Source: Phlyctochytrium arcticum
Taxonomy: Eukaryota > Chytridiomycota > Chytridiomycetes > Chytridiales > Chytridiaceae
DNA length: 64,000 bases
Direction of reading: 5' to 3'
Assembly (NCBI GenBank): GCA_025602905.1
Contig: JAHLKI010000007.1
Location: forward strand, 186,001 to 250,000
Below are positions 1-64,000 of this stretch, in pieces (position 1 is the first letter of the stretch; every line of letters starts with the position of its first letter). The notes under the pieces are model-generated. The model saw nothing but the letters and a program-made list of their open reading frames with translations. It made no database searches and was not told the DNA's origin. The position numbers were made by a program, and so were the translations under genes.

Positions 1-3000
1 TACACTCACGCCAGCAAAAAGAAACGACCAGTAGCGGGTGTCATGAAACATTTGCGTGACGTTCTCTTCGATGGGCCTCTTCCGGAAGATGATAATTCGC
101 CAAAGAAAAGTCGACCGGCAACAGCAAGTACCATGTCGGATCCGCAAGGCCGGCCCAACCCAATTACACCGTCATTGGTAATACCCTTGCCTTCAGGCTT
201 TCACTTAACGCTCCGGCTAAAACTATACTCTAGCTGCAACTGGTCCGCACGATTTTGAACTCCTGTTTCAGCGAAAAGGCCAAGGGCATGAAAGGCGGCT
301 TGATGCGCGAAAAGGATTTTAAGGAATCGCAGGTGGAAGAGGTCAAGGATTTTTTGACGCGAAGCTCCATGTACCTTTGCATGCTAGACATAGATGGTAT
401 GGCCACTTTTTTCCAAACACCAAGGTTGCAATGACTAAACATCACTTGCTGATAGGCACGGTGTCTCAGTTGAATGATCTGGCAGACCTATGGTTCAAAG
501 AATTTTATCTGGAACTGAGCAAGAAAGTTCAGGTAAAAAGACAAAATCTAAGGCTTGCTTCATCATCCTTGTTCGAAACCAACAATTTTCTTTTCGCAAA
601 CTTAGTTTCCGATTAGCATGTCTCTTCCTTGGATTCTAACCGAGCATATTTTGGAGTCAAACGATACTGAGATGTTACAGTAAGTTTTGATTTGCGCAGT
701 CAATCTGATTTTTGGGACATGTTGGTTGAAACGGGAGTCAAGATATGTGCTATACCCATTTGAACTGTACAATGACGCCGCATTCCGCACGCTCTACTCG
801 TTGAAAAGCAAATTTATCTACGATGAAGTCAATGCTGAAGTACGCTTTAATGAGTCCTACACACAGGCTGCTTTTATTCATGCTGTTTTCTACTTTTAGG
901 TCAGTTTATGTTTCGACCAGTTGATTTTCAAGCTCAGCCAAAAGATGTTTGTTCACTTCAAGAAAGTTGCCTCTAAGTAAGTCATCTTTCGCTAAAGTAT
1001 GCGGGCTCCTCCGCTTACTGACGAGTCTTGCAGTACAATTTTGGCCGCTGATCTGAAAAATACAACGGAGGAGGCCGCGGGACTTGAGCCGGCTTTGGAC
1101 GCATACGACACGTTTCTTGCGCAACAAAATTATCAAGTAGGAGAACATTGCCAACCCGGGTATAAACGAAAAAATTCATTAAATTTTGGTGCCAGTTGCT
1201 CGGTCGGTCCTTGAACATGAAAGAGTTGATTGGGCAAATGATGAATCAGTATATTCGCAAAAGCATCGATATTGCTATTGGACGCTACGAAGGGAGCGAC
1301 TTGACTTATCTCGCAGTAGGTTCCACACATTTATGCTGGGGCCTTCCATGTACTGAGAATATTTTTCCAGGATCTGGATACACTTTTGCGCAGCGCTCAA
1401 TTAACCCATCAACTCGTTTCTGAACGCGTGACGGTGGACCGGTTTGAAGATATGCTCCAAGAAGTGGACGAATCTGTCTCAATATCGGTTTCCAATGGCC
1501 GGATATTGTCGCATACATTAAACCAATTGGTGAACGATTTCATCCCCAACTTTTGTTTCAATAGTGTGACAAACAGGTTAGTAACAAATAGTACTTTCCA
1601 AAGAAGCGTGCAAGCGGTGCTGACCTACCACGATAGATTCCTCCGCGGACCGATCTCTTTTGTGCAAGAAGCTACGCGCCACAACTTTCCCAAAGCGCCG
1701 TTGCTGTACTTGTACGGCTCAAAGGTAACCGAAAAATTGTCGTACAATCAATGCCACCGGATTCTGATTTTATGATTCTCCAAGGCTCTTTCAGTCGCGT
1801 TTGCTGCACAAAACAGCTTGTATAAAGATTTCATTGGCGAGGCGCACTTTCGTCTGATTCGCAAATGGGTGGGCAAACATGGGATTTCCATCATGATTGC
1901 CGAACTCTCAAAGATTGTGGACATGAATGTAAGAGTTCTCCTTTTCTCTGTAATATGTCGACATCAAGAGCTTAACAAAGGATCCGTAAAGATCAAGCAC
2001 ACTATGACGGCATACATTGGAGTGATTTCTAAAGGAACACCTCAGACCATGAAGTTACCGTTGTTTGAGTACGGAACTGCAGGTGGGTTCAATCCTCTCT
2101 CAGCTCAAGTACATACTTTGTGGGATTAACACATACACACCCCCTGTAGGCACATTCGAGTATTTCAATGCACATCTGAAACCGCTGGTGACGTACCCAT
2201 CCCTCAAATCTGACGTGCTTCAGAGCTTTCGCGAAGTCGGCAATATAGTTTTATGCGTCAAGATGTTTGAGGATGTGATTGTACGCGTTCAAACTTTTTC
2301 TTGTTGGGTGTTGTACGTGGTATCTAGTGTCTAATTTATCTTGTTTACATAGGCGGTGGAGAATCCATGGGCAGACATTCAATCTCTTGAATTTGTGCCT
2401 CACGGACCAGGTTTGTCATGCAGGGATGGCCCTGAAAGCATGGGAAACTAAAGTTTTGTATCGCTTAGATTCCAAAACAACCGCTTTCGCCAAACTGAGA
2501 GATTTCGATGAGGTTTTGGGAAGTGATGGTTATGCCCTGGTACGTCATCTTGTTGTTTTGCATTCTGGCAAGTCATTAACTGGTCCATCAATATGTATAG
2601 CCATATCGAGCATGGGTGGAGGACGCTGAAAACTTGTATGCACCGAACCCGCCCACCAGCTTGTTTGCACCCTTTTTGCGCCATCTCCGAACCACGCTCG
2701 ACTCGGTTGCCGAACAATGGCAAGCAGATGGTCAATTGGAAAACCCAAGAGCATTCTTTAGAATCTGGAGTGCGTTACAGTTCACATTCTGCGTGCCAAG
2801 TGTCGGGGAGGGCCGACTCCTCCGGGAGTTGTTTGGCGAAGGATTATCTTGGGCAGGGTATGTGTGCACGGATTCTCGTGGGCCAACTTGAACAAGCACT
2901 GACCCAAAAACGTACGCAGATGTACCCTCATACATCTACTCAGCCAGGTTGATGTGTATACCGCGTTTGACTTTAACAACCACTGCCTATCCGTTCAACG

Positions 3001-3247
3001 CGCTGATCGGAAAAATGGGAACCTGTCGTTCGGATTTGGACAGTACGGGGGTAATGTGGGATCCCCATCGGGGGAGAAGGGCAGTTCACCCATGACGGAT
3101 TCTGCTACCCCACAACAAGCTGCAGCCGCTGCCATTGCGACTGGGTTGCGACCGGATGTCGTGCAGTTCCTGGAAAGCGCAGCATTCTACCAAAACGTGA
3201 ATGAGGAGATTTTCGCGTCGTTGGTCGGAATGGAAGCTGTGGCATGA
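1..3247 (+). CDS. CYFIP: CYFIP/Sra-1, WAVE regulatory complex subunit (5' partial)
   Basis: Large scaffold subunit of the WAVE/SCAR complex, which links Rac signalling to Arp2/3 actin nucleation at the cell cortex. Spliced exons, read in order, follow animal CYFIP closely. Landmarks are a Leu-Pro-Trp-Ile-Leu-Thr-Glu-His-Ile-Leu stretch near 620-650, LYPFELYNDAAF near 755-790, IDIAIGRYEGSDLT near 1266-1307, FIPNFCFNSVTNR near 1540-1577 and the final FGEGLSWAG near 2836-2860. This is the FragX_IP (PF05994) region. Introns are short; one lies at about 178-234. The start lies left of the window, so the Rac-binding N-terminus is not seen. The stop is 117 bases from the stop of convergent RSPH9. 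The family assignment is very secure; individual intron edges are approximate. Confidence 0.94.
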
Positions 3248-3364
3248 ATATACTAGAAGTTACTGATGCGAGGCTGGATGCGAGAGGCAATGATTTTCAA
3301 GAACGAAAAAACGTTTGCATTTTGCGCGTTCATTACAATTTAATTAAAAAACATCACTACCAAG

Positions 3365-4412
3365 CTACAACATAAAGCCGATATTTAGGTTGCGTTGGCC
3401 GGTACCCAGGTACATTGCGCCCCATTTCAAAGGGCTCGGAGTATGGAAGAAAACGTAACCTGGCCACAGTAAACTTCGCAAGATGGCTACAGAGCCAGTC
3501 CGTTCAACTTGGGTGGACCATACTCCTAGGAGCCATAAAGTGTCAGAAGCAGAAGAGTGAGTTCATATTGGTCAAATGCGTACCCTTGGGATCGTCCTTG
3601 GCTATTGTCTCAAAGATGTCTATACTTGGATCAAAACTCTGGGCTCGCTCTTGTAGCGTTCGTTTGTTGACATCAAATCCTTCTCGAAAGTGCAAATAAT
3701 TTGTGAGCTGGTCCAGCCCACTTTTGGAGATGCCTGATTATTCGAGTTGTCAGAGACCGTCGGACCGGCTGGCTTCCTCAAATTCACTTACCGTTGAAAT
3801 TGGTATTTTTATGGATTTTGCGCAACGAGTCCCGATAATACGCTCCTCTTGGAACAATCTCTGTCTCGTAATTGATGAGGGCAATGGTGCCTGAAAGTCG
3901 CTTCTCTTCATTGATGGTCCGCTCTTGGGGCTGGCCTGAATTTAGTACTTGATATAAGGGTGTCATGGCAGATCTACGCAAGTACCTCGCCCCCTTCTTC
4001 TGTAGTCTCCGCGGAAGCTGTGACCCAACGAGCATGAGTTTTACGGGTAAAATGCAAAACATCAAGGCTAATACGCACGGATAGGATACTCCAGTGCTGG
4101 ATCTCCCGTGAAGCGTCCTTGCATCTGCGCAATATGGTCCATGTCTGCTGGGGAAACATCGGGCAGCTGTGGCCAATTGACCAGATCGATGCTGTAAAAG
4201 AACTTGCGAGAAAAGATATTGTCCCCGATGGCCTGTGCAATCAAATAGTCGCGCTGGACTCCATTGACTTTTCCCCAGATCCACATTTCGTCCAGCTTTT
4301 CCTGTGATTTCTTTGCTTCCAGCGAAGAGGCCAAGGCCGCCCTTTCCTCGGGATTGAGGATGAACCCCGCCAGACTGAGATAGGTCATATCGTCTAGGCT
4401 AACGAACGCCAT
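3365..4412 (-). CDS. RSPH9: Radial spoke head protein 9 homologue
   Basis: Axonemal protein of the radial spoke head, which passes signals from the central pair to dynein arms in motile 9+2 flagella. The chosen ATG (4412) gives an N-terminus that lines up residue for residue in length with human RSPH9; another in-frame ATG lies at 4481. Exons read LNPEERAALASSL, then WIWGKVNGVQRDYLIAQ, then GRFTGDPALEYP, then EIVPRGAYYRD, then LTNYLHFREGFDVN, and end SLLWPGYVFFHTP ... LGTGQRNLNIGFML. All are hallmarks of the family. About five exons with short introns. It is head-to-head with treZ (352 bases between starts) and tail-to-tail with CYFIP. Its presence is the strongest evidence for a flagellated fungus. 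Confidence 0.93.
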
Positions 4413-4764
4413 GGTGTGGAGTATTTCCTTAGGCCTTAATGGGACTACTGTCGCTAAAGCTAATGGTGATTCTTCAATCATCTCCACAAAACGAACGCGA
4501 CGGAGCCCGCTGACATAAGCAACAATCTACTGCGCAACGCGGTTGTGGCACAGTCCCAGGCCGATTGCACTTCGCACTCTCATGATGTCACTGGAATCTA
4601 TATAGTTCTTGATTTTTCGCCGTCGAACGTCCCTCTCGTCCAGCCGTCGTTGAAAAGTTGAAAACCAGGAAAACCTCGCCAGCAGCGTCCTTTTTACCTA
4701 AGCGTGTAGGCTGGAAACTCCGACCCTGCGGAAGTCACACTCGCGATCTACCTATACCAAGATC

Positions 4765-6657
4765 ATGGCTACTGATACCACCAAGACCAAAGAACATACC
4801 TTCCAGGTGTGGGCACCTACGGCCCCGGCTGTAAAGCTCGTGCTGGGCAAGGATGGAGATGGCCCCTCCTTTCCAATGACTCGAATTGAGCATGCTTCTG
4901 CGCATCGCCAGGGTTGGTGGCAAGTCGTCGTGCCAGAGGCCACGCATGGATCAGACTACGGGTACTTGATTGAAAAGAACAAGTACAATGTAGACAAGCC
5001 GTTGCCGGATCCTCGCGCATCCTGGCTTCCTACCTCTGTTCACGGCCCCGCGCGTCTGTATGATCACAGCCGCTTCCAGTGGACAGATCAAACTTGGAGG
5101 GGAGTTCCTCTTGCAGGGTAAGTGTGCGCGTAGTTTGCACCCACAGTCGTAGAATGCATTTCTAACAAAGTACCTGACTCCAGGAGCGTACTGTACGAAC
5201 TTCATATCGGGACATTCTCCGAGGAGGGAACCTTTGACGCTGCCATCAAAAAGTTGGATCATTTGGTCCAGTTGGGTATCGAAGCCGTCGAGCTACTCCC
5301 TTGCAACGCCTTCCCCGGAAAATGGAACTGGGGTTATGACGGTGTAGGCCTGTACGCCGTTCAAGAATCCTATGGAGGTCCCGACGGGCTCAAGCGTTTC
5401 GTGGACGCCTGCCACAACCGAGGAATCGGAGTCATCATGGACGTCGTCTACAACCATCTTGGACCCGACGGCAACTACCTGGAATGCTTTGGTCCCTACT
5501 TTAGCACAAAGTCCAACTCGTGGGGTACCTCGGTCAACTTGGACGGTCCTTACGCAGATGAAGTGCGCAGCTTCTTTATCGACAATGCCATCATGTGGCT
5601 CGAAAACTACCATATCGATGGACTCCGTCTTGACGCCGTACATGCCCTGCTGGATACCAGTGCCACCCACTTTCTGGAAGAGCTGGCCAATCGCGTGCGT
5701 AACCTCGGAGCGCAGTTGCGGAAACCCCTGTTCCTGATTGCAGAGTCAGATCTGAACGATCCAAAGCTGTTCAAGAGCCCAGAGGCGGGCGGGTATGGCC
5801 TGGACGCTCAATGGGCCGATGACGTGCACCACTCATTGCATGCTCTATTGACCGGCGAACGCCAAGGCTACTATGGCGATTTTGGTTCGCTCGAGGTCAT
5901 GGCAAAAGCCTTGCGTGGCGGATTTGTTCATGACGGCGAGTGGTCATCCTTCCGCAAACGAAAGTATGGACGCGCCATTCCCTTCAACGTACCCTCGTCG
6001 CGTCTGGTCGCATTCCTCCAAGACCACGATCAAATCGGCAACCGAGCGATCGGTGATCGTATCTCAGAGCATCTGAACGATAATCTGTTGCGGATTGGGT
6101 CTGCTCTGCTGCTGACATGCCCATTCACGCCCATGTTGTTCCAGGGCGAAGAGTGGGGAGCCAAAACCCCGTTCCAATTCTTTACCAACCACAATAAGGA
6201 ACTGGGCGAGTTGGTCAAAAAGGGGCGACGGGCCGAATTTGCCGAACATGGATGGAAGACGGAGGATGTGCCTGATCCTCAAGACCCCGAAACGTTTAAC
6301 CGCAGTAAACTCGACTGGTCAGAGCCCAAAAAGGCCCAACACGCCTCGCTTCTCGAGTGGTACCAGAAACTAATCAAGCTCCGAAAAACGAATTACGCGT
6401 TGTCGACTATTGACGAGATTGGAATGCTCGAGGCCGATTTTGATGAAAAGGCTCGATGGCTGACTTACCGCCGCAAAGAGAGCGTGGCCGTCGTTGTCAA
6501 CCTGGGCAAGGATCGACAGACGGTCCCCTTGTTCCGCACTGGAAACCCCGACCACAAAAAGATTGGAAGCGTTCTCTTGTCCCACGGTGATCACAAGTTA
6601 CAGGAGGAGTCTGTTGAAATTGCCGGCGAGTCTGTCATCATCCTGTCTCTGGTTTGA
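4765..6657 (+). CDS. treZ: Malto-oligosyltrehalose trehalohydrolase (TreZ), GH13
   Basis: Predicted to release trehalose from maltooligosyl-trehalose made by TreY from glycogen or maltodextrin (EC 3.2.1.141). Two exons with one 66-base intron (5118-5183) give 608 residues, the usual TreZ length. The N-terminal CBM48-like module opens with FQVWAPTAPAVKLVL. The GH13 barrel follows with region I DVVYNHLGP (about residues 204-212), region II GLRLDAVH (nucleophile Asp about 268), region III LIAESDLND (acid Glu about 305) and region IV FLQDHDQIGNR. The YELHIGTF and WNWGYDGVGLYA blocks favour TreZ over a branching enzyme. The family is mainly bacterial and archaeal, so acquisition by transfer is likely. 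The splice site shows it is resident in a eukaryotic genome. No TreY gene lies in the window. Confidence 0.88.
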
Positions 6658-6722
6658 TTCACATCGTTTCGGATAGTTTTCTCTGTTTCCCATAAATATA
6701 TTTACATCATGTCTATATACAT

Positions 6723-8784
6723 TCATTTAGTAGTGAATTGGCCGTTAAATGTCACCAGATGAGGTTCCAAGGTCCGCGTGTTGACAAGAACCACTGATTT
6801 CGTTTGCGAAAATGACGGAATAAGAATGACTCGTGTTGTGCCAGTTTGTGGATCTGCCATCAAGATTTAGTATTGCGCTTTAAATCTTTCCGAAAACATG
6901 AACTAAAGTGGTACCTGTCATCAAAGATGTTTCGTACGAAGGTTGATTGCCGATAAAATACAGGTGCGGCCGCTGTTTTATAACAAACGGATCATTGTCT
7001 TTGTAAGGATGACACCCTGCACCAATAAAAAATGTTTTCATAAATCACAAAAGAATAGTAGTAGCACACAACCACTTCTGTCTTACACAAGGTATCAGGC
7101 GCGGTGGGAGCTAGATGTGCCCATGTAATGGTGTTTTCAGCCATCGCGAGGCGCTCTTCGGATTCGAGATACCGGAAAATATCGTCTATCGTCTGACCCG
7201 CAGAACCCAAAACACTAAATCGACGAGTGAGGATAGACTGTTGACATCGCTCAGGTGATCGACGTCTTACATACCATAGACCATCGATATCGGCAGAATA
7301 GGGATTTGTGACGCTGTGGTAGGTAGAGTATCGTGCCGCCTTGGGGAATATCGCAATATGGATGGGCTGTTGTGGCAATGAGCAATTGGCGGGATCCGTT
7401 TTGCCCGGAAGAATATCCACTTCGAGGTTGGCACATATTTCCGCCAGTAATGTATCCACTGCTTCCAAAGGTTCTTTATCGACCATGAGCATATCCTGTC
7501 CATACTTTGTTTTCTTTTTGTGGGTAGATTGTCAGCATTATCGATGGAGTGAAAAACTTGTTGGATGGGGCATACCGTTCGCTTGTCGTCCTCAATGGTT
7601 TTTAAGGGTGCGACTGTATTTCCGGCCAGAATCAGACGGGTAATCTTAGCGCTAGTCCGTTGATCCTAGCAACAGCGTTTAGGCAAGATCAAGTGGATTG
7701 AAACAGCAAACATGAAATTTACATCTAAACTGCCCAACTCGCCAGTCAAGTAATCCGTCAGCATCTCCAACTCGAGAGAGAAATTCTCAGTGCCGACATC
7801 GAGACCAGAAGCGAGCACGATGAATTCATCGTCTAAGTGCGAAAGGTCTCTTAGCAATTGGTAAATGCGGGTCATTGCAACACAGAACTTACTTGTCGCA
7901 GTGGACGCGGTAAGCGGCGGTTGCGGTTTCATAGCCGGATAACATATATCTACGACTTCAAATTCGCCCCCAGAGTTTTCTGCGCCAAGAACACCCACGA
8001 CAATCCCTGTTGGTCACGCGGTTAGACCAATGTTTTTGCATTGATGTCTTCGCAAGTATCCGACCAGTGACAAGATTCAACGATTTCAGGAGATTGCCGG
8101 TGAGTTTGATGCGTCCAGACTCATCCTCCAGAACCACTTGATCCTCTTCTGACGCATACTTGACGCGCGGAGGTGGGGCAACCACCCAGTGCTATGCATA
8201 GACTACGGTCAGATTCCTAACACCGCATGATCTCAGAGCGTTGTGACATACCTCCCGAGTGACTTCATCCAAAATGTTTGGCTTCAATGGCATATCCATG
8301 TAGATTGTTCCCGCAATGTAACAAATTTCACCCGGTTTGACGTCCAACGCGCGAGGAATGTGCGGAGGAATAGCTGCATTTCACATCAGGTTAGGCGCAT
8401 AATTTGATACAATGTGCAGAATGACAAGCGTTACCCCCCGATTTCGGCTTTGCCCACCGCTGCTCTGCTGCAGCCAGAACCCTTGACCGCATCATGTTGA
8501 GCCGCACAAAGTACATTCCAGCGTATTGCTGGGTATACTCCCGCTTCTTGACGATAAATGACTCCCATGTCGGTATCACCGAGGCCGGTTGTCGGACCAA
8601 ATCCTCTTCATCGCTCTTCTGGTTTGGATCTGGTGAACTGAGAAGCGTAGAACTGTGTTTGTTTATACCAAGATAAGTCGGCTATCTGTTGCGAAAAGTT
8701 GAATTTGACATACTTGACTGGGTCATTTGCGGCTTGAGCTGACTCGTCAAGCATAATCGACGAGGGATTCAAAGCGGTCAGCAT
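6723..8784 (-). CDS. POLD2: DNA polymerase delta small subunit (POLD2/Cdc1/Pol31)
   Basis: Second subunit of replicative DNA polymerase delta. It bridges the catalytic subunit to the third subunit in nuclear DNA replication. The protein combines an OB fold with an inactive calcineurin-like phosphoesterase fold. Exons show REYTQQYAGMYFVRL, then VVLEDESGRIKLTG (OB fold), then LPQQPIHIAIFPKA, SVTNPYSADIDG, then GQTIDDIFRYLESEERLAMAENT, then APTAPDTL. The short last exons give CHPYKDNDPFVI ... PHLYFIGNQPSYET and end VILIPSFSQTKSVVLVNTRTLEP. The start at 8784 is the first ATG after an in-frame stop; a second ATG at 8754 is possible. At least seven short introns. Its stop is 66 bases from convergent treZ, and its start is 209 bases from divergent COG4. 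Confidence 0.93.
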
Positions 8785-8993
8785 GAAATGAATGGCCAGC
8801 TAATGCAGATTGGAACTTTCTTCCGACTGTTCTACCGGGGATATAAAGTGATCTAGTATATGATCTTCAGTGTTGTTTTTGGTCAAACCCTTGGATCGGA
8901 CTTGCAGGAGTCGGAGAACGGAATGCAAGTGATTCGCCAGCCACTTTATATGGGCAGCCAGCAAATTCAACGCGAACAACCTGAACCTGTAAG

Positions 8994-11900
8994 ATGGCAA
9001 ACGTTGCAAGGCCTAAAACACCCAATGGTCCACCTCATACCTTGCCAAAGATTGAGCGGAGAAAGTCTACCGAAAAGCTGTTGGACTTGGCAGACCTGCA
9101 AAAGCTCGTCAACGTCAAGGATGTCCAAGCCCAGTTTCACCTTCTGCTGGCAGAAGAGACTCAAACCGACCAACGACTGGACAACATCATGAAAGGTCGT
9201 GCCGAGCTAGAGAACCAGATCAAGGTGCTGGATGAGATACGGTAAGGAATTGGATTGGCACTTGGGAGGATGATGAAAGGATCTAAGTAGTGGAAATAGA
9301 CCACAAATCAGTTCATTGCGTCACGATGCTTCCTTTCTGTTAACTGTCCTCACCGAGACATCGTCATTGGCAGAGCGGATTAGTGGAAAAGTACGACAAC
9401 TTGACTCTGAACAGGTGAGTGTTTTCGACGTCGGTCATCAACTTGTTCGCTCACATTTGGAATCAGTCCAGGGTGAAGGCTACGATAACGCTGGTGGAGG
9501 ACATTCAGGAGCTGAAGGTAGGATCACAGCTTGTTCGTGATGTTCATTGGGATTTGATTTAATGAAAATGTGATAGAAATGTGCGGCGGGGGCTGAGAAA
9601 GCCATTGCGATACAAGACTACGAGCTTGTTGGTCATTACATCAGTCGCTATCTGAGTTATGACCCTGTGGTGGTGGAGAAGATCTTCTCAAGCAATGCTA
9701 TGGACGACATGTACCTTGAAACAGATACCACGCTACAACCATCCGTTACGCCATTGGAAGCTTTGAAAGCAACCCAGCAAAAGTTGGTCAACATTGCCAT
9801 GGATGAGTTTGATACTGCTGCGCAACAGGGAGATGACGAGAATATCCTACGGTTCTTCAAACTCTTCCCCATGACTGGCCATCATGAGCTTGGATTGGAC
9901 AAGTTTTCTGCGTATATCTGTGGGAGTATATCACGGCAATGTCAAGATAATATGCGGGGGTCAATGGATGCCCGTAAGTTCACTGGATTTTTCCTCCGCT
10001 GCGCGTTCTTGACAAACTCACACTTGGACATAGCACAATTTTATGCGAATCTCTTGACGAATCTATTCGAGCGCATTGCCTTGGAAATTGACAGGCAAGA
10101 ACCTATGATCAGCGCTACGTATGGACCAGGGACCATGCTGCGCGTCATCCAAAGACTACAGCGCGAAGCAGACATTCAAAGTTCCATTATTTTGAATTCT
10201 TTAAAGGAGAGACGTCAGATATCCCGAAAGGTACGCACAACCAGCTGCAATAATAGTTCAAAGTGGAACTAACGTTCGCCTGACAGCTGGTCGACATATC
10301 TCAGCTTGACGAGAACAATCGACGGTCTAGCGCTCAAGGTCAATCGCCTCAGCCTAGTGAAAACCCCGTCGACTTGCGTGAAGTCGATTCGCTCCTCAAC
10401 GAAATTACCCTCATATCGCAAAAGGCGGCATTATTCAACCGATTTTTGCATATACGTGCTGCTGTATGTACATGTTTCAGTGCTTCACGTACTTTTATCA
10501 GTCTCATCAGGTGCACAGGCCGAAATTGCAAAACTACGTGAATCTCCACCAAAGGGATCCGATTGGAAAACGCCGCTGGACGGTGATGGTGATGGTTTAG
10601 TCAATGTGAGCAAATTAGACGAGCTTACCCAGGAGCTTATGGGAGACTACGTATCGTTGGAGGAGTACTTTATTCGGCGAAACATCGAGAAGGTACTTTT
10701 TGGTGATGTTTTTTGCCATTCCTGGGAACACAGCTGATTGACAACCGCTTGTACACAGGCAATGTCAATAGACTCTCACGAACAAGGAGAACTGATCTCC
10801 AGTTGCGTGGAAGATGTTTTCTTTGTGCTCAAGACGTGCACGCGGCGGGCTCTCGCCACTTCCGACTCTGATGGCACATGTGCTATTATCAATGGCATCG
10901 GCCGAATCCTGGAGCTGGACTTTATTAGCATTTTTCAAAAGCAGCTCGGTATCGCCTTTTCAGGGACGGAAAATGCCAAGGACACGAAAGAATCTGCAAA
11001 GTTTATGGTAAAGCCCGACAATGTTGTTTGATTGGGAACACTACTCACGTTTACCACCACTCAAAGGTCACATTGAACAATATCGATGTCAGTTGCGAGT
11101 ACGTTGTGAAATTGACGGAAGAGTTGGAGCGGGATGTCGCCCAAATTTTTGGATCAAGAGGTGACCTGTCACTAGAGAAGATCCGATCTTGCCTGGGTGT
11201 TTTATCCGAATACGCCGGGAGCTTCCGTAATATTCTCAAGGTACGCAATACAATCTATTTTGCTGAGGCTCTGCTATATATTCAAACTATGGGCTCCTCT
11301 TTACCTTTAGACTTGGATCGATAATTTGTTCAAACAACAAATAAAACCACGACTTCGGCCGCTTCTGCAACTGGCGTATCATGATGTCAAGTATACATTG
11401 AATTCCAACGAGTATGCCGCGCAAGAAAGGGACGATTTACTTGCCAAACGGTTCAATGCTGGCCTGTCAAAAGTCATTGCCCCGTACCAGGTGAATATAT
11501 TTTTACATGCACAGCTCAGCTCAGCCTAGCCTGGTTTCACTAATCCCGCGTAGAAAAATTATACGGAATGGAACTACAACCAAACGGCGCTTTTCATGAT
11601 TGACTATGTGACAAAGGATTGGGAACGATATCTTTATCAATCTCAAAAGTTTACGCAGGTCGGTTTCTGTTCCAAGGACAACATGCGGTACCCCGTGATT
11701 TAATGCCGTTGACTAGTTTGGTGCGCTCCGGTTCGACCGAGACTTGAGGGCTGTGAGCTCGTATCTGTCATCCGTGACCCAATGGTCTTGCCGGGACAAA
11801 TTTACCCGTTTGAATCAGATTTCCACACTACTCAATCTCGAAAATTTGGATGAACTGGCAGATATGTGGGGAAAATCTGGACCAGTTGCCTGGCGATTAA

Positions 11901-12034
11901 CTCCAAAGGATGTGAGAAGGATTCTAGCTCTCAGGTAGGTATATTGTTTACGCTCGGTGCCAGCCGAATCGCTTACAAAAACTCCACGCAGGGTGGACTT
12001 TAATGTTGAGGCCATAAATCGATTAGAATTATAG
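8994..12034 (+). CDS. COG4: Conserved oligomeric Golgi complex subunit 4
   Basis: Lobe A subunit of the COG tethering complex, which acts in retrograde intra-Golgi vesicle traffic and binds SNAREs and Sly1. Family landmarks seen across about ten exons are: LVEDIQEL followed by [21 protein letters not shown] text, [24 protein letters not shown] (human FFKIFPLLGLHEEGL), [18 protein letters not shown], a [16 protein letters not shown] block, [13 protein letters not shown], and the ending [17 protein letters not shown] ... [18 protein letters not shown]. The final exon (about 11992-12034) encodes [13 protein letters not shown] and the stop. The start ATG at 8994 has a purine at -3. It shares a 209-base divergent promoter with POLD2 and is convergent with the HSF gene (69 bases). 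Confidence 0.92.
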
Positions 12035-12103
12035 ATAAATACATTGAGGCATGCGAGTGAACGTCATTTGTGTCCTCAGGTCCCTGATCGCAAAAAAAGC
12101 GGA

Positions 12104-12788
12104 TCAAGTCGGTCGCAGTCCTTCCAAGGGGTCCCCAAACTCTTCTCCAAAAGCATTTGTCATGGACTCCCATAAATTATCCATTTCAGATTCAGAGAGC
12201 ACCTCCGCTTTAGGCGGCGTGTCTAGTTGTGTGTTTGATTGATTGGGGTTCGCTCGGCGGTGCTGTTGGTCCAGAAGAGACCCGGGCATGGGGCTGGGTG
12301 GCAGAGGTGTATTTAGTGCGGCGGTCCAAGGTGTGCCTTGCACATATGTTGGTGGTACTCCCATGTTTGACCCTGGATGCATATTACCATCCAGCAAGTT
12401 GACCGTCGAGTTCATGCCAATGGTATTGTTGGAATTTGACTTGACGCCTGTATATGGATGAGTTTGAATGACGACGGGGCGGTGACCGCTTAACAAACAT
12501 ACCAGCATCAAGTAAAGAATTCCCTCGCATGGTTGATGAGTGATTCATTCTCATAAAATCCATGTCTGGCATGCCCAAATCAAGGGAGCGATCTGTAAGC
12601 AACAAGGGAATTAGGAACCTTTTGCCTTTTGGCCGCCCCATGAGCGCGTACCTTGCAGAGGTATTTGGGTATGGTGTTGCATATGTTGGGAAATTGTGGA
12701 CCCAAGTGGGTGTGGGGCATGCTGCTGCTGGGCGCCATGACTTGACTGACTATGGGGAGGCTGCTGCTGAGTTTGTTGTTGTTGTTGT

Positions 12789-12820
<32 letters not shown>

Positions 12821-14174
12821 TTGTTGCTGCTGCTGTTGCTGCTGCTGCAATTGCTGTTGTTGCGGTTGTTGTTCCTCTTGTTGATGCTGAAGAGACACTT
12901 GCTGATGAGACTGGACTTGTTGGTGCTGCTGATGAGGTGGGGACATCTGAGGCTGTTGCTGTGGGTGGTGTCCCAATGGCGATGGATGGTGCACGTTGGA
13001 CGACGATACGGTTGATTGTTGCGGCGAATGCGGCTGCTGTTGTTGCTGTTGTTGATTCCCCAATGGTGGCCTTTGTGGTACATATTGTTGTTTCATGAAC
13101 TCCATCATATTTCGCATCATAGCTTGCTGGATGTTTTGTTTGCGGCGGCTTTCGGTAAATTCTCTCATCAAGTTGTTGAAATTATCATTCAGCCGCTGCA
13201 GTTGCTGAGCCATATCTGCCTGGTTTAGATGCATCATTTGCATTTGTGCCTGTAAATCGCCGGCCTCGCGACGAAAAGATTCTGATTCCACAGACTTTCG
13301 CTTGATGTCATCCAGCAGTTGCGGGCGGTCTCGCAGAAATTTCGTGTGGGAGAACTCCCAGATCTGATTTTCCGCTAGAGTACGGCTGCCTCTAGGCGAT
13401 TTATTTACTTTGTGGAAACCGTACATGTTGAGTTGCCGTACGAAGGACGAAAAGTTATTGTGCTTGAAATCTAAATCGCGGAAAACTTAAGTATAAACAT
13501 TCTCGACACGTGCAAAAATCATCCAAAGAGGTACTAACGTTTTGGGAGGACTTCCCGAGAGAACTCCAGCACATTACACACGATGAACGAGGTCCCCGAG
13601 TAGTTCCATGAGATCAAATGCTGATATTGCTTATCCACCACCATGCTAAAATTGGATATCATGGTCAGTAATGAAACGAGAGCTGCCGGGACAAGGAACA
13701 GCATTACTTGTGAAGTTTATGCACAAACTATATTTTGAGACATCAGAGTTGGGTTTCACGAACAAGAAGACGAGAAATATGCTTACATTTTCCCTCGAAG
13801 ATCCATTGTTAGCACGCGTTCGCGGAGACTCATCAGTGGGTCCCTCAGAGGGACTGGTAAATGGAGGGCTGAAGGGAGTTGTGGAGGGTGACATAAAGTC
13901 CGCCACGTTGCTCACAGGCGACATTGCATTCACCATTGGCGAAGTCATGGGACTAGGCACTGTTGGCGAAAATGATTGAGCGGCAGTGGTGGCGGTCGAC
14001 GTCGCAAGAAAGTAAGCATGCTGAGCAGCAGACAATGCGCTAGCGGGCGGACCTGTGGATTCCAAAGATCGGCAATACATGAGAGCGTTAATAGCAAGCT
14101 CTTGACACTGAAAAATAAGTCTTGTTCACTATACCTGGCTTGGCAAACTGTGGCAGCGGCGCGTTGGAAGACAT
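12104..14174 (-). CDS. HSF1: Heat shock transcription factor with polyglutamine tract
   Basis: Trimeric transcription factor that binds nGAAn repeats and activates chaperone genes. The winged-helix DNA-binding domain is spread over four exons: a 20-base microexon (13708-13727, FVHKLH), then [22 protein letters not shown] ending EFSREVLPK, then [22 protein letters not shown], then [13 protein letters not shown]. The region after it is predicted coiled coil for trimerisation ([17 protein letters not shown]). It is followed by a Gln-rich region with 25 uninterrupted Gln, and a Ser/Pro/Asn-rich C-terminus. The N-terminus before the domain is Ser/Pro/Thr-rich. The start at 14174 ([13 protein letters not shown]) is joined to [11 protein letters not shown] by an intron. 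An in-frame ATG at 14471 could extend it, but that stretch looks non-coding. Confidence 0.9.
12773..12847 (-). repeat. CAG/CAA trinucleotide run encoding 25 glutamines
   Basis: Seventy-five bases on the minus strand are all CAG or CAA codons inside the HSF reading frame. More Gln codons, broken by Leu, Pro and Thr, lie on both sides. CAG and CAA are mixed, which usually makes such a tract more stable than a pure CAG run. On the plus strand the same bases give misleading Leu-, Val- and Ala-rich frames. Confidence 0.95.
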
Positions 14175-15485
14175 TGCCCAAAGGACGGTCCGCAAAAGAC
14201 TGTGGATGGGTTGCAGTGTACTAGATCTTTTCAGGTAGATCTGGCGGTAGATTTCCCTAGTGGAACGGAAAAGGATTGCAGGAGTTTGGCAAAGGTTTCC
14301 GGCCAAAGATTGCAGGAAAAGACTGTGGATTCGCCGCAGGATTTCGCCATGCTGGTGCTGGGAGAGCCCCGCGTCACGCCGCTGCGTTTGGGCATCATTT
14401 ACCCATAACGGGAAGCTGGATTTCCTTTTACCGCCCAGCTGGAAGGGTTTTCGCAGGTTTTTGAGAAGCATGATCGGGAGGGATTCAGGTCGAAAACAAT
14501 CACCTGGCGGCAGTTTCCATGCTCATGCCCGTGAGAAGCACTTCAGTTTTCGACGAATTCTTGGTCGGTGCGAAATCGCGTGAGGAGGAAATGAACTTGG
14601 AAGGAGGATGTTGGGGGGAGAGGACAACGGCGATAGTACCCTCTGCGCATCAACCGAAATGTCAGAGAATTTGGATGAAAGTCATGTAGGCCGCGGTGAC
14701 GAGGAAGCGTCGACGGGATGGACGTGACAAATGCTCAGAGGCTCAGAACGATGGGATCGCATCCAATGTACTTCTAGGGACCGACTGAAGTTGTCATTTG
14801 CGGACATCTGTTTGGCAATACCGGCTCAGACACCTCTGTGCTCAAGGCCACAACGATATACACTTGTGATGAATTTTCGTGCTAAGATGAAGCGTTTCCC
14901 ATTGTTCTATCTGGCCAACGGCCGCGAGGGCATGTGAGTGTAAGTCAAGATACGGAAGAAAGCTGTGCTCAGGTCGAGGGCAAGCTTTGGCAACGTTGCC
15001 GCCTCCCAAAAAGCAAGGCCAAAGGATATATATATTAGAATCTCATTCACCATCCCTGGCATCCACCGGAACAATACCCATAATGCAAGCAACGAGCAGA
15101 CATACGCACAAGATTTAATGACAATATGATGGCTGTTCAGTGAGATCTAAACAGAGGTCTTGAGATTCAGGAAAAAGGCTCATAAACGCGAGTACTATCG
15201 CAGGTATGAGGCGTTGGTGAACATTCTCTTATGAAGTGCGTGAGAAAGGATTGAAATCCTTGTAACAGTCAGGTGGGCCCATGCAGCTTGGCGCGAACGG
15301 GATTGGATTAGAGAATAGTAGCTCTCGATTTGCTTGCATTGCGCTCGATGTCTTGAAGCGGAGAGACTTCGAGAATCCAGACGAATCCATGCTCTTTCCC
15401 AGGGGGCATTCGGTCGCGAGGTAGCTGTCTTCCACCGCGACCCCAAGCGCGGTGTCCTTCAGGTATGTAGAAGGCTTACATCTTC
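14175..15485. other. Gene-poor interval between HSF start and ENY2 stop
   Basis: This 1.3-kb stretch should hold the HSF promoter and the ENY2 3' region, since both genes are on the minus strand. I recognise no gene. A short motif, AAAGACTGTGGAT, occurs twice (about 14197 and 14314). A minus frame at about 15229-15435 is open (EDSYLATECPLGKSM ... DFNPFSRTS) and has a protein-like composition, but it lacks an ATG and a recognisable family. I saw no convincing heat shock element. Confidence 0.4.
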
Positions 15486-15931
15486 CTACGTCTGGTCATG
15501 ATCCTGCAAAGTTTTCTGTATCCGGAGCAATAGATCCGCCTTGACACTTTCTGGCACCATTCCTGTGCAGTGATTAGTTTATGTCATCCTTTCCGATGCG
15601 AAATCGCCTTACCACGTCCTTTGGGCGTGAGTTCTTGAACAAGATCATCTACATCGATCTGCTCAATGGGCCGTGTTGCCATCATCTCTACACATCTGTT
15701 AGTTGCGCAATCAATGTATCCCGCTCACTCCATCCTACGCTTTGCATACGCCCTCATTTGGTCTCGCCACCCACACTCCGCTAATCGTTGCCGTAGATAC
15801 TCTTTCAAGCTAATCATCCAACTTAGAGTGATTCGTTGTCATTGAGGCGATGTATGTCTTTACCGGTCCTTTTCACCGCTCCGTATCAGCTTTTGATCCA
15901 AAACAGACTGAACAGTTTGTCGATCTTGCAT
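15486..15931 (-). CDS. ENY2: ENY2/Sus1, SAGA and TREX-2 subunit
   Basis: Small helical protein of the SAGA deubiquitinase module and the TREX-2 mRNA export complex. Four small exons (15931-15864, 15809-15739, 15687-15613, 15562-15486) join in frame to 96 residues. No exon is long enough to be found as an ORF. Family landmarks are SGEKDRLKEYLRQRLAECGW (human GERERLKELLRAKLIECGW), then IDVDDLVQELTPKGRG, then MVPESVKADLLLRIQ, matching human VTVDDLVAEITPKGR and VPDSVKKELLQRI. All three introns have GT-AG ends. It is divergent from ARL2, with 225 bases between start codons. Yeast SUS1 is also unusual for having two introns. TAF10, another SAGA subunit, lies 4.4 kb away. Confidence 0.92.
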
Positions 15932-16156
15932 TGTATCCGCGGCTTCGAGCGCTCAATGGATCCTCCCAAGTATGCCTTGGGCCACAAAAGTGTATGGAAC
16001 CAAAAATTATGATATTGGAGATTTTAGGTGGGATTCGTGAGAGATTTCACTTTATCAAAAGTCAGGTCAAAAGTCTTTCGTGACCTCGACAAGAGCCGCG
16101 CAGCGTCTTTCACTCACAGATCGTTTTGACGATATTGATAATTCAGAATTAGCATA

Positions 16157-16940
16157 ATGGGCCTGCTGACAGTTCTGAGAAAGATAAAGCAGAAGGAAAA
16201 GGAAATCCGTATCCTTATGCTGTAAGAGTGCCTCGCTTTGTCTGTAATTTCAAATCGCTCACAAGATCTCCTTCTAGTGGGCTCGACAATGCCGGCAAGA
16301 CAACGATATTAAAGCGAATCAATGGCGAAGATATCTCGACTATCTCTCCCACATTGGGTTTCAATATCAAGACCTTGACCCACAGAAAGTAGGCATTTTC
16401 CTCTCTGATATTATATTATGACCAAGGACTTATCGTGCCCTTCAGCTTCAAATTAAACATCTGGGATGTAGGAGGTCAAAAGTCTATCCGCACGTACTGG
16501 AGGAACTACTTTGAGCAGACTGATGGGCTAGTGTGGGTGGTGGACAGTGCCGACCGGCCGGACCGGTTAAGGGATTGTAAAAATGAACTTCACGGACTGT
16601 TGCAGGAAGAGGTAGAATATTGTTTATCCGACTCTCTACTCGTTTGCTTACTTTTTCCTCAGAGACTTGCAGGGGCCTCATTGCTTATTTTTGCAAATAA
16701 GCAGGATCTGCCAGGTGCACTACCCTTTGACGAAATTGCAAATGTATGTTGTCATCGGTCAAAATTTGTGAGCATCTATCTGACACTGAACACCCAACAA
16801 CACAGATCCTAGATCTTAAATCCATTCTCACACATCATTGGCATATAGTGGGCTGCAGCGCCGTAAGCGGAACGAACTTGCTCACCGGCATGGACTGGGT
16901 AGTGAACGACATTGGCTCTCGTATATTCATGTTAGAGTAG
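16157..16940 (+). CDS. ARL2: ARL2, Arf-like GTPase for tubulin folding
   Basis: Small GTPase that works with tubulin cofactors C, D and E in assembling alpha/beta-tubulin and with effectors such as BART. The product opens [18 protein letters not shown], nearly the human ARL2 N-terminus. It has the P-loop GLDNAGKTT, switch [13 protein letters not shown], switch [19 protein letters not shown], and the base-recognition motifs NKQD and CSAVSG. There is no N-terminal Gly-Ser/Cys pattern typical of myristoylated Arfs beyond Gly2. Five or so exons with introns of 50-70 bases. The stop at 16938-16940 is 79 bases from the stop of convergent TBCC, a partner in the same pathway. Confidence 0.96.
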
Positions 16941-17019
16941 GGTCAGAAAGTTATTTGCATTAGAAGAGGAGAGCGGAATTCATGGATGGGGGCGCGGGTA
17001 AAGGAAGGGGGAGTATGGA

Positions 17020-18294
17020 TTAAGTCGTGGACTCTGGACTGGGATCAAAGTTCTTCCGAGGGAGGACCTCGCGTAACACATGCTCTGGCTCGTGGGTTTC
17101 ATCGTCAAACTTCTCGCGGTTCAGTTCGGCCAGCTTCACCCAGTCCAGAACTGGCTCCGATTCACCCACCAACCGCCAATTCGGACTTTTGACTTGTCGC
17201 AGCCAGCTAAAGTCTTCAATGTTGTGAAGCTGATTAGTGCTTGGACTCGTATCGAGCTTGGCGGCTTCGAACAAATCCGCCAGGCGGCTAGATGAGGCAC
17301 ATAGCCGCTCTACTGGGTATGGCGCAAACGTCAGATCTGTGCAATCTTCGATGATGGGATGGGACGGCAAGTGCAAGTAGATGGCTGTAGTACGGGTGTG
17401 ATGCATACGAAACTTTTGAGCAAATAAGAGGGTTACGATTGTTGTCTATGTAATCAAAGACCAAATTTGCAACATTTACCTGCCGGCATGCTAAGAGCAT
17501 CACGCAGTTTTCACAATCCTCTATTAGAACCGATCCGCTGACTGGGCCGATGATGACAAGGGTATCTCGTAGGTGCTTGACATGCAACGCGGCCACGGGA
17601 GATGTGATGAAATTCAGGATGCATTGGCTCAAGTTGGAAAGATAGTAATCCTTTGGAGTTAGAACCACGCCATCGCTAGAGGATGGCGGAGTCGGTAATG
17701 CGATGTACTTGTTGTGATAATCGGATATGGTTCTCGAATGAGCGTTGGGACCTGTCGCAAATTAGGCATTTCTCGCTTAAGGGGACGCTTCGCCAACTTA
17801 CTGGGTTGCCTTGAATTGGTGTTGTCAGAGGATGCGGCCTGCGCATCATTCGTGACATTGGGTATATTCTCAACTTTCGGTAGATCTTTCGCGGACACAG
17901 AAGGCTGACTACTAGCCTTTCTCGCAAAAGAGAACTTTGATCGTGCGGGTGTCACCTTGGTCAAATCATCTTGCAAGTCGCGCAGTAACTGTTCTCACAG
18001 ATTAGAGTTGTGTGCGATTTTGATGAGTTGTGGGCGAGCACCTGTCCACATTGGCGCACATCGTATTGCGGTAAAAATACGGTTGCCTCCGTGAGCTCCT
18101 TCTGCAAATCCCTCATGCGCAGAAGAATTTCTTGACGGTTGCTGGCAGGTTGTGCTACCTGCTGTGTAAGATCTATAGGGCAACGGTGAATCATAGCGAC
18201 ACACCGCAACCAATGTGTCTCACGGACTTGCACACTTTTCCTTCAATTCCGAGCAGAATTGAGCCGCCTTGCTTTTGATGTCTTGGTCGTCCAT
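17020..18294 (-). CDS. TBCC: Tubulin-specific chaperone C (TBCC)
   Basis: Cofactor C acts as GTPase activator for beta-tubulin in the TBCD-TBCE-ARL2 machine, releasing folded tubulin dimers. The N-terminal helical part shows LLRMRDLQKELTEATVFLPQYDVRQ (human LQGLQKLINDSVFFL..YDLRQ). The C-terminal C-CAP beta-helix shows KDYYLSNLSQC, VIIGPVSGSVLIEDCENCVMLLAC, an RQFRMHHTRTT block containing the conserved catalytic Arg, and IIEDCTDLTFAPYP, then FSWLRQVKSPNWRL. Five exons. ATG chosen at 18294, with a divergent promoter to PET117 (191 bases). Its position next to ARL2 supports the assignment. Confidence 0.93.
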
Positions 18295-18485
18295 AATCGG
18301 ATCTGAAACCGTCATTTCTCGGAGTCGGAGGGCGGAGGAAGGTGAAGGTCATCTTCATAAAGCCAGATGGGGTAAATGAAGCACATATTTCGGAATCGGA
18401 ACTTCAAAATCGGCAAGAGGGAGCAGGAAACTCCCAGAAACTAATTCTTGCGAACTGCTAACGGACAAAGCGCGTTCTTCACATA

Positions 18486-18773
18486 ATGTCGAAGCGGGCC
18501 AAAACAACGTTTATGCTCTCCTGCGTCTTTACTCTCGGCACGATAAGCGCCGTGCACCTCATGAAGGAGAGGGATTCCCAGGTATGAACTGTCCGACGAC
18601 TTTTTTAGGAACAAACGCTAATTGAAACTCAGACTCGACGGGTGGGAATCGACCGGGACGACGAGAAGCGAGCCCAACGGAGAGAAAATGTTCGGGAACT
18701 GGAGCGACAGGATGCTTTACGGAAAGAGTTGGAGCAAGGACAGAACGTTGTTGAAACTTCGCCGACAACATGA
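18486..18773 (+). CDS. PET117: PET117, cytochrome c oxidase assembly factor
   Basis: Small mitochondrial inner-membrane protein needed for complex IV assembly, acting with Cox15 in heme A synthesis in yeast. Two exons give about 78 residues. The first encodes a short basic start and one membrane helix (TTFMLSCVFTLGTISAVHL). The second is a charged helix (IDRDDEKRAQRRENVRELE). Human PET117 has the same layout and the DIERQIRKKENIRLL motif at the matching place. One 50-base intron starts at 18582. Divergent from TBCC; the kelch gene follows on the same strand after 140 bases. Confidence 0.82.
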
Positions 18774-18913
18774 CCTTTCAAACCATTCCCTCTTGTCTAC
18801 ATTCACCCATGTACATAATACTTCCCACTTCTACCCTCTGTAACAAAGAACCTGACTCCATTTGTTCGAAGTTGTATACCAATCATTATAAACAAAACAC
18901 GCGTTCGCGTTTG

Positions 18914-20284
18914 ATGCATGAGCAACCAGAGACAGTGATCTTGTTGAGCAGCGGGGAAATGGCTGCCAGCGGAGCTTCTGGGGTTTGGAGATCACGAATC
19001 AGCAGCAATGTACCGTCGCCCCGCGTTGGGCATACCCTATCATATGTGCCTGGGACTAGGGAGTGCGTTCTCTTTGGAGGTGCTAGCCATGAGGCCGGTT
19101 TCAGCAACGACGTGCACATCTTGAACTTGGGTAAGGGAACGGTTTGCCAAAAATTACTAGGGAACCTATCTTGATCAGCATAGAGATATAGGTTCTTCCG
19201 AATGGCGGCCTGGTGTACCCAAAAACCAGAATCTTCAGAAGGCCCCACCGCGTTATGAGCACTCGGCCGCGATAATAGAGCGAAACAATGGAAGCATGGA
19301 TTTGCTCGTTATGTTCGGTGCTGGTGATGAAGGGTTGACGGATGATGTATGGACCTTGGACCTACGTACGAAAGCCTCAAGATGTGCCTGATGGATCCAT
19401 CTAAACTTGATGTAGAAACATATCAATGGACATCAGTGACCACAAAAGGAAAGAAACCTTCCCCGAGAACGTTACACTCAATAGGTCACATAAGTACAGA
19501 GATAGCAGGGCGGAGACGTGATCGACTATATGTCTTTGGGGGAGGAACCAGTGCGGACGAGGCCGTTTCTGACAGCAATACGTATTGTCTGGACACAAGT
19601 AAGCATCCATCACCAACAGCTTAGAATCATCAGCATTTGACAATCACTAGGTACGATGTTATGGATACAGGTTGCGTCTGGAACGCATTCGCCATGTCCT
19701 CAACCCCGTCTCGGCCATACCCTTACAGCCATTGGGGACAAAGTGTACATGTACGGCGGAATGAATGGCGATATCACATTCGACGACCTGTGGATATTTG
19801 ACACATGTCTGTTTTGTATCCTCTTCTATCTTACCTTTATGATGGGCTCATGTGTTCTGCAGTGAAAAATGCCTGGACTTTAGAGGACACCAGTGGAGAC
19901 AACCTACCACCCCGATCGGGGCATACTGCTACAGCGGTCGGTGATCGGATAGTGTTTTACGGCGGCTTTTCAAAGCAGCCTGTCCCAAAAGTCTTTGACG
20001 ATGTTATTGTATTTGACACTCGTAAGTTGCTCTTATGGACATGCATTGCGCATGCGACTAACTTGCGTGTAGGCACCAACAACGTACTTATGCCCTCTAT
20101 AGCGGCGGAGCCCCCTGGTGCACCATGTGGTTTGATAGATCATGACGCTTGTTCAATTCATCATCTTGCAATCGCGCCAGCCGATTCCAAAGCTGAAGAC
20201 AACACCAATTCCGTACTACTTTTTGGAGGAATGGATTTAGGTGGAATGTACAACTATCTATTCGAGCTAACGTTTTCATCTTGA
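18914..20284 (+). CDS. RABEPK: Kelch-repeat protein, RABEPK (p40) type
   Basis: Six-bladed kelch beta-propeller most like human RABEPK, a Rab9 effector in endosome-to-Golgi transport. Successive blades show PRVGHTLSYVPGTRECVLFGG, PRYEHSAAIIERN, PRTLHSIGH ... YVFGGG, PRLGHTLTAIGDKVYMYGG, PRSGHTATAVGDRIVFYGG, and a last blade with IDHDACSIHHLA and LLFGGMDLGGMYN. The Gly-rich VFGGG and the degenerate last blade match RABEPK order. Each blade tends to be followed by an intron of 45-70 bases. Kelch families are hard to separate by eye, so the orthology is less certain than the fold. Confidence 0.8.
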
Positions 20285-20369
20285 CGCAAACGTTAGACCC
20301 CCGCAATTTAAAAGAAAAAACTAATATATACATATGCAACAAGTTTTGAACTTCGGATACAAACCCCAA

Positions 20370-21071
20370 TTAGAGATAGTACTCGGGTTTTTTGACATTG
20401 ATTCCGTGATCCGCCAGAGCAAGCGACAGGTCCTCCATCGTCAGAATTGTTCGCTTGTCTTTGATCGCACCTTTCCGATCTTTCGGCTGGGGACCTTGGC
20501 CTCGAATCTTACAGTACTGCAGAGCATCTACAGCAATATCGGAGACAAACTTTTGGGCTGCCAGTGCGAGAAGCCGCTTCACCCGGACGTCATCACATTC
20601 GAAGCCTGACCGTGAGAGGTAGTGGTCCGTTACAATGTCTGGTATCTACATACCCATCAAACTCGTCAATGTAACCCATCAATCACATGCAGGCTGTAAC
20701 CCACTTACCACCGGCCGGTACTCGTCCAGTAGGAGAAGAAGCTCTGCTAGGCTACGATCCTTCTTGACGCTTTCTTTATCCCTCTTTGTTCGTTTTCTTT
20801 GTGACTCGGCCGTCTCCTCTTCCTCGGCAAGTTCGGCATTGTCATCCACCGTCAGATCCATAGCAGAATCATCTTTGGTGTCTTGCGTCTGACCAGCGCT
20901 TTCGGCCATATCAGTGGGTTTTGCCCCTGAATCGTCGCCGGCAACTAAATCCATTTGCCGAGACGAGTTTGGAGTTCCCTTTTCGGCATCTGAAGAAGCG
21001 CTGCTGCCTTCTCCGAGAGTAGGCGGATCTTGTCGTTCACTTTTTGGGGTTTCTGTCCCTATTGAAGACAT
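20370..21071 (-). CDS. TAF10: TAF10, TFIID and SAGA histone-fold subunit
   Basis: Shared subunit of TFIID and SAGA that pairs through a histone fold with TAF3, TAF8 or SPT7. The N-terminal half is acidic and Ser/Glu-rich with a basic KRTKRDKESVKKDRS patch. The conserved C-terminus reads LLLLLDEYRPV|IPDIVTDHYLSRSGFE across one intron, then RVKRLLALAAQKFVSDIAVDAL and LTMEDLSLALADHGINVKKPEYYL, close to human LTMEDLTPALSEYGINVKKPHYF. ATG chosen at 21071; an upstream in-frame GTG is not a start. The stop is 85 bases from convergent RABEPK. Confidence 0.93.
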
Positions 21072-21295
21072 TTTGCGGTTTATGCTGGGCAAAGAAATGC
21101 CAAAGATTCTTTGCTGGCTGGATGACACTCAAAACTCAAAAATGGGTTAGGGCTCAGAATATGCCCATAATTTCGGACCCGGGCTGATTCTCCGCTCTCG
21201 AGGTCCGACCTGGAAAACATCAATTGAATGGGTCCCAGCGGAAAGAAACGCCAGACGTCTCCGCCCACCGGGTATGTATCTGTAATGTTGAGTAG

Positions 21296-21445
21296 ATGAC
21301 TGCCGGTATCTGGTCAACCAAAAAATTTACGCATTTGCAGAGTGAAATCCTTGATACATTATTTCAAGCGCGTGGGTCCCCAGAGGCGGTAGGTCAACGG
21401 AACTCTCGTATGATACGGGAAACTGAATTACTGTACGATCTCTGA
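21296..21445 (+). CDS. Small unrecognised ORF or first exon upstream of the CANIN gene
   Basis: An ATG at 21296 opens 49 residues (MTAGIWSTKKFTHLQSEIL..., ending ELLYDL). It lies 224 bases from the divergent TAF10 start and ends with a TGA. Possible donor sites inside it (GTAGGT near 21390 and GTATGA near 21407) would let it splice to the exon that opens just before 21567. It might then be the true N-terminus of the next gene. I recognise no family; it could also be chance. Confidence 0.3.
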   Translation: MTAGIWSTKKFTHLQSEILDTLFQARGSPEAVGQRNSRMIRETELLYDL

Positions 21446-21669
21446 AGGTCTTCGCTGGAGGTGGAGGTTATCCAGTCATCCTCAAATGTACGAGGTCGAG
21501 GTAAGATGAGCATGCAATTGACCAACCTACAAGCGTAAACAATAGAATGAAAACTTGATTAGAAGCACAAAATGTCAGCAGCAACACCACTGAGGAAAAG
21601 CCTCGACAACAACCCCATGCCAAGCGTCGGCGTGTAGATGGCGACGACGACGGGGAAAGTACTCCCCCA

Positions 21670-24597
21670 ATGCATCCCTCTCCTGAGGAAAGCGCCGGAT
21701 GCGAATCGTCCGATGCGTCCCCCATCGTAGAGACAGTACTGACGGATATCGAGTCTCCAAACCCATCTGCAGCTATCGGGTCAGAGAAGGAACCCCACGT
21801 GCCAATGGATGTGGACGTGGCAGAACACGAGACGATTGTAGACGCCAATCCAGATCACGTTTCGGGTGATGAGGCTGCGGAGAGCACGGCAGTAGATGGG
21901 GCTGGCAGTAATACAAAAGATGGAACGAGTGACACCCTGTCAGACACGGGGAAAGGATCTCTGAACGCACCAGAAATGGAAGTAGAAGTGGATTCGGGTG
22001 CTCCGTCCCCAGAAGGCATGTCTCATTCGGATCGTCTACCCTTGCAGGGCTCGTCTTCCAAGGAAAACAGCCCACATTCCCACGAAAGGTCTGCTATTGG
22101 TGGCCGGCGTATGATGGTTACCCTGTCAAGTCTCAAAGTCCCTGCCACCCCCGTCCGAGGTAAATCCTCAGGAGATGAGTCTGTTTCCAAGAAAACCCCC
22201 GCAGTATCCCCAATTAGGCAACGCGTTGGACTTCGAAATAGTTATATGGTCACTCGGTCTAAAGGAAAAACATCCAAGACAATGTCATCTTCCCTTTCCT
22301 CGGATGATGAAGATCTTTGCGCAAAGAAGGTCGTAGAGGACAGCAGCGATGATGACCTTATGGCGCCAGTACCCTTTGGGCTGGGTACTGACAGTCGAGG
22401 TGAAAGGTAGGTGAATAAATTCTCTCTTTTGCGCAAACTGCGTTTTGACTCTGTTCCAGACGATCAGGTCGTAATCGTGGAGCGATCAATTACGCGGAAC
22501 CCCCTTTGGACCCATTCAAAGACCGCGTGCTGTTAGAAAGCGCCAAAAAGGTTGGCCGACTCTCCACGTCAGTCAAGAAACCCATGTTCTCGCTTGATGT
22601 ACTTTTACGCGACAAAAAAAAGCGAGATGCCAAACAAACGGAAGTCAATAAGCTTCTTGAGGCCCTTAAAACTATGGTGAGGGCAATACTTCACTTTGCG
22701 TGATGCGAACAGGCCTTGATGCTAAATATGGAAATCTTAGGAGGACAAGGAGGACTCTACATCCGTGGATCCATTGGATGACGCAGATTTGCGGGCTGAG
22801 CTTTCAGATGAAGCCGATGACGCCATTAGAGAGGTAAGACCTGAAGATTTGTCACAAATATGTTGCTGTTTTGACTTTGGATACGCTATATTTTCCAGTA
22901 CTTAAAGCAACCTAAGACATCTAAAAAAATGATATCTTACTTGGCTGCCATTGACATAAGTCAGGTGAGTCAAGACAGTCCTTTCAGCTTATTCTTTGAA
23001 CTATGAACTAAAGCAGAAATGTAAAATAGGATCTGGTATTTAAGCAAAAAGATCCACCGGCGACTCTTCCTGTGACTTGGCGTAAAGCACTGCAGGGTGG
23101 TCCTTCATGATTTTCGCGACGTATGCGCATGCAGTATCTAATCCAACCTTCTTTAAAGAATCTACAAGCGACTTTCTATTTAGCCATTCTGTCCACATCA
23201 TCACGCACAAGCGGCCAGAAAACAAGTCTTCTATCATGCGCTGGCTATTCGATATAGGTAAGTGATGCGAATTTTATTTTAACAGTATCGTACCATTAAT
23301 CCCCGATGTTCCAGTTTCTTACCATCCGGACCCAGAGCTTGCTCGACGTGCATATCACCATTTTCGCTTGGAAAGTGAGGTACGTCCTTTGAAGCGGGAG
23401 CATTTGGGAGCAGAATTTCACGTTTGTGACAGGATCTATCGTTGCGGGAATGGCAACTGAGCATTGAAGCTTTCAAGGAAGCTTTGGGCAACTTGGGAGC
23501 CCCTGTGAACAATCTGAAATCCTTAGATTGGGGGAAAATCATAAGGCAGGAAGATCCACAACCCAAAGAAGGTGGCGACGCACATGAAGACGACATATTC
23601 AACCGAATCCGCTTGGTAACCTTGATGATTGCGGCATGTGCAAAACAGCAGTGAGTCAAACATGGTGATCTCGAATTGCAATAAAATGACCCTCTCCTCA
23701 ATAGAATCTGGACTAACGGTGACGATCTGGTACAGCTTATTGTTATCCTGACGATAATGGCAGCAGATCGACGAGTTCGGACTTTGTTTGTCGATGATAT
23801 AGGTGACGCCTTGGCAGAACTTCTTGGGGCATTGAGCCGTTTAGGCAAAAATGCTAGGTACGATGAGGCCATTGGAGCCGAGCTTGCCAACATTGGTCGA
23901 GGAATCCCCTTTGTACAGTTCCAATTGGTCCAATCTTTGTTCTATTGCGCATGTTTGACACCGAACGGTCGGGAGACTCGTAGAGTCGTAGCCCGGAAAA
24001 TTATTTTGTCACTATCAGACAAACCTTCTGGAGGTTCAAGCGAACACCTTGATGCCAGCCCGGATATAAGCGAGAGAGACACCAACACGCCCGACAAATC
24101 TTTCGCGCCAATTCTAGCCGCCGTCCGTGCTAGCAGTATATTTAATCCATCACGATACGCCGGAGCCCGGGAAGATCAAGATTACATTGACCTGGGAGCC
24201 ATGGTTCAAATTTTGAGTGTAGCTGTGGGAGTTTTAGAGGATATGACAGGACAGACGGTAAGCGACTCCGAGACTCGAGTGCACATGAAGCTCATATTGT
24301 CATTTCACAGAAATTCGCCTCACAATTAGCCAGCCATTTGCGAACAATTTATGGCAACATTTCAGATCCACGCGCTGCTTTCCTGGAGCGAACAAGGGTA
24401 TGACGGTTCGGAAGTTATACCTTCAATTCGCTGACTAACTTTGATTTCGCTCCCCTGAATAGGCCAAGCACGAGTTATTGACGTTAAGTACATGGCTCCG
24501 GAGTCTAACACCTGTGAATGATGCATTTTACGGCGAGGCCCAGACCAAACTTTCATTTTCCACCCCGGCGCCATCTAACGGCTCCAAAACGCTTTGA
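21670..24597 (+). CDS. CANIN-domain protein, SLF2/FAM178 (Nse6-like) type
   Basis: Likely nuclear loader or regulator of the Smc5-Smc6 DNA repair complex. The N-terminal 240 residues are acidic, Ser-rich and disordered (SLSSDDEDLC ... EDSSDDDL). The rest is a helical domain over about eight exons. It includes PLDPFKDRVLLESAKKVGR, FSLDVLLRDKKKRDAKQTEV, LPVTWRKALQ, SIMRWLFDI, VSYHPDPELARRAYHHFR and FVQFQLVQSLFYCACLTPNGRETRRVVA. This order resembles the FAM178/CANIN domain (PF14816) of human SLF2. The resemblance is remembered and partial. An intron 23094-23131 begins GTGGTC, a weak donor, but it is needed to keep the frame. The true start may lie upstream. Ends 195 bases from the next convergent ORF. 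Confidence 0.55.
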
Positions 24598-24792
24598 GCA
24601 GCTTATCACCCCTCAACAGTCATGATGATAAAGTGATCCGCTGGGCCATCACACCAACTTGTGAGCATATTAGCAATCCATTAGGGACAGACATAGTATG
24701 TGTTTACGTCAACACATTCTAGTAGAATTAGCATTAGGCAATGTAAATACGCAATCAAAACAAAGGAGGGTAGCGGCTATCGAATGACTATC

Positions 24793-26157
24793 TCAGAAAT
24801 ACTTTGCCGCCAACTGGTCTAGCGTTAGATCCTGCATATCGCGATAGAGCAAGTCAAGCGCGCTGATGCCGCAACTCTGCTCGTTCGGGCGGACCAGCTT
24901 CTCTCGCTCTTCGGTTGCACATTCGGGGCTTTCGCAAGTGATAATACTCGAAGAGTCGCAAACTTGAAGTCTATCTATTGCAGAGAGATAGCTGAGGTCC
25001 GGCGCATTTTCCCATCCGATATCCCATGTGACGGGTCTTTTCCAACTATCCTGTCGCAGTGGTGGCTGTGGAGGTCGGGGCAGTGGATGCAGTTGGAGGG
25101 AACGTCGCGTGTTTGTCAAATCTTCTTTTTTGAGGACCTGCAAGGCCCGTATGTGCTTGAACGTGCCATTTAGTGCATGCATCTGTGCTTCCAAAAGCGC
25201 CGAGACGGAAGGAACCTGCTCGGTCTTCGACTCGGAGCTGGGGTTGATTCGCTGCACTGTCTCATGCTCCGGCTCCATATTTGGGGTCCAACTCGGATCA
25301 TCGATGCCTTCCTTCCTCAACAAAGGACACGATGTGTCACTGCTTAAGCTGGAACGGGGCGATGCCCGTGAGTGAAGGCTAGGTTGTTGCAGCTGCTTTG
25401 TTGCACGCGACGATAAGTAGCTTCGTCTTATCTCCCGTTGAATGGATGACGCCCGGTTTGCATGATTAGCGACCCGCTTCCCAAAGTTGACTAAAGGAAG
25501 TGCTTTTTGATTCGCCAATTCGGATCCTTTCAAGCAGAGTGTATATGTCTCATCTTGATTCACATCTTTCGCACCCAGCGTTTGAATTGGCTCCTGTTGA
25601 GATTTGATGGACAAAATACTGCGGGTTGGACCACTACATCGTCTTTCCGGCCGATTGTCCAACACAGGATCCGGCCTATTTGAAATTGTTGCACTTGCTA
25701 GCCTTTGCAAAGAGCCATAATCACAGGTGGTTAATGATTCATGCGAGGATTTGCTACTGCGCAATCGTCCCCAAGAACTTTTGCGCACAGACGGAGATTT
25801 GGACTTTCGAGACGCAAAGGAGAACCGCCGACAAACCCGTGTCAGTGACCGAAGTATTTTCCGAAAGTGTGTTCTTGCAGACTTCTTTGTTTTCCCTTCG
25901 TGAACTCCTCCGGGAACTTCTCCGCAATGTTGAGGGGGTATTGTTGACTCAAACCAAACCGGATCACCAGATCTTAGCGGTGGTAGGACGTCCTCTCTCC
26001 GTCGGCTAACGTTACGCCAAGTAATTCTAGGCATCGCCTCGTCTTCTTGTGCTGTTCTGGTTTTGGCAACCCGGCAACAGCGTGAGATCTTTGGAAGGAT
26101 TGGCCGAAATGGTGGGAAAGAAAGGACGCGTTCGAATGCTGCGCACAAGATCATCAT
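24793..26157 (-). CDS. Unrecognised 454-residue protein, single exon
   Basis: One uninterrupted ATG-initiated frame of 454 codons, in a genome where most genes are split. The N-terminus is hydrophobic then basic (LCAAFERVLSFPPFRPILPKI). The middle is very rich in Arg, Ser and Lys and probably disordered. The C-terminal end is more structured and Leu-rich (ISALDLLYRDMQDLTLDQLAAKYF). No family recognised. The ATG is only 41 bases after the stop of the START-domain gene on the same strand, so the two may share a transcript or this one may have a very short leader. Confidence 0.6.
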   Translation of the reverse strand: MMILCAAFERVLSFPPFRPILPKISRCCRVAKTRTAQEDEAMPRITWRNVSRRREDVLPPLRSGDPVWFESTIPPQHCGEVPGGVHEGKTKKSARTHFRKILRSLTRVCRRFSFASRKSKSPSVRKSSWGRLRSSKSSHESLTTCDYGSLQRLASATISNRPDPVLDNRPERRCSGPTRSILSIKSQQEPIQTLGAKDVNQDETYTLCLKGSELANQKALPLVNFGKRVANHANRASSIQREIRRSYLSSRATKQLQQPSLHSRASPRSSLSSDTSCPLLRKEGIDDPSWTPNMEPEHETVQRINPSSESKTEQVPSVSALLEAQMHALNGTFKHIRALQVLKKEDLTNTRRSLQLHPLPRPPQPPLRQDSWKRPVTWDIGWENAPDLSYLSAIDRLQVCDSSSIITCESPECATEEREKLVRPNEQSCGISALDLLYRDMQDLTLDQLAAKYF

Positions 26158-26198
26158 TATAATTACAATGTTTCTCTAAAATGGTACTTAATATAATT

Positions 26199-27270
26199 TT
26201 ATTCTGCCCTATTGTAGCTTAACAGTTTTCGCCTTGTCCATAGCTTGTGCATCTTCAAGGCAAACAGAATCACGACCATGTAAGTACTGGTCAATGAAAG
26301 TAGAGAGTTCACACGCGATAGCAAGGACCGACGCACAGTCGGCGCCTTTGAAGAAGGAACCTTCATAAGTCTAGATGGGGCTGTATGTAGGCTCACTTGA
26401 GATGGTGCCGGGCTCATCGATATGCTTTCGACTACTGAAGGTGGCGATACTACTTGCTCCGCAGCATCCAACAGTAAAGACGTTGGCTGACCCTCGACCG
26501 TTATCAAAAGCCTGTCCAATGCCTTAAAGCTATTCGGCATACTTTTTGTACCGACAGCCGCGATGACGCTTTTAGGGATCCTGCCACAATAAAAAATCAG
26601 AGGTGAGAATAATGCATACGTGAAGCGTCTATTACCAGCCTTTCAAGTCGCCATCTGCGACCTGAATCACTCGGCACATTCCCGTCTCGTTTCCAGGACA
26701 AGGCCCCACAATTTGGCCTGATATCTTGGTCTCCATTCGTACAATTCCTTCGATATCTCTGGAAGGATAATCGGGATGAGAGACAGACTGTGCAACGTTC
26801 ATGAGCCGTCCATCCTCCAATCGCTCGATGTGGGCCAAGACTAGTGCATCGCGAGGGGATGCCGGCCATACCCCCTTTGTCTTCATGAACTGAACCTGTA
26901 CTTGATGCTCAGTACTCTCCAAACAGGATAAATTGCCATTAACTGAACAACAGACCTTTGTGGCAGGGTCCACCTCCTCTATGATTCCAGACTCTTCACA
27001 AAGTTCATCCCACTGTCCTCGACGCGTGATGTCGGCCAAGGTATCAAATGCAGTCTCTGGTGTGCAGTTCAAATCTGCGACTACTTTTATACAAAAGTCG
27101 GTGTTTTGCAACTTGTACACTGTGATTCGAGGATTGACTACTGATGCGACCTCATCCCAACCATCATTCTTTGTGCTCTCTTGCACCAGTGCTAGGAGCT
27201 TTTCCTTCATGCGTCGAATCTGTGACGCATAACGACCACCGTCATTTCGCTTAGCAGTTTTAGGAGGCAT
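26199..27270 (-). CDS. START lipid-binding domain protein with C-terminal membrane anchor
   Basis: Predicted lipid-transfer or lipid-sensing protein. Two exons. The START domain shows DFCIKVVADLNCTPETAFDTLADITRRGQWDELC, typical of the family's helix and Trp-Asp start, then VWPASPRDALVLAHIERLEDGR (the WPxSPRD block), SRDIEGIVRMETKISG and, over the intron, a W-IPKSVIAAVGTKSM end that matches the terminal START helix. After a Ser/Pro-rich linker comes one membrane segment (SLTSTYMVVILFALKM) near the C-terminus, suggesting a tail anchor. The substrate cannot be told from sequence. Divergent from the phosphatase-like gene with a 461-base promoter region. Confidence 0.82.
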
Positions 27271-27731
27271 TCAGTTATAAGCAGGGAGTTGCAAATGGAG
27301 TGTTTGCACGAAAGCTTCTCGGATGTCTGTCTGGACGCCCTGCACGACCCAGAGGTCACATGCCATGGAATATCCAGGGATCTACCCCAAAGCTTTGTTT
27401 ACGTTCAGCGACCCAAGCGGTTTTCAAAATATTGAGGAATAGTTGAGGCGACTGGCAGTTGTTCAAACAGGCAGCTCTACAGTAGTTAGGATTCCCACTC
27501 AATAACGGAAACGTCGGAGAGCAAATGCGCCAGCGTCACTTCCTTAGATAGCAAAGCACGCCAAGTGAACAAAATGGGAGAGCAGAAGGCCGTTCAGACC
27601 ATCAACTCTCAAACTCGGATTTGAATTGGTCATGTGATTTTACCTCCGACCGGCGATTTTGACCGTTCGAGATGTACAAAAATTGAAATGTTCAAACAAT
27701 GTGAAGCTTATTGCTCAGCTCAGTTAGCGAA
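27271..27731. promoter_or_regulatory. Divergent promoter region, START gene and phosphatase-like gene
   Basis: Contains both 5' regions. A 46-codon plus-strand ORF with its own ATG (27295-27435, begins MECLHESFSDVCLDAL) lies inside. It has protein-like composition, but I cannot assign it. It could be an upstream ORF or chance. Nothing else is recognised. Confidence 0.3.
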
Positions 27732-28976
27732 ATGAGCCGCTTGCCCCCAGTGTATCCTCCTTTTCGCTATGGAATCGTGGAAGAGGATCTCCACCGCGGG
27801 GCGTATCCAAAAGAACGCAACTTCCGGTTTCTCCGCCGACTTCGTCTGAAGACAATTTTATCACTGATACCAGAACCACCTAATGCAGACTTAGCCGAAT
27901 TCTGCGCATCAGAAAACATATCGTCCATTCATGTGCGGGTCGATAAACCGAAGGAGCATGTCCCGCTATCATTCCAAAAAACAAGTCATATTTTGACGCT
28001 ATTGGCTGATCCCAATAATCATCCCATTTTTGTTCATTGCCTGGACGGAGCGGGCGTGACGGGGGCTGCGGTAATGTGCTTGCGCAAGTTACAATGCTGG
28101 ACGATGGCCTCAATTTTGATCGAGAGTACGCGTTATCATAAGGAGGGGGTCATTGGAAGCGAAGAGGCCGAATTTGTGGAAAAGTTTGCTGCGGATGTGG
28201 AATTACCAGCGCGAATACCCAAGTGGCTATGGGGTGGTCATGTCGGCTTCAAGAAGCATCCCAGTTTAAGGTTAAAGATTCCCACCCAATCAACATCACA
28301 AGGAAAGTCAGCGAGTCAAAGTGCGATTGGTTCGGCCCATGAATCCGCAGCTTCTCATCCGTCATCCTTAACCCCCATCAACACCGATGCCAATTACTTG
28401 GCTGTCAATGATAACCATCTAGCCTCAGATGTCAATCTCTCATCCCCGTCCATCAACACGAGCGTCCAATCGTCATCCTTGATGCACTCGCCCTTTACAT
28501 CCGAAGACTCTCAATCTTTGTTTACCGGAAGTTCAGAAATACGAATTCCGCGTAGATCTATCCCCGGCAGTGCTTCTACTTCGATTTTTGGGAGCTTCGC
28601 AAGCGTCCCAACTGCAACAGCAGCGTCATCCAGTCCTTACACGACCATACCAGCGTCAACTACCGCGAGCGGTTCCAATGCCGTCACACACGCCTTGTCT
28701 GTACCAAAAGATGTAGGCGGATCACCCATGAGTTCTCATCTAGGACGTCATGATATGCGCAAGGAGAAGGAAGATCTCAGAAGACGGGCTGTTACGGATA
28801 ACCTACTAAATATGGATGTGGTATCCCGGGTCGGCGACGATCTGCAAGGCTCGCAAACAGATGGAGACGATGAGGGCCTCGAAGAGGAGGATGTTGAAGA
28901 CGGGATGTCCATGACTTTGCAGGCACTGGCTCTTGAAATGAGTGGTTCGTTTGTCAAGGTCAACTCAAAGCCATAG
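27732..28976 (+). CDS. PFA-DSP tyrosine phosphatase fold protein, Oca6-like, probably inactive
   Basis: Single-exon gene of 414 residues. The N-terminal 170 residues are a plant-and-fungi atypical dual-specificity phosphatase domain: FRYGIVEEDLHRGAYPKERNFRFLRRLRLKTILSL, then a P-loop HCLDGAGVTGAAV and WTMASILIESTRY. The catalytic CX5R signature is broken: Cys is kept but Val stands where Arg should be. The rest is Ser/Thr-rich and disordered, ending in an acidic EGLEEEDVEDGM segment. ATG taken at 27732; an upstream TTG is not a start. In yeast, related OCA proteins bind inositol pyrophosphates or act in stress signalling. A binding rather than catalytic role is inferred here. Stop is 74 bases from SSRP1. 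Confidence 0.8.
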   Translation: MSRLPPVYPPFRYGIVEEDLHRGAYPKERNFRFLRRLRLKTILSLIPEPPNADLAEFCASENISSIHVRVDKPKEHVPLSFQKTSHILTLLADPNNHPIFVHCLDGAGVTGAAVMCLRKLQCWTMASILIESTRYHKEGVIGSEEAEFVEKFAADVELPARIPKWLWGGHVGFKKHPSLRLKIPTQSTSQGKSASQSAIGSAHESAASHPSSLTPINTDANYLAVNDNHLASDVNLSSPSINTSVQSSSLMHSPFTSEDSQSLFTGSSEIRIPRRSIPGSASTSIFGSFASVPTATAASSSPYTTIPASTTASGSNAVTHALSVPKDVGGSPMSSHLGRHDMRKEKEDLRRRAVTDNLLNMDVVSRVGDDLQGSQTDGDDEGLEEEDVEDGMSMTLQALALEMSGSFVKVNSKP

Positions 28977-29050
28977 AGTGACCTGGCAACCCACTTTACT
29001 TTTCCTTTGTACATATAATATCATCTGTTGCCGCTACTATTACAAACTAT

Positions 29051-31848
29051 CTATTCGTCGTCTTCGCTATCTACAAACTCTGAACTTTTATACTCTTTAC
29101 TTGCAGATTTGGGCGTGGATTTGGGCGCAGCAGACTCCTTTTTGGAGGATTTGGCAGGTGTGGCAGGTGTTTCGACACCCTCGCTGGCGACATATTCTGC
29201 CCGCGCCTTTTCATACCGCTCCTTGTCTTCGGCGGCAATCAGATCAAATTTCTAGATTTAAGCGTATTAGACAGAGCCAGGCTGGCATCCATAACAAAAA
29301 TTGCTTTCTTACCTCCTTATCTTCTGAGGAAATATTCTTCCAAAGTTCAGCCAACTTCTTTGTGGCATCGGTCATGCTCAAGGAGGGATCCTCTTTGGTG
29401 ACCTCCGGTCGTTTCTCTCTACAGAAATGCAGGAAGGCAGTTAAGTTTTTCTTTGGTGCATTGGGGTCCTTTTTGGCCTTCTTCTTGGTTGGCTCCTTTT
29501 TCGATGAGGAAGACACGGCCTGCTTGGTGGCCTTTGGTTTTGCTACTACAAACGAGAATGATTAACCAACCATGCGAATATCATTTTCAAAAAGTCTTAT
29601 GTACCTTTGACTGGCGCTGCTCCGTCGTCGCTAGCATTCCCGCTGGGTTCAGCGGCGCCACCTTCCTCGTCACTGCTGCCTGCATACGCCTCATCGAACT
29701 CCTCGGCAACATCACTGACATCATCCGGAGCGAAATCCTCATCCTCTGCGGACAGGAAATGTTTAGGAAGGAAGAACATCGCGGGCTTCAAGGGTGGATC
29801 CGGTACTAACCACTTTCGTCATCATCCTCATCATCCAATCCGGTCATATCCGTGTGTGATCGCTTACGGTTACCATCATCTTCGCTGTCAATGTCGCTTT
29901 CATCGACATAACCAGCGCCAGGAGTATCTGCCAGTTCGCTCAGGACATGCATCTTCTTGGCCCGGAAATAGGACATTAGGTGGTCATGCTCCTCTCTGCA
30001 AAGGTTTAAATCAGCACGGGGTCGAGTTCTTGATCAACCAAAGGTTGGAATAATCGGTCATACCTTGCGATACTCGTGAAGACAAATTCACGTCCATCAG
30101 TCAGATTGAACCGGATCTCAAAAGTCTTGAGCGCGTTGGCACCTGCTTGGCCAACACGCGAGAAGGTCACTGCAGATACTTCAGAGTGTGGAATATATAT
30201 GGCAGGTTTGGGAATCGACAACAGAGACTTTTCCAGAGGGTAAAGATAGGCTTCGTTGGCCTTGTATGCACACTTAACACCGCTCTGGGCTTGATTGCTG
30301 TTGGTTTCTTGAGTAAGTAACGACGTAGACATGTCCGAATAGCGGCACCCACCTCTTGAATGTTCCGCCCGGAGAAATCAGCTTTTTACCGGAAAGACCC
30401 TTCAGAATGTCACTGACGACTTCGTACAAGGGGCCATCGTACTCCTTCTTCAACCGGTCGGCATATTTGGTAGTAAGCGCCTCCCTAAGCCGATGTTAGA
30501 TAAGAAATGCATTCGGTACGCCAATCTCCGTGGACCGCGCCCGTTCTCAGGTCAACAAGAGCTTTAACGGCAATCATTGATTCCGTCTGAGTTGGGGCCG
30601 GAGTAAAGGAAATTGGCGTGCTATAAGCTACTCACTCTTCAATGGTCAGATTGATCTCCACCTCCTCTTCGCGCTCAAACTGGAACGTCAAGAAGGGATA
30701 CCGGGTCTGACCTTGGCGCAGGGGAGGATCCAGACCTACTACCATCATAAAGTGTAGATCATCCGGCTTTGGCAGTAGCGCCAGCATGATAATTGAGCTG
30801 TACAAGATTTTGTAATCGTGCGATTTGCCGCGGAGGCGGAAAAAGTCTGCGTGCATGTCCACCTCGAAACGGCCACTTTTGAAAACGCATTCAGTTGGTA
30901 GTGCCTAAAACGTATTGAGACTTCCACATACCGAGGTGTAAGGCACAGCACATTCTCGAAACTGGCAATAGACTCGCCGAAACCCTCTCCAAAGTCTGAC
31001 TTTTGCTTGATTGTTTCACAAAGTAGGCTAGCGGACGTAAGAGCAGAGCCATCTTCATCCAAGACCGGCTTTTGACCGTCTTCACCAATGGGACTGTCCT
31101 CCTTGTCAGCGTCACCATCATCATCTTTAGCTTTTCCTTCCTCCTCCTTATCTTTGAAAAGCTTGACCCCATCTTCATTCTCAGTGACCTGGCTTTGAGT
31201 ACCCACTCCTGGCACGAAAAATCGGATCTCGACCAGTGTATCCTCACCACGAGATGCCTTCGGGTCCCGCTCTCCAGTCGCAAACTCCACGGAAACCTCA
31301 TTCCTGGATGCCAAATTGGCGCCAGCGACGTCACTAAGCGGAACTTCGAACGCTGAATGGTTCGCAACATTGAAGCCCATGTGATTGCCAGAAAACTCAA
31401 TTTCTCCCCAATTCCATCCTCGGACCGACGTTTCCTTCCGCTCTAAAGTTTTGTGGTACAGATTCTTGATGAGATGGGACAAGGTATCATAGCTCTGGTG
31501 GAGGAAAGTCAACATCGGCGTCGTTTTAGATGGCACAACACAATCATACTAACGTCTCGAGGAAATCCATCAAATTTGGCAATTGATCCATCCTTTTGCT
31601 GAATCCGGAGTTGAAAGTCGCGGGCACATCGCTGCCACGACAGCTTCTGTATTTCTCCAGCCGGGACAGCCGTAACTTTCCCACTCGCTGCGTTCTTCCA
31701 ACCAATGCCTGCTTCAGCGACCTTGAGCCGGCCCAACGCCTATAGCATCCACCAGCTTAACAACGTCCGATCTGGTGTCTGAAGAAAACACTCTCACCTT
31801 GGCGGTATTCTTCCCCCCAAGAAAGATGTTTTCAAACTCTCTTGCCAT
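29051..31848 (-). CDS. SSRP1: SSRP1, FACT histone chaperone subunit with fused HMG box
   Basis: FACT subunit that handles H2A-H2B and H3-H4 during transcription and replication. About nine exons. The N-terminal PH-like part shows FENIFLGGKN and GRLKVAEAGIGWKN ... AKFDGFPRD. The middle shows VRGWNWGEIEFSGNHMGFNV, FEVPLSDVAGANLASRNEVSVEF, then LDPPLRQGQTRYPFL, then YLYPLEKSLLSIPKPAIYI. An acidic stretch (DVSDVAEEFDEAYAGSSDEEG) precedes an HMG box (KKDPNAPKKNLTAFLHFCREKRPEV ... LAELWKNISSEDKE) that continues into the last exon and a Lys/Ser tail. The HMG box is part of the same protein, as in animals and plants. In yeast it is a separate protein, Nhp6. Start 31848 (MAREFENIF). Confidence 0.94.
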
Positions 31849-32185
31849 GTTCTAGTTTCTTGGGTGATCTTCCCCTGCAGAATCTGGTTTGGCCCCTCAC
31901 ATCCAAATTCGCGAAGTCCACTCAACCACTCAATTACATCGAGTCACGTGGTTTCGGGGGTTGAATTTGTGGGAATTTGACCTCGATGATATTGCATCGA
32001 GTTTTGTCCGAACAAATGACAAACCAACAAGGTACATTATTGAGTATCAAATTCGAGCATACACTCGCTTATCACGCGCTGCAACCTCTTACTCAATCGG
32101 TCACCGATTGCCACGGCTGCGTCAACAGTTCACAAATACACTATTTTGCAGGACTTTCAGCGTAACCGGATCAAGCCAGACGACT

Positions 32186-32985
32186 ATGCAGCACCCAGGA
32201 CGTCTAATCTACCCGGCTGCCGATAGGAACAAAGGACCTATCACTGCTGCACTTGCACCAATTCTAGTAGACGCACATCGAGGTATATAAGCGAAATGGC
32301 GGACCTAAACCCGCAAAAGCGTTCCATTCGAGAGGACCCTCCCCCCTTCAACCCCTTATCCTTCTGTGCGAACGTGGATTTGACATCCTTTTTAAATAGT
32401 GCTTGAGTTGGCATCGGGATCTGGTCAACACTGTGCTCATTTGGCCCAAAACTTTCCGTTGGTGCACTTCCAACCGTCCGAGGTGGAAGACCAGTCCTTG
32501 TTCAAATCTATCAATACATACGCCGAAAACTGCAAAAACGTCGCATCTCCGCTCCCCCTAAATGCCACAAATCCAGAGCACTGGCAAGCCATGCGGGACA
32601 AAGTCGAAGCGGAAGGTCCTTTTGATGTAGTCTACTTCAGTAACCTTCTGCACATTTCTCCATGGAATGTTACAGAATGTATAGCCCGAGAGGTCCCTAC
32701 TCTACTTGCTAAGCAAGGGGCTGTGTGCATCTATGGACCTTTCAACCGGGATGGTAATTTCACATCTGACAGCAATAGAGAGGTATCTTCGTGCGTTCTG
32801 CAAACACTCATAACGGAGTTTAACCTTTCGTAAAGTTCGATCTCAATCTCCGAGAAAGAAATGAGGAGTGGGGTCTGCGAGATTTGGAAGTCGTGGCTCA
32901 GGAATTTAAAAAATCCGGGCTACACCTTGCGGAGATAAAGGACATGCCGGCGAATAACTTCACCCTAGTATTCATGCGAAATTGA
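32186..32985 (+). CDS. METTL26: METTL26 (UPF0585) methyltransferase-like protein
   Basis: Class I SAM-dependent methyltransferase fold protein of the UPF0585 family; substrate unknown. Three exons. The start reads LIYPAADRNKGPI (human AAAAERNKDPI). After an 80-base or longer intron comes the SAM-binding motif VLELASGSGQHCAHLAQ. Then FDVVYFSNLLHISPW, VCIYGPFNRDGNFTSDSN, and after a second intron FDLNLRERNEEWGLRDLE and the ending IKDMPANNFTLVFMRN, all at family positions. Divergent from SSRP1 with 337 bases between starts. Confidence 0.92.
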
Positions 32986-33498
32986 CGCAATGTTCCTCAT
33001 CCTATGAGACACAAAACTCAACATGTCCCAATTCTGGCGCTATTCATCCAGCAACGGGCATTTAGTCAAGCGGAGACGGTGGTTGGCTGGGTCTTTGGCC
33101 TTGGTGACATCGCGTAGGCTGCCACCACACCTGCTCCGATTTTAATGATGTGCAGACACCAGCAGATTGGCAAAGATCACCATAAATATTGGCATTTTCT
33201 TGCAGAGAGCAGGCAATGCTCATATTTCCTTTACCATCGCTGAATAAAAATTTGGCTTCTAGTGCATGTTTGTGCTTAAAATGTCGCAAAGGAAGCATTT
33301 TGTTCCATATTCCTAATTCTATAATACACTTCAAAAATACTCGTTTAGTGGTGATCGCCGACCTGGCCAAAATTTGCTTTCGACGCCTATTGCGTCAAAA
33401 GGGCCAATATCAGACAAGCCCTGGGATAATAATCCTATACGGAGAACTCGGTCCTCCATAGATACATAATTGAAAAGAATTCGCCTTAGCCCCAAAAA
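32986..33498. other. Interval between two convergent genes, no gene seen
   Basis: METTL26 ends on one side and the formin stop lies on the other, so this should be 3' untranslated sequence of both. Open frames here are short and have no start or recognisable family. Confidence 0.5.
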
Positions 33499-36400
33499 TC
33501 ACACAGGGACATCTCTTCCCTCGCCCTTGAGGGAACTCAGCAGCTCCATCGCCTTATTGCCGATGCTGGAAGAGGACGTCTGCCGACTTGACTCCCGCTC
33601 CTCTTTGAGGGCGAGTGGAAGTCGTGCTTTCGTTGGCCGACTCCCAATGCCATTGGCGGATATATTTCCTCGTTTAAGTGACTCCAGTAAGTCATCCATG
33701 GCCAGTTCTCCAGCACCATCCGTCGAAGTTAACGTCAACATTGGCAGGGCCGGAACAAATGTCTGCTTCTCAGAGCGCTTCTTCTTTTGTGCCTCACGAT
33801 CCTTCACAATATATAAACATCAGCTCAGAGTCTAGAGGGTGTGGGGAAAAGATTACGCGCACGTACCTCCATAGCTTTCCGTCGTTTCTCAAGAAGCTCT
33901 TCACGTTCTCTTTCCTTTTTGTTTTCGGCCAATGCTGTCTATAAAAAGGGCCTGGTTTTTAAGAAAAAATCTGGTAAATCTATTACTTCCACGCCAACAT
34001 ACCGTGAACGAGTCTAAAAAGGCGGTAAATATGGGGAAAAAATTCTCGGGGGTGGTCTTCCCCGCATCTTCCCCATAAAATTCAACAGTTTCGCCAAATT
34101 GTCGCAATAGGCTGCGATACTGTTCATCCAAACGAGGGAAGGTGACGTTGGCACTATCTACAAATTGACCCATCACTTGCACAAATTTGTCGTCTTTGTG
34201 TGCGGGATCAGACCTGCTGCGCAGAAGTTCCAGCTCCGTGCGCAGCATGTTCAGTGATCGACGGATCTCTTCCATATCTTCTCCCATACTGGTGAAGGAC
34301 ACTAATTTTCAAGAAGACTGTCAAAAGCAGGCGGTGGGGGAAGTACCGAATATGCTTACCACGCGCGGCCGCGTAAACGTCTTTTATATCCGTAAGAAAC
34401 GCTTTCAGTTTGGGGAATTTGGTGTCGACGGTGCCAGCAATGAAATGAAGCAAAGAAACTTTTCCGGTTGCTTTTGTATTTTGAAGCTGGATTTCAAGCA
34501 TCAGCATGTGCCAATCATTGAATGGCAAATTCCAAAATACCTTGTTGAGACTTGCGATGCGGAAGCCATGAATTTGCCCAATAAAGCTCCCAGCATTTAG
34601 GTAATTACCGATAGTCAAGACAAGCTACAGCCACAATGAGCGTTGGCAACTTCGTGTCCAGGTTATCAGCACGTACCTCTAGGAAACCTGCCCATGACTC
34701 CGAAGTGCGCAGAGACCGGAGGGCCGACAGACACACCGTCATGTCCTGTAAATTCCAATAAAAGATATGAACAATGCTCTTTAACACGACGGATCCCGAT
34801 ATAAGCCCACCTGCTCTAGCGTAGCTACCCGCTCAGAGAATGTTCCGCTGAAGCGCAGGGCTTGCAGTTTTTCGGTGTAGCGATCGACCTTGATCAGCTT
34901 TAACGCACCGACAAGTAAGACCACTGAGTTTCCAATTCTTTAGATTATGGCTCGCACCTCACGTAGGAACGTCTCTGCCTGCCTTAGTGGTCGGCCGTCA
35001 TCTTTGTAGCTTTGTAAGACATGTATCTATGTCAATTATGTCAATGTCCTCAGGATGTCACCCAGCGGGGAGAAATTCCAAAGCAATGACCCACCTCATC
35101 CTTGGTCGGCAAATGTTCCAGCATATGCTTTGCGACAATGTCTGTTATAATACTTTGGTCTCCATTGCTGATCGCGTCCCGAAAATCAGTAGCGGCGAAT
35201 TTCTTCAGTTTTGCCAGAAAAATCACTGTGGAAGGGAGAGAACGCGTTGGTGTTGCACTCATTAGGCAAAGCCGAGACAGTCTTACTGATGTTTTGCGCT
35301 TTTTTCCCCTCAATCAACTCTACTCGCTGGTGTTGCGCCGTTGGTGTGCCTGGTGGAGACCCATTCGCCCCGCTGACCGGTTTCTTCCGCGTGCCAGTGT
35401 CTGCTTTAAGCGCGAACAAACGCTCTGCTTCCCGGAACACGCCCAGTTGTTCCGCTGAGGTTTCAAGATCAGGACTTGACGTATCCTCTGAATCAGGTAG
35501 TTTCGTTTTTAGTGACAGTTTTTTGGCCCAGATGGTCGACTTGATTTCGCTCTCAGGCATCTTGTCCCACTGGAATCGACGGACTTGCGTACATGGCCGG
35601 TATTGCTGCGGACGTTTGGGAAGACCAGCTGAAACAGATGAAGTCAGCAAACTTCATATAAGCCTCGCGCCCCCGAAACGGCGGAAAATGCTGCGCAAGT
35701 CCACTTACCAAGCATTTGCCCTGGTGGAGGCGGCGCGCCCCCGGGAGGTGGCGCTGGTGGTGCTCCAGGTGGGGGAGGGGGAGGGGGTATAGCATTATTT
35801 GGTGGTGGTGGTGGTGGTGGAGGTGGAGGGGGGCCAGTACCCTGTGTGGATTCCAGAACTACCGTGGGAATTAACCCATTGGCACTGGCCACCCTTGACA
35901 ACATGGAGTTGTCAGGGGCCGAGGATAAGAACGATGACCGTTGGGCCAGATCATTGGTAGAGCCGTAGGCAGAGTCAGTGATGGCGGCTGCATAGTTGCC
36001 AGAAGTCACGGCCAGGAGAAGATCGTTCAATTCCTGTGAAAGCGCAGGTGATGAGTTCAATCCTGCAACTCATGGAAGATGTCGCAAAGTCTCTTTACCT
36101 GTCGATGTGTCTCCAGAGCATCGTTATGCTGGGCATAAACGTCATCAAGTCGCCTCTGTAACAGTAATACTGAACTAGAATCTAAGCCTGGGAAAGTTGT
36201 TAAGTTCCTCTCCAGAGAATCTCTTCAATTGCACTTACTCGAGTTTCCAGGCACTGCGCTTTCATGTTGGCGAGTCCCCAAACCTTCCAACTCCTCTAAT
36301 CTTCCTTTTAGCAGTGTGTTCTCCTCGGCAAGATCCTCAGAGATGCCCTCCATCACATCTTCCACAGAAATGTGATACATGTCTGTAAAGCCTGGATCCA

Positions 36401-38489
36401 TCCCATTCCGATCTAGCACAACCTGCGCAATCATGAGGTCCACCAGCCGCATCACTTTGGCTCTGAAAATCCGTAATGAGCAAGGCATATTTTGAAACAA
36501 AGGTTGTACAGCTCAGCTCACCTCGACACAGAATCGATCAGTCGGGCAGGTATCAGAAGATGCTGCAATATGGATATTATATATGCCCGACCGCCTTCAT
36601 TTTCAGCAAAAGACCCCAGTAAAGTATCAAGAAGCTGCTGTGGATCATTGATATCAATCCCGACGACCGCCCCAATATCATCGGCAAATTCTTGGTGATC
36701 TGCATTGGCGCGATACTCAAAGGCATCGACATGCGTCAAAATCTCTACAAATTCCACCGGGGCCCAGGTTCGAAGTCTCTAATTCGTCAAGGGAAGTTTT
36801 GTTGAGAACGCGCAGATAGACACCCGCCTTCATATTATGCATACCTTCAGCACCCGCCCGAACCCGGAGGCCAGCAAGTCATTTCTCAGATGGATACGAT
36901 ACTCCAACTCTTGAGGGATCTCCACAATGAGCCTTAAAAGAGTGACCGCCGATATCTGCGTAGTCAAGTGTAAGAGTAAGGAATAATTCTGTGCGATGAG
37001 ACTGCCTACCAGGAAATCTTTAATGTCCTTCTGCATCTGATCCCGATTTTTCTCCCCAAAGTGCACGACATTGGCCTTCCACTCGCTGCTTGCCCCAACC
37101 GTTGTTCCGAAAATGCCACGAGATTTGATCAGTCCTTCTATTGAGTCAACGAGCCGCCCAAAGGTGTGAAGATCGTCCTTTGCGGCTCGAAAGTAGTCAA
37201 AGGCTCGCATCACCAGACGGTGTCCGCGAGGATATTCCAGAGTTATCAGAGCCAAAAGAAAGTCGGAGGCGGAAGTTCGGGCAGGTAGCAGTGGAGAATC
37301 CAAGGAGAGAATCAGAAGGTTGAGGTAGCTTGGACTGCTCAGTAATTCGGTGATTCCTCGCTATCATCGGTTTCTGTCTTAGGCATGTCCCACGAGCAAG
37401 CAAGGTAAGGGATACTCTCTTACATGATGATTGACCAAAATTTTCAAAATTTTCAACACTTCGGCCTCCGTCTCATAATGTTTAAGCTTTCTAAAGGCAG
37501 ATTTTAGCGGTATGCTTTTCCGGAACAATTGCTTCCTCTTAATATACTCACCGATCAGGTTTGCGGTGCATAGCTTCCAAAAGACTGAAAAGCACTTTGA
37601 GACCGCCATGATCTATGAAAGTCAAAAGCCAACTGTGACAGGGTATCGCGTGAGAAATTCTTAGTAATCGTTTGTAAAAGATTCTAGTGGTACCTAACAG
37701 ACTGACAAGAGCACTGTACCCTCAGCTCAGCTAGTATGTCCCGCAATTGAGGTTGAGCACTCCCGGTCATTGTGCGAGTCATAAGGCCAACAAGTTGGCT
37801 TGTCCGGTTTTTGTGGTGCAATGTTGTGACCGCCGCATTCGCTATATAATCAATATAAAACTGGGGGGCCTTGTCACCTTCGGGGCTCTGGCTTGCTTCC
37901 TGCTTTGCCTTTGTTGTTTTGTACGGTTAGCGTTTCCGGTTGGTAGTAGCGCATCTTACCACCAGCTGCCGAATCAGTTGCATCTTTTTGTCTTTACTCA
38001 ATCGACGCATTGCCTCTCTTTGTCCTTCCCCCATGTCAATGTGCTCCTATCTCGAATGTGAGCATGTGTCATATACTGACGAAGAAGAATATCACGTTCC
38101 CGTACCGCATCCAGGGCCAATTCAAACATTTCCTCGACCGCTGCAAATTCGACGGCACGATCAGGAATGTTGCGGGCCTCCAGTTGTTGAACCTTTTGCT
38201 GCAATGTCACTAGGGCATTCCGCGTATCAGAGTAATCGTAGATGGAGGAGGCAGTATCCAACTGTACTGCATCGGCCGATAATGGGGCATTGAAGATGCT
38301 ACCACTAGACTTGTGCACATTCAGCGTCTTTCGATTGCCCCAACTGCGTCGCCATGTGCCGCCGCCGCTGCTGTTTCTCTCATCGTTTGTCGTGAATGTC
38401 CGCATTGATGATATAGACGAGTAACTGTCGGACCGAGGCATAGCCCCACCTCCTTTCCCATCAGGCGACAATCCCATGGCCGATCTCAT
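33499..38489 (-). CDS. Diaphanous-related formin (GBD/FH3-FH1-FH2-DAD)
   Basis: Rho-regulated actin nucleator that builds unbranched filaments for cytokinesis and polarity. Reading along the minus strand: a Ser-rich N-terminus with a coiled coil (NALVTLQQKVQQLEARN); GBD/FH3 armadillo repeats (KHYETEAEVLKILKILVNHH, SASDFLLALITLEYPRGHRLV, HVDAFEYRANADHQEFAD); a coiled coil (DLAEENTLLKGRLEELEG); an FH1 with runs of up to 11 Pro near 35715-35830; FH2 from FQWDKMPESEIKSTIWAKK through VELIEGKKAQNISKTVSAL to VLTIGNYLNAGSFIGQIHGF; and a DAD-like AMDDLLESLKRGN near the end. Many introns of 50-80 bases. The start is uncertain: 38489 is the first in-frame ATG of this exon, but an upstream exon is possible. 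Confidence 0.9.
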
Positions 38490-38939
38490 TGTTGAAGGTA
38501 TGTCTTGTTGTGTAACGGCCTTGTTTACTGTGCTTGCACTGTCTTGCGGTAGGATGTGAAACTGATTGAGATCTGACTCAAGAACGGCTAGGTCCAAAGG
38601 CCATTACTATCCGGCTCAGATGTCGTTTTCCTCGACTGCCCGCCACTATGGAGGATACTTTGAAAGTCCTGAGTCCTGACTGTACGCTAAGAATTTAATT
38701 TAGCGAGGAAGGGCACGGACCCGAAATTGAGCCCAGGAAGAGCAATGTCCAAACGTGGCTTGGCTGCCAAAGTCCGCTTGCTGACACTTTCTCTCGCGTC
38801 ATGGCATCGGGAATCGGGATCCTCCACAGAATCCATTAACATTTTCTTCGATTTTTTGATCAGGATCACCTTACTTATTTAGATCCTTGGACTATCAGTG
38901 GAGTAAATTAAAAAGAAGAGCCGGAACCCCCCTTAAGCA
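38490..38939. promoter_or_regulatory. Divergent promoter, formin and Sec14-GOLD genes; possible formin first exon
   Basis: The formin frame stays open to about 38597 without an ATG. A separate minus frame with ATGs at 38842 and 38836 (MDSVEDPDSRCHDARESVSKR...) runs to 38687 and could be a first coding exon, but I could not find a clean GT-AG pair joining them in frame. Confidence 0.35.
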
Positions 38940-40572
38940 ATGTCTACGCTTGACCTGGATAACTTGTCAGAAACGCAAAAGACCGACGCAATAGCGCAGT
39001 TTCGCAAGCTACTGACTGAAGAGCAGAATGCTGCCCACGATGATAGAGTAAGTACATAAAACAATGACCAGTAAGTAATTCGAAAGGGTTCGAACTCACT
39101 GCAGAATGTGTAGGAGCTGCTGAGGTTTCTGATTGCCCGACAACTTGACGCTACTCGTGCTCATGAAATGTTGCTTGGGTATCTGCAATGGCGGAAAGAT
39201 GACAAGATTGATGATTTGCCGCTTCCTGGGGTCAATGGAAACCCAGTCATGCAAAATGTACGGGGTTTCGACTGCGTTAAAGATGCAAACTGGGATATGA
39301 AAGCACCCGGTATGCCCGAAGAATACAAATCTTTCTATGACTGCATGGGTAAGGGCCCCGTTGGATGACTTCTGCAGTAGGCAAGACCAACAAAGTATAT
39401 TGCTAGGCGGTGGATGCTTCCATAAAGTTGACAAAGATGGCATTCCCATTTTCATTGAGCGAACGGTGAGGATGATCTCATGGACTTTCCAATTGGATAT
39501 ACTCTGATCGTTCTGTGCCAGGGATACCACGATGTCAAAGGACTAGCAGTGAAATGTCCGACTTCGGTGATGCTGGATTGGCATATCCGTAATAACGAGT
39601 AAGGTCGAGAAAGGTTATTTTAGCGGTCTCGCTAACCTCTCTCATTCAGGTTCATTTTCAATGTTTTGATGCCAGAGTGTTCCAAGAAGAAGGGCGAGCA
39701 CGTTGGGAAGCATATTGTTATATTCGATTGCACCGGCTTGGGGATATGGCAGTTCAACATGACCGGACTGTTCCTGCTGAAAGCTGTTTCAGATTTGGAT
39801 AGTAGAGTGTATCCAGGTAAATATGAAATCTTCCCACCCTTACGAAGCAAATCTGAATAACGACAAAAAAAAAACCATCAGAGCGTCTTGGAAAACTTTT
39901 CATTGTAAACACACCAGGTTCGTCTTACGTGCTAAAACAATATTTTCCACAATTGTAACGCGGCCGGCAGGGTTATTCTCGAAGGCGTGGAACATCATCA
40001 AGGGATGGCTTGACAAGCGCATTTTGGAGAAAATATTTATATGCGGGATTGATTACAAGGAAGTTCTGTTGCAACACGTCGACGCTGAAAATCTACCAGA
40101 CTTCTTAGGGGGCACATGTAAATGCAAGCATATGCCCGGAGGTTGTGTACCATCACCATACCTTGAGCGAACAACCGGCTGTCAACCATCAGACTATGAG
40201 TTCAGTACTACTGTTGGATCTTCAGGTCATGAGTACGAGGTGAATGTACCGGAAGAAGGACTATTAGGAGGCGGCAACATCAAGATGACGTACAAGTTCA
40301 AAACGACCAAAAAGCCTGTTCATTTTGAGCTTCGACATCGGCCGTTGAATGGAGAAGAAATAGTCCTTGTGCCATCTCTCAGTCAGGACAGCCACAAGGA
40401 ACCGTTCCATTCTGAATTGGAAGTGCAGCCTGGAACATATATCTTCAATTGGCAGAAACCTGCGGGCGGCTTCTCCATGTTCAATTCTCTCAGTCTGGAT
40501 TACTCTGTAGATTTGGGATTGGATACTTCCGCTGAGAGCGAACCCAGAGACTCAGTACCAAACGTCGATTAA
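38940..40572 (+). CDS. Sec14-like phosphatidylinositol-transfer protein with GOLD domain
   Basis: CRAL-TRIO lipid-transfer domain followed by a GOLD domain, the layout of animal SEC14L proteins. Predicted to bind phospholipid and act at Golgi or endosomal membranes. Landmarks: DDRELLRFLIARQLDATRAHEMLLGYLQWRKDD (CRAL-TRIO N-terminal helix), a CFHKVDKDGIPIFIERTGYHDVKGL block, HIVIFDCTGLG, then a FIVNTPGLFSKAWNIIKGWLD block across an intron (about 39916-39970, donor GTTCGT), then the GOLD strands MTYKFKTTKKPVHFELR and VQPGTYIFNWQKPAGGFSMF. About six introns. A 222-base gap separates it from the next gene on the same strand. Confidence 0.9.
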
Positions 40573-40794
40573 TTTAAAAATTGGCTTACGGCCGGCTGTA
40601 CATAGATTCAAGCTAGAAATAGTGTTGTTTAAACGTTCTTCCAATAGCAGGGAGAGGCAGATTTTTGATCATTTTGCTTGTCTTGTTCGTCTGACGAGCT
40701 GACGCGCCTTGCTTGCATTTGTCAACAGCGGCATTGACATTCAAAGTAAACAAAACGATTCTTTCTGACACTTCCGTAGCAAGATCCATCTAAG

Positions 40795-42714
40795 ATGTCC
40801 TCCCACAACGTACTGCCGCCTTATCCACCCACCATAAGTCCTCTTCACCTTGAGGAACTGAAAGACCATGCGATCGACTGGGCCCTTGCTCACGGCTTTG
40901 TCGTTCGGCCTCCCCCCGCGATACAGCCTGTAGTTACTTCTACGCCGACAACGTCCCCGGTATCATTGGTCACCCATGCGCCGTTCACTCTCTTCCCCTC
41001 CCCGTTCCCCAAAGAATGCTATCATCAAGCCTTACAGCTTCAACCGCTCTTTAACGCCCTGGTCGAAAATGTGGCAACTGACAAAGAGTTCCTTCGTGAA
41101 ACTCTGGATGAGCTGTCACAGGTGGACGACTTTACTAAAGAATTGTACGAAATATACAAGGCAGTGGAGACGGAAGGCATTTCGCAGTCAATATCTTTGG
41201 GATTGCATCGATCCGACTACATCCTTCACGCGCCAAAAGACATGTCCAAATGTGTTCTTCAACAAGTGGAGCTGAACACGATTGCATCTTCTTTCGCGAG
41301 TCTTTCCCATCGTGCGCATGATCTTCATCAGTAAGCTCCAGCCAACTGCGTTAGTGTGCGTGTCACTCTGGTGCTAATGATTTGCGCAGATTTCTGGCTC
41401 AACGGACCGAGTACTTCAATAGCGCAGACTTGAAATCCCCAGACATAACTCTCTCGAATCTACCCGATAACACCTCAATCACAAGCTTGGCGAAAGGTAT
41501 CGCAAAGGCATGGGAGTTGTATAATGTACCAGCGTACGTAGAAACATTGGAATGTCTTTTGTGGCCAAATTTTCGCTAAACTCCTGGAATCAGGGCCGTT
41601 GTTGTGATGATCGTTCAACCTGGGGAGCGCAACATCTTTGATCAACGGTGGATCGAATACAGTCTCTGGACACAGTAAGCATCCAATCATCAGGTCCAAT
41701 AAACAGTAACTTACCTCGATGCTCCAGTCACAAAATCAAGTTGCTTCGACGCTCCTTGGATGAAGTGCTGGAACAGGCAGAGCTGGTTGGCCCGAACAGG
41801 AACCTCTTTGTGTAGGAACTCGACATTTCTGCAAGTACCGGGCGCTTCAGATGCTGACTTCTATTTGTTTATACAGCGCCGGAACGGAAGTAGCAGTGGT
41901 ATACTTTCGCGCAGGATATGCCCCCACGGACTATCCATCTCGAAAGGAGTGGAATGCTCGCTTACTGATTGAACGATCGCACGCGGTCAAGTGCCCCAAC
42001 ATTGCCTACCACCTTGCAGGCACCAAAAAAGTTCAACAAATTTTGACGAAGCCTAATGTCTTAGAAAGGTAAGAATAGTAGAAGCTATAGATTTTACAAC
42101 ATATCCGTGCTCATTCTTTGACAGATTCATGTCAGACCCGCGACACGTCTCACTCCTCCGAGGGTCTTTCACTGGACTTTATCCACTTGACGACACCCCA
42201 GAAGGAAATGCAGCGGCCAAGATGGCCATGGAAACACCAGAAAAGCTGGTCATGAAGCCACAGCGCGAGGGTGGAGGTACATCACTCTTTCTCAACCCAG
42301 TAGTCATGGGTCGTCTCTAATCATCTTTGCCGCATTCAGGGAACAACATTTATGGGAAAGATATCCCGGGTGCACTCAGTAAGATGAGCAAATCGGAACG
42401 CAATGCGTACATCCTGATGGATCTGATTGAACCACCTCCACTTGAAAACATCATGGTCCGTACAGGCCACTTGATTCGCGGGGAGGTTGTCAGTGAACTT
42501 GGAATCTACGGAATTTGGGTCAGGTAAGTCAAACCTGAGGCTCACTCAACGAGCGCAGGTTCTTAATCAACCCTCCTTCTCTCTGCATAGTGATGGGCCG
42601 GTTGTACATCTCAATGAAAGCGGAGGACATCTTTTGCGCACGAAAGCCGCTTCTTCCCATGAAGGCGGTGTTGCAGCTGGATTTGCAGTATTAGACAGTC
42701 CTTTACTCGTATAG
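40795..42714 (+). CDS. GSS: Glutathione synthetase (eukaryotic type)
   Basis: ATP-dependent ligase joining gamma-glutamylcysteine and glycine, the last step of glutathione synthesis (EC 6.3.2.3), cytosolic. Landmarks: [21 protein letters not shown] helix, [12 protein letters not shown] (substrate loop), [64 protein letters not shown] joined to NNIYG across an intron (the Gly-rich ATP lid), [21 protein letters not shown] and [15 protein letters not shown]. Six exons. ATG at 40795. All expected domains are present and intact. Confidence 0.96.
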
Positions 42715-43007
42715 ACGTTTTGATCAAGATTTCTGTGTACAAATGCTGATACGGAGTTCTGATGCGGAAATGCTATGATACATGTAATCACAGTGCTACG
42801 CTTGTTGAAGACTCCCTCGCCAATACATATTTATTCTCCAGCAGCTATAATCCAAGTATTTTTTAACATGAAAAAATCCGTTGATGACCACTTTTGGGCC
42901 AGATGAAAAAGTCTGCCGTCATGGAGTTCGCGCTCGGAGCTGATCGTGCAAATTCAGCTTGATTTTGAACAGCCCAACAGATCCTTCACTCTACAGCTAA
43001 CGAGAGA

Positions 43008-43930
43008 ATGGCCGGCCGAATGAGGGGCTCACTGTTGAGGAGTAAAGTGGCAACCTTGTGGACACCAACTACTAAAATGAGCTGGCGGTCACATATGAGT
43101 GCAGCAAACCCACACACCAGTCATTCACCCCGATACGACCCAGGACCTATAGAAAGAACGTGTGTCGCAGTATCATCAGCGTTTGGAGCAATCATAGATC
43201 CAACTCGGCAAGGTTGATATTGTCTAATGATGATACTATGGCCAAACTACTGACATTTTCGCCCATCCCACGTAGAGACGGTCGCATACCTGGGTGAGAC
43301 GACTGGCCCAATATTCTTACGTCGTGCACGAGATCACATGCTGAAGGACCAAACCGGCCGACGGATACTGCGAGAACGACCCAATATTAGCTCGCATAGT
43401 ATGGATCTAGATAGATTGAGAAAACTCCCAGATCGTACCTTTGGACGGGAGTATGTCAGATTTCTGGATGGGGAAGGTGTCTCGCCCGATACACGGACGC
43501 CGGTAAGTCCCTTTACCGCACAAGAGTCTGTCGAATGATTTTAAGATCCCTGGGATAGGTCAAGTACATTGCAAATGACGAGTTGGCATATGTCATGCTG
43601 CGATATCGTCAAGTACATGACTTTTGGCACACGCTCACCGGTTTGCCGACTACGATCGAAGCCGAGCTGGCTCTGAAATGGTTTGAGATGATCCAGACGG
43701 GCTTCCCTGTGGCCGCCTTGAGTGCATTTGTGGGCGGGGTGCGGCTTTCTTCCGCTGAACGCGATCACCTATTCCAGGTGTGGGTACCATGGGCAGTACA
43801 ATGCGCTGGCAGTTGCAAATATCTACTCAATATCTATTACGAAGAACATCTGGATCGGCCATTACTTGAGGTGCAGAAGGACCTAGGTTTCATACCACTT
43901 CCAAAAGAGACTTCAGCTGGTATAGTGTAG
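43008..43930 (+). CDS. COQ4: COQ4, ubiquinone biosynthesis protein
   Basis: Matrix-side mitochondrial protein that scaffolds the coenzyme Q synthome; recent work on the human protein ties it to C1 decarboxylation/hydroxylation. Three exons. The first encodes a basic N-terminus suitable for import (MAGRMRGSLLRSKVATLW). Conserved blocks: TVAYLGETTG, LLKDQTGRRIL-type helix, RTFGREYVRFLD, the zinc motif HDFWHTLTGLP..IEAELALKWFE (HDxxH-x11-E), GFPVAALSAFVGG, and WVPWAVQCAG ... LLNIYYEEHLDRPL. Start 43008, after an in-frame upstream region without ATG. Convergent with the eIF2B delta gene. Confidence 0.94.
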
Positions 43931-44126
43931 CTCTCTACCAAATTATGGCATTTTCGCATCAGAACCCCCTAATGTATCATACTCATTCTGCATCCCCATA
44001 TAATCATATAGTATTTAGATCGCAGATCAATTCTGGCTGAAATTTGTTTATCGCGTGGACCGCTCGTGTCAAATTCGAATGATGATTATGCAGATTTGTA
44101 CATATGAAAGAACACTCCGGACCACC

Positions 44127-46293
44127 TCACCCGGTCCGTTCTGATGCCAAACGCGCTATCGTCAATGCACAGGTGCTGGGAACTGTTCCATGTTCACAGA
44201 CCAAGGCTGTCACAAAATGTGCGGGAGTAACATCATAATGCAGATTCAGCAATTTGAGCTTGTCGATGCCTCGCCATGGGGCAATCGCCCCCACCTTTTC
44301 GCTGAGAGAGCCGCTGGGAGATGCATAGAGCGGTTTTTCTGATGGTGCGCGGTTTGACACAGACACCAATTCATCCGGATTTCCTAAAATGGCTTAGAGT
44401 CAGTCTCATAAAAAGTCAGTACTCCAGAAAGCTCAATACCAATTTCGTTCCAAGTAAATGAATCCAAGCGGACCTCCTCCGAGAACTTATAGCTTTCACA
44501 CAACACCACTACGGGCACCTGTAATGCCTTTGCCGCATTGCACACTACTGCGGTTCCAACTCGCGACAAAATAGCACCATTGGCCAGTACTGCGCTGGCG
44601 CCCACAATCACTTTGGTGACCTACGGATTTTGAGCATAAGTAAATGAAAGGATCACGAGAATCTCGGTCTCACCTCCTTCATCAACAAAGGTACCGCGTT
44701 AGAGAGTACATATGTGCATGGGATGCCTGCCCGCACTAATGACTTGAGCATCTCTTTACCTGCAATAGAAGATTAAACAAACGTTGAAGGTTTTGGAAAA
44801 AAATTATTGACATACCCTCCATCTTGGGTCGTCCATCCGCAACAATGACCTTGAACTTTTTACCTCTTGTGTGTGCAGTAATGAGAAGTTGTAGCACAAC
44901 TGACGATCGCGCGTATGTGAGGATAATATCTCCATCCTTGATGGCCTTCTTTTCTTCCAAGGCCTCCTCTGCTATTGCGCGGCCAGCTGTGATAATGCGC
45001 TCAACGATGAATTCGTCAATCTTAGTAATCAGATTTGCTTTTGCCTTGTTAAAAGCGTAAATGGTTATGAATGCAAACTTGTGCAGTAATCATTTTGTGG
45101 CTTACATCTTCGTCAGGGGTATCCGGTGGGGAAATAGATATTTCCTTCTTCAATTCCCTAATTGCTGTTTTCATGCTCGCGGCCAACACTCGGGTGTTGC
45201 TAAGGAAGTCAACTTGCTTGCTGATCACAGATGGAAGGTGTCGCGCAAGTGAGATACCGGGCGGTGTCACATAATCAGCAACAACCTGCGTAAAAAGTTC
45301 AACGCTGATAACTTCATCGGGTAAGAAATGACCTTACCTTTTTGAAAGTTTGCAGCATGGCCATACAACGTGCATTACCACCCGCTATTTTGAATTCCGC
45401 AAAGCGCAGGCCGAGGGTTAGAACCGCAGGATGAATGTTCTCTTGCTTTTTCAGTCTAGCTTGCATGTTATCATGCTTCTCGTATTGCGGCAGATGAGAA
45501 AATAATGGGACAGGTTTGAGGGCGATCTGGCGCTTGACTGGCTGCTGTTTTTGTGCCTTCGATCGCTTCTTGGGATCATCCACCCGCATGAGTGTTGCGA
45601 CACGCAGGGTACTGGCATTTGGTGAGGCTTGTCGCATATCCGGTTGGGCGCTTTGTGCATGGTGTGCTCCAAAACCAGCAGCGGCTGCTTGTCCAGGTTG
45701 AGCACTGCCCCCTCTGACGGGTTTTCCAGGAGCTCCTGTTGTCTTGCGAGCTTCTTTTTCTGCCCGTTGCCGCTCCTACGTCGAAACAATTAGGGACACA
45801 CCGTTGGCTAGCATTCGATCATCCCCGAACCTGCAACGCTCTTCGTTCAGCCTTTGTCATTTCTTTCTGGGATTTGCGGGCCGGGGCTTTCCCTTTCGAT
45901 GGAGTCTCTGAAGCATCATCAGTCCCCTTGTTGGTTGAACCAGAACCGGTATCTGCCGTCGGTCGGGACGCGGAAGACGAGCTAATTTGCATGAACTTGA
46001 TTAACAACAAGATTCGTAGCCATAGAGCAGGTGAGCTGCTTACCCTTGCGAATGTGGCGGCTGACTATCCGAGCTTTCCTTATCCCCTGATTTACCCTTC
46101 TTTCGCTTTCCGTCCTGTAATGGTACGCTCTCTTAGTACTTTGCTCGACGTCGCCTGGGAGATATGCAACCACTCGACAAACCGTATTTTGATCGTCCGG
46201 AATGTCAAAGCCAACTACGACAGATCGTGGAGGTGCATCGCTGTTCCTTATGGGCCCTGCAGCCGAGCCTTTTCCCTTTGGAGTCGAGGCCAT
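44127..46293 (-). CDS. EIF2B4: Translation initiation factor eIF2B subunit delta
   Basis: Regulatory subunit of the eIF2 guanine-nucleotide exchange factor, which senses phosphorylated eIF2 (yeast Gcd2). The N-terminal third is Lys/Ser/Pro-rich (GTDDASETPSKGKAPARKSQKEMTKAERRA). The conserved Rossmann-like C-terminal half shows GGNARCMAMLQTFKK, DFLSNTRVLAASMKTAI, LTYARSSVVLQLL, VIVADGRPKMEG, VIVGASAVLANGAILSRVGTAVV, VPVVVLCESYKFSEEVRLDSFTWNEIG and LNLHYDVTPAHFVTALVCEHG. About nine exons. ATG at 46293 (MASTPKGKGSA). Divergent from the PPR gene by 142 bases. Confidence 0.94.
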
Positions 46294-46435
46294 TTTGCCT
46301 ATATAGATCTGCGAAATTTTGATTTGAGCACCCGCTTGAATCTCATTACAACTGGATGGCACAGTCATCGACCGAGGGTTCAAAATTCCGGTTTCACTCG
46401 ACAGCTTCAAAATCTCTCTACAACGAACGATCAAC

Positions 46436-47899
46436 ATGAGTTTCGCACATTTGGCACGGTTGAGTTTGAAAAGAGCCGCCCGGCCGGCTGTGTTGACCAA
46501 AGCTTCTCCATGTCGTCTTGCATCAACTTCTGCTGCTAAAACAGTGTCGCCAAGGCCGGTTGCACGGAAGGTCGGCTTACCCGCATTCGAGCGATCAGAA
46601 CTCAGTGACCCAACGCCCACCAACAATCCCAGTGCGGACCCACTAATAGTCCTGAAAAATGCGATCAAGCTCAAGCGATGGTCGCCAGCACGATGGGCTT
46701 TCGAAACGTGCCAGCAAGCCGGAACTCTCGGCAAGCTTACTGAAGAAGAAGGTCAAAGCTATCTCAGTCTGTACATGCGAAATGATGGTCTTTGGGGACC
46801 CAATGCAGTCAAGAGTTTGCTTGAAGCACAGCAGCAGTTACGGGAGGCTGGAGTGATGCAACCTACAGATATCGAATCTGAGGCCATTTTGGTTAAATTT
46901 ATCGCGATACGATCCAGCGCGAAAAGCGCTACTGAACAGGCGGCCAAGTGGTTAGAAGGAGAGCACAGCGCGGAAGCTCGAAGGAAGATGTTTGATGTAC
47001 TTTTGGAGGTACACAGTGGGTCCGGCAATCTCGAAGCGGTTACCGAGCACGTCGAGAAAATGAAATCACAAGGAATGGAACTTCACGCCGACAACTTCGT
47101 TGCACTTATGCAAGCATATCAGAAAGCAAACTCGGTGGACGATGTTGTGAAAGTCTTCAATGAAATGATTGCAGCCGGTGTTGCGCCAACAGAGAAAAGC
47201 ATCATGACAGTTCTGAGTGCCAACGCCGAGGCTGGCAGAGTATCGGCCGCAGTTAGTTACTTTAACGAATTGGAGAAGCACGGCTTCCCACAGGGTTCGT
47301 GGGCTTGGGCGCACCTTATCAAGGCGAGTGCAGTGAAGAATGACTATGGTCAGGCCGAGCGACTTTATCAAGAAATGCGAACGAAAGGAGTTGAAGCCAA
47401 TACTTACGTTTACACGACCTTGATCAAAATGTTTGGACAAGCCGGCAACATTGCTCGCGCAGTACATTACTTTTACAAAAAGGAGCTCGTGCGTGGTTTC
47501 AACGTCAGGGAGTCGGATCAGATGAGGGCTGCATTAATTCAAGCGTATGTGGCTGTCAACCAAGTTGACTTGGCCTGGCGGGTACTTTCCGAGGCGGTCA
47601 AAGGAATGAAGAACAAAAACTCGCGAGTGAGACGGATTCTCGTAGCCCCATTGGCAAATGATGTGGCAAACAAGGATCCGGCTTATCTGGCTAGTCTTTT
47701 TACAACTGCCGACATACCCCCACGAGCACGCATTTCAATATTGTCACGCATTCTCGACACCCTTGTCGCGAAGGGTAAACTGGATGCTGCTTCCAAGATA
47801 TACAACACCACCATTTCCACCCCAGAAGTATTCGGTCTCCCGGCCAATGCTGTTATCAGCCAAACACGCTTTGCAAAGTTGGCAGATCACGTTGCATAA
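46436..47899 (+). CDS. Mitochondrial pentatricopeptide-repeat (PPR) protein
   Basis: Single-exon gene of 487 residues. The N-terminus (MSFAHLARLSLKRAARPAVLTKASPCRLASTSAAKTV, shown here as parts: Arg/Ala/Ser-rich with no acidic residue for about 38 residues) looks like a mitochondrial import signal. The middle has helical repeats about 35 residues long. Examples are the repeat around NFVALMQAYQKANSVDDVV, the next around EKSIMTVLSANAEAGRVSA, and TYVYTTLIKMFGQAGNIAR. PPR proteins bind organellar RNA in processing, stability or translation; the RNA target cannot be told here. The lack of introns differs from its neighbours. Not assigned to a named orthologue. Confidence 0.82.
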   Translation: MSFAHLARLSLKRAARPAVLTKASPCRLASTSAAKTVSPRPVARKVGLPAFERSELSDPTPTNNPSADPLIVLKNAIKLKRWSPARWAFETCQQAGTLGKLTEEEGQSYLSLYMRNDGLWGPNAVKSLLEAQQQLREAGVMQPTDIESEAILVKFIAIRSSAKSATEQAAKWLEGEHSAEARRKMFDVLLEVHSGSGNLEAVTEHVEKMKSQGMELHADNFVALMQAYQKANSVDDVVKVFNEMIAAGVAPTEKSIMTVLSANAEAGRVSAAVSYFNELEKHGFPQGSWAWAHLIKASAVKNDYGQAERLYQEMRTKGVEANTYVYTTLIKMFGQAGNIARAVHYFYKKELVRGFNVRESDQMRAALIQAYVAVNQVDLAWRVLSEAVKGMKNKNSRVRRILVAPLANDVANKDPAYLASLFTTADIPPRARISILSRILDTLVAKGKLDAASKIYNTTISTPEVFGLPANAVISQTRFAKLADHVA

Positions 47900-48690
47900 G
47901 ATCCCAAAACTATGTCTTGCTAATCATTACGAGCAATTGAATGATATTCATTCAAATACACTCCATCACTCGATATTTATATATTTCGGAGCTGCAATAC
48001 ATCCGGGATTGTCGCCTTTTAAACCACACAGAAGACATGGGAATGATGCATGCCCACCCTGCTAGGGCAAAAGGCACATCGAGCAAACAGTAATTTGCCA
48101 AGAGTAAATGCCAATCCCAGCTCAGAACGGACATGGGGTTGGTGCGCCTACAATGTCTCCGTCCTGCGCAAGCATCAATGTTTCCATCTGATGGCCTCCT
48201 GTAACCCCCAACCAGTGAATATAACTCGATTCTCACGAATCGTTTTGAGATGAACTTGAAATGCAGCCTGGAAGACCCCTATAATCAGACATGTCCGAGA
48301 ACGCTCGCTTCGTCGAGTATTCCTTGCTGTTCGTTTTACCCAGTGCCTGAGACAAGACCACCCGTTTTTGTTGCATGGTGGGATGTACCAGACCATAAGA
48401 GGTGTACGCACCTACCATACAGTATTTGTCTCCGAAGGAGCCCTTGGCGAAGCTGCATCATGATACTACCTGACTGATCAGCTGTTCGTGTTCATTGTTC
48501 AGTCAACCAGGACTCAAACTGAATTTCTCGAAATCTGCTTGAAAGGCCGATTGGCACAGTCATGGGAGCAACTTGGTGGTCTTTTGGGACCTTTTGGGTG
48601 AAGTTCCGCTGATTTCGCATTCAAAATCTGCAGAGCCCGTTGGTGAAACTCTTTCCAGGCCCCTGATCCTTTGCTCTACTCGGCCCCGCC
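47900..48690. other. Interval with no recognised gene; possible small spliced minus-strand gene
   Basis: Spacing and the alternating strand pattern suggest a small minus-strand gene divergent from RPB3. Candidate exon text on the minus strand includes an ATG near 48461 followed by a basic, import-signal-like start (MMQLRQGLLRRQI) and a downstream segment NSKEYSTKRAFSDMSDYRG (about 48330-48275). I could not join these with consistent splice sites, and no family is recognised. Confidence 0.25.
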
Positions 48691-49734
48691 ATGGATATTG
48701 ATCCAGTCAATATCTCCTTTTCGAATGCTTCGGCTCCGCAAGTCAATGTGACGGAGATCAGCAGGTCGACGGTTGCGTTTACTCTGAGCAACACAGATCT
48801 TTCCGTTGCCAATGCCTTGCGCCGCATTATGATATCGGAAGTACCAACAATGGCTATCGACCTGGTGGAAATAGATACAAATACGGTGGGTAGCATGTCT
48901 TTCTGGCAGCATGGTTAAGAATGACTCGTCGATACGTTTGCTGCACATCAACACATTTCTGAGCATCGGATATATGACCGACCACCTTCCATTCGTTGAA
49001 TCCCGTAGCAGAGTTTCATTTATTAAATTTCTCTTTGATTACAGACTGTTCTCTCCGACGAATTTATCGCACATCGTTTAGGAATGATACCCCTTATATC
49101 CACTGATGTCAAGCGAATTAGTTACACTAGGGATTGCAGTTGTGCCCAATACTGCCCGAGCTGCTCTGTGGAGCTGACGTTGAACGTTTCGTGCCATGCT
49201 GATACAACACGCGAAGTCTATGCTCGGGATTTGATATCAAGTCACCCAACAATAATACCGTTTGTTGAAGAACCCGAGTCTGAGCACGACAAGGGAGTGC
49301 TCATAGTCAAGCTCAAAAGAGGGGAGGAGCTACGCCTGCGTTGCATTGCCAAGAAAGGAACAGCAAAAGAACATGCCAAGTGGATGCCTTGTGCGGGTGT
49401 AGCTTTCGAATACGACCCTCACAACCGACTTCGACACACAACATATTGGTATGAAGAGGATATAAAAGCAGAGTGGCCAAGTAGCAAACACGCCGCGGAG
49501 GAACCAGAGCCTGATCCATCAGAGCCATTCGATTACAAAGCCAAGCCAAATCGCTTCTATTTCCAAGTGGAGTCTACAGGATCTTTAGAGCCAAGCGATA
49601 TAGTGGTTGGCGCGTTGGACGTGCTGACGGGCAAGTTGGCACAGCTGCAGATGTCATTGCAGAGTATTGCCAATGAACAGGGAGAGGTTGCAATTCCAGT
49701 TGATGATACGGCCCCAGGTGGTGCATATTATTGA
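48691..49734 (+). CDS. RPB3: RNA polymerase II subunit RPB3 (POLR2C)
   Basis: Alpha-like assembly subunit of RNA polymerase II, which dimerises with RPB11. Two exons. Exon 1 encodes [42 protein letters not shown] (seen in parts; human [30 protein letters not shown]). A 159-base intron (48886-49044), longer than most here, follows. Exon 2 has [18 protein letters not shown], the zinc-binding [17 protein letters not shown] (CxCxxxCxxC), [37 protein letters not shown] and [11 protein letters not shown]. The zinc cluster and EHAKW motif separate RPB3 from RPAC1. Start 48691 has a good ATG context. Confidence 0.95.
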
Positions 49735-49792
49735 CGAGCAACTATTTATGTAAATACAAGTACTTCGGAAATAGTCAATCTGTTCCATAGCA

Positions 49793-50252
49793 TTAGACTG
49801 TCCCCTTCTGCCAATGCTGTTCTACAGCGGATGCGCCAGAGAACATTTTCCTCCAAACATCACTGATTTGAGGACAAGCGGCTTGTATAGCTTTGGGGTC
49901 AATGACTGTCACTCACCTCCCTAAAGAACTATCTTTATTAAGAATGACATTCTCAGAATGTCTTCAATGCCCATGACACTATCGCACTCGAGTCGACCCT
50001 TCTTCTCATCATTCCTGAACTTTGAACAAGAAGAGTGACTTCTTCCTCGATCGTCCCATATAATGCCAGAAAGTCCAATGACTCTCAACCAAAGCAGCCC
50101 TCAGAACCCTGACTCTCATTCATAATCCATCACAAATTTTATATTCATCACAAGTATCGCTGAAAGTATCGAAGGCCAATTTCAAATCTCCCGGCGCAGC
50201 GAAAACGCGTGGCGATGCGCAGCTGCTCAAACTCCTGCCGTTTTCGTGACAT
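49793..50252 (-). CDS. Putative small spliced gene, unrecognised
   Basis: Inferred from protein-like text in an otherwise empty gap. On the minus strand an ATG at 50252 opens MSRKRQEFEQLRIATRF ... GLRYFQRYL. A middle segment near 50055-49990 reads LDFLALYGTIEEEVTLLVQSS. A last segment (about 49907-49793) reads IDPKAIQAACPQISDVWRKM and FSGASAVEQHWQKG before a TAA. The join between segments is not resolved and no family is recognised. It would be convergent with RPB3 and divergent from the rhamnose-pathway gene, fitting the local pattern. Confidence 0.3.
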
Positions 50253-50312
50253 CGCCTTCTCTTGCCATCGTTGATCTCAACCTCTTTAACCGACATCAAC
50301 AACATAGCAGAT

Positions 50313-51407
50313 ATGACCAACACTTCCTCTGAGGTTGGTGGATGTACTCGTCAAAGACGTTGGTCTTCCATCCCACTAACAGGCGTTGTCACAGCGTTAC
50401 CTGATTTTTGGTGGAAACGGCTGGATTGCCGGCCTCCTCAAAGAACTTCTAGAGAAAGAGGGCCGTGAAGTCAAGTCCACCACAGTTCGCTTGGAAGAGC
50501 GAGAGGCCGTGTCCAAGTACGTGCTGCTCAATTACTTTCCACGGGCAAAGAGCTGTCCTAACTCAATCTTTACAGAGAACTCGACAGCTACAAACCCACC
50601 CGAGTTCTCAACTGTGCCGGAGTTACTGGTCGCCCTAATGTTGACTGGTGCGAGGACAATAAGCAGGCCACTGTTCGCAGTAATGCAATCGGTACCCTGA
50701 ATCTGGCTGACTTGTGCTATCTCCGCAAAATCCACATGACCAACTTTGCTACCGGATGCATTTACGTTTACGATGACAAGCACCCGCCCCGTGGACTTAC
50801 TTTCAAGGAGGAGGACGAGCCGAACTTTGCTGGCTCTTACTACAGTTTCACCAAGGCTATGGTTGAGAAGGTTTGACGCATCCAAAGAAGTGTTTCCGAC
50901 TGCAGATCGCTGAACTATCTTCAAAAATCATAGATGATGAATGCTTATGACAATGTTCTCACTCTCCGTCTCCGTATGCCTGTTTCGGATGATCTTAACC
51001 CGCGTAACTTCGTCACCAAGATTACTAAGTACGAGCACGTTGTGGACATTCCAAACTCCAACACCATTCTTTTCGATCTGCTCCCTGCATCCATAGCCAT
51101 GGCAGACAACGGCTTGACTGGAGTCTACAACTTCACTAACCCTGGTGCAATTTCTCACAACGAGGTCCTGACTCTTTACAAGAAGTATGTCGACAACAAC
51201 TTCTCGTGGAAGAACTTTACCTTGGAGGAGCAAAGCAAGATTTTGAAGGCGGGCCGTAGTAACTGTGAGCTTGACACAACCAAGCTCACTTCAGCCCTCA
51301 AGAAGCTGGGCGTTCAAGTGCCAGCGATCCACGATGCATACGCGGCTTGCTTTCAACGTATGGCTGAGAACCAGAAAAACAAGCGTCCCCACACCTGGAA
51401 TGTTTAA
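50313..51407 (+). CDS. UDP-4-keto-6-deoxy-glucose 3,5-epimerase/4-reductase (NRS/ER, RHM C-terminal type)
   Basis: Bifunctional enzyme making UDP-L-rhamnose from UDP-4-keto-6-deoxyglucose, as in plant NRS/ER and the C-terminal half of RHM. Four exons (50313-50333, 50383-50516, 50576-50870, 50934-51407) total 307 residues. The short-chain dehydrogenase fold shows the nucleotide loop IFGGNGWIAG, the NCAGVTGRPNVDWCEDN block, the active-site YSFTK (YxxxK), LRLRMPVSDDLNPRNFVTKI and FTNPGAISHNEVL. A fungal cell would use rhamnose in wall glycans or glycoproteins. A partner 4,6-dehydratase is not in the window. A second partial copy starts at 63964. An inversion breakpoint lies 125 bases after the stop, but the coding region is intact. 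Confidence 0.9.
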
Positions 51408-51531
51408 GATACCCGCTTGCTACATTTTGGACCAACTACCCTGTACTTTTGATAACTCTTATTCTTGTATTATGCGTGCGCAATTTGCGCGGGACAATAT
51501 ATTAACTCTGGTCCTGAATGTGTTTCGTACT

Positions 51532-52734
51532 ATAGACACGGAAATGTATATGAAGATTTTCATCAAAGGCAAACTTTGTTATGTGCGACTCAACAAATCA
51601 ATATACGGGCTGAAGCAATCGCCCAGACTACGGAACAAAACAATTGATGAATATCTTCGGTCACTTGGTTTCCAGCCATCAGCATACGACATCGCATTTT
51701 ACTTTCGATTTGACGACAGCGGAAATATATCTAGAATGATATCTTTGTATGTGGATGACCTGACTATTTGTACCAAGGACCTGAGCGAGATGCAGAAAAT
51801 CAAGGATGGGCTAGCCTCACGTTTTGACATGGAAGACATGGGTGAACTGGCATTCATCTTAGGACTTGAAGTAAAACGAGACAGAGCGAAACGGATTCTA
51901 ACTCTTTCCCAAAACAAGTACATCGATGACATCTTGGCGCGGTTCAAGTTGGGACATTTACCTGGAGTAACAACACCTTTCGATCACAAGAAGAATTTAT
52001 CCCTTAATGAGCTGGAACAAGAAGTGGATGTCAAGGAATACCAATCGATGGTAGGAAGTCTTATGTATCTGGTGATGGGGACCCGCCCAGACCTAGCATA
52101 CACGGTATCAAAGTTATCCCAGTTCTTGAGCAAGCCGAAGAAATCCCACCGAGAAGCAGCTATCCACGCCCTCAGATACGCAAAGTATTCACAAAGTTGG
52201 AAATTGACATACGGGTCCTCATCCTCCCCGAGTCTTGCGCCACTAGGATACTCAGATGCGGACTATGCCAAATGTACCGACACAAGACGCAGTACCAGCG
52301 GGTACGTCTTTATGTTAAACGGGGGAGCGATCAGCTGGAAAGCTCAACGACAGCGCACTACGGCTCAATCTACAGCGGAAGCGGAGTATGTGGCGTTGGC
52401 AGAAGCAACGAAGGAGGCAGTCTGGCTCAAGAACTTCATGCAAGAGGTACTAGGAGGTCACGGAATAGCGAACGACCCTATTACAATTCGAGAAGACAAC
52501 ATGGCAGCGATACACCTGGCGAAAAATCCCGTGGACCACCAACGTACGAAGCACATCGACATACGATATCACCTCACCCGCGAATGCGTGCAAAATCAAC
52601 AGATTGTCCTGGAGTACTGTCCTAGCGAGGACATGCTAGCCGATTCTCTCACCAAGCCCTTCCCAAGACCACGCAACGAGTTTCTACGGGAGAAGATGGG
52701 ACTACGCGCGGACTCAGCTTCGGGGGAGTGTTGA
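51532..52734 (+). CDS. Copia Pol fragment: C-terminal reverse transcriptase and RNase H
   Basis: Open frame with no start of its own. Reverse transcriptase text runs RLNKSIYGLKQSPR (fingers/palm), then LYVDDLTI, the catalytic YVDD near 51748-51760, then MGELAFILGLEV and YQSMVGSLMYL. RNase H follows with GYSDADYAKCTDTRRSTSGY, TAQSTAEAEYVAL and REDNMAAIHLAKN, and the family ending TKHIDIRYHL. The first catalytic Asp (in MDVITAFLN) is missing here because it lies in the other half. The stop codon lies 6 bases inside the LTR. The frame can be extended left into the NRS/ER gene, but that is a different frame of that gene and not a fusion. Confidence 0.9.
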   Translation: MDTEMYMKIFIKGKLCYVRLNKSIYGLKQSPRLRNKTIDEYLRSLGFQPSAYDIAFYFRFDDSGNISRMISLYVDDLTICTKDLSEMQKIKDGLASRFDMEDMGELAFILGLEVKRDRAKRILTLSQNKYIDDILARFKLGHLPGVTTPFDHKKNLSLNELEQEVDVKEYQSMVGSLMYLVMGTRPDLAYTVSKLSQFLSKPKKSHREAAIHALRYAKYSQSWKLTYGSSSSPSLAPLGYSDADYAKCTDTRRSTSGYVFMLNGGAISWKAQRQRTTAQSTAEAEYVALAEATKEAVWLKNFMQEVLGGHGIANDPITIREDNMAAIHLAKNPVDHQRTKHIDIRYHLTRECVQNQQIVLEYCPSEDMLADSLTKPFPRPRNEFLREKMGLRADSASGEC

Positions 52735-52995
52735 GATGTGAACTGGAGCAAGTGTGGGAAGCTGGGAGTCTTAAGTCATGTAGCCAATTTTAGATAGATT
52801 ATTAGTACACGTGAGCATGGGAACGCGTCTCTACGCGTACCGTTGGCGTCGTTAGATAGCAGACTGCTTGGCAGCTTAGAACTACAACCGTTTTCTTCTC
52901 AATACATTTCTTCATCGCAACAACCAACTAATCGCTCTGCGACCAGTATATGACTATCGTGACCAGGAGGTGCCATCAGAGACCTTGTTACGACA
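52729..52995 (+). repeat. 3' long terminal repeat, 267 bases
   Basis: Starts TGTTGAGATGTG and ends TTGTTACGACA, with TG...CA ends. The reverse complement of 63128-63394 is the same length and differs by eye at one base (T against G in the CCGTTTTC/CCGGTTTC stretch near 52890). Confidence 0.95.
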
Positions 52996-53000
52996 TGACA
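52996..53000 (+). repeat. Target site duplication TGACA (right flank of the 3' LTR)
   Basis: The five bases after the 3' LTR are TGACA. The five bases before the distant 5' LTR, read on the minus strand at 63399-63395, are also TGACA. Confidence 0.85.
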
Positions 53001-53505
53001 GTGCATTCTCTGTGTATTGTACATATACTACGTGTACATCATCTTTGAGACTGTTTCTCCCACGGTGTCTTTATCATGGAGAGCTGAAAAAAGTATTTAC
53101 TTGCAACTCACCGTAATTCAACAATGATCACGGGAAGAAAGTTTTAGACCGGATTCGTACAGAAAATTTATTTCTCGCAACGTCAGGTCTGTATGGCGTA
53201 TGTGCATGTCCCTGACCGTCGAAAGACACGTTTCTCCCACGATGTTAGGTCAGATTAAAGACCAAAAACGGAATAGATGCTATAACACGGTGAGTCGCTT
53301 GACGCTGTTTAATCTGTCCCTCTGTAACAATGAGGCGGTACAAATTATGACGAATAAGCGCTAGATTGGTATGGGAAATGCAGTGCAGAATCTTGAATTG
53401 AATTTACAAGTAAAAGAAGCAGAAAGACACGTGAAGCAGAAAAATAACAGGATGAGCAAGGAAATGGGAATTGTTGAATCATGGGGTGATTGTGAATCAA
53501 GTATC
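53001..53505. other. Interval between LTR and next ORF, no gene seen
   Basis: AT-rich sequence with many stops. The motif GTTTCTCCCACG occurs twice (about 53053 and 53230). It should contain the 3' region of the minus-strand ORF that ends at 53506. Confidence 0.4.
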
Positions 53506-54549
53506 TTAAACTCTCAGTGCGGGATCCGCCATGAGGTTGACATATGACGGGTGAGTGTAGTAGGTGGGATTGGCAACGTGAGGACCGTTTGGAACGCGTG
53601 CTCCTGCCATCGACAATCGTTTCGTGGGCACCACCGGATATTGTGAAGTGGGATGTGGTCGTGAATGTTCGCATGGGAAATGCTGCTGATGATTGTTTCC
53701 AGCGGGGACTGGCCTGATGCATTTTCCTGGTGCTGTGCAGGGGAGTGCGAGAGGAAGACTTGGACGGCGAACAAAGATGGATGTGCGGCCACTCCGACTA
53801 GTTCGACGCATGGACATAGACGAGCCATAGGCAACGTCGTTATGGTTGTTCTTGTTCTCCATATAGGAAGTAGGACGTGCTGCAGGGAACGCGTAGGCCG
53901 TTTTAGAGCGGGGTGCCGGCACCATGCCTTGAGAGTATGAACGAACGTGTCCTCGTTGACTAGCGAGAGCCTTCTGTTGGACCACATACAGGGGGCACTC
54001 ATCCTCCTCGGCCCAGTGAGCATTGCTGGAAACACTACAAACTGAGTTTGACTCGGGGGAATACCATGTCCAGGACTTGCCACTCGGACGCTCCCAGCTC
54101 GCTCCGATGGAAACACCCGAGTCCGCGCGTGAGACCCGGGATGCGAGAGATGCTGTATCGATATAAATTTTGGATGGAATCCTGACTGGAGTGACTTGAG
54201 TCAAAATCCTCCTTGGCCCCTTGGCGGCATCGGGAATTGCATGAGACCACGCCTTGCTATTGCTTGATCTTGGTAACTTCAAGCGCACTGGTGCATTGAA
54301 AACGCTCGCGCATCGCTCCCGGCGAGTAGTAGTCTGCTTGGAAATATCTGCGGGTATATTCACTACTAGCGAGCGTTCTAATTTGGCAGGATTTAATTTG
54401 GAGCGTTGCCGGCAGGATGGGGTAGGTGAATTTGGGGAGGGTGCTTTTGACGGTTCCTTTGCAGATTGGGGTAACTTGCTTGTGTAAAAGTCCTCGGAGG
54501 TATAGGCGTCCCAAGCTGCTTTCTTGAGGGATTTGAAGAAAGAGACCAT
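53506..54549 (-). CDS. Unrecognised 347-residue protein, single exon
   Basis: ATG-initiated open frame of 347 codons. The N-terminus is amphipathic (MVSFFKSLKKAAWDAY). The remainder is rich in Ser, Pro, Arg and Asn with few hydrophobic runs, so it is probably disordered. Recurrent short basic-Ser motifs (RRTSRSGRTS, TKRLSMAG) look like kinase sites. No signal peptide or membrane segment, and no family recognised. It lies within the inverted segment, so its present neighbours are recent. A plus-strand shadow at 53665-53940 is weaker. Confidence 0.6.
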   Translation of the reverse strand: MVSFFKSLKKAAWDAYTSEDFYTSKLPQSAKEPSKAPSPNSPTPSCRQRSKLNPAKLERSLVVNIPADISKQTTTRRERCASVFNAPVRLKLPRSSNSKAWSHAIPDAAKGPRRILTQVTPVRIPSKIYIDTASLASRVSRADSGVSIGASWERPSGKSWTWYSPESNSVCSVSSNAHWAEEDECPLYVVQQKALASQRGHVRSYSQGMVPAPRSKTAYAFPAARPTSYMENKNNHNDVAYGSSMSMRRTSRSGRTSIFVRRPSLPLALPCTAPGKCIRPVPAGNNHQQHFPCEHSRPHPTSQYPVVPTKRLSMAGARVPNGPHVANPTYYTHPSYVNLMADPALRV

Positions 54550-56823
54550 GCTTGGGTACGGGAATTGTTAATAGGTCGCCAGCGGAGGTAAGCGTCGCAA
54601 GGTATATAGGGCTCTGAATAGAGTGGAACGCACAATTGTGTGTTGGCAGGATTAATGCCGAGGGGATAGGTGCTACCCAGTCAGTTATACTTGCAACAGT
54701 TACCAAGGAGGGAAAGAGTGGGTAAAGTAAGGATTCGGGTGACAAACATATTGACACCCGTACACGGCCATGTCCCAATGTCCCATGATACTCCCACATC
54801 GCCGTGTTTGAATTCGATCGCGACCAGCTTTTCCGGCCCTGTCAAATCGGTACAGACTGTCTTACAGTCAATCAATGTAAGACAGACATAACCTCCCAGC
54901 TGCAAGCATCCACTTAGAATTACCACGTCGGGGAGAGCGTCAATGTTTCTGAAGCAAGCGTCCTGCTCGACCAATAGGAGGATTATGCTCGACCAATAGA
55001 GGGAGACAAACCCAAACCTTTTTTCGCTAGGAAAATAGAATTGCGGTAGGCCTGCTCAAAACACAACTTTTGTGCTCTGCTTTGCGAAACATCCTAGGCA
55101 TAAGCGCTGATCTCGGACTCCGCCTGGATCATACAGTACCCGCAATTTACACTAACGACTCGAGACCCCAGCCTTCTCAAATGCAGACAACTTGGTAGTT
55201 GACATGCTCTTGATAGATAGCAGTTTTATTCATATCGCTGAAGCTCTCTCCATGGCCTTGCTCGTTGTGAGATCCATCGCAATAATTTACATACACAGAA
55301 ATGGGACTTTCCAGTCAGTTTGGAAATTAATTGAATTAATTATATTCTTGGTCTTCGAGTGTAGGGGTAAGCCATCAATTTCTCGGATTGAGATTGGATT
55401 CGAGTTTCAAGAAAAGTAAGTACCGCAACATCATGGTATAAATGGTTGAGACAGGAATGAAGTAAAAAATTGGATTGTCGCTAGATTTCCGATGATACCG
55501 TAAGTGTGAAGACGTGGAAGATGGTTGGAGATACTAGACCATGTATTTGGCAATAATGGCGCGCCCGGTGCCTGTATAAGATACTTTAAAATTAGGTGAG
55601 GATGGGTGGGTTAAAAGATCGTATATCCTGTCGAAGCAAGGGTAAATGCCTTTTGGGGAAGCCCAGGGGATAGAGGGGATAGATCCGGTACGCAGAGAGT
55701 ACGGTACCGTAATATTCCTTCGGGTATTTCCGGAATTTGCACTTATGCACCTCCGATGTATTCCGAGGCATAAGTAGGCGGGATAAGAATGATGTACGGT
55801 ATGCAGGTATGAATTCAAATGTTTCTTCAAGACAATATGCATCAGTGTACCAAACGCTACATTACACCAATGCTTTGATTTTCGAAAGAGCCGTTCGGTC
55901 ACTGTATTCATTCATTAATTCTTTCTTTTTTCTGGTTTCACATTCATTGATAATCGGAAATCATCGGAAGTCGGAAAGTGTCGGAAGTGGAGAATAAGAA
56001 AGCACGGAAGCATCCGAAGCAGTGATTTGGGGGATAAATTAGCAGCTAGGTAGAAGTACGGTAGGCTGCTTGACGTTGAATAATCTAGTCTCATCAATGA
56101 CATTGTCCTTGCATGTTGGTGTTTCCGAATGCCTCCTGATCAGAATCAGAAAACTATGAGTGCTTCTCAAACGGCGTTGGCCTTCAACAGTTGTATTTTG
56201 TGGACCATATTTCTGTGATTGGCCTATTGTTGTTTGTCGTTCAATATAGAGGCAAGCATCTCCCACGGCCGGCCTGGGAACAACCCTGCATGCATGCATG
56301 GGACCGCGTCAGGGCCGCGCGGAAGTCGAAATCTTTCCGACCACGTTCCCCACCGTATATATATATCGAATAACACCAGCAACGGCGCCAGAAAAGATTC
56401 TTCGCTGTGTGCGAGACTGGCTATTCAAGTATGGCTGTGGATACCGGAGGACACCAATGGATGTGCAGTTAGGAATAAATTTGTTTCATGTATATAATCT
56501 AAGCAATATGGGCAGTACTGTGAATTGAATTGAGCAACCGCGGTCGGAAAGTGGAAACACGGAGGAAAACTCCTGGCAGTTGTATTTCTGATCGGACAGT
56601 TTCAAATTATAGTGAGTTCACTGGATGTGGCCATAGTGACATACTATAGACAACCTTCGGCTACTAAAGATGGTGCCGGTAAACCGTCCGTCGTTTCTTT
56701 TCTTACCCTGCTTCTTCCATCATCACCCATCGCTCTTTTCAAGCTCATTCGATCGCCATCCTTTCATCTGCCAATCCTTTGGCGGAGGTCAACGATTTAC
56801 CACTACACATCCGGCACCAAAGG
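54550..56823. other. 2.3-kb interval without a recognised gene
   Basis: Holds the promoter of the 347-aa ORF on the left and of the Crinkler-like gene on the right. Open frames are short, many lack an ATG, and none looks like a known family. It includes a pair of CCAAT-containing direct repeats (see separate entry), an alternating CATGCATGCATGG at about 56289-56301 and a TATATATATAT at about 56357-56367. Unusually long for this gene-dense window. Confidence 0.5.
54964..54999. repeat. Tandem direct repeat with CCAAT boxes
   Basis: TGCTCGACCAATAG occurs at 54964-54977 and again at 54986-54999, a 22-base period or about two helical turns. Each copy holds CCAAT on the plus strand. It is 415-450 bases upstream of the minus-strand ORF start at 54549, so it could be a promoter element. 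Confidence 0.6.
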
Positions 56824-59738
56824 ATGTCAGAATTGAGCTATGTATTTTCACAATTGGGCGAAGTGGAGTCGGAAACGGGTCTGAACCGCAACTTTGATGT
56901 TGTGGGAGGGAACTCGGTGAATTCTGACCTCTTGTATGGAAATGAAGACGGGGATTACTCAGATATTCGCCGGCCGCACATGGCCTACTCTACGCAATAT
57001 CAAAACATGGATAGTACCGCGGGTGTGGGTCAACGACGCCCAATCTTTTCCGTCTCTTCGATTGACTCCTTCGATGAGCGCTCCGTCAGTTCACTTCACT
57101 CTCGAGCAGTCATGAGCGTAGCTTCTCATGGGATACCTCGATCGTCAATTCGCCGTCTCTTAAACCCAACAAACTCCATTAAATGTAAGCGTTTGCACCA
57201 GCACAGAGCTATCCATTTCATTGCTGAAATTCTAATGATTTCATTCTATTTCAGCTGACACTTCGACTTTTTCGACTCGGCGGCGTGATGATACACCACC
57301 TACTCATTGCTTTTCACTTAATGGATTGCTGTACGGCGATGATCCCGAGCGTACATTCACTATACAAGTTACCGCGGATATGACCATTGCTACGGTGCGC
57401 AAAGTATTGACTGCTGAGTTGTGGGGACGTTCAGAAAACCTTCGCCCAATGGATCTTCGAATTTATCGCGCCGACGAGTTGCTGAAACCCAACGATCCTC
57501 GACTATTGACGCTCGCCTCTTTTCCGGCCGAGCAGCAACCAAATATTGAAACCTTCTTTGCAGTCACCAAACTTTCCGATCCCCTCGATTCCGTTTCTGA
57601 CCACTTCAATATTCCTGACCAATCCATATCCTCTTTTAACAAACATGTGCATTTTCTTCTTTGTGTTACAGCCCGGGCGACTGTGTCCTCTCTGCATGCT
57701 GGGGGCCAGGCATCAATGGATCTTTCTTTAGGGAGGACAGGCAGTCTCCCGTCTGCCGATCTTTCCCGTACCCTGGCCGATAGCTCAAATTACATATCCG
57801 GATTAGGAAGTATCAGCTCCTCTCGATCCCAGGACAGGCTGCTGTATAGTGACATGCAAAGAAAAGTGTATGGGTCAACTGTTCAGTCCGTTCGATCTCA
57901 CCAAGGGCAAAGATTAAGAGATGCGATATTCGGAAAGAACGGAAGCAATAAGAAGCGTGGGAAAATAATTCTTATTGGACTGGCAACATTCACCTTTACC
58001 GCACTCATTCTGGGTCTTACTCTGGGTCTAGTGCTCCGTCGACAACAACCCCCGGAACCAGTAAAGTTGGGGTTCCAGACAATGCAATTGGATCCTAGTC
58101 AACGGATTGCACTGCCGAAAAGTGTACTCCAAAGGGGCATCGCCCTGCATGGCGACATGTTATTTGCTTTTAACAATGGCACGGTCACCAGGTTCAATGC
58201 CAAGACTGGGGCGCGAGAATTTGATCTTGAAGGAGTATCTACTCTTTTGATAAGTTTGAAAATCGACTCCACGGGACAAAAGATTTACAGCGCCGGACGA
58301 AGCCGGATTACTTCGCATGATACGTCCACCGGGAAATCGCTGAGTGAATACAGCTTGATGGAAAACAACACGACAGTCGATGAGGTCCTTTATCAAATTG
58401 ATCTTTCGGCTGACGATCAGGTACTTTTAGCATCGCAAGCTCAAGCATCTATCTATACTAATGTTTTTGTGTTATACTCAGTTTTTGTACATTGCAAGCT
58501 CGTCAAGAACTCGACGGGTTAGCACGTCTCCGCTAGGGGAGAATCCCGTGTTTTACACGGAAGCAGGAATAAATGCCGTTACCGACGTGAACATTTTGGG
58601 TAATAGCCTATTCGCGGCCGCTGATGATGATCTCGTTCGACTTTACGATGCAAATACGGGGAATGCCATCCGTACATATGCGGGACTGGATCAGAATGCA
58701 CAAGCTATCGTCGTCTCCTCAGATCGATCAGTAGTGTATGGCTTAGCCAGTTTTGTAATTCAATGGAACGTACAGACTGGCGAACGACTGAAAACATTCA
58801 CGATAACCAATACAACGAATCAAGGATTGGACAAGCTACTTCCCTCAAACGACAATAACTTCCTCTATGTTGGAACCTCCGGCGAGCCGAGCGCCCCAGA
58901 CCCGTTTGCAGTCGCAGAATATGATGTGCGGACTGGTAGAGTTTCACGATACTTTGTCGGGCATACCGCCAAAGTAGGTGAAATGGTCATGTCCAAGGAT
59001 GGCACGCGTTTATTCACGTACGGCAGCGATTCAAACATTTTGATATGGGATCTGACCACCAAAGGGACCGTTATCACGCAATCTAAAGGAATCGCCATGG
59101 ACTTTGAATTGCCAAGTCCTCCTAAAGATGATGCCAAGGTTGCACCACAACCTGCACCGGTACCTGCGTCATCCGCATCGTCTGCAATTCCGCGTACCCA
59201 AACACTCTCATCAAGAACGACGGTCGCTGCCAAGTCGCGTGCATCCCCTACAGGAACTCTTCCACCGGTTGATTCTGGTACCGGTTCAAGACCAAAGACT
59301 GCACCAAAGGCAAAGACTATTCCAAAGGTCACACCAAAGGCCCAATCAAGAAAGCCAATCCAAACCTCAAGGCCACCCAAAAGATCCACTCGGAGTACGC
59401 TTACCACTACAATTCCCACGCGCACCGCGCGTGTAATCACCGCAGCAACTCTTCCGCCTGGCGGTTCTGGCGGTTCTGGTGGTTCTGCTTCCGGCTCCAA
59501 ACCAAAAGCCGTACCAAGAGTTGCATCAAAAACTCCCAGCGCCGAAGTTGACACATACGAAGATGGCAGCGCATCTTCATCAAAAGAAGCAACACCCATT
59601 CCAAGGAAGCCTGCGATAGACCCTCTCGAAGTCAAGACTGTCACTGTAACAAGATACATCACGGTTCTTATGAATGCCACTCAATCAACAGCAAAAGCAA
59701 CACCCGCAGCTGCCCTTCCGAGTGTTAGCAACCTCTGA
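56824..59738 (+). CDS. Crinkler-header-like domain, membrane segment and beta-propeller protein
   Basis: Three exons (introns 57185-57254 and 58421-58481) give 927 residues, and the joins keep the frame. Residues 1-135 are Ser-rich. Residues about 136-230 (CFSLNGLLYGDDPERTFTIQV ... LRPMDLRIYRADELLKP ... TKLSDPLDSVSDHF) resemble the ubiquitin-like header of Crinkler/CRN-RHS proteins, which ends in a similar leucine-rich KLSDYF-type block. One membrane helix, about 357-382, is preceded by GSNKKRGK, favouring a type II topology with the propeller outside. Residues about 390-710 hold WD/YVTN-like blades (DDQFLYIASSS, DLVRLYDANTGNAIRTY, NILIWDLTTKGT). The tail is Ser/Pro/Lys-rich with repeated Lys-Pro motifs. 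The header call is by general resemblance. No nuclease-like CRN C-terminus is present. Confidence 0.65.
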
Positions 59739-59756
59739 AGATTATCCCTAGTAATC

Positions 59757-60353
59757 CTACGTTGTATCGCATGTCGCATACTTTCCTGAACTGTCTATGT
59801 CGCTGTTCAGAAATGCCGTGATAACATCCATTTGATGTATTTCCAAGTCCAACCATGCCGCAATCGCTAACATAACTCTCAATGTTGTAAATCTCACAAC
59901 TGGCGCGTATGTCTCGTCGTAGTCAATCCCTGGCCTTTGCTTATCTCCCCGAGCGACTACTCGCGATTTTAGTTTCTTGATTGTATGGTCCGGGTTGCGC
60001 TTTACACGATAGACCCATTTGGAATCAACCACGTAGCAGCCAGCTGGAATGTCCGATGGCTCCACGAACGTCCAAGTTCCATTTTTTTCATGGGAGTTGA
60101 GCTCTTTCTCCATGCTTCTCTCCCAATCCGGCTTGTATTTTGAACTTATCGCTTGCTTGTATGATTTGGGTTCTTCAACGTCGTCCACCGGTGCTGAGTA
60201 ATTAGCTTCCAAGTCAACAATCTTTCTTCCTTCAAAGTCGCTGATAGCATCACAATCCGGAATATCATCGAACAGTTCCCAGCTTGGAATTTCGTCGTGT
60301 CGCCACTTAACAAGGTAACTAAATACTTGAATCCTCATTAATTTTCCTAGCAA
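59757..60353 (-). CDS. Copia Pol fragment: end of chromodomain-like module and N-terminal reverse transcriptase
   Basis: Open frame without its own start. It opens FSYLVKWRHDEIPSWEL (chromodomain-like), then the copia RT entry block YKPDWERSMEKELNSHEKNGTW, then DSKWVYRVKRNPDHTI, KSRVVARGDKQRPGIDYDETYAPVVRF and MDVITAFLNSDI, whose Asp is the first catalytic residue. Element sequence ends at 59793; the last 12 or so codons to the stop at 59757 are read from host DNA. Frame differs by one base from the integrase frame upstream. Confidence 0.88.
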   Translation of the reverse strand: MLGKLMRIQVFSYLVKWRHDEIPSWELFDDIPDCDAISDFEGRKIVDLEANYSAPVDDVEEPKSYKQAISSKYKPDWERSMEKELNSHEKNGTWTFVEPSDIPAGCYVVDSKWVYRVKRNPDHTIKKLKSRVVARGDKQRPGIDYDETYAPVVRFTTLRVMLAIAAWLDLEIHQMDVITAFLNSDIDSSGKYATCDTT

Positions 60354-60372
60354 TGATAGCTTCCACGAGCTC
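60231..60372 (-). other. Chromodomain-like module between integrase and reverse transcriptase
   Basis: Split over two frames by one base. The integrase frame ends with LVEAIIARKINED and the next frame continues SYLVKWRHDEIPSWE, then DIPDCDAISDFE. The spacing of YLVKW, the following W-E pair and the DC..I..FE helix matches chromodomains (YLVKWKGY..NTWEPE...C..LI..F). Such modules are well known at integrase ends in Ty3-type chromoviruses but are not usual in copia elements. Confidence 0.65.
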
Positions 60373-61386
60373 CGCGTCGGGTGGATCTTCTTCAGATCCC
60401 TCAGCCCTTGTTACGTGATTTGCCTCATTGAAGGTGACATCCCGACTTTCCAAAACTTCATTGTTTTCCTCGTCGTAAAGCCTATACGATAGCTCTTTGG
60501 TGTCACTGTAGCCAATTAGACGGTATGGACCAGCGGCACGCGGAGCCAATTTTCGAGGACGCTTGCGGTATTTCTTGGTTACATGCACAAATGCTTCGCT
60601 CCAGACAATGCGCAAATGGCCCACCGGCGGCTTTAGACCGAAAAACCGCTCATACGGTGACTTCCATTCGATTACTCTGCTGGGCGTAAGTTGTCGCAAC
60701 TTGTTAACGGTCTTCGCTATCTCCCCCCACAGTTTGAGCGGGATTTTGTGGTGATGCAGGATTGCGCGTATTTGGTTAAGCAGGGTCAAATTGTACTGTT
60801 CCGAGACCGGGTTCTGCTGCGAGGAGTACGGTTGGGTCGTTGTAACTCGCAGTCCAATTTCTTCCGCTTCGCCTAAGAGTTCGTGGTTAATGAACTCTCC
60901 GCCATTATCACACCGCAATTCTTTGATCTTTTTGTTGTGGAGACGCTCAACATAAACGCGATATTCAACCCAATAGCCATATGCCTCGTTCTTCTTTTTT
61001 AGCAAATAAATTGTTGGATACCGGGACCACTCATCTATGAACGTCAAGATATAGATGTATTTTCCAAGTGAGGGCATGTCGACGTGGCAAATGTCTGTGA
61101 CAACCCTATCCAAGATGGCCTGCGCTGGACGTGGATTTTCATTGTTGAAAGGGAGTCTGTGGCCTTTCCCGTACTCGCATCCTACGCAGGTCGTCGTGTA
61201 TTGTATTGTGGTGTCAATTTTCAGTCCGAGCCCATATGTGGAGCTCGCTTGCTTGAGGGCTTTGATTCCGGGGTGGCCAAATCGGAGATGATACAGGCGT
61301 AGTTTAGCGACATTCCGGTCGCATCTTTTCCCGACTTCTTCTTGCTTCGCCCGCTGGCGGTTGATTTTTGCAAGGAGTCCTTCAGC
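60319..61386 (-). CDS. Copia Pol fragment: pre-integrase zinc finger and integrase
   Basis: Open from 61386 to a TAG ending at 60319. The pre-integrase finger shows LYHLRFGHPGIKAL and CVGCEYGK (HHCC type). The catalytic core starts TDICHVDMPSLGKYIYILTFIDEWSRYP, with the second acidic residue in RCDNGGEFIN and a PYSSQQNPVSEQYN block where the third Glu is expected. Copia integrase normally has GxxE here and this copy reads PVSE. The C-terminus continues RLIGYSDTKELSYRLYD and ends in EAIIARKINED, the first strand of the chromodomain-like module. The gag-protease frame lies one register away. Confidence 0.87.
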   Translation of the reverse strand, partial: AEGLLAKINRQRAKQEEVGKRCDRNVAKLRLYHLRFGHPGIKALKQASSTYGLGLKIDTTIQYTTTCVGCEYGKGHRLPFNNENPRPAQAILDRVVTDICHVDMPSLGKYIYILTFIDEWSRYPTIYLLKKKNEAYGYWVEYRVYVERLHNKKIKELRCDNGGEFINHELLGEAEEIGLRVTTTQPYSSQQNPVSEQYNLTLLNQIRAILHHHKIPLKLWGEIAKTVNKLRQLTPSRVIEWKSPYERFFGLKPPVGHLRIVWSEAFVHVTKKYRKRPRKLAPRAAGPYRLIGYSDTKELSYRLYDEENNEVLESRDVTFNEANHVTRAEGSEEDPPDAELVEAIIARKINEDSSI

Positions 61387-63062
61387 CTATCTTCAGTGAT
61401 GGATGTGGTAAAAGCTTCCGGTTCAAAGTCCGTGTATCCGACGACAAATGGCAAATTCTGATGTACGCGCACGTCCAAAACTTTTTCGCGTGTTCTCTTG
61501 TCGTAAATTCCACTAGCAGTCGATCCATTTCCTTCCAAACAAGTGCCAAGATTCGCGGGAAGACACTGCGTGGATAATAGATTTCGAGGATAATCCGGCA
61601 CATACAGAACATCTTGAATAGTCACTTTCTTCGAGTCGTCATCAGGATTGTAAATGGTGAGTTTCCCCACGCCAAGCGCTGTTGCGGGAGCATTACCAAC
61701 ACGTCCACCATTGACTGGAATAGGTTTATCGAAAGGCTGGTAATCTTCCACCAAGAACTGATCTTTCATAATGTGCGCCGTCGTAGCTGAATCCACCGCT
61801 ATGGAGTACGGAGATTGTCGATGTGTTGCTAGAGTTAGAAGATTTGCCTCCACGTTCGTGAAATTGCTTTCGTACTTGCTTCCTGATTGTTGCGCTCTGA
61901 AAGCCTTGTACTCCGGACACTCCTTCGCGAAATGCCCTTCTTTCTCGCAAAGAAAACAGCTTGTTTTGCGCGGGCGCTTGCTATATTTGTTGGTACCCTT
62001 GTACTTTGATCCCGACTTTCCTGACGATGGCTGCGATGAGTGTGCCTCCACGACCAATCCTTTCGTGCTACTGTGTCCCTTGGATGTAGTGTCGTCCTGT
62101 CTCAATGCCGCCATCTTCAAAGCTTCAGTTGTCTTCAAATTGTCCATGTGGCTGCTCACAAGTTTCTTTACGCCTTTGTCTAACCCTCGTAGATATATGT
62201 GCTTCTTTTCTTCGAAAGTCATTGTCGGCAATTGCATGGTCAAATTGTCGAAATTGTCGTTATAGGCAAGTACAGAATCCTTTTGCTGAAGTCGATCAAG
62301 TTTTGCGCGAATCAATTCTTCATGTTCCGGGGGCGTAAATCTCGCACGTAATGCCGCTTGCATTTCCAACCACGTTCTGATACTAAGTGCCTCCCTAGAT
62401 TCAACCAATGATCCCCACCATAGGTCCGCTGTTCCCGTCAACTCTCCGGTAACAAACACAACTTCGGCTCGTGGGGGAAGTTCCGCAATGCGAAAGTAGG
62501 AGTCGGTTTTTCGAATAAATTCGAACAAGGCTTGCGGCTTTCTGATGTCTCCTGCAAACATCGGAACTGCCCTCTCTGTAGCCTTAAGCAAGCTCTCCGC
62601 TGAGACTTGCTGAGATACCACGCTGGATCTCACTGAATTCGCTCCTGGTGAAGTAGGTCGATTTTCCTCGTCATAATCTGTCCGTTGACTAGTCTGATGG
62701 TGGAATGGGGTCGTCTCACGCCGCTGCGTAAGATGGGAATTACGGTTGTCCTCTTCCTTGATTGGCTCAACATAATCCCGAGATAATAACTGGTGTAGCA
62801 AGGATGTCATGGTGCTCATATCGTTTCTGATAAGATCCAGTTCGTTTTCAAGGTCCCGCCGGCCTCGATTTCTGAGTTCGCTGTCAAGGTCCCGCTGACC
62901 TCGATCGGAAAAACGTTCAGTTTCGTTGTCCTCAGCATCCCATCGTCCTTCCTCCGCTCCATGCTGCAAATCCTGTTCAATGATCCTCAGTTCCTGTCGT
63001 GAAGGTCGATTCTGGTCGTGGCCCGCTGGCCGTCCTTCTTGTGTGGGGCTTCTTGGAGTCAT
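61221..63062 (-). CDS. Copia Gag and aspartic protease
   Basis: ATG at 63062, 66 bases after the 5' LTR. About the first 130 residues are Arg/Glu-rich. The Gag core (UBN2/retrotrans_gag type) shows ELTGTADLWWGSLVES, LEMQAALRARFTPPEHEEL and DNFDNLTMQLPTMTFEEKKHIYLRGL. A CCHC zinc knuckle follows, CFLCEKEGHFAKEC. The protease has SIAVDSATTAHI, a DSA in place of the usual DSG, then IQDVLYVPDYPRNLLS, the usual copia block. The last codons to 61221 are an out-of-frame overlap with the pre-integrase finger, so this frame stops being meaningful at about 61340-61386. Confidence 0.9.
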   Translation of the reverse strand: MTPRSPTQEGRPAGHDQNRPSRQELRIIEQDLQHGAEEGRWDAEDNETERFSDRGQRDLDSELRNRGRRDLENELDLIRNDMSTMTSLLHQLLSRDYVEPIKEEDNRNSHLTQRRETTPFHHQTSQRTDYDEENRPTSPGANSVRSSVVSQQVSAESLLKATERAVPMFAGDIRKPQALFEFIRKTDSYFRIAELPPRAEVVFVTGELTGTADLWWGSLVESREALSIRTWLEMQAALRARFTPPEHEELIRAKLDRLQQKDSVLAYNDNFDNLTMQLPTMTFEEKKHIYLRGLDKGVKKLVSSHMDNLKTTEALKMAALRQDDTTSKGHSSTKGLVVEAHSSQPSSGKSGSKYKGTNKYSKRPRKTSCFLCEKEGHFAKECPEYKAFRAQQSGSKYESNFTNVEANLLTLATHRQSPYSIAVDSATTAHIMKDQFLVEDYQPFDKPIPVNGGRVGNAPATALGVGKLTIYNPDDDSKKVTIQDVLYVPDYPRNLLSTQCLPANLGTCLEGNGSTASGIYDKRTREKVLDVRVHQNLPFVVGYTDFEPEAFTTSITEDRLKDSLQKSTASGRSKKKSGKDATGMSLNYACIISDLATPESKPSSKRAPHMGSD

Positions 63063-63113
63063 TCTTGCAGCTGGTCAACACTCTTCAAGGGTTTCCTAAC
63101 TAATCTCTAGAGC

Positions 63114-63127
63114 CAGGGCTCATAACC
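63114..63127 (-). other. Primer binding site for half initiator methionine tRNA
   Basis: Immediately inside the 5' LTR the minus strand reads GGTTATGAGCCCTG. This is complementary to CAGGGCTCATAACC, the anticodon arm of eukaryotic initiator tRNA-Met, not to a tRNA 3' end. Drosophila copia and yeast Ty5 prime from a cleaved 5' half of the same tRNA. Confidence 0.8.
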
Positions 63128-63394
63128 TGTCGTAACAAGGTCTCTGATGGCACCTCCTGGTCACGATAGTCATATACTGGTCGCAGAGCGATTAGTTGGT
63201 TGTTGCGATGAAGAAATGTATTGAGAAGAAACCGGTTGTAGTTCTAAGCTGCCAAGCAGTCTGCTATCTAACGACGCCAACGGTACGCGTAGAGACGCGT
63301 TCCCATGCTCACGTGTACTAATAATCTATCTAAAATTGGCTACATGACTTAAGACTCCCAGCTTCCCACACTTGCTCCAGTTCACATCTCAACA
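63128..63394 (-). repeat. 5' long terminal repeat, 267 bases
   Basis: Reverse complement of the LTR at 52729-52995 with about one difference and identical ends (TGTTGAG...ACGACA). It is followed inward by the primer site and then the Gag ATG. Confidence 0.95.
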
Positions 63395-63399
63395 TGTCA
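63395..63399 (-). repeat. Target site duplication TGACA (left flank of the 5' LTR)
   Basis: On the minus strand the five bases before the 5' LTR are TGACA, the same as those after the LTR at 52995. This pairs the two distant LTRs as one insertion. Confidence 0.85.
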
Positions 63400-63963
63400 T
63401 ATACTACAAGTGATGCCAGTGTGTCCCGCTTACGTGGTCTCTAATGGATGATGGCGCAAACGACGACTCACCTGACACACCACGGTTTGCGAACAGGTAC
63501 ATGCATCCTGAGTCCTGAGGGACGCTTATGGAAAGTTGGGGAAGGGCACCCTGATATGGGAATGAGGTTCGTGTTTGTTCAGATATTCCCAAGGGCCGAT
63601 AAACATATTGATTCTCGGACAAGAAGAGGCAACTGCAACAGGGATGTCCGCAACCACCAAAGTATCCGATCATAGTCCTGATGCACAACCAGAGCACTTT
63701 TAAACTTTACCAGGAGTGATTATAGGACCCCTCTGAATAAAAAGTTCCCACATCCCCGGTCAGATGCAACCTTCCTTGCATGCCCAGGACCTCATATACA
63801 AGTGTCCCTACAAGCTCTGGGCTACGATGTCAGTGTTACCCTGTTGCTGCGCTGTACACCATCCCAGCCTGTACTTACCGCAGCTAGAAGCCCAGAAGAC
63901 AGTTACAATTGTCCACAATCGCTGGTTTGCTGGGAAAACTCTGGTCTTTCAGTCCAGCGAACC
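63400..63963. other. Interval between retrotransposon and second NRS/ER piece
   Basis: No gene recognised. Open frames on both strands are short and of unlikely composition. In the uninverted order this is the host sequence flanking the insertion. Confidence 0.4.
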
Positions 63964-64000
63964 ACTGGAGATTACAACTTCACCAATCCTGGTGCAATTT
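63964..64000 (+). CDS. Start of a second NRS/ER-like copy, cut by the window
   Basis: The last 37 bases match 51117-51153 of the NRS/ER gene at 33 positions, in the same orientation, and encode TGDYNFTNPGAI against TGVYNFTNPGAI. Three of the four differences are at third codon positions or change only Val to Asp. Sequence upstream of 63964 does not match the first copy. This is therefore either a 5'-truncated duplicate, a copy with an intron placed differently, or a rearranged paralogue. Too short to tell gene from pseudogene. Confidence 0.6.

Follow-up and report, generated by a model that had tools for sequence, protein, structure and literature searches.

Two pieces of a copia-type retrotransposon lie in opposite orientation within the 64,000-nucleotide window of Phlyctochytrium arcticum DNA analysed here (C7:186001-250000; genome searched, the 31.48-Mb assembly in 91 contigs). 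Among the best 120 of 764 matches to an open frame of its RPB3 gene, the closest is Spizellomyces punctatus (78%) and the named ones after it are further chytrids, which points to a chytrid fungus near Spizellomyces. The locus raises the question of whether these pieces are two insertions or a single one that was later cut in two. The sequence-only reading had proposed a single insertion that was later split by an inversion of 8.3 kb, and that proposal is backed by contiguous copies of the element elsewhere in the genome, by a rebuilt empty site and by a tandem paralogue in uninverted order. As the best explanation of the locus, we consider it very probable that a copia insertion was followed by two breaks and by the reversed end joining of the 8.3-kb segment between them.

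A copia element divided within reverse transcriptase

In its long terminal repeats (LTRs), 5-bp target-site duplication (TSD), integrase ahead of reverse transcriptase (RT), RVT_2 domain and internal tRNA-Met primer (as in Drosophila copia), the element resembles Ty1/copia LTR retrotransposons; it is unlike them in that the searches run found no close named relative. The LTRs begin with TG and end with CA. Both were claimed to be 267 bases long and about one base apart, which is what alignment returned, with a single mismatch at position 163 (1/267). The TSD is TGACA here and ACTTC around the copy on C2; as had been noticed for the outer flanks, TGACA stands after the 3' LTR and before the 5' LTR when each is read in the element's own direction (Table 1). 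Matches to rve and SH3 in 60322-61113 (-) are followed by RVT_2 (PF07727), the copia-type RT family, which matches at 59760-60353 (-) and again within the 3' piece; the E values of the pieces, 4.4e-23 and 4.3e-29, pass the curated cut-off. The domain is indeed split so that the first Asp and YVDD lie in different halves: the break falls between QMDV and YVDD, with QMDVITAFLNSDID at the end of the 5' piece and LYVDDLT in the 3' piece. The 3' piece presumably also holds the RNase H region, which was assigned by position only, and the 5' piece is made up of several open frames.

A GGGGGAG purine tract precedes the 3' LTR, and a primer binding site adjoins the 5' LTR. The latter pairs with the interior of a tRNA-Met gene, in a half-tRNA-like manner, and not with its 3' end. 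In Drosophila copia the primer is likewise an internal fragment of initiator tRNA-Met. The 12-base core of the site occurs at 22 genomic places, two of which are the C2 and C7 elements, and ARAGORN, run with bacterial settings, called a tRNA in one of 12 fetched core loci. At the protein level, the gag part matched at 41% to the better of two matches (7,996 candidates scored), and the RT part at 63-64% to metagenome proteins and at 49% to Powellomyces hirtus among the best 120 of 3,207 matches. A comparison of the RT piece with solved structures found none at 1e-3, and a search of five proteins against NCBIfam gave integrase-like matches only, every one below cut-off.

Table 1 Features of the divided element, the inverted segment and the adjoining host DNA (window coordinates; those above 64000 run on into locus L017)
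Feature	Position	Strand	Remarks
UDP-rhamnose-synthase-like protein, C-terminal part, open frame	50934-51407	+	break falls 124 bp past the end of its stop codon
Inverted segment	51532-59798		8,267 bp; each end placed to within 7 bases
Heptamer ATAGACA, left junction	51532-51538	+	
3' piece of copia element	51532-52995	+	second RT part with YVDD, presumed RNase H region, 3' LTR; RVT_2 match in 51265-52731
3' LTR	52729-52995	+	267 bp
TSD TGACA adjoining 3' LTR	52996-53000	+	
Host DNA inside inversion	53001-59791	+	two probable genes
Probable minus-strand gene	~53.4-54.8 kb	-	paralogue in C30, 76%
Probable WD40-like gene	~57.2-59.7 kb	+	plus frames 57326-58522 and 58461-59738
Heptamer ATAGACA, right junction	59792-59798	-	
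5' piece of copia element	59793-63394	-	5' LTR, gag, integrase, first RT part
Primer binding site	63114-63127	-	14 bases complementary to tRNA-Met gene positions 26-39
5' LTR	63128-63394	-	267 bp; 1 base unlike 3' LTR
TSD adjoining 5' LTR	63395-63399	-	TGTCA on plus = TGACA on minus strand
Start of tandem paralogue unit	63964-64000	+	continues to extended coordinate 67632 (L017), uninverted order

Contiguous copies, the empty site and the ancestral order

The two halves had been described as meeting at one point in RT, with a comparison against other copies of the family as the check. In the near-identical long copies on C2 and C59, the two pieces run together and join at the C7 break point. 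On C2 they match 1644240-1645692 and 1645687-1649282, with both LTRs present and a TSD of ACTTC; on C59 they match 56189-57652 and 53649-56194, and the 5' end is absent. The 6-base overlap between the matches in both copies is the hexamer carried by both query pieces. The 3' and 5' pieces are ~99% identical to the C59 and C2 copies, and a third long relative, on C12, is 75% identical and likewise contiguous. Copy numbers are lower bounds, as the genome searches score the best candidates only. The sequence beside the cut in the truncated C59 copy belongs to another repeat family; other repeats adjoin this 5' cut (L019, C59:50001-53648), among them a 331-bp repeat with copies in many places and a large one whose arms are inverted.

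When the outer flanks were joined through TGACA, the rebuilt site aligned unbroken to three of four tested members of a dispersed repeat (L039, L041 and L042), and for each of these three every one of 1,000 random left flanks scored below the true flank. With the fourth member, L038, the alignment starts only past the join, and the true flank was equalled in score by all 1,000 random ones. The dispersed repeat is ~250-280 bp long, lies at 53001-53241 and has many partial genomic copies of 66-80% identity, some of them in tandem; the element sits inside one.

The order before the inversion can be read from an old duplication to the right of the element, 73-83% identical to the host region. In this tandem paralogue, a rhamnose-synthase-like fragment (+) at 63964-64064 is followed by minus-strand matches to 59721-59586, 59469-56660 and 56608-56374. 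Synthase fragment (+) and then WD40-like gene (-) is the order obtained in the window once the inversion is undone. The joined host site scored 115 unshuffled against at most 107 with the left host flank shuffled (200 shuffles). Alone, 51408-51531 gave a local score of 35 to the paralogue, equalled in 2 of 1,000 shuffles, and the homology of the left flank reaches to within ~3 bases of the break. The first 71 bases on the inner side of the break (59722-59792) could not be told from shuffled sequence in their match to the paralogue, 268 of 1,000 shuffles being as good. The sole other match to 48500-51531 in a genome search was a stretch of 101 bp belonging to the paralogue. The same assembly was also searched for a second allele of the host segment, and none was seen: the segment matched the tandem paralogue (73-83%), the C30 paralogue of the minus-strand gene (76%) and short repeats.

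The breakpoints and the joining of the segment

In the explanation that we favour, a Ty1/copia element entered the minus strand within the dispersed host repeat, with duplication of the 5-bp TGACA, a step that the sequence itself shows. Two DNA breaks would have followed later, one inside the RT gene and the other ~8.3 kb leftward between genes that were then convergent; end joining, with no part played by homologous recombination, would then have put the segment between them back in reverse. The junctions have 7 bp in common, and the element side has lost nothing; the heptamer may have existed at both sites and been used, or may have been duplicated when a staggered cut was filled in. The rearrangement may have been tolerated because it cut none of the host reading frames recognised here, a matter of position that can be seen in Table 1. 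Neither break is in an LTR, and joining of the two breaks by end joining is most likely.

The sequence-only reading placed the hexamer ATAGAC at both breakpoints in opposite orientation. That the motif is shared and opposed stands; its length does not, being seven bases (ATAGACA) and not six, so that either break can be placed only within 7 bases. We give about equal odds to the heptamer being micro-homology already at both sites and to its having been duplicated when a staggered cut, made in the element, was filled in. Seven or more shared bases are found at ~4e-4 of random site pairs (six or more, 1.4e-3), which favours micro-homology; so does the single ATAGACA of the paralogue (64202-64208; L017 1202-1208), which lies near, but not at, the matching place, against an expectation of 0.017 occurrences for 282 bases of that strand. 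Position 51531 aligns to 64231, 29 bases off, and forcing the paralogue heptamer at 64202 to correspond with the junction dropped the score to 81. A staggered cut with fill-in, on the other hand, gives the same pattern without coincidence. On that reading the sequence would have been single-copy before the inversion; ATAGACA is repeated inversely at both junctions and is present, unchanged, at the matching place in C59 (one base is changed in C2). The heptamer is missing from the aligned place in the paralogue, although the alignment there is weak. The paralogue favours neither reading: its alignment scored 120 with the heptamer absent against 117 with it present, a score that 524 of 1,000 random 7-mers equalled or exceeded, and 115 against 117 for the hexamer, where 60.8% of 500 random hexamers were as good. 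The window holds eight occurrences of ATAGACA on either strand, including those at the junctions.

Inverted duplications at both breakpoints are given as the mark of staggered breaks with end joining in PMC3355041, PMC5080602 and PMC12368964, and the duplications described in the passages concerned span at least 128 bp. Inversions 2h and 2q of D. mojavensis and O4 and O8 of D. subobscura, resemble the present case in that the inverted segment is flanked by an oppositely oriented repeat. The present inversion, by contrast, is just 8.3 kb long with a repeat of just 7 bp, and one of its breaks falls within a single retrotransposon, the TSD of which shows the earlier state. In D. mojavensis, four of 14 breakpoints are reported to fall between pre-existing duplicated genes (PMC3355041; PMC5080602). 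A transposable element at both inversion ends is a feature shared with Galileo in Drosophila (PMC2775673) and with tandem transposon insertions in cod (PMC12368964); in those cases copies recombine, whereas here a single copy was cut in two. The event is of a known kind, in which one break of an inversion falls within a transposable element; end joining is its most likely mechanism.

An assembler could instead have flipped the segment, and element copies that are ~99% alike might have confused it. A flip through the inverted 267-bp LTRs would however break within the LTRs, which neither of the observed breaks does; the left break is in host sequence for which a close second copy was not found in the genome, the two sites share just 7 bases, and 50001-64000 is free of N runs. 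We regard such an artefact as very improbable. Still less probable is ectopic recombination between inverted repeat copies, even though PMC2775673 and PMC12368964 describe it as an established route from transposable elements to inversions: homologous element copies were not found at both ancestral sites, the search of the left host flank having returned no element sequence, and the mechanism is unlikely because both breaks avoid the LTRs and no more than 7 bp are common to the sites. Two separate truncated insertions in chance opposite orientation are scarcely credible, for although truncated copies such as that on C59 exist, the two pieces are truncated complementarily at one point within 7 bases, share TGACA, rebuild an empty site and carry similar numbers of private substitutions (5/1,453 and 4/2,544 sites; Fisher p 0.30). 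We also weighed self-integration, in which the element's own DNA copy would have been the target, and set it aside, since the inversion holds host DNA and the shared sequence is 7 bp against the family's 5-bp TSD.

Host genes, age and the inverted LTRs

That two whole genes are carried in the inversion, as first read, is plausible from the paralogue matches. Frame 58461-59738 has its stop codon 60 bp before the right end of the segment. This frame matched 16 beta-propeller/WD40 families with a best E value of 5e-14; all matches were below curated cut-offs, so 'WD40-like' is the furthest permissible label. Differences to the paralogue across 57326-58522 and 58461-59738 showed a third-position excess in four of eight 300-base windows, were flat or nearly so in three and ran contrary in one (57560). 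No Pfam or NCBIfam family was found for the first part of the protein predicted from 57326-59738 (+), in which a possible ubiquitin-like start and a transmembrane stretch were noted by eye. To the left of the break, the synthase-like frame has solved-structure relatives 4qqr and 7jid. The synthase-like and WD40-like genes would have been convergent neighbours before the inversion.

The suggestion that the events are recent was borne out in relative terms. The LTR divergence of 1/267 is 0.37% (Poisson 95% range 0.009-2.1%), and nine of 3,997 sites carry substitutions private to the C7 copy when three copies are compared, the count for the 5' piece coming from only the part present in all three. 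With LTRs so alike the insertion is recent, and the inversion, being younger, is recent too; its age is thus relative, and the LTRs set an upper limit. The locus offers an unusually clear record of a small inversion in a chytrid-like fungus, most likely made by end joining, through which a tandem gene duplication passed from direct to inverted orientation. Its earlier state can be recovered without a second strain, from the TSD, the contiguous copies, the rebuilt empty site and the tandem paralogue.

The LTRs now form a 267-bp inverted repeat, and recombination between them would flip 10.1 kb and not delete it. That this makes the locus a switch is an unlikely possibility. If it were one, an LTR-LTR flip of 10.1 kb with one or two host genes could go back and forth in the population, and the insertion would have left the usual route of decay to a solo LTR, a route suggested by isolated LTRs of the family, nine of 12 of which have an exact 5-bp TSD. 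The other three are on C18 (4 bases), at C10:320710 and at C19:517317, the last two being incomplete. A search for tRNA neighbours of LTR copies (bacterial settings) called one tRNA in 14 loci, and a targeting pattern was not seen there. Two weaker LTR-like matches lie beyond the examined set (C13:267991 and C8:806189). At one further locus (L023, C8:716444-717597), two isolated LTRs stand in opposite orientation 628 bp apart, each with its own 5-bp TSD.
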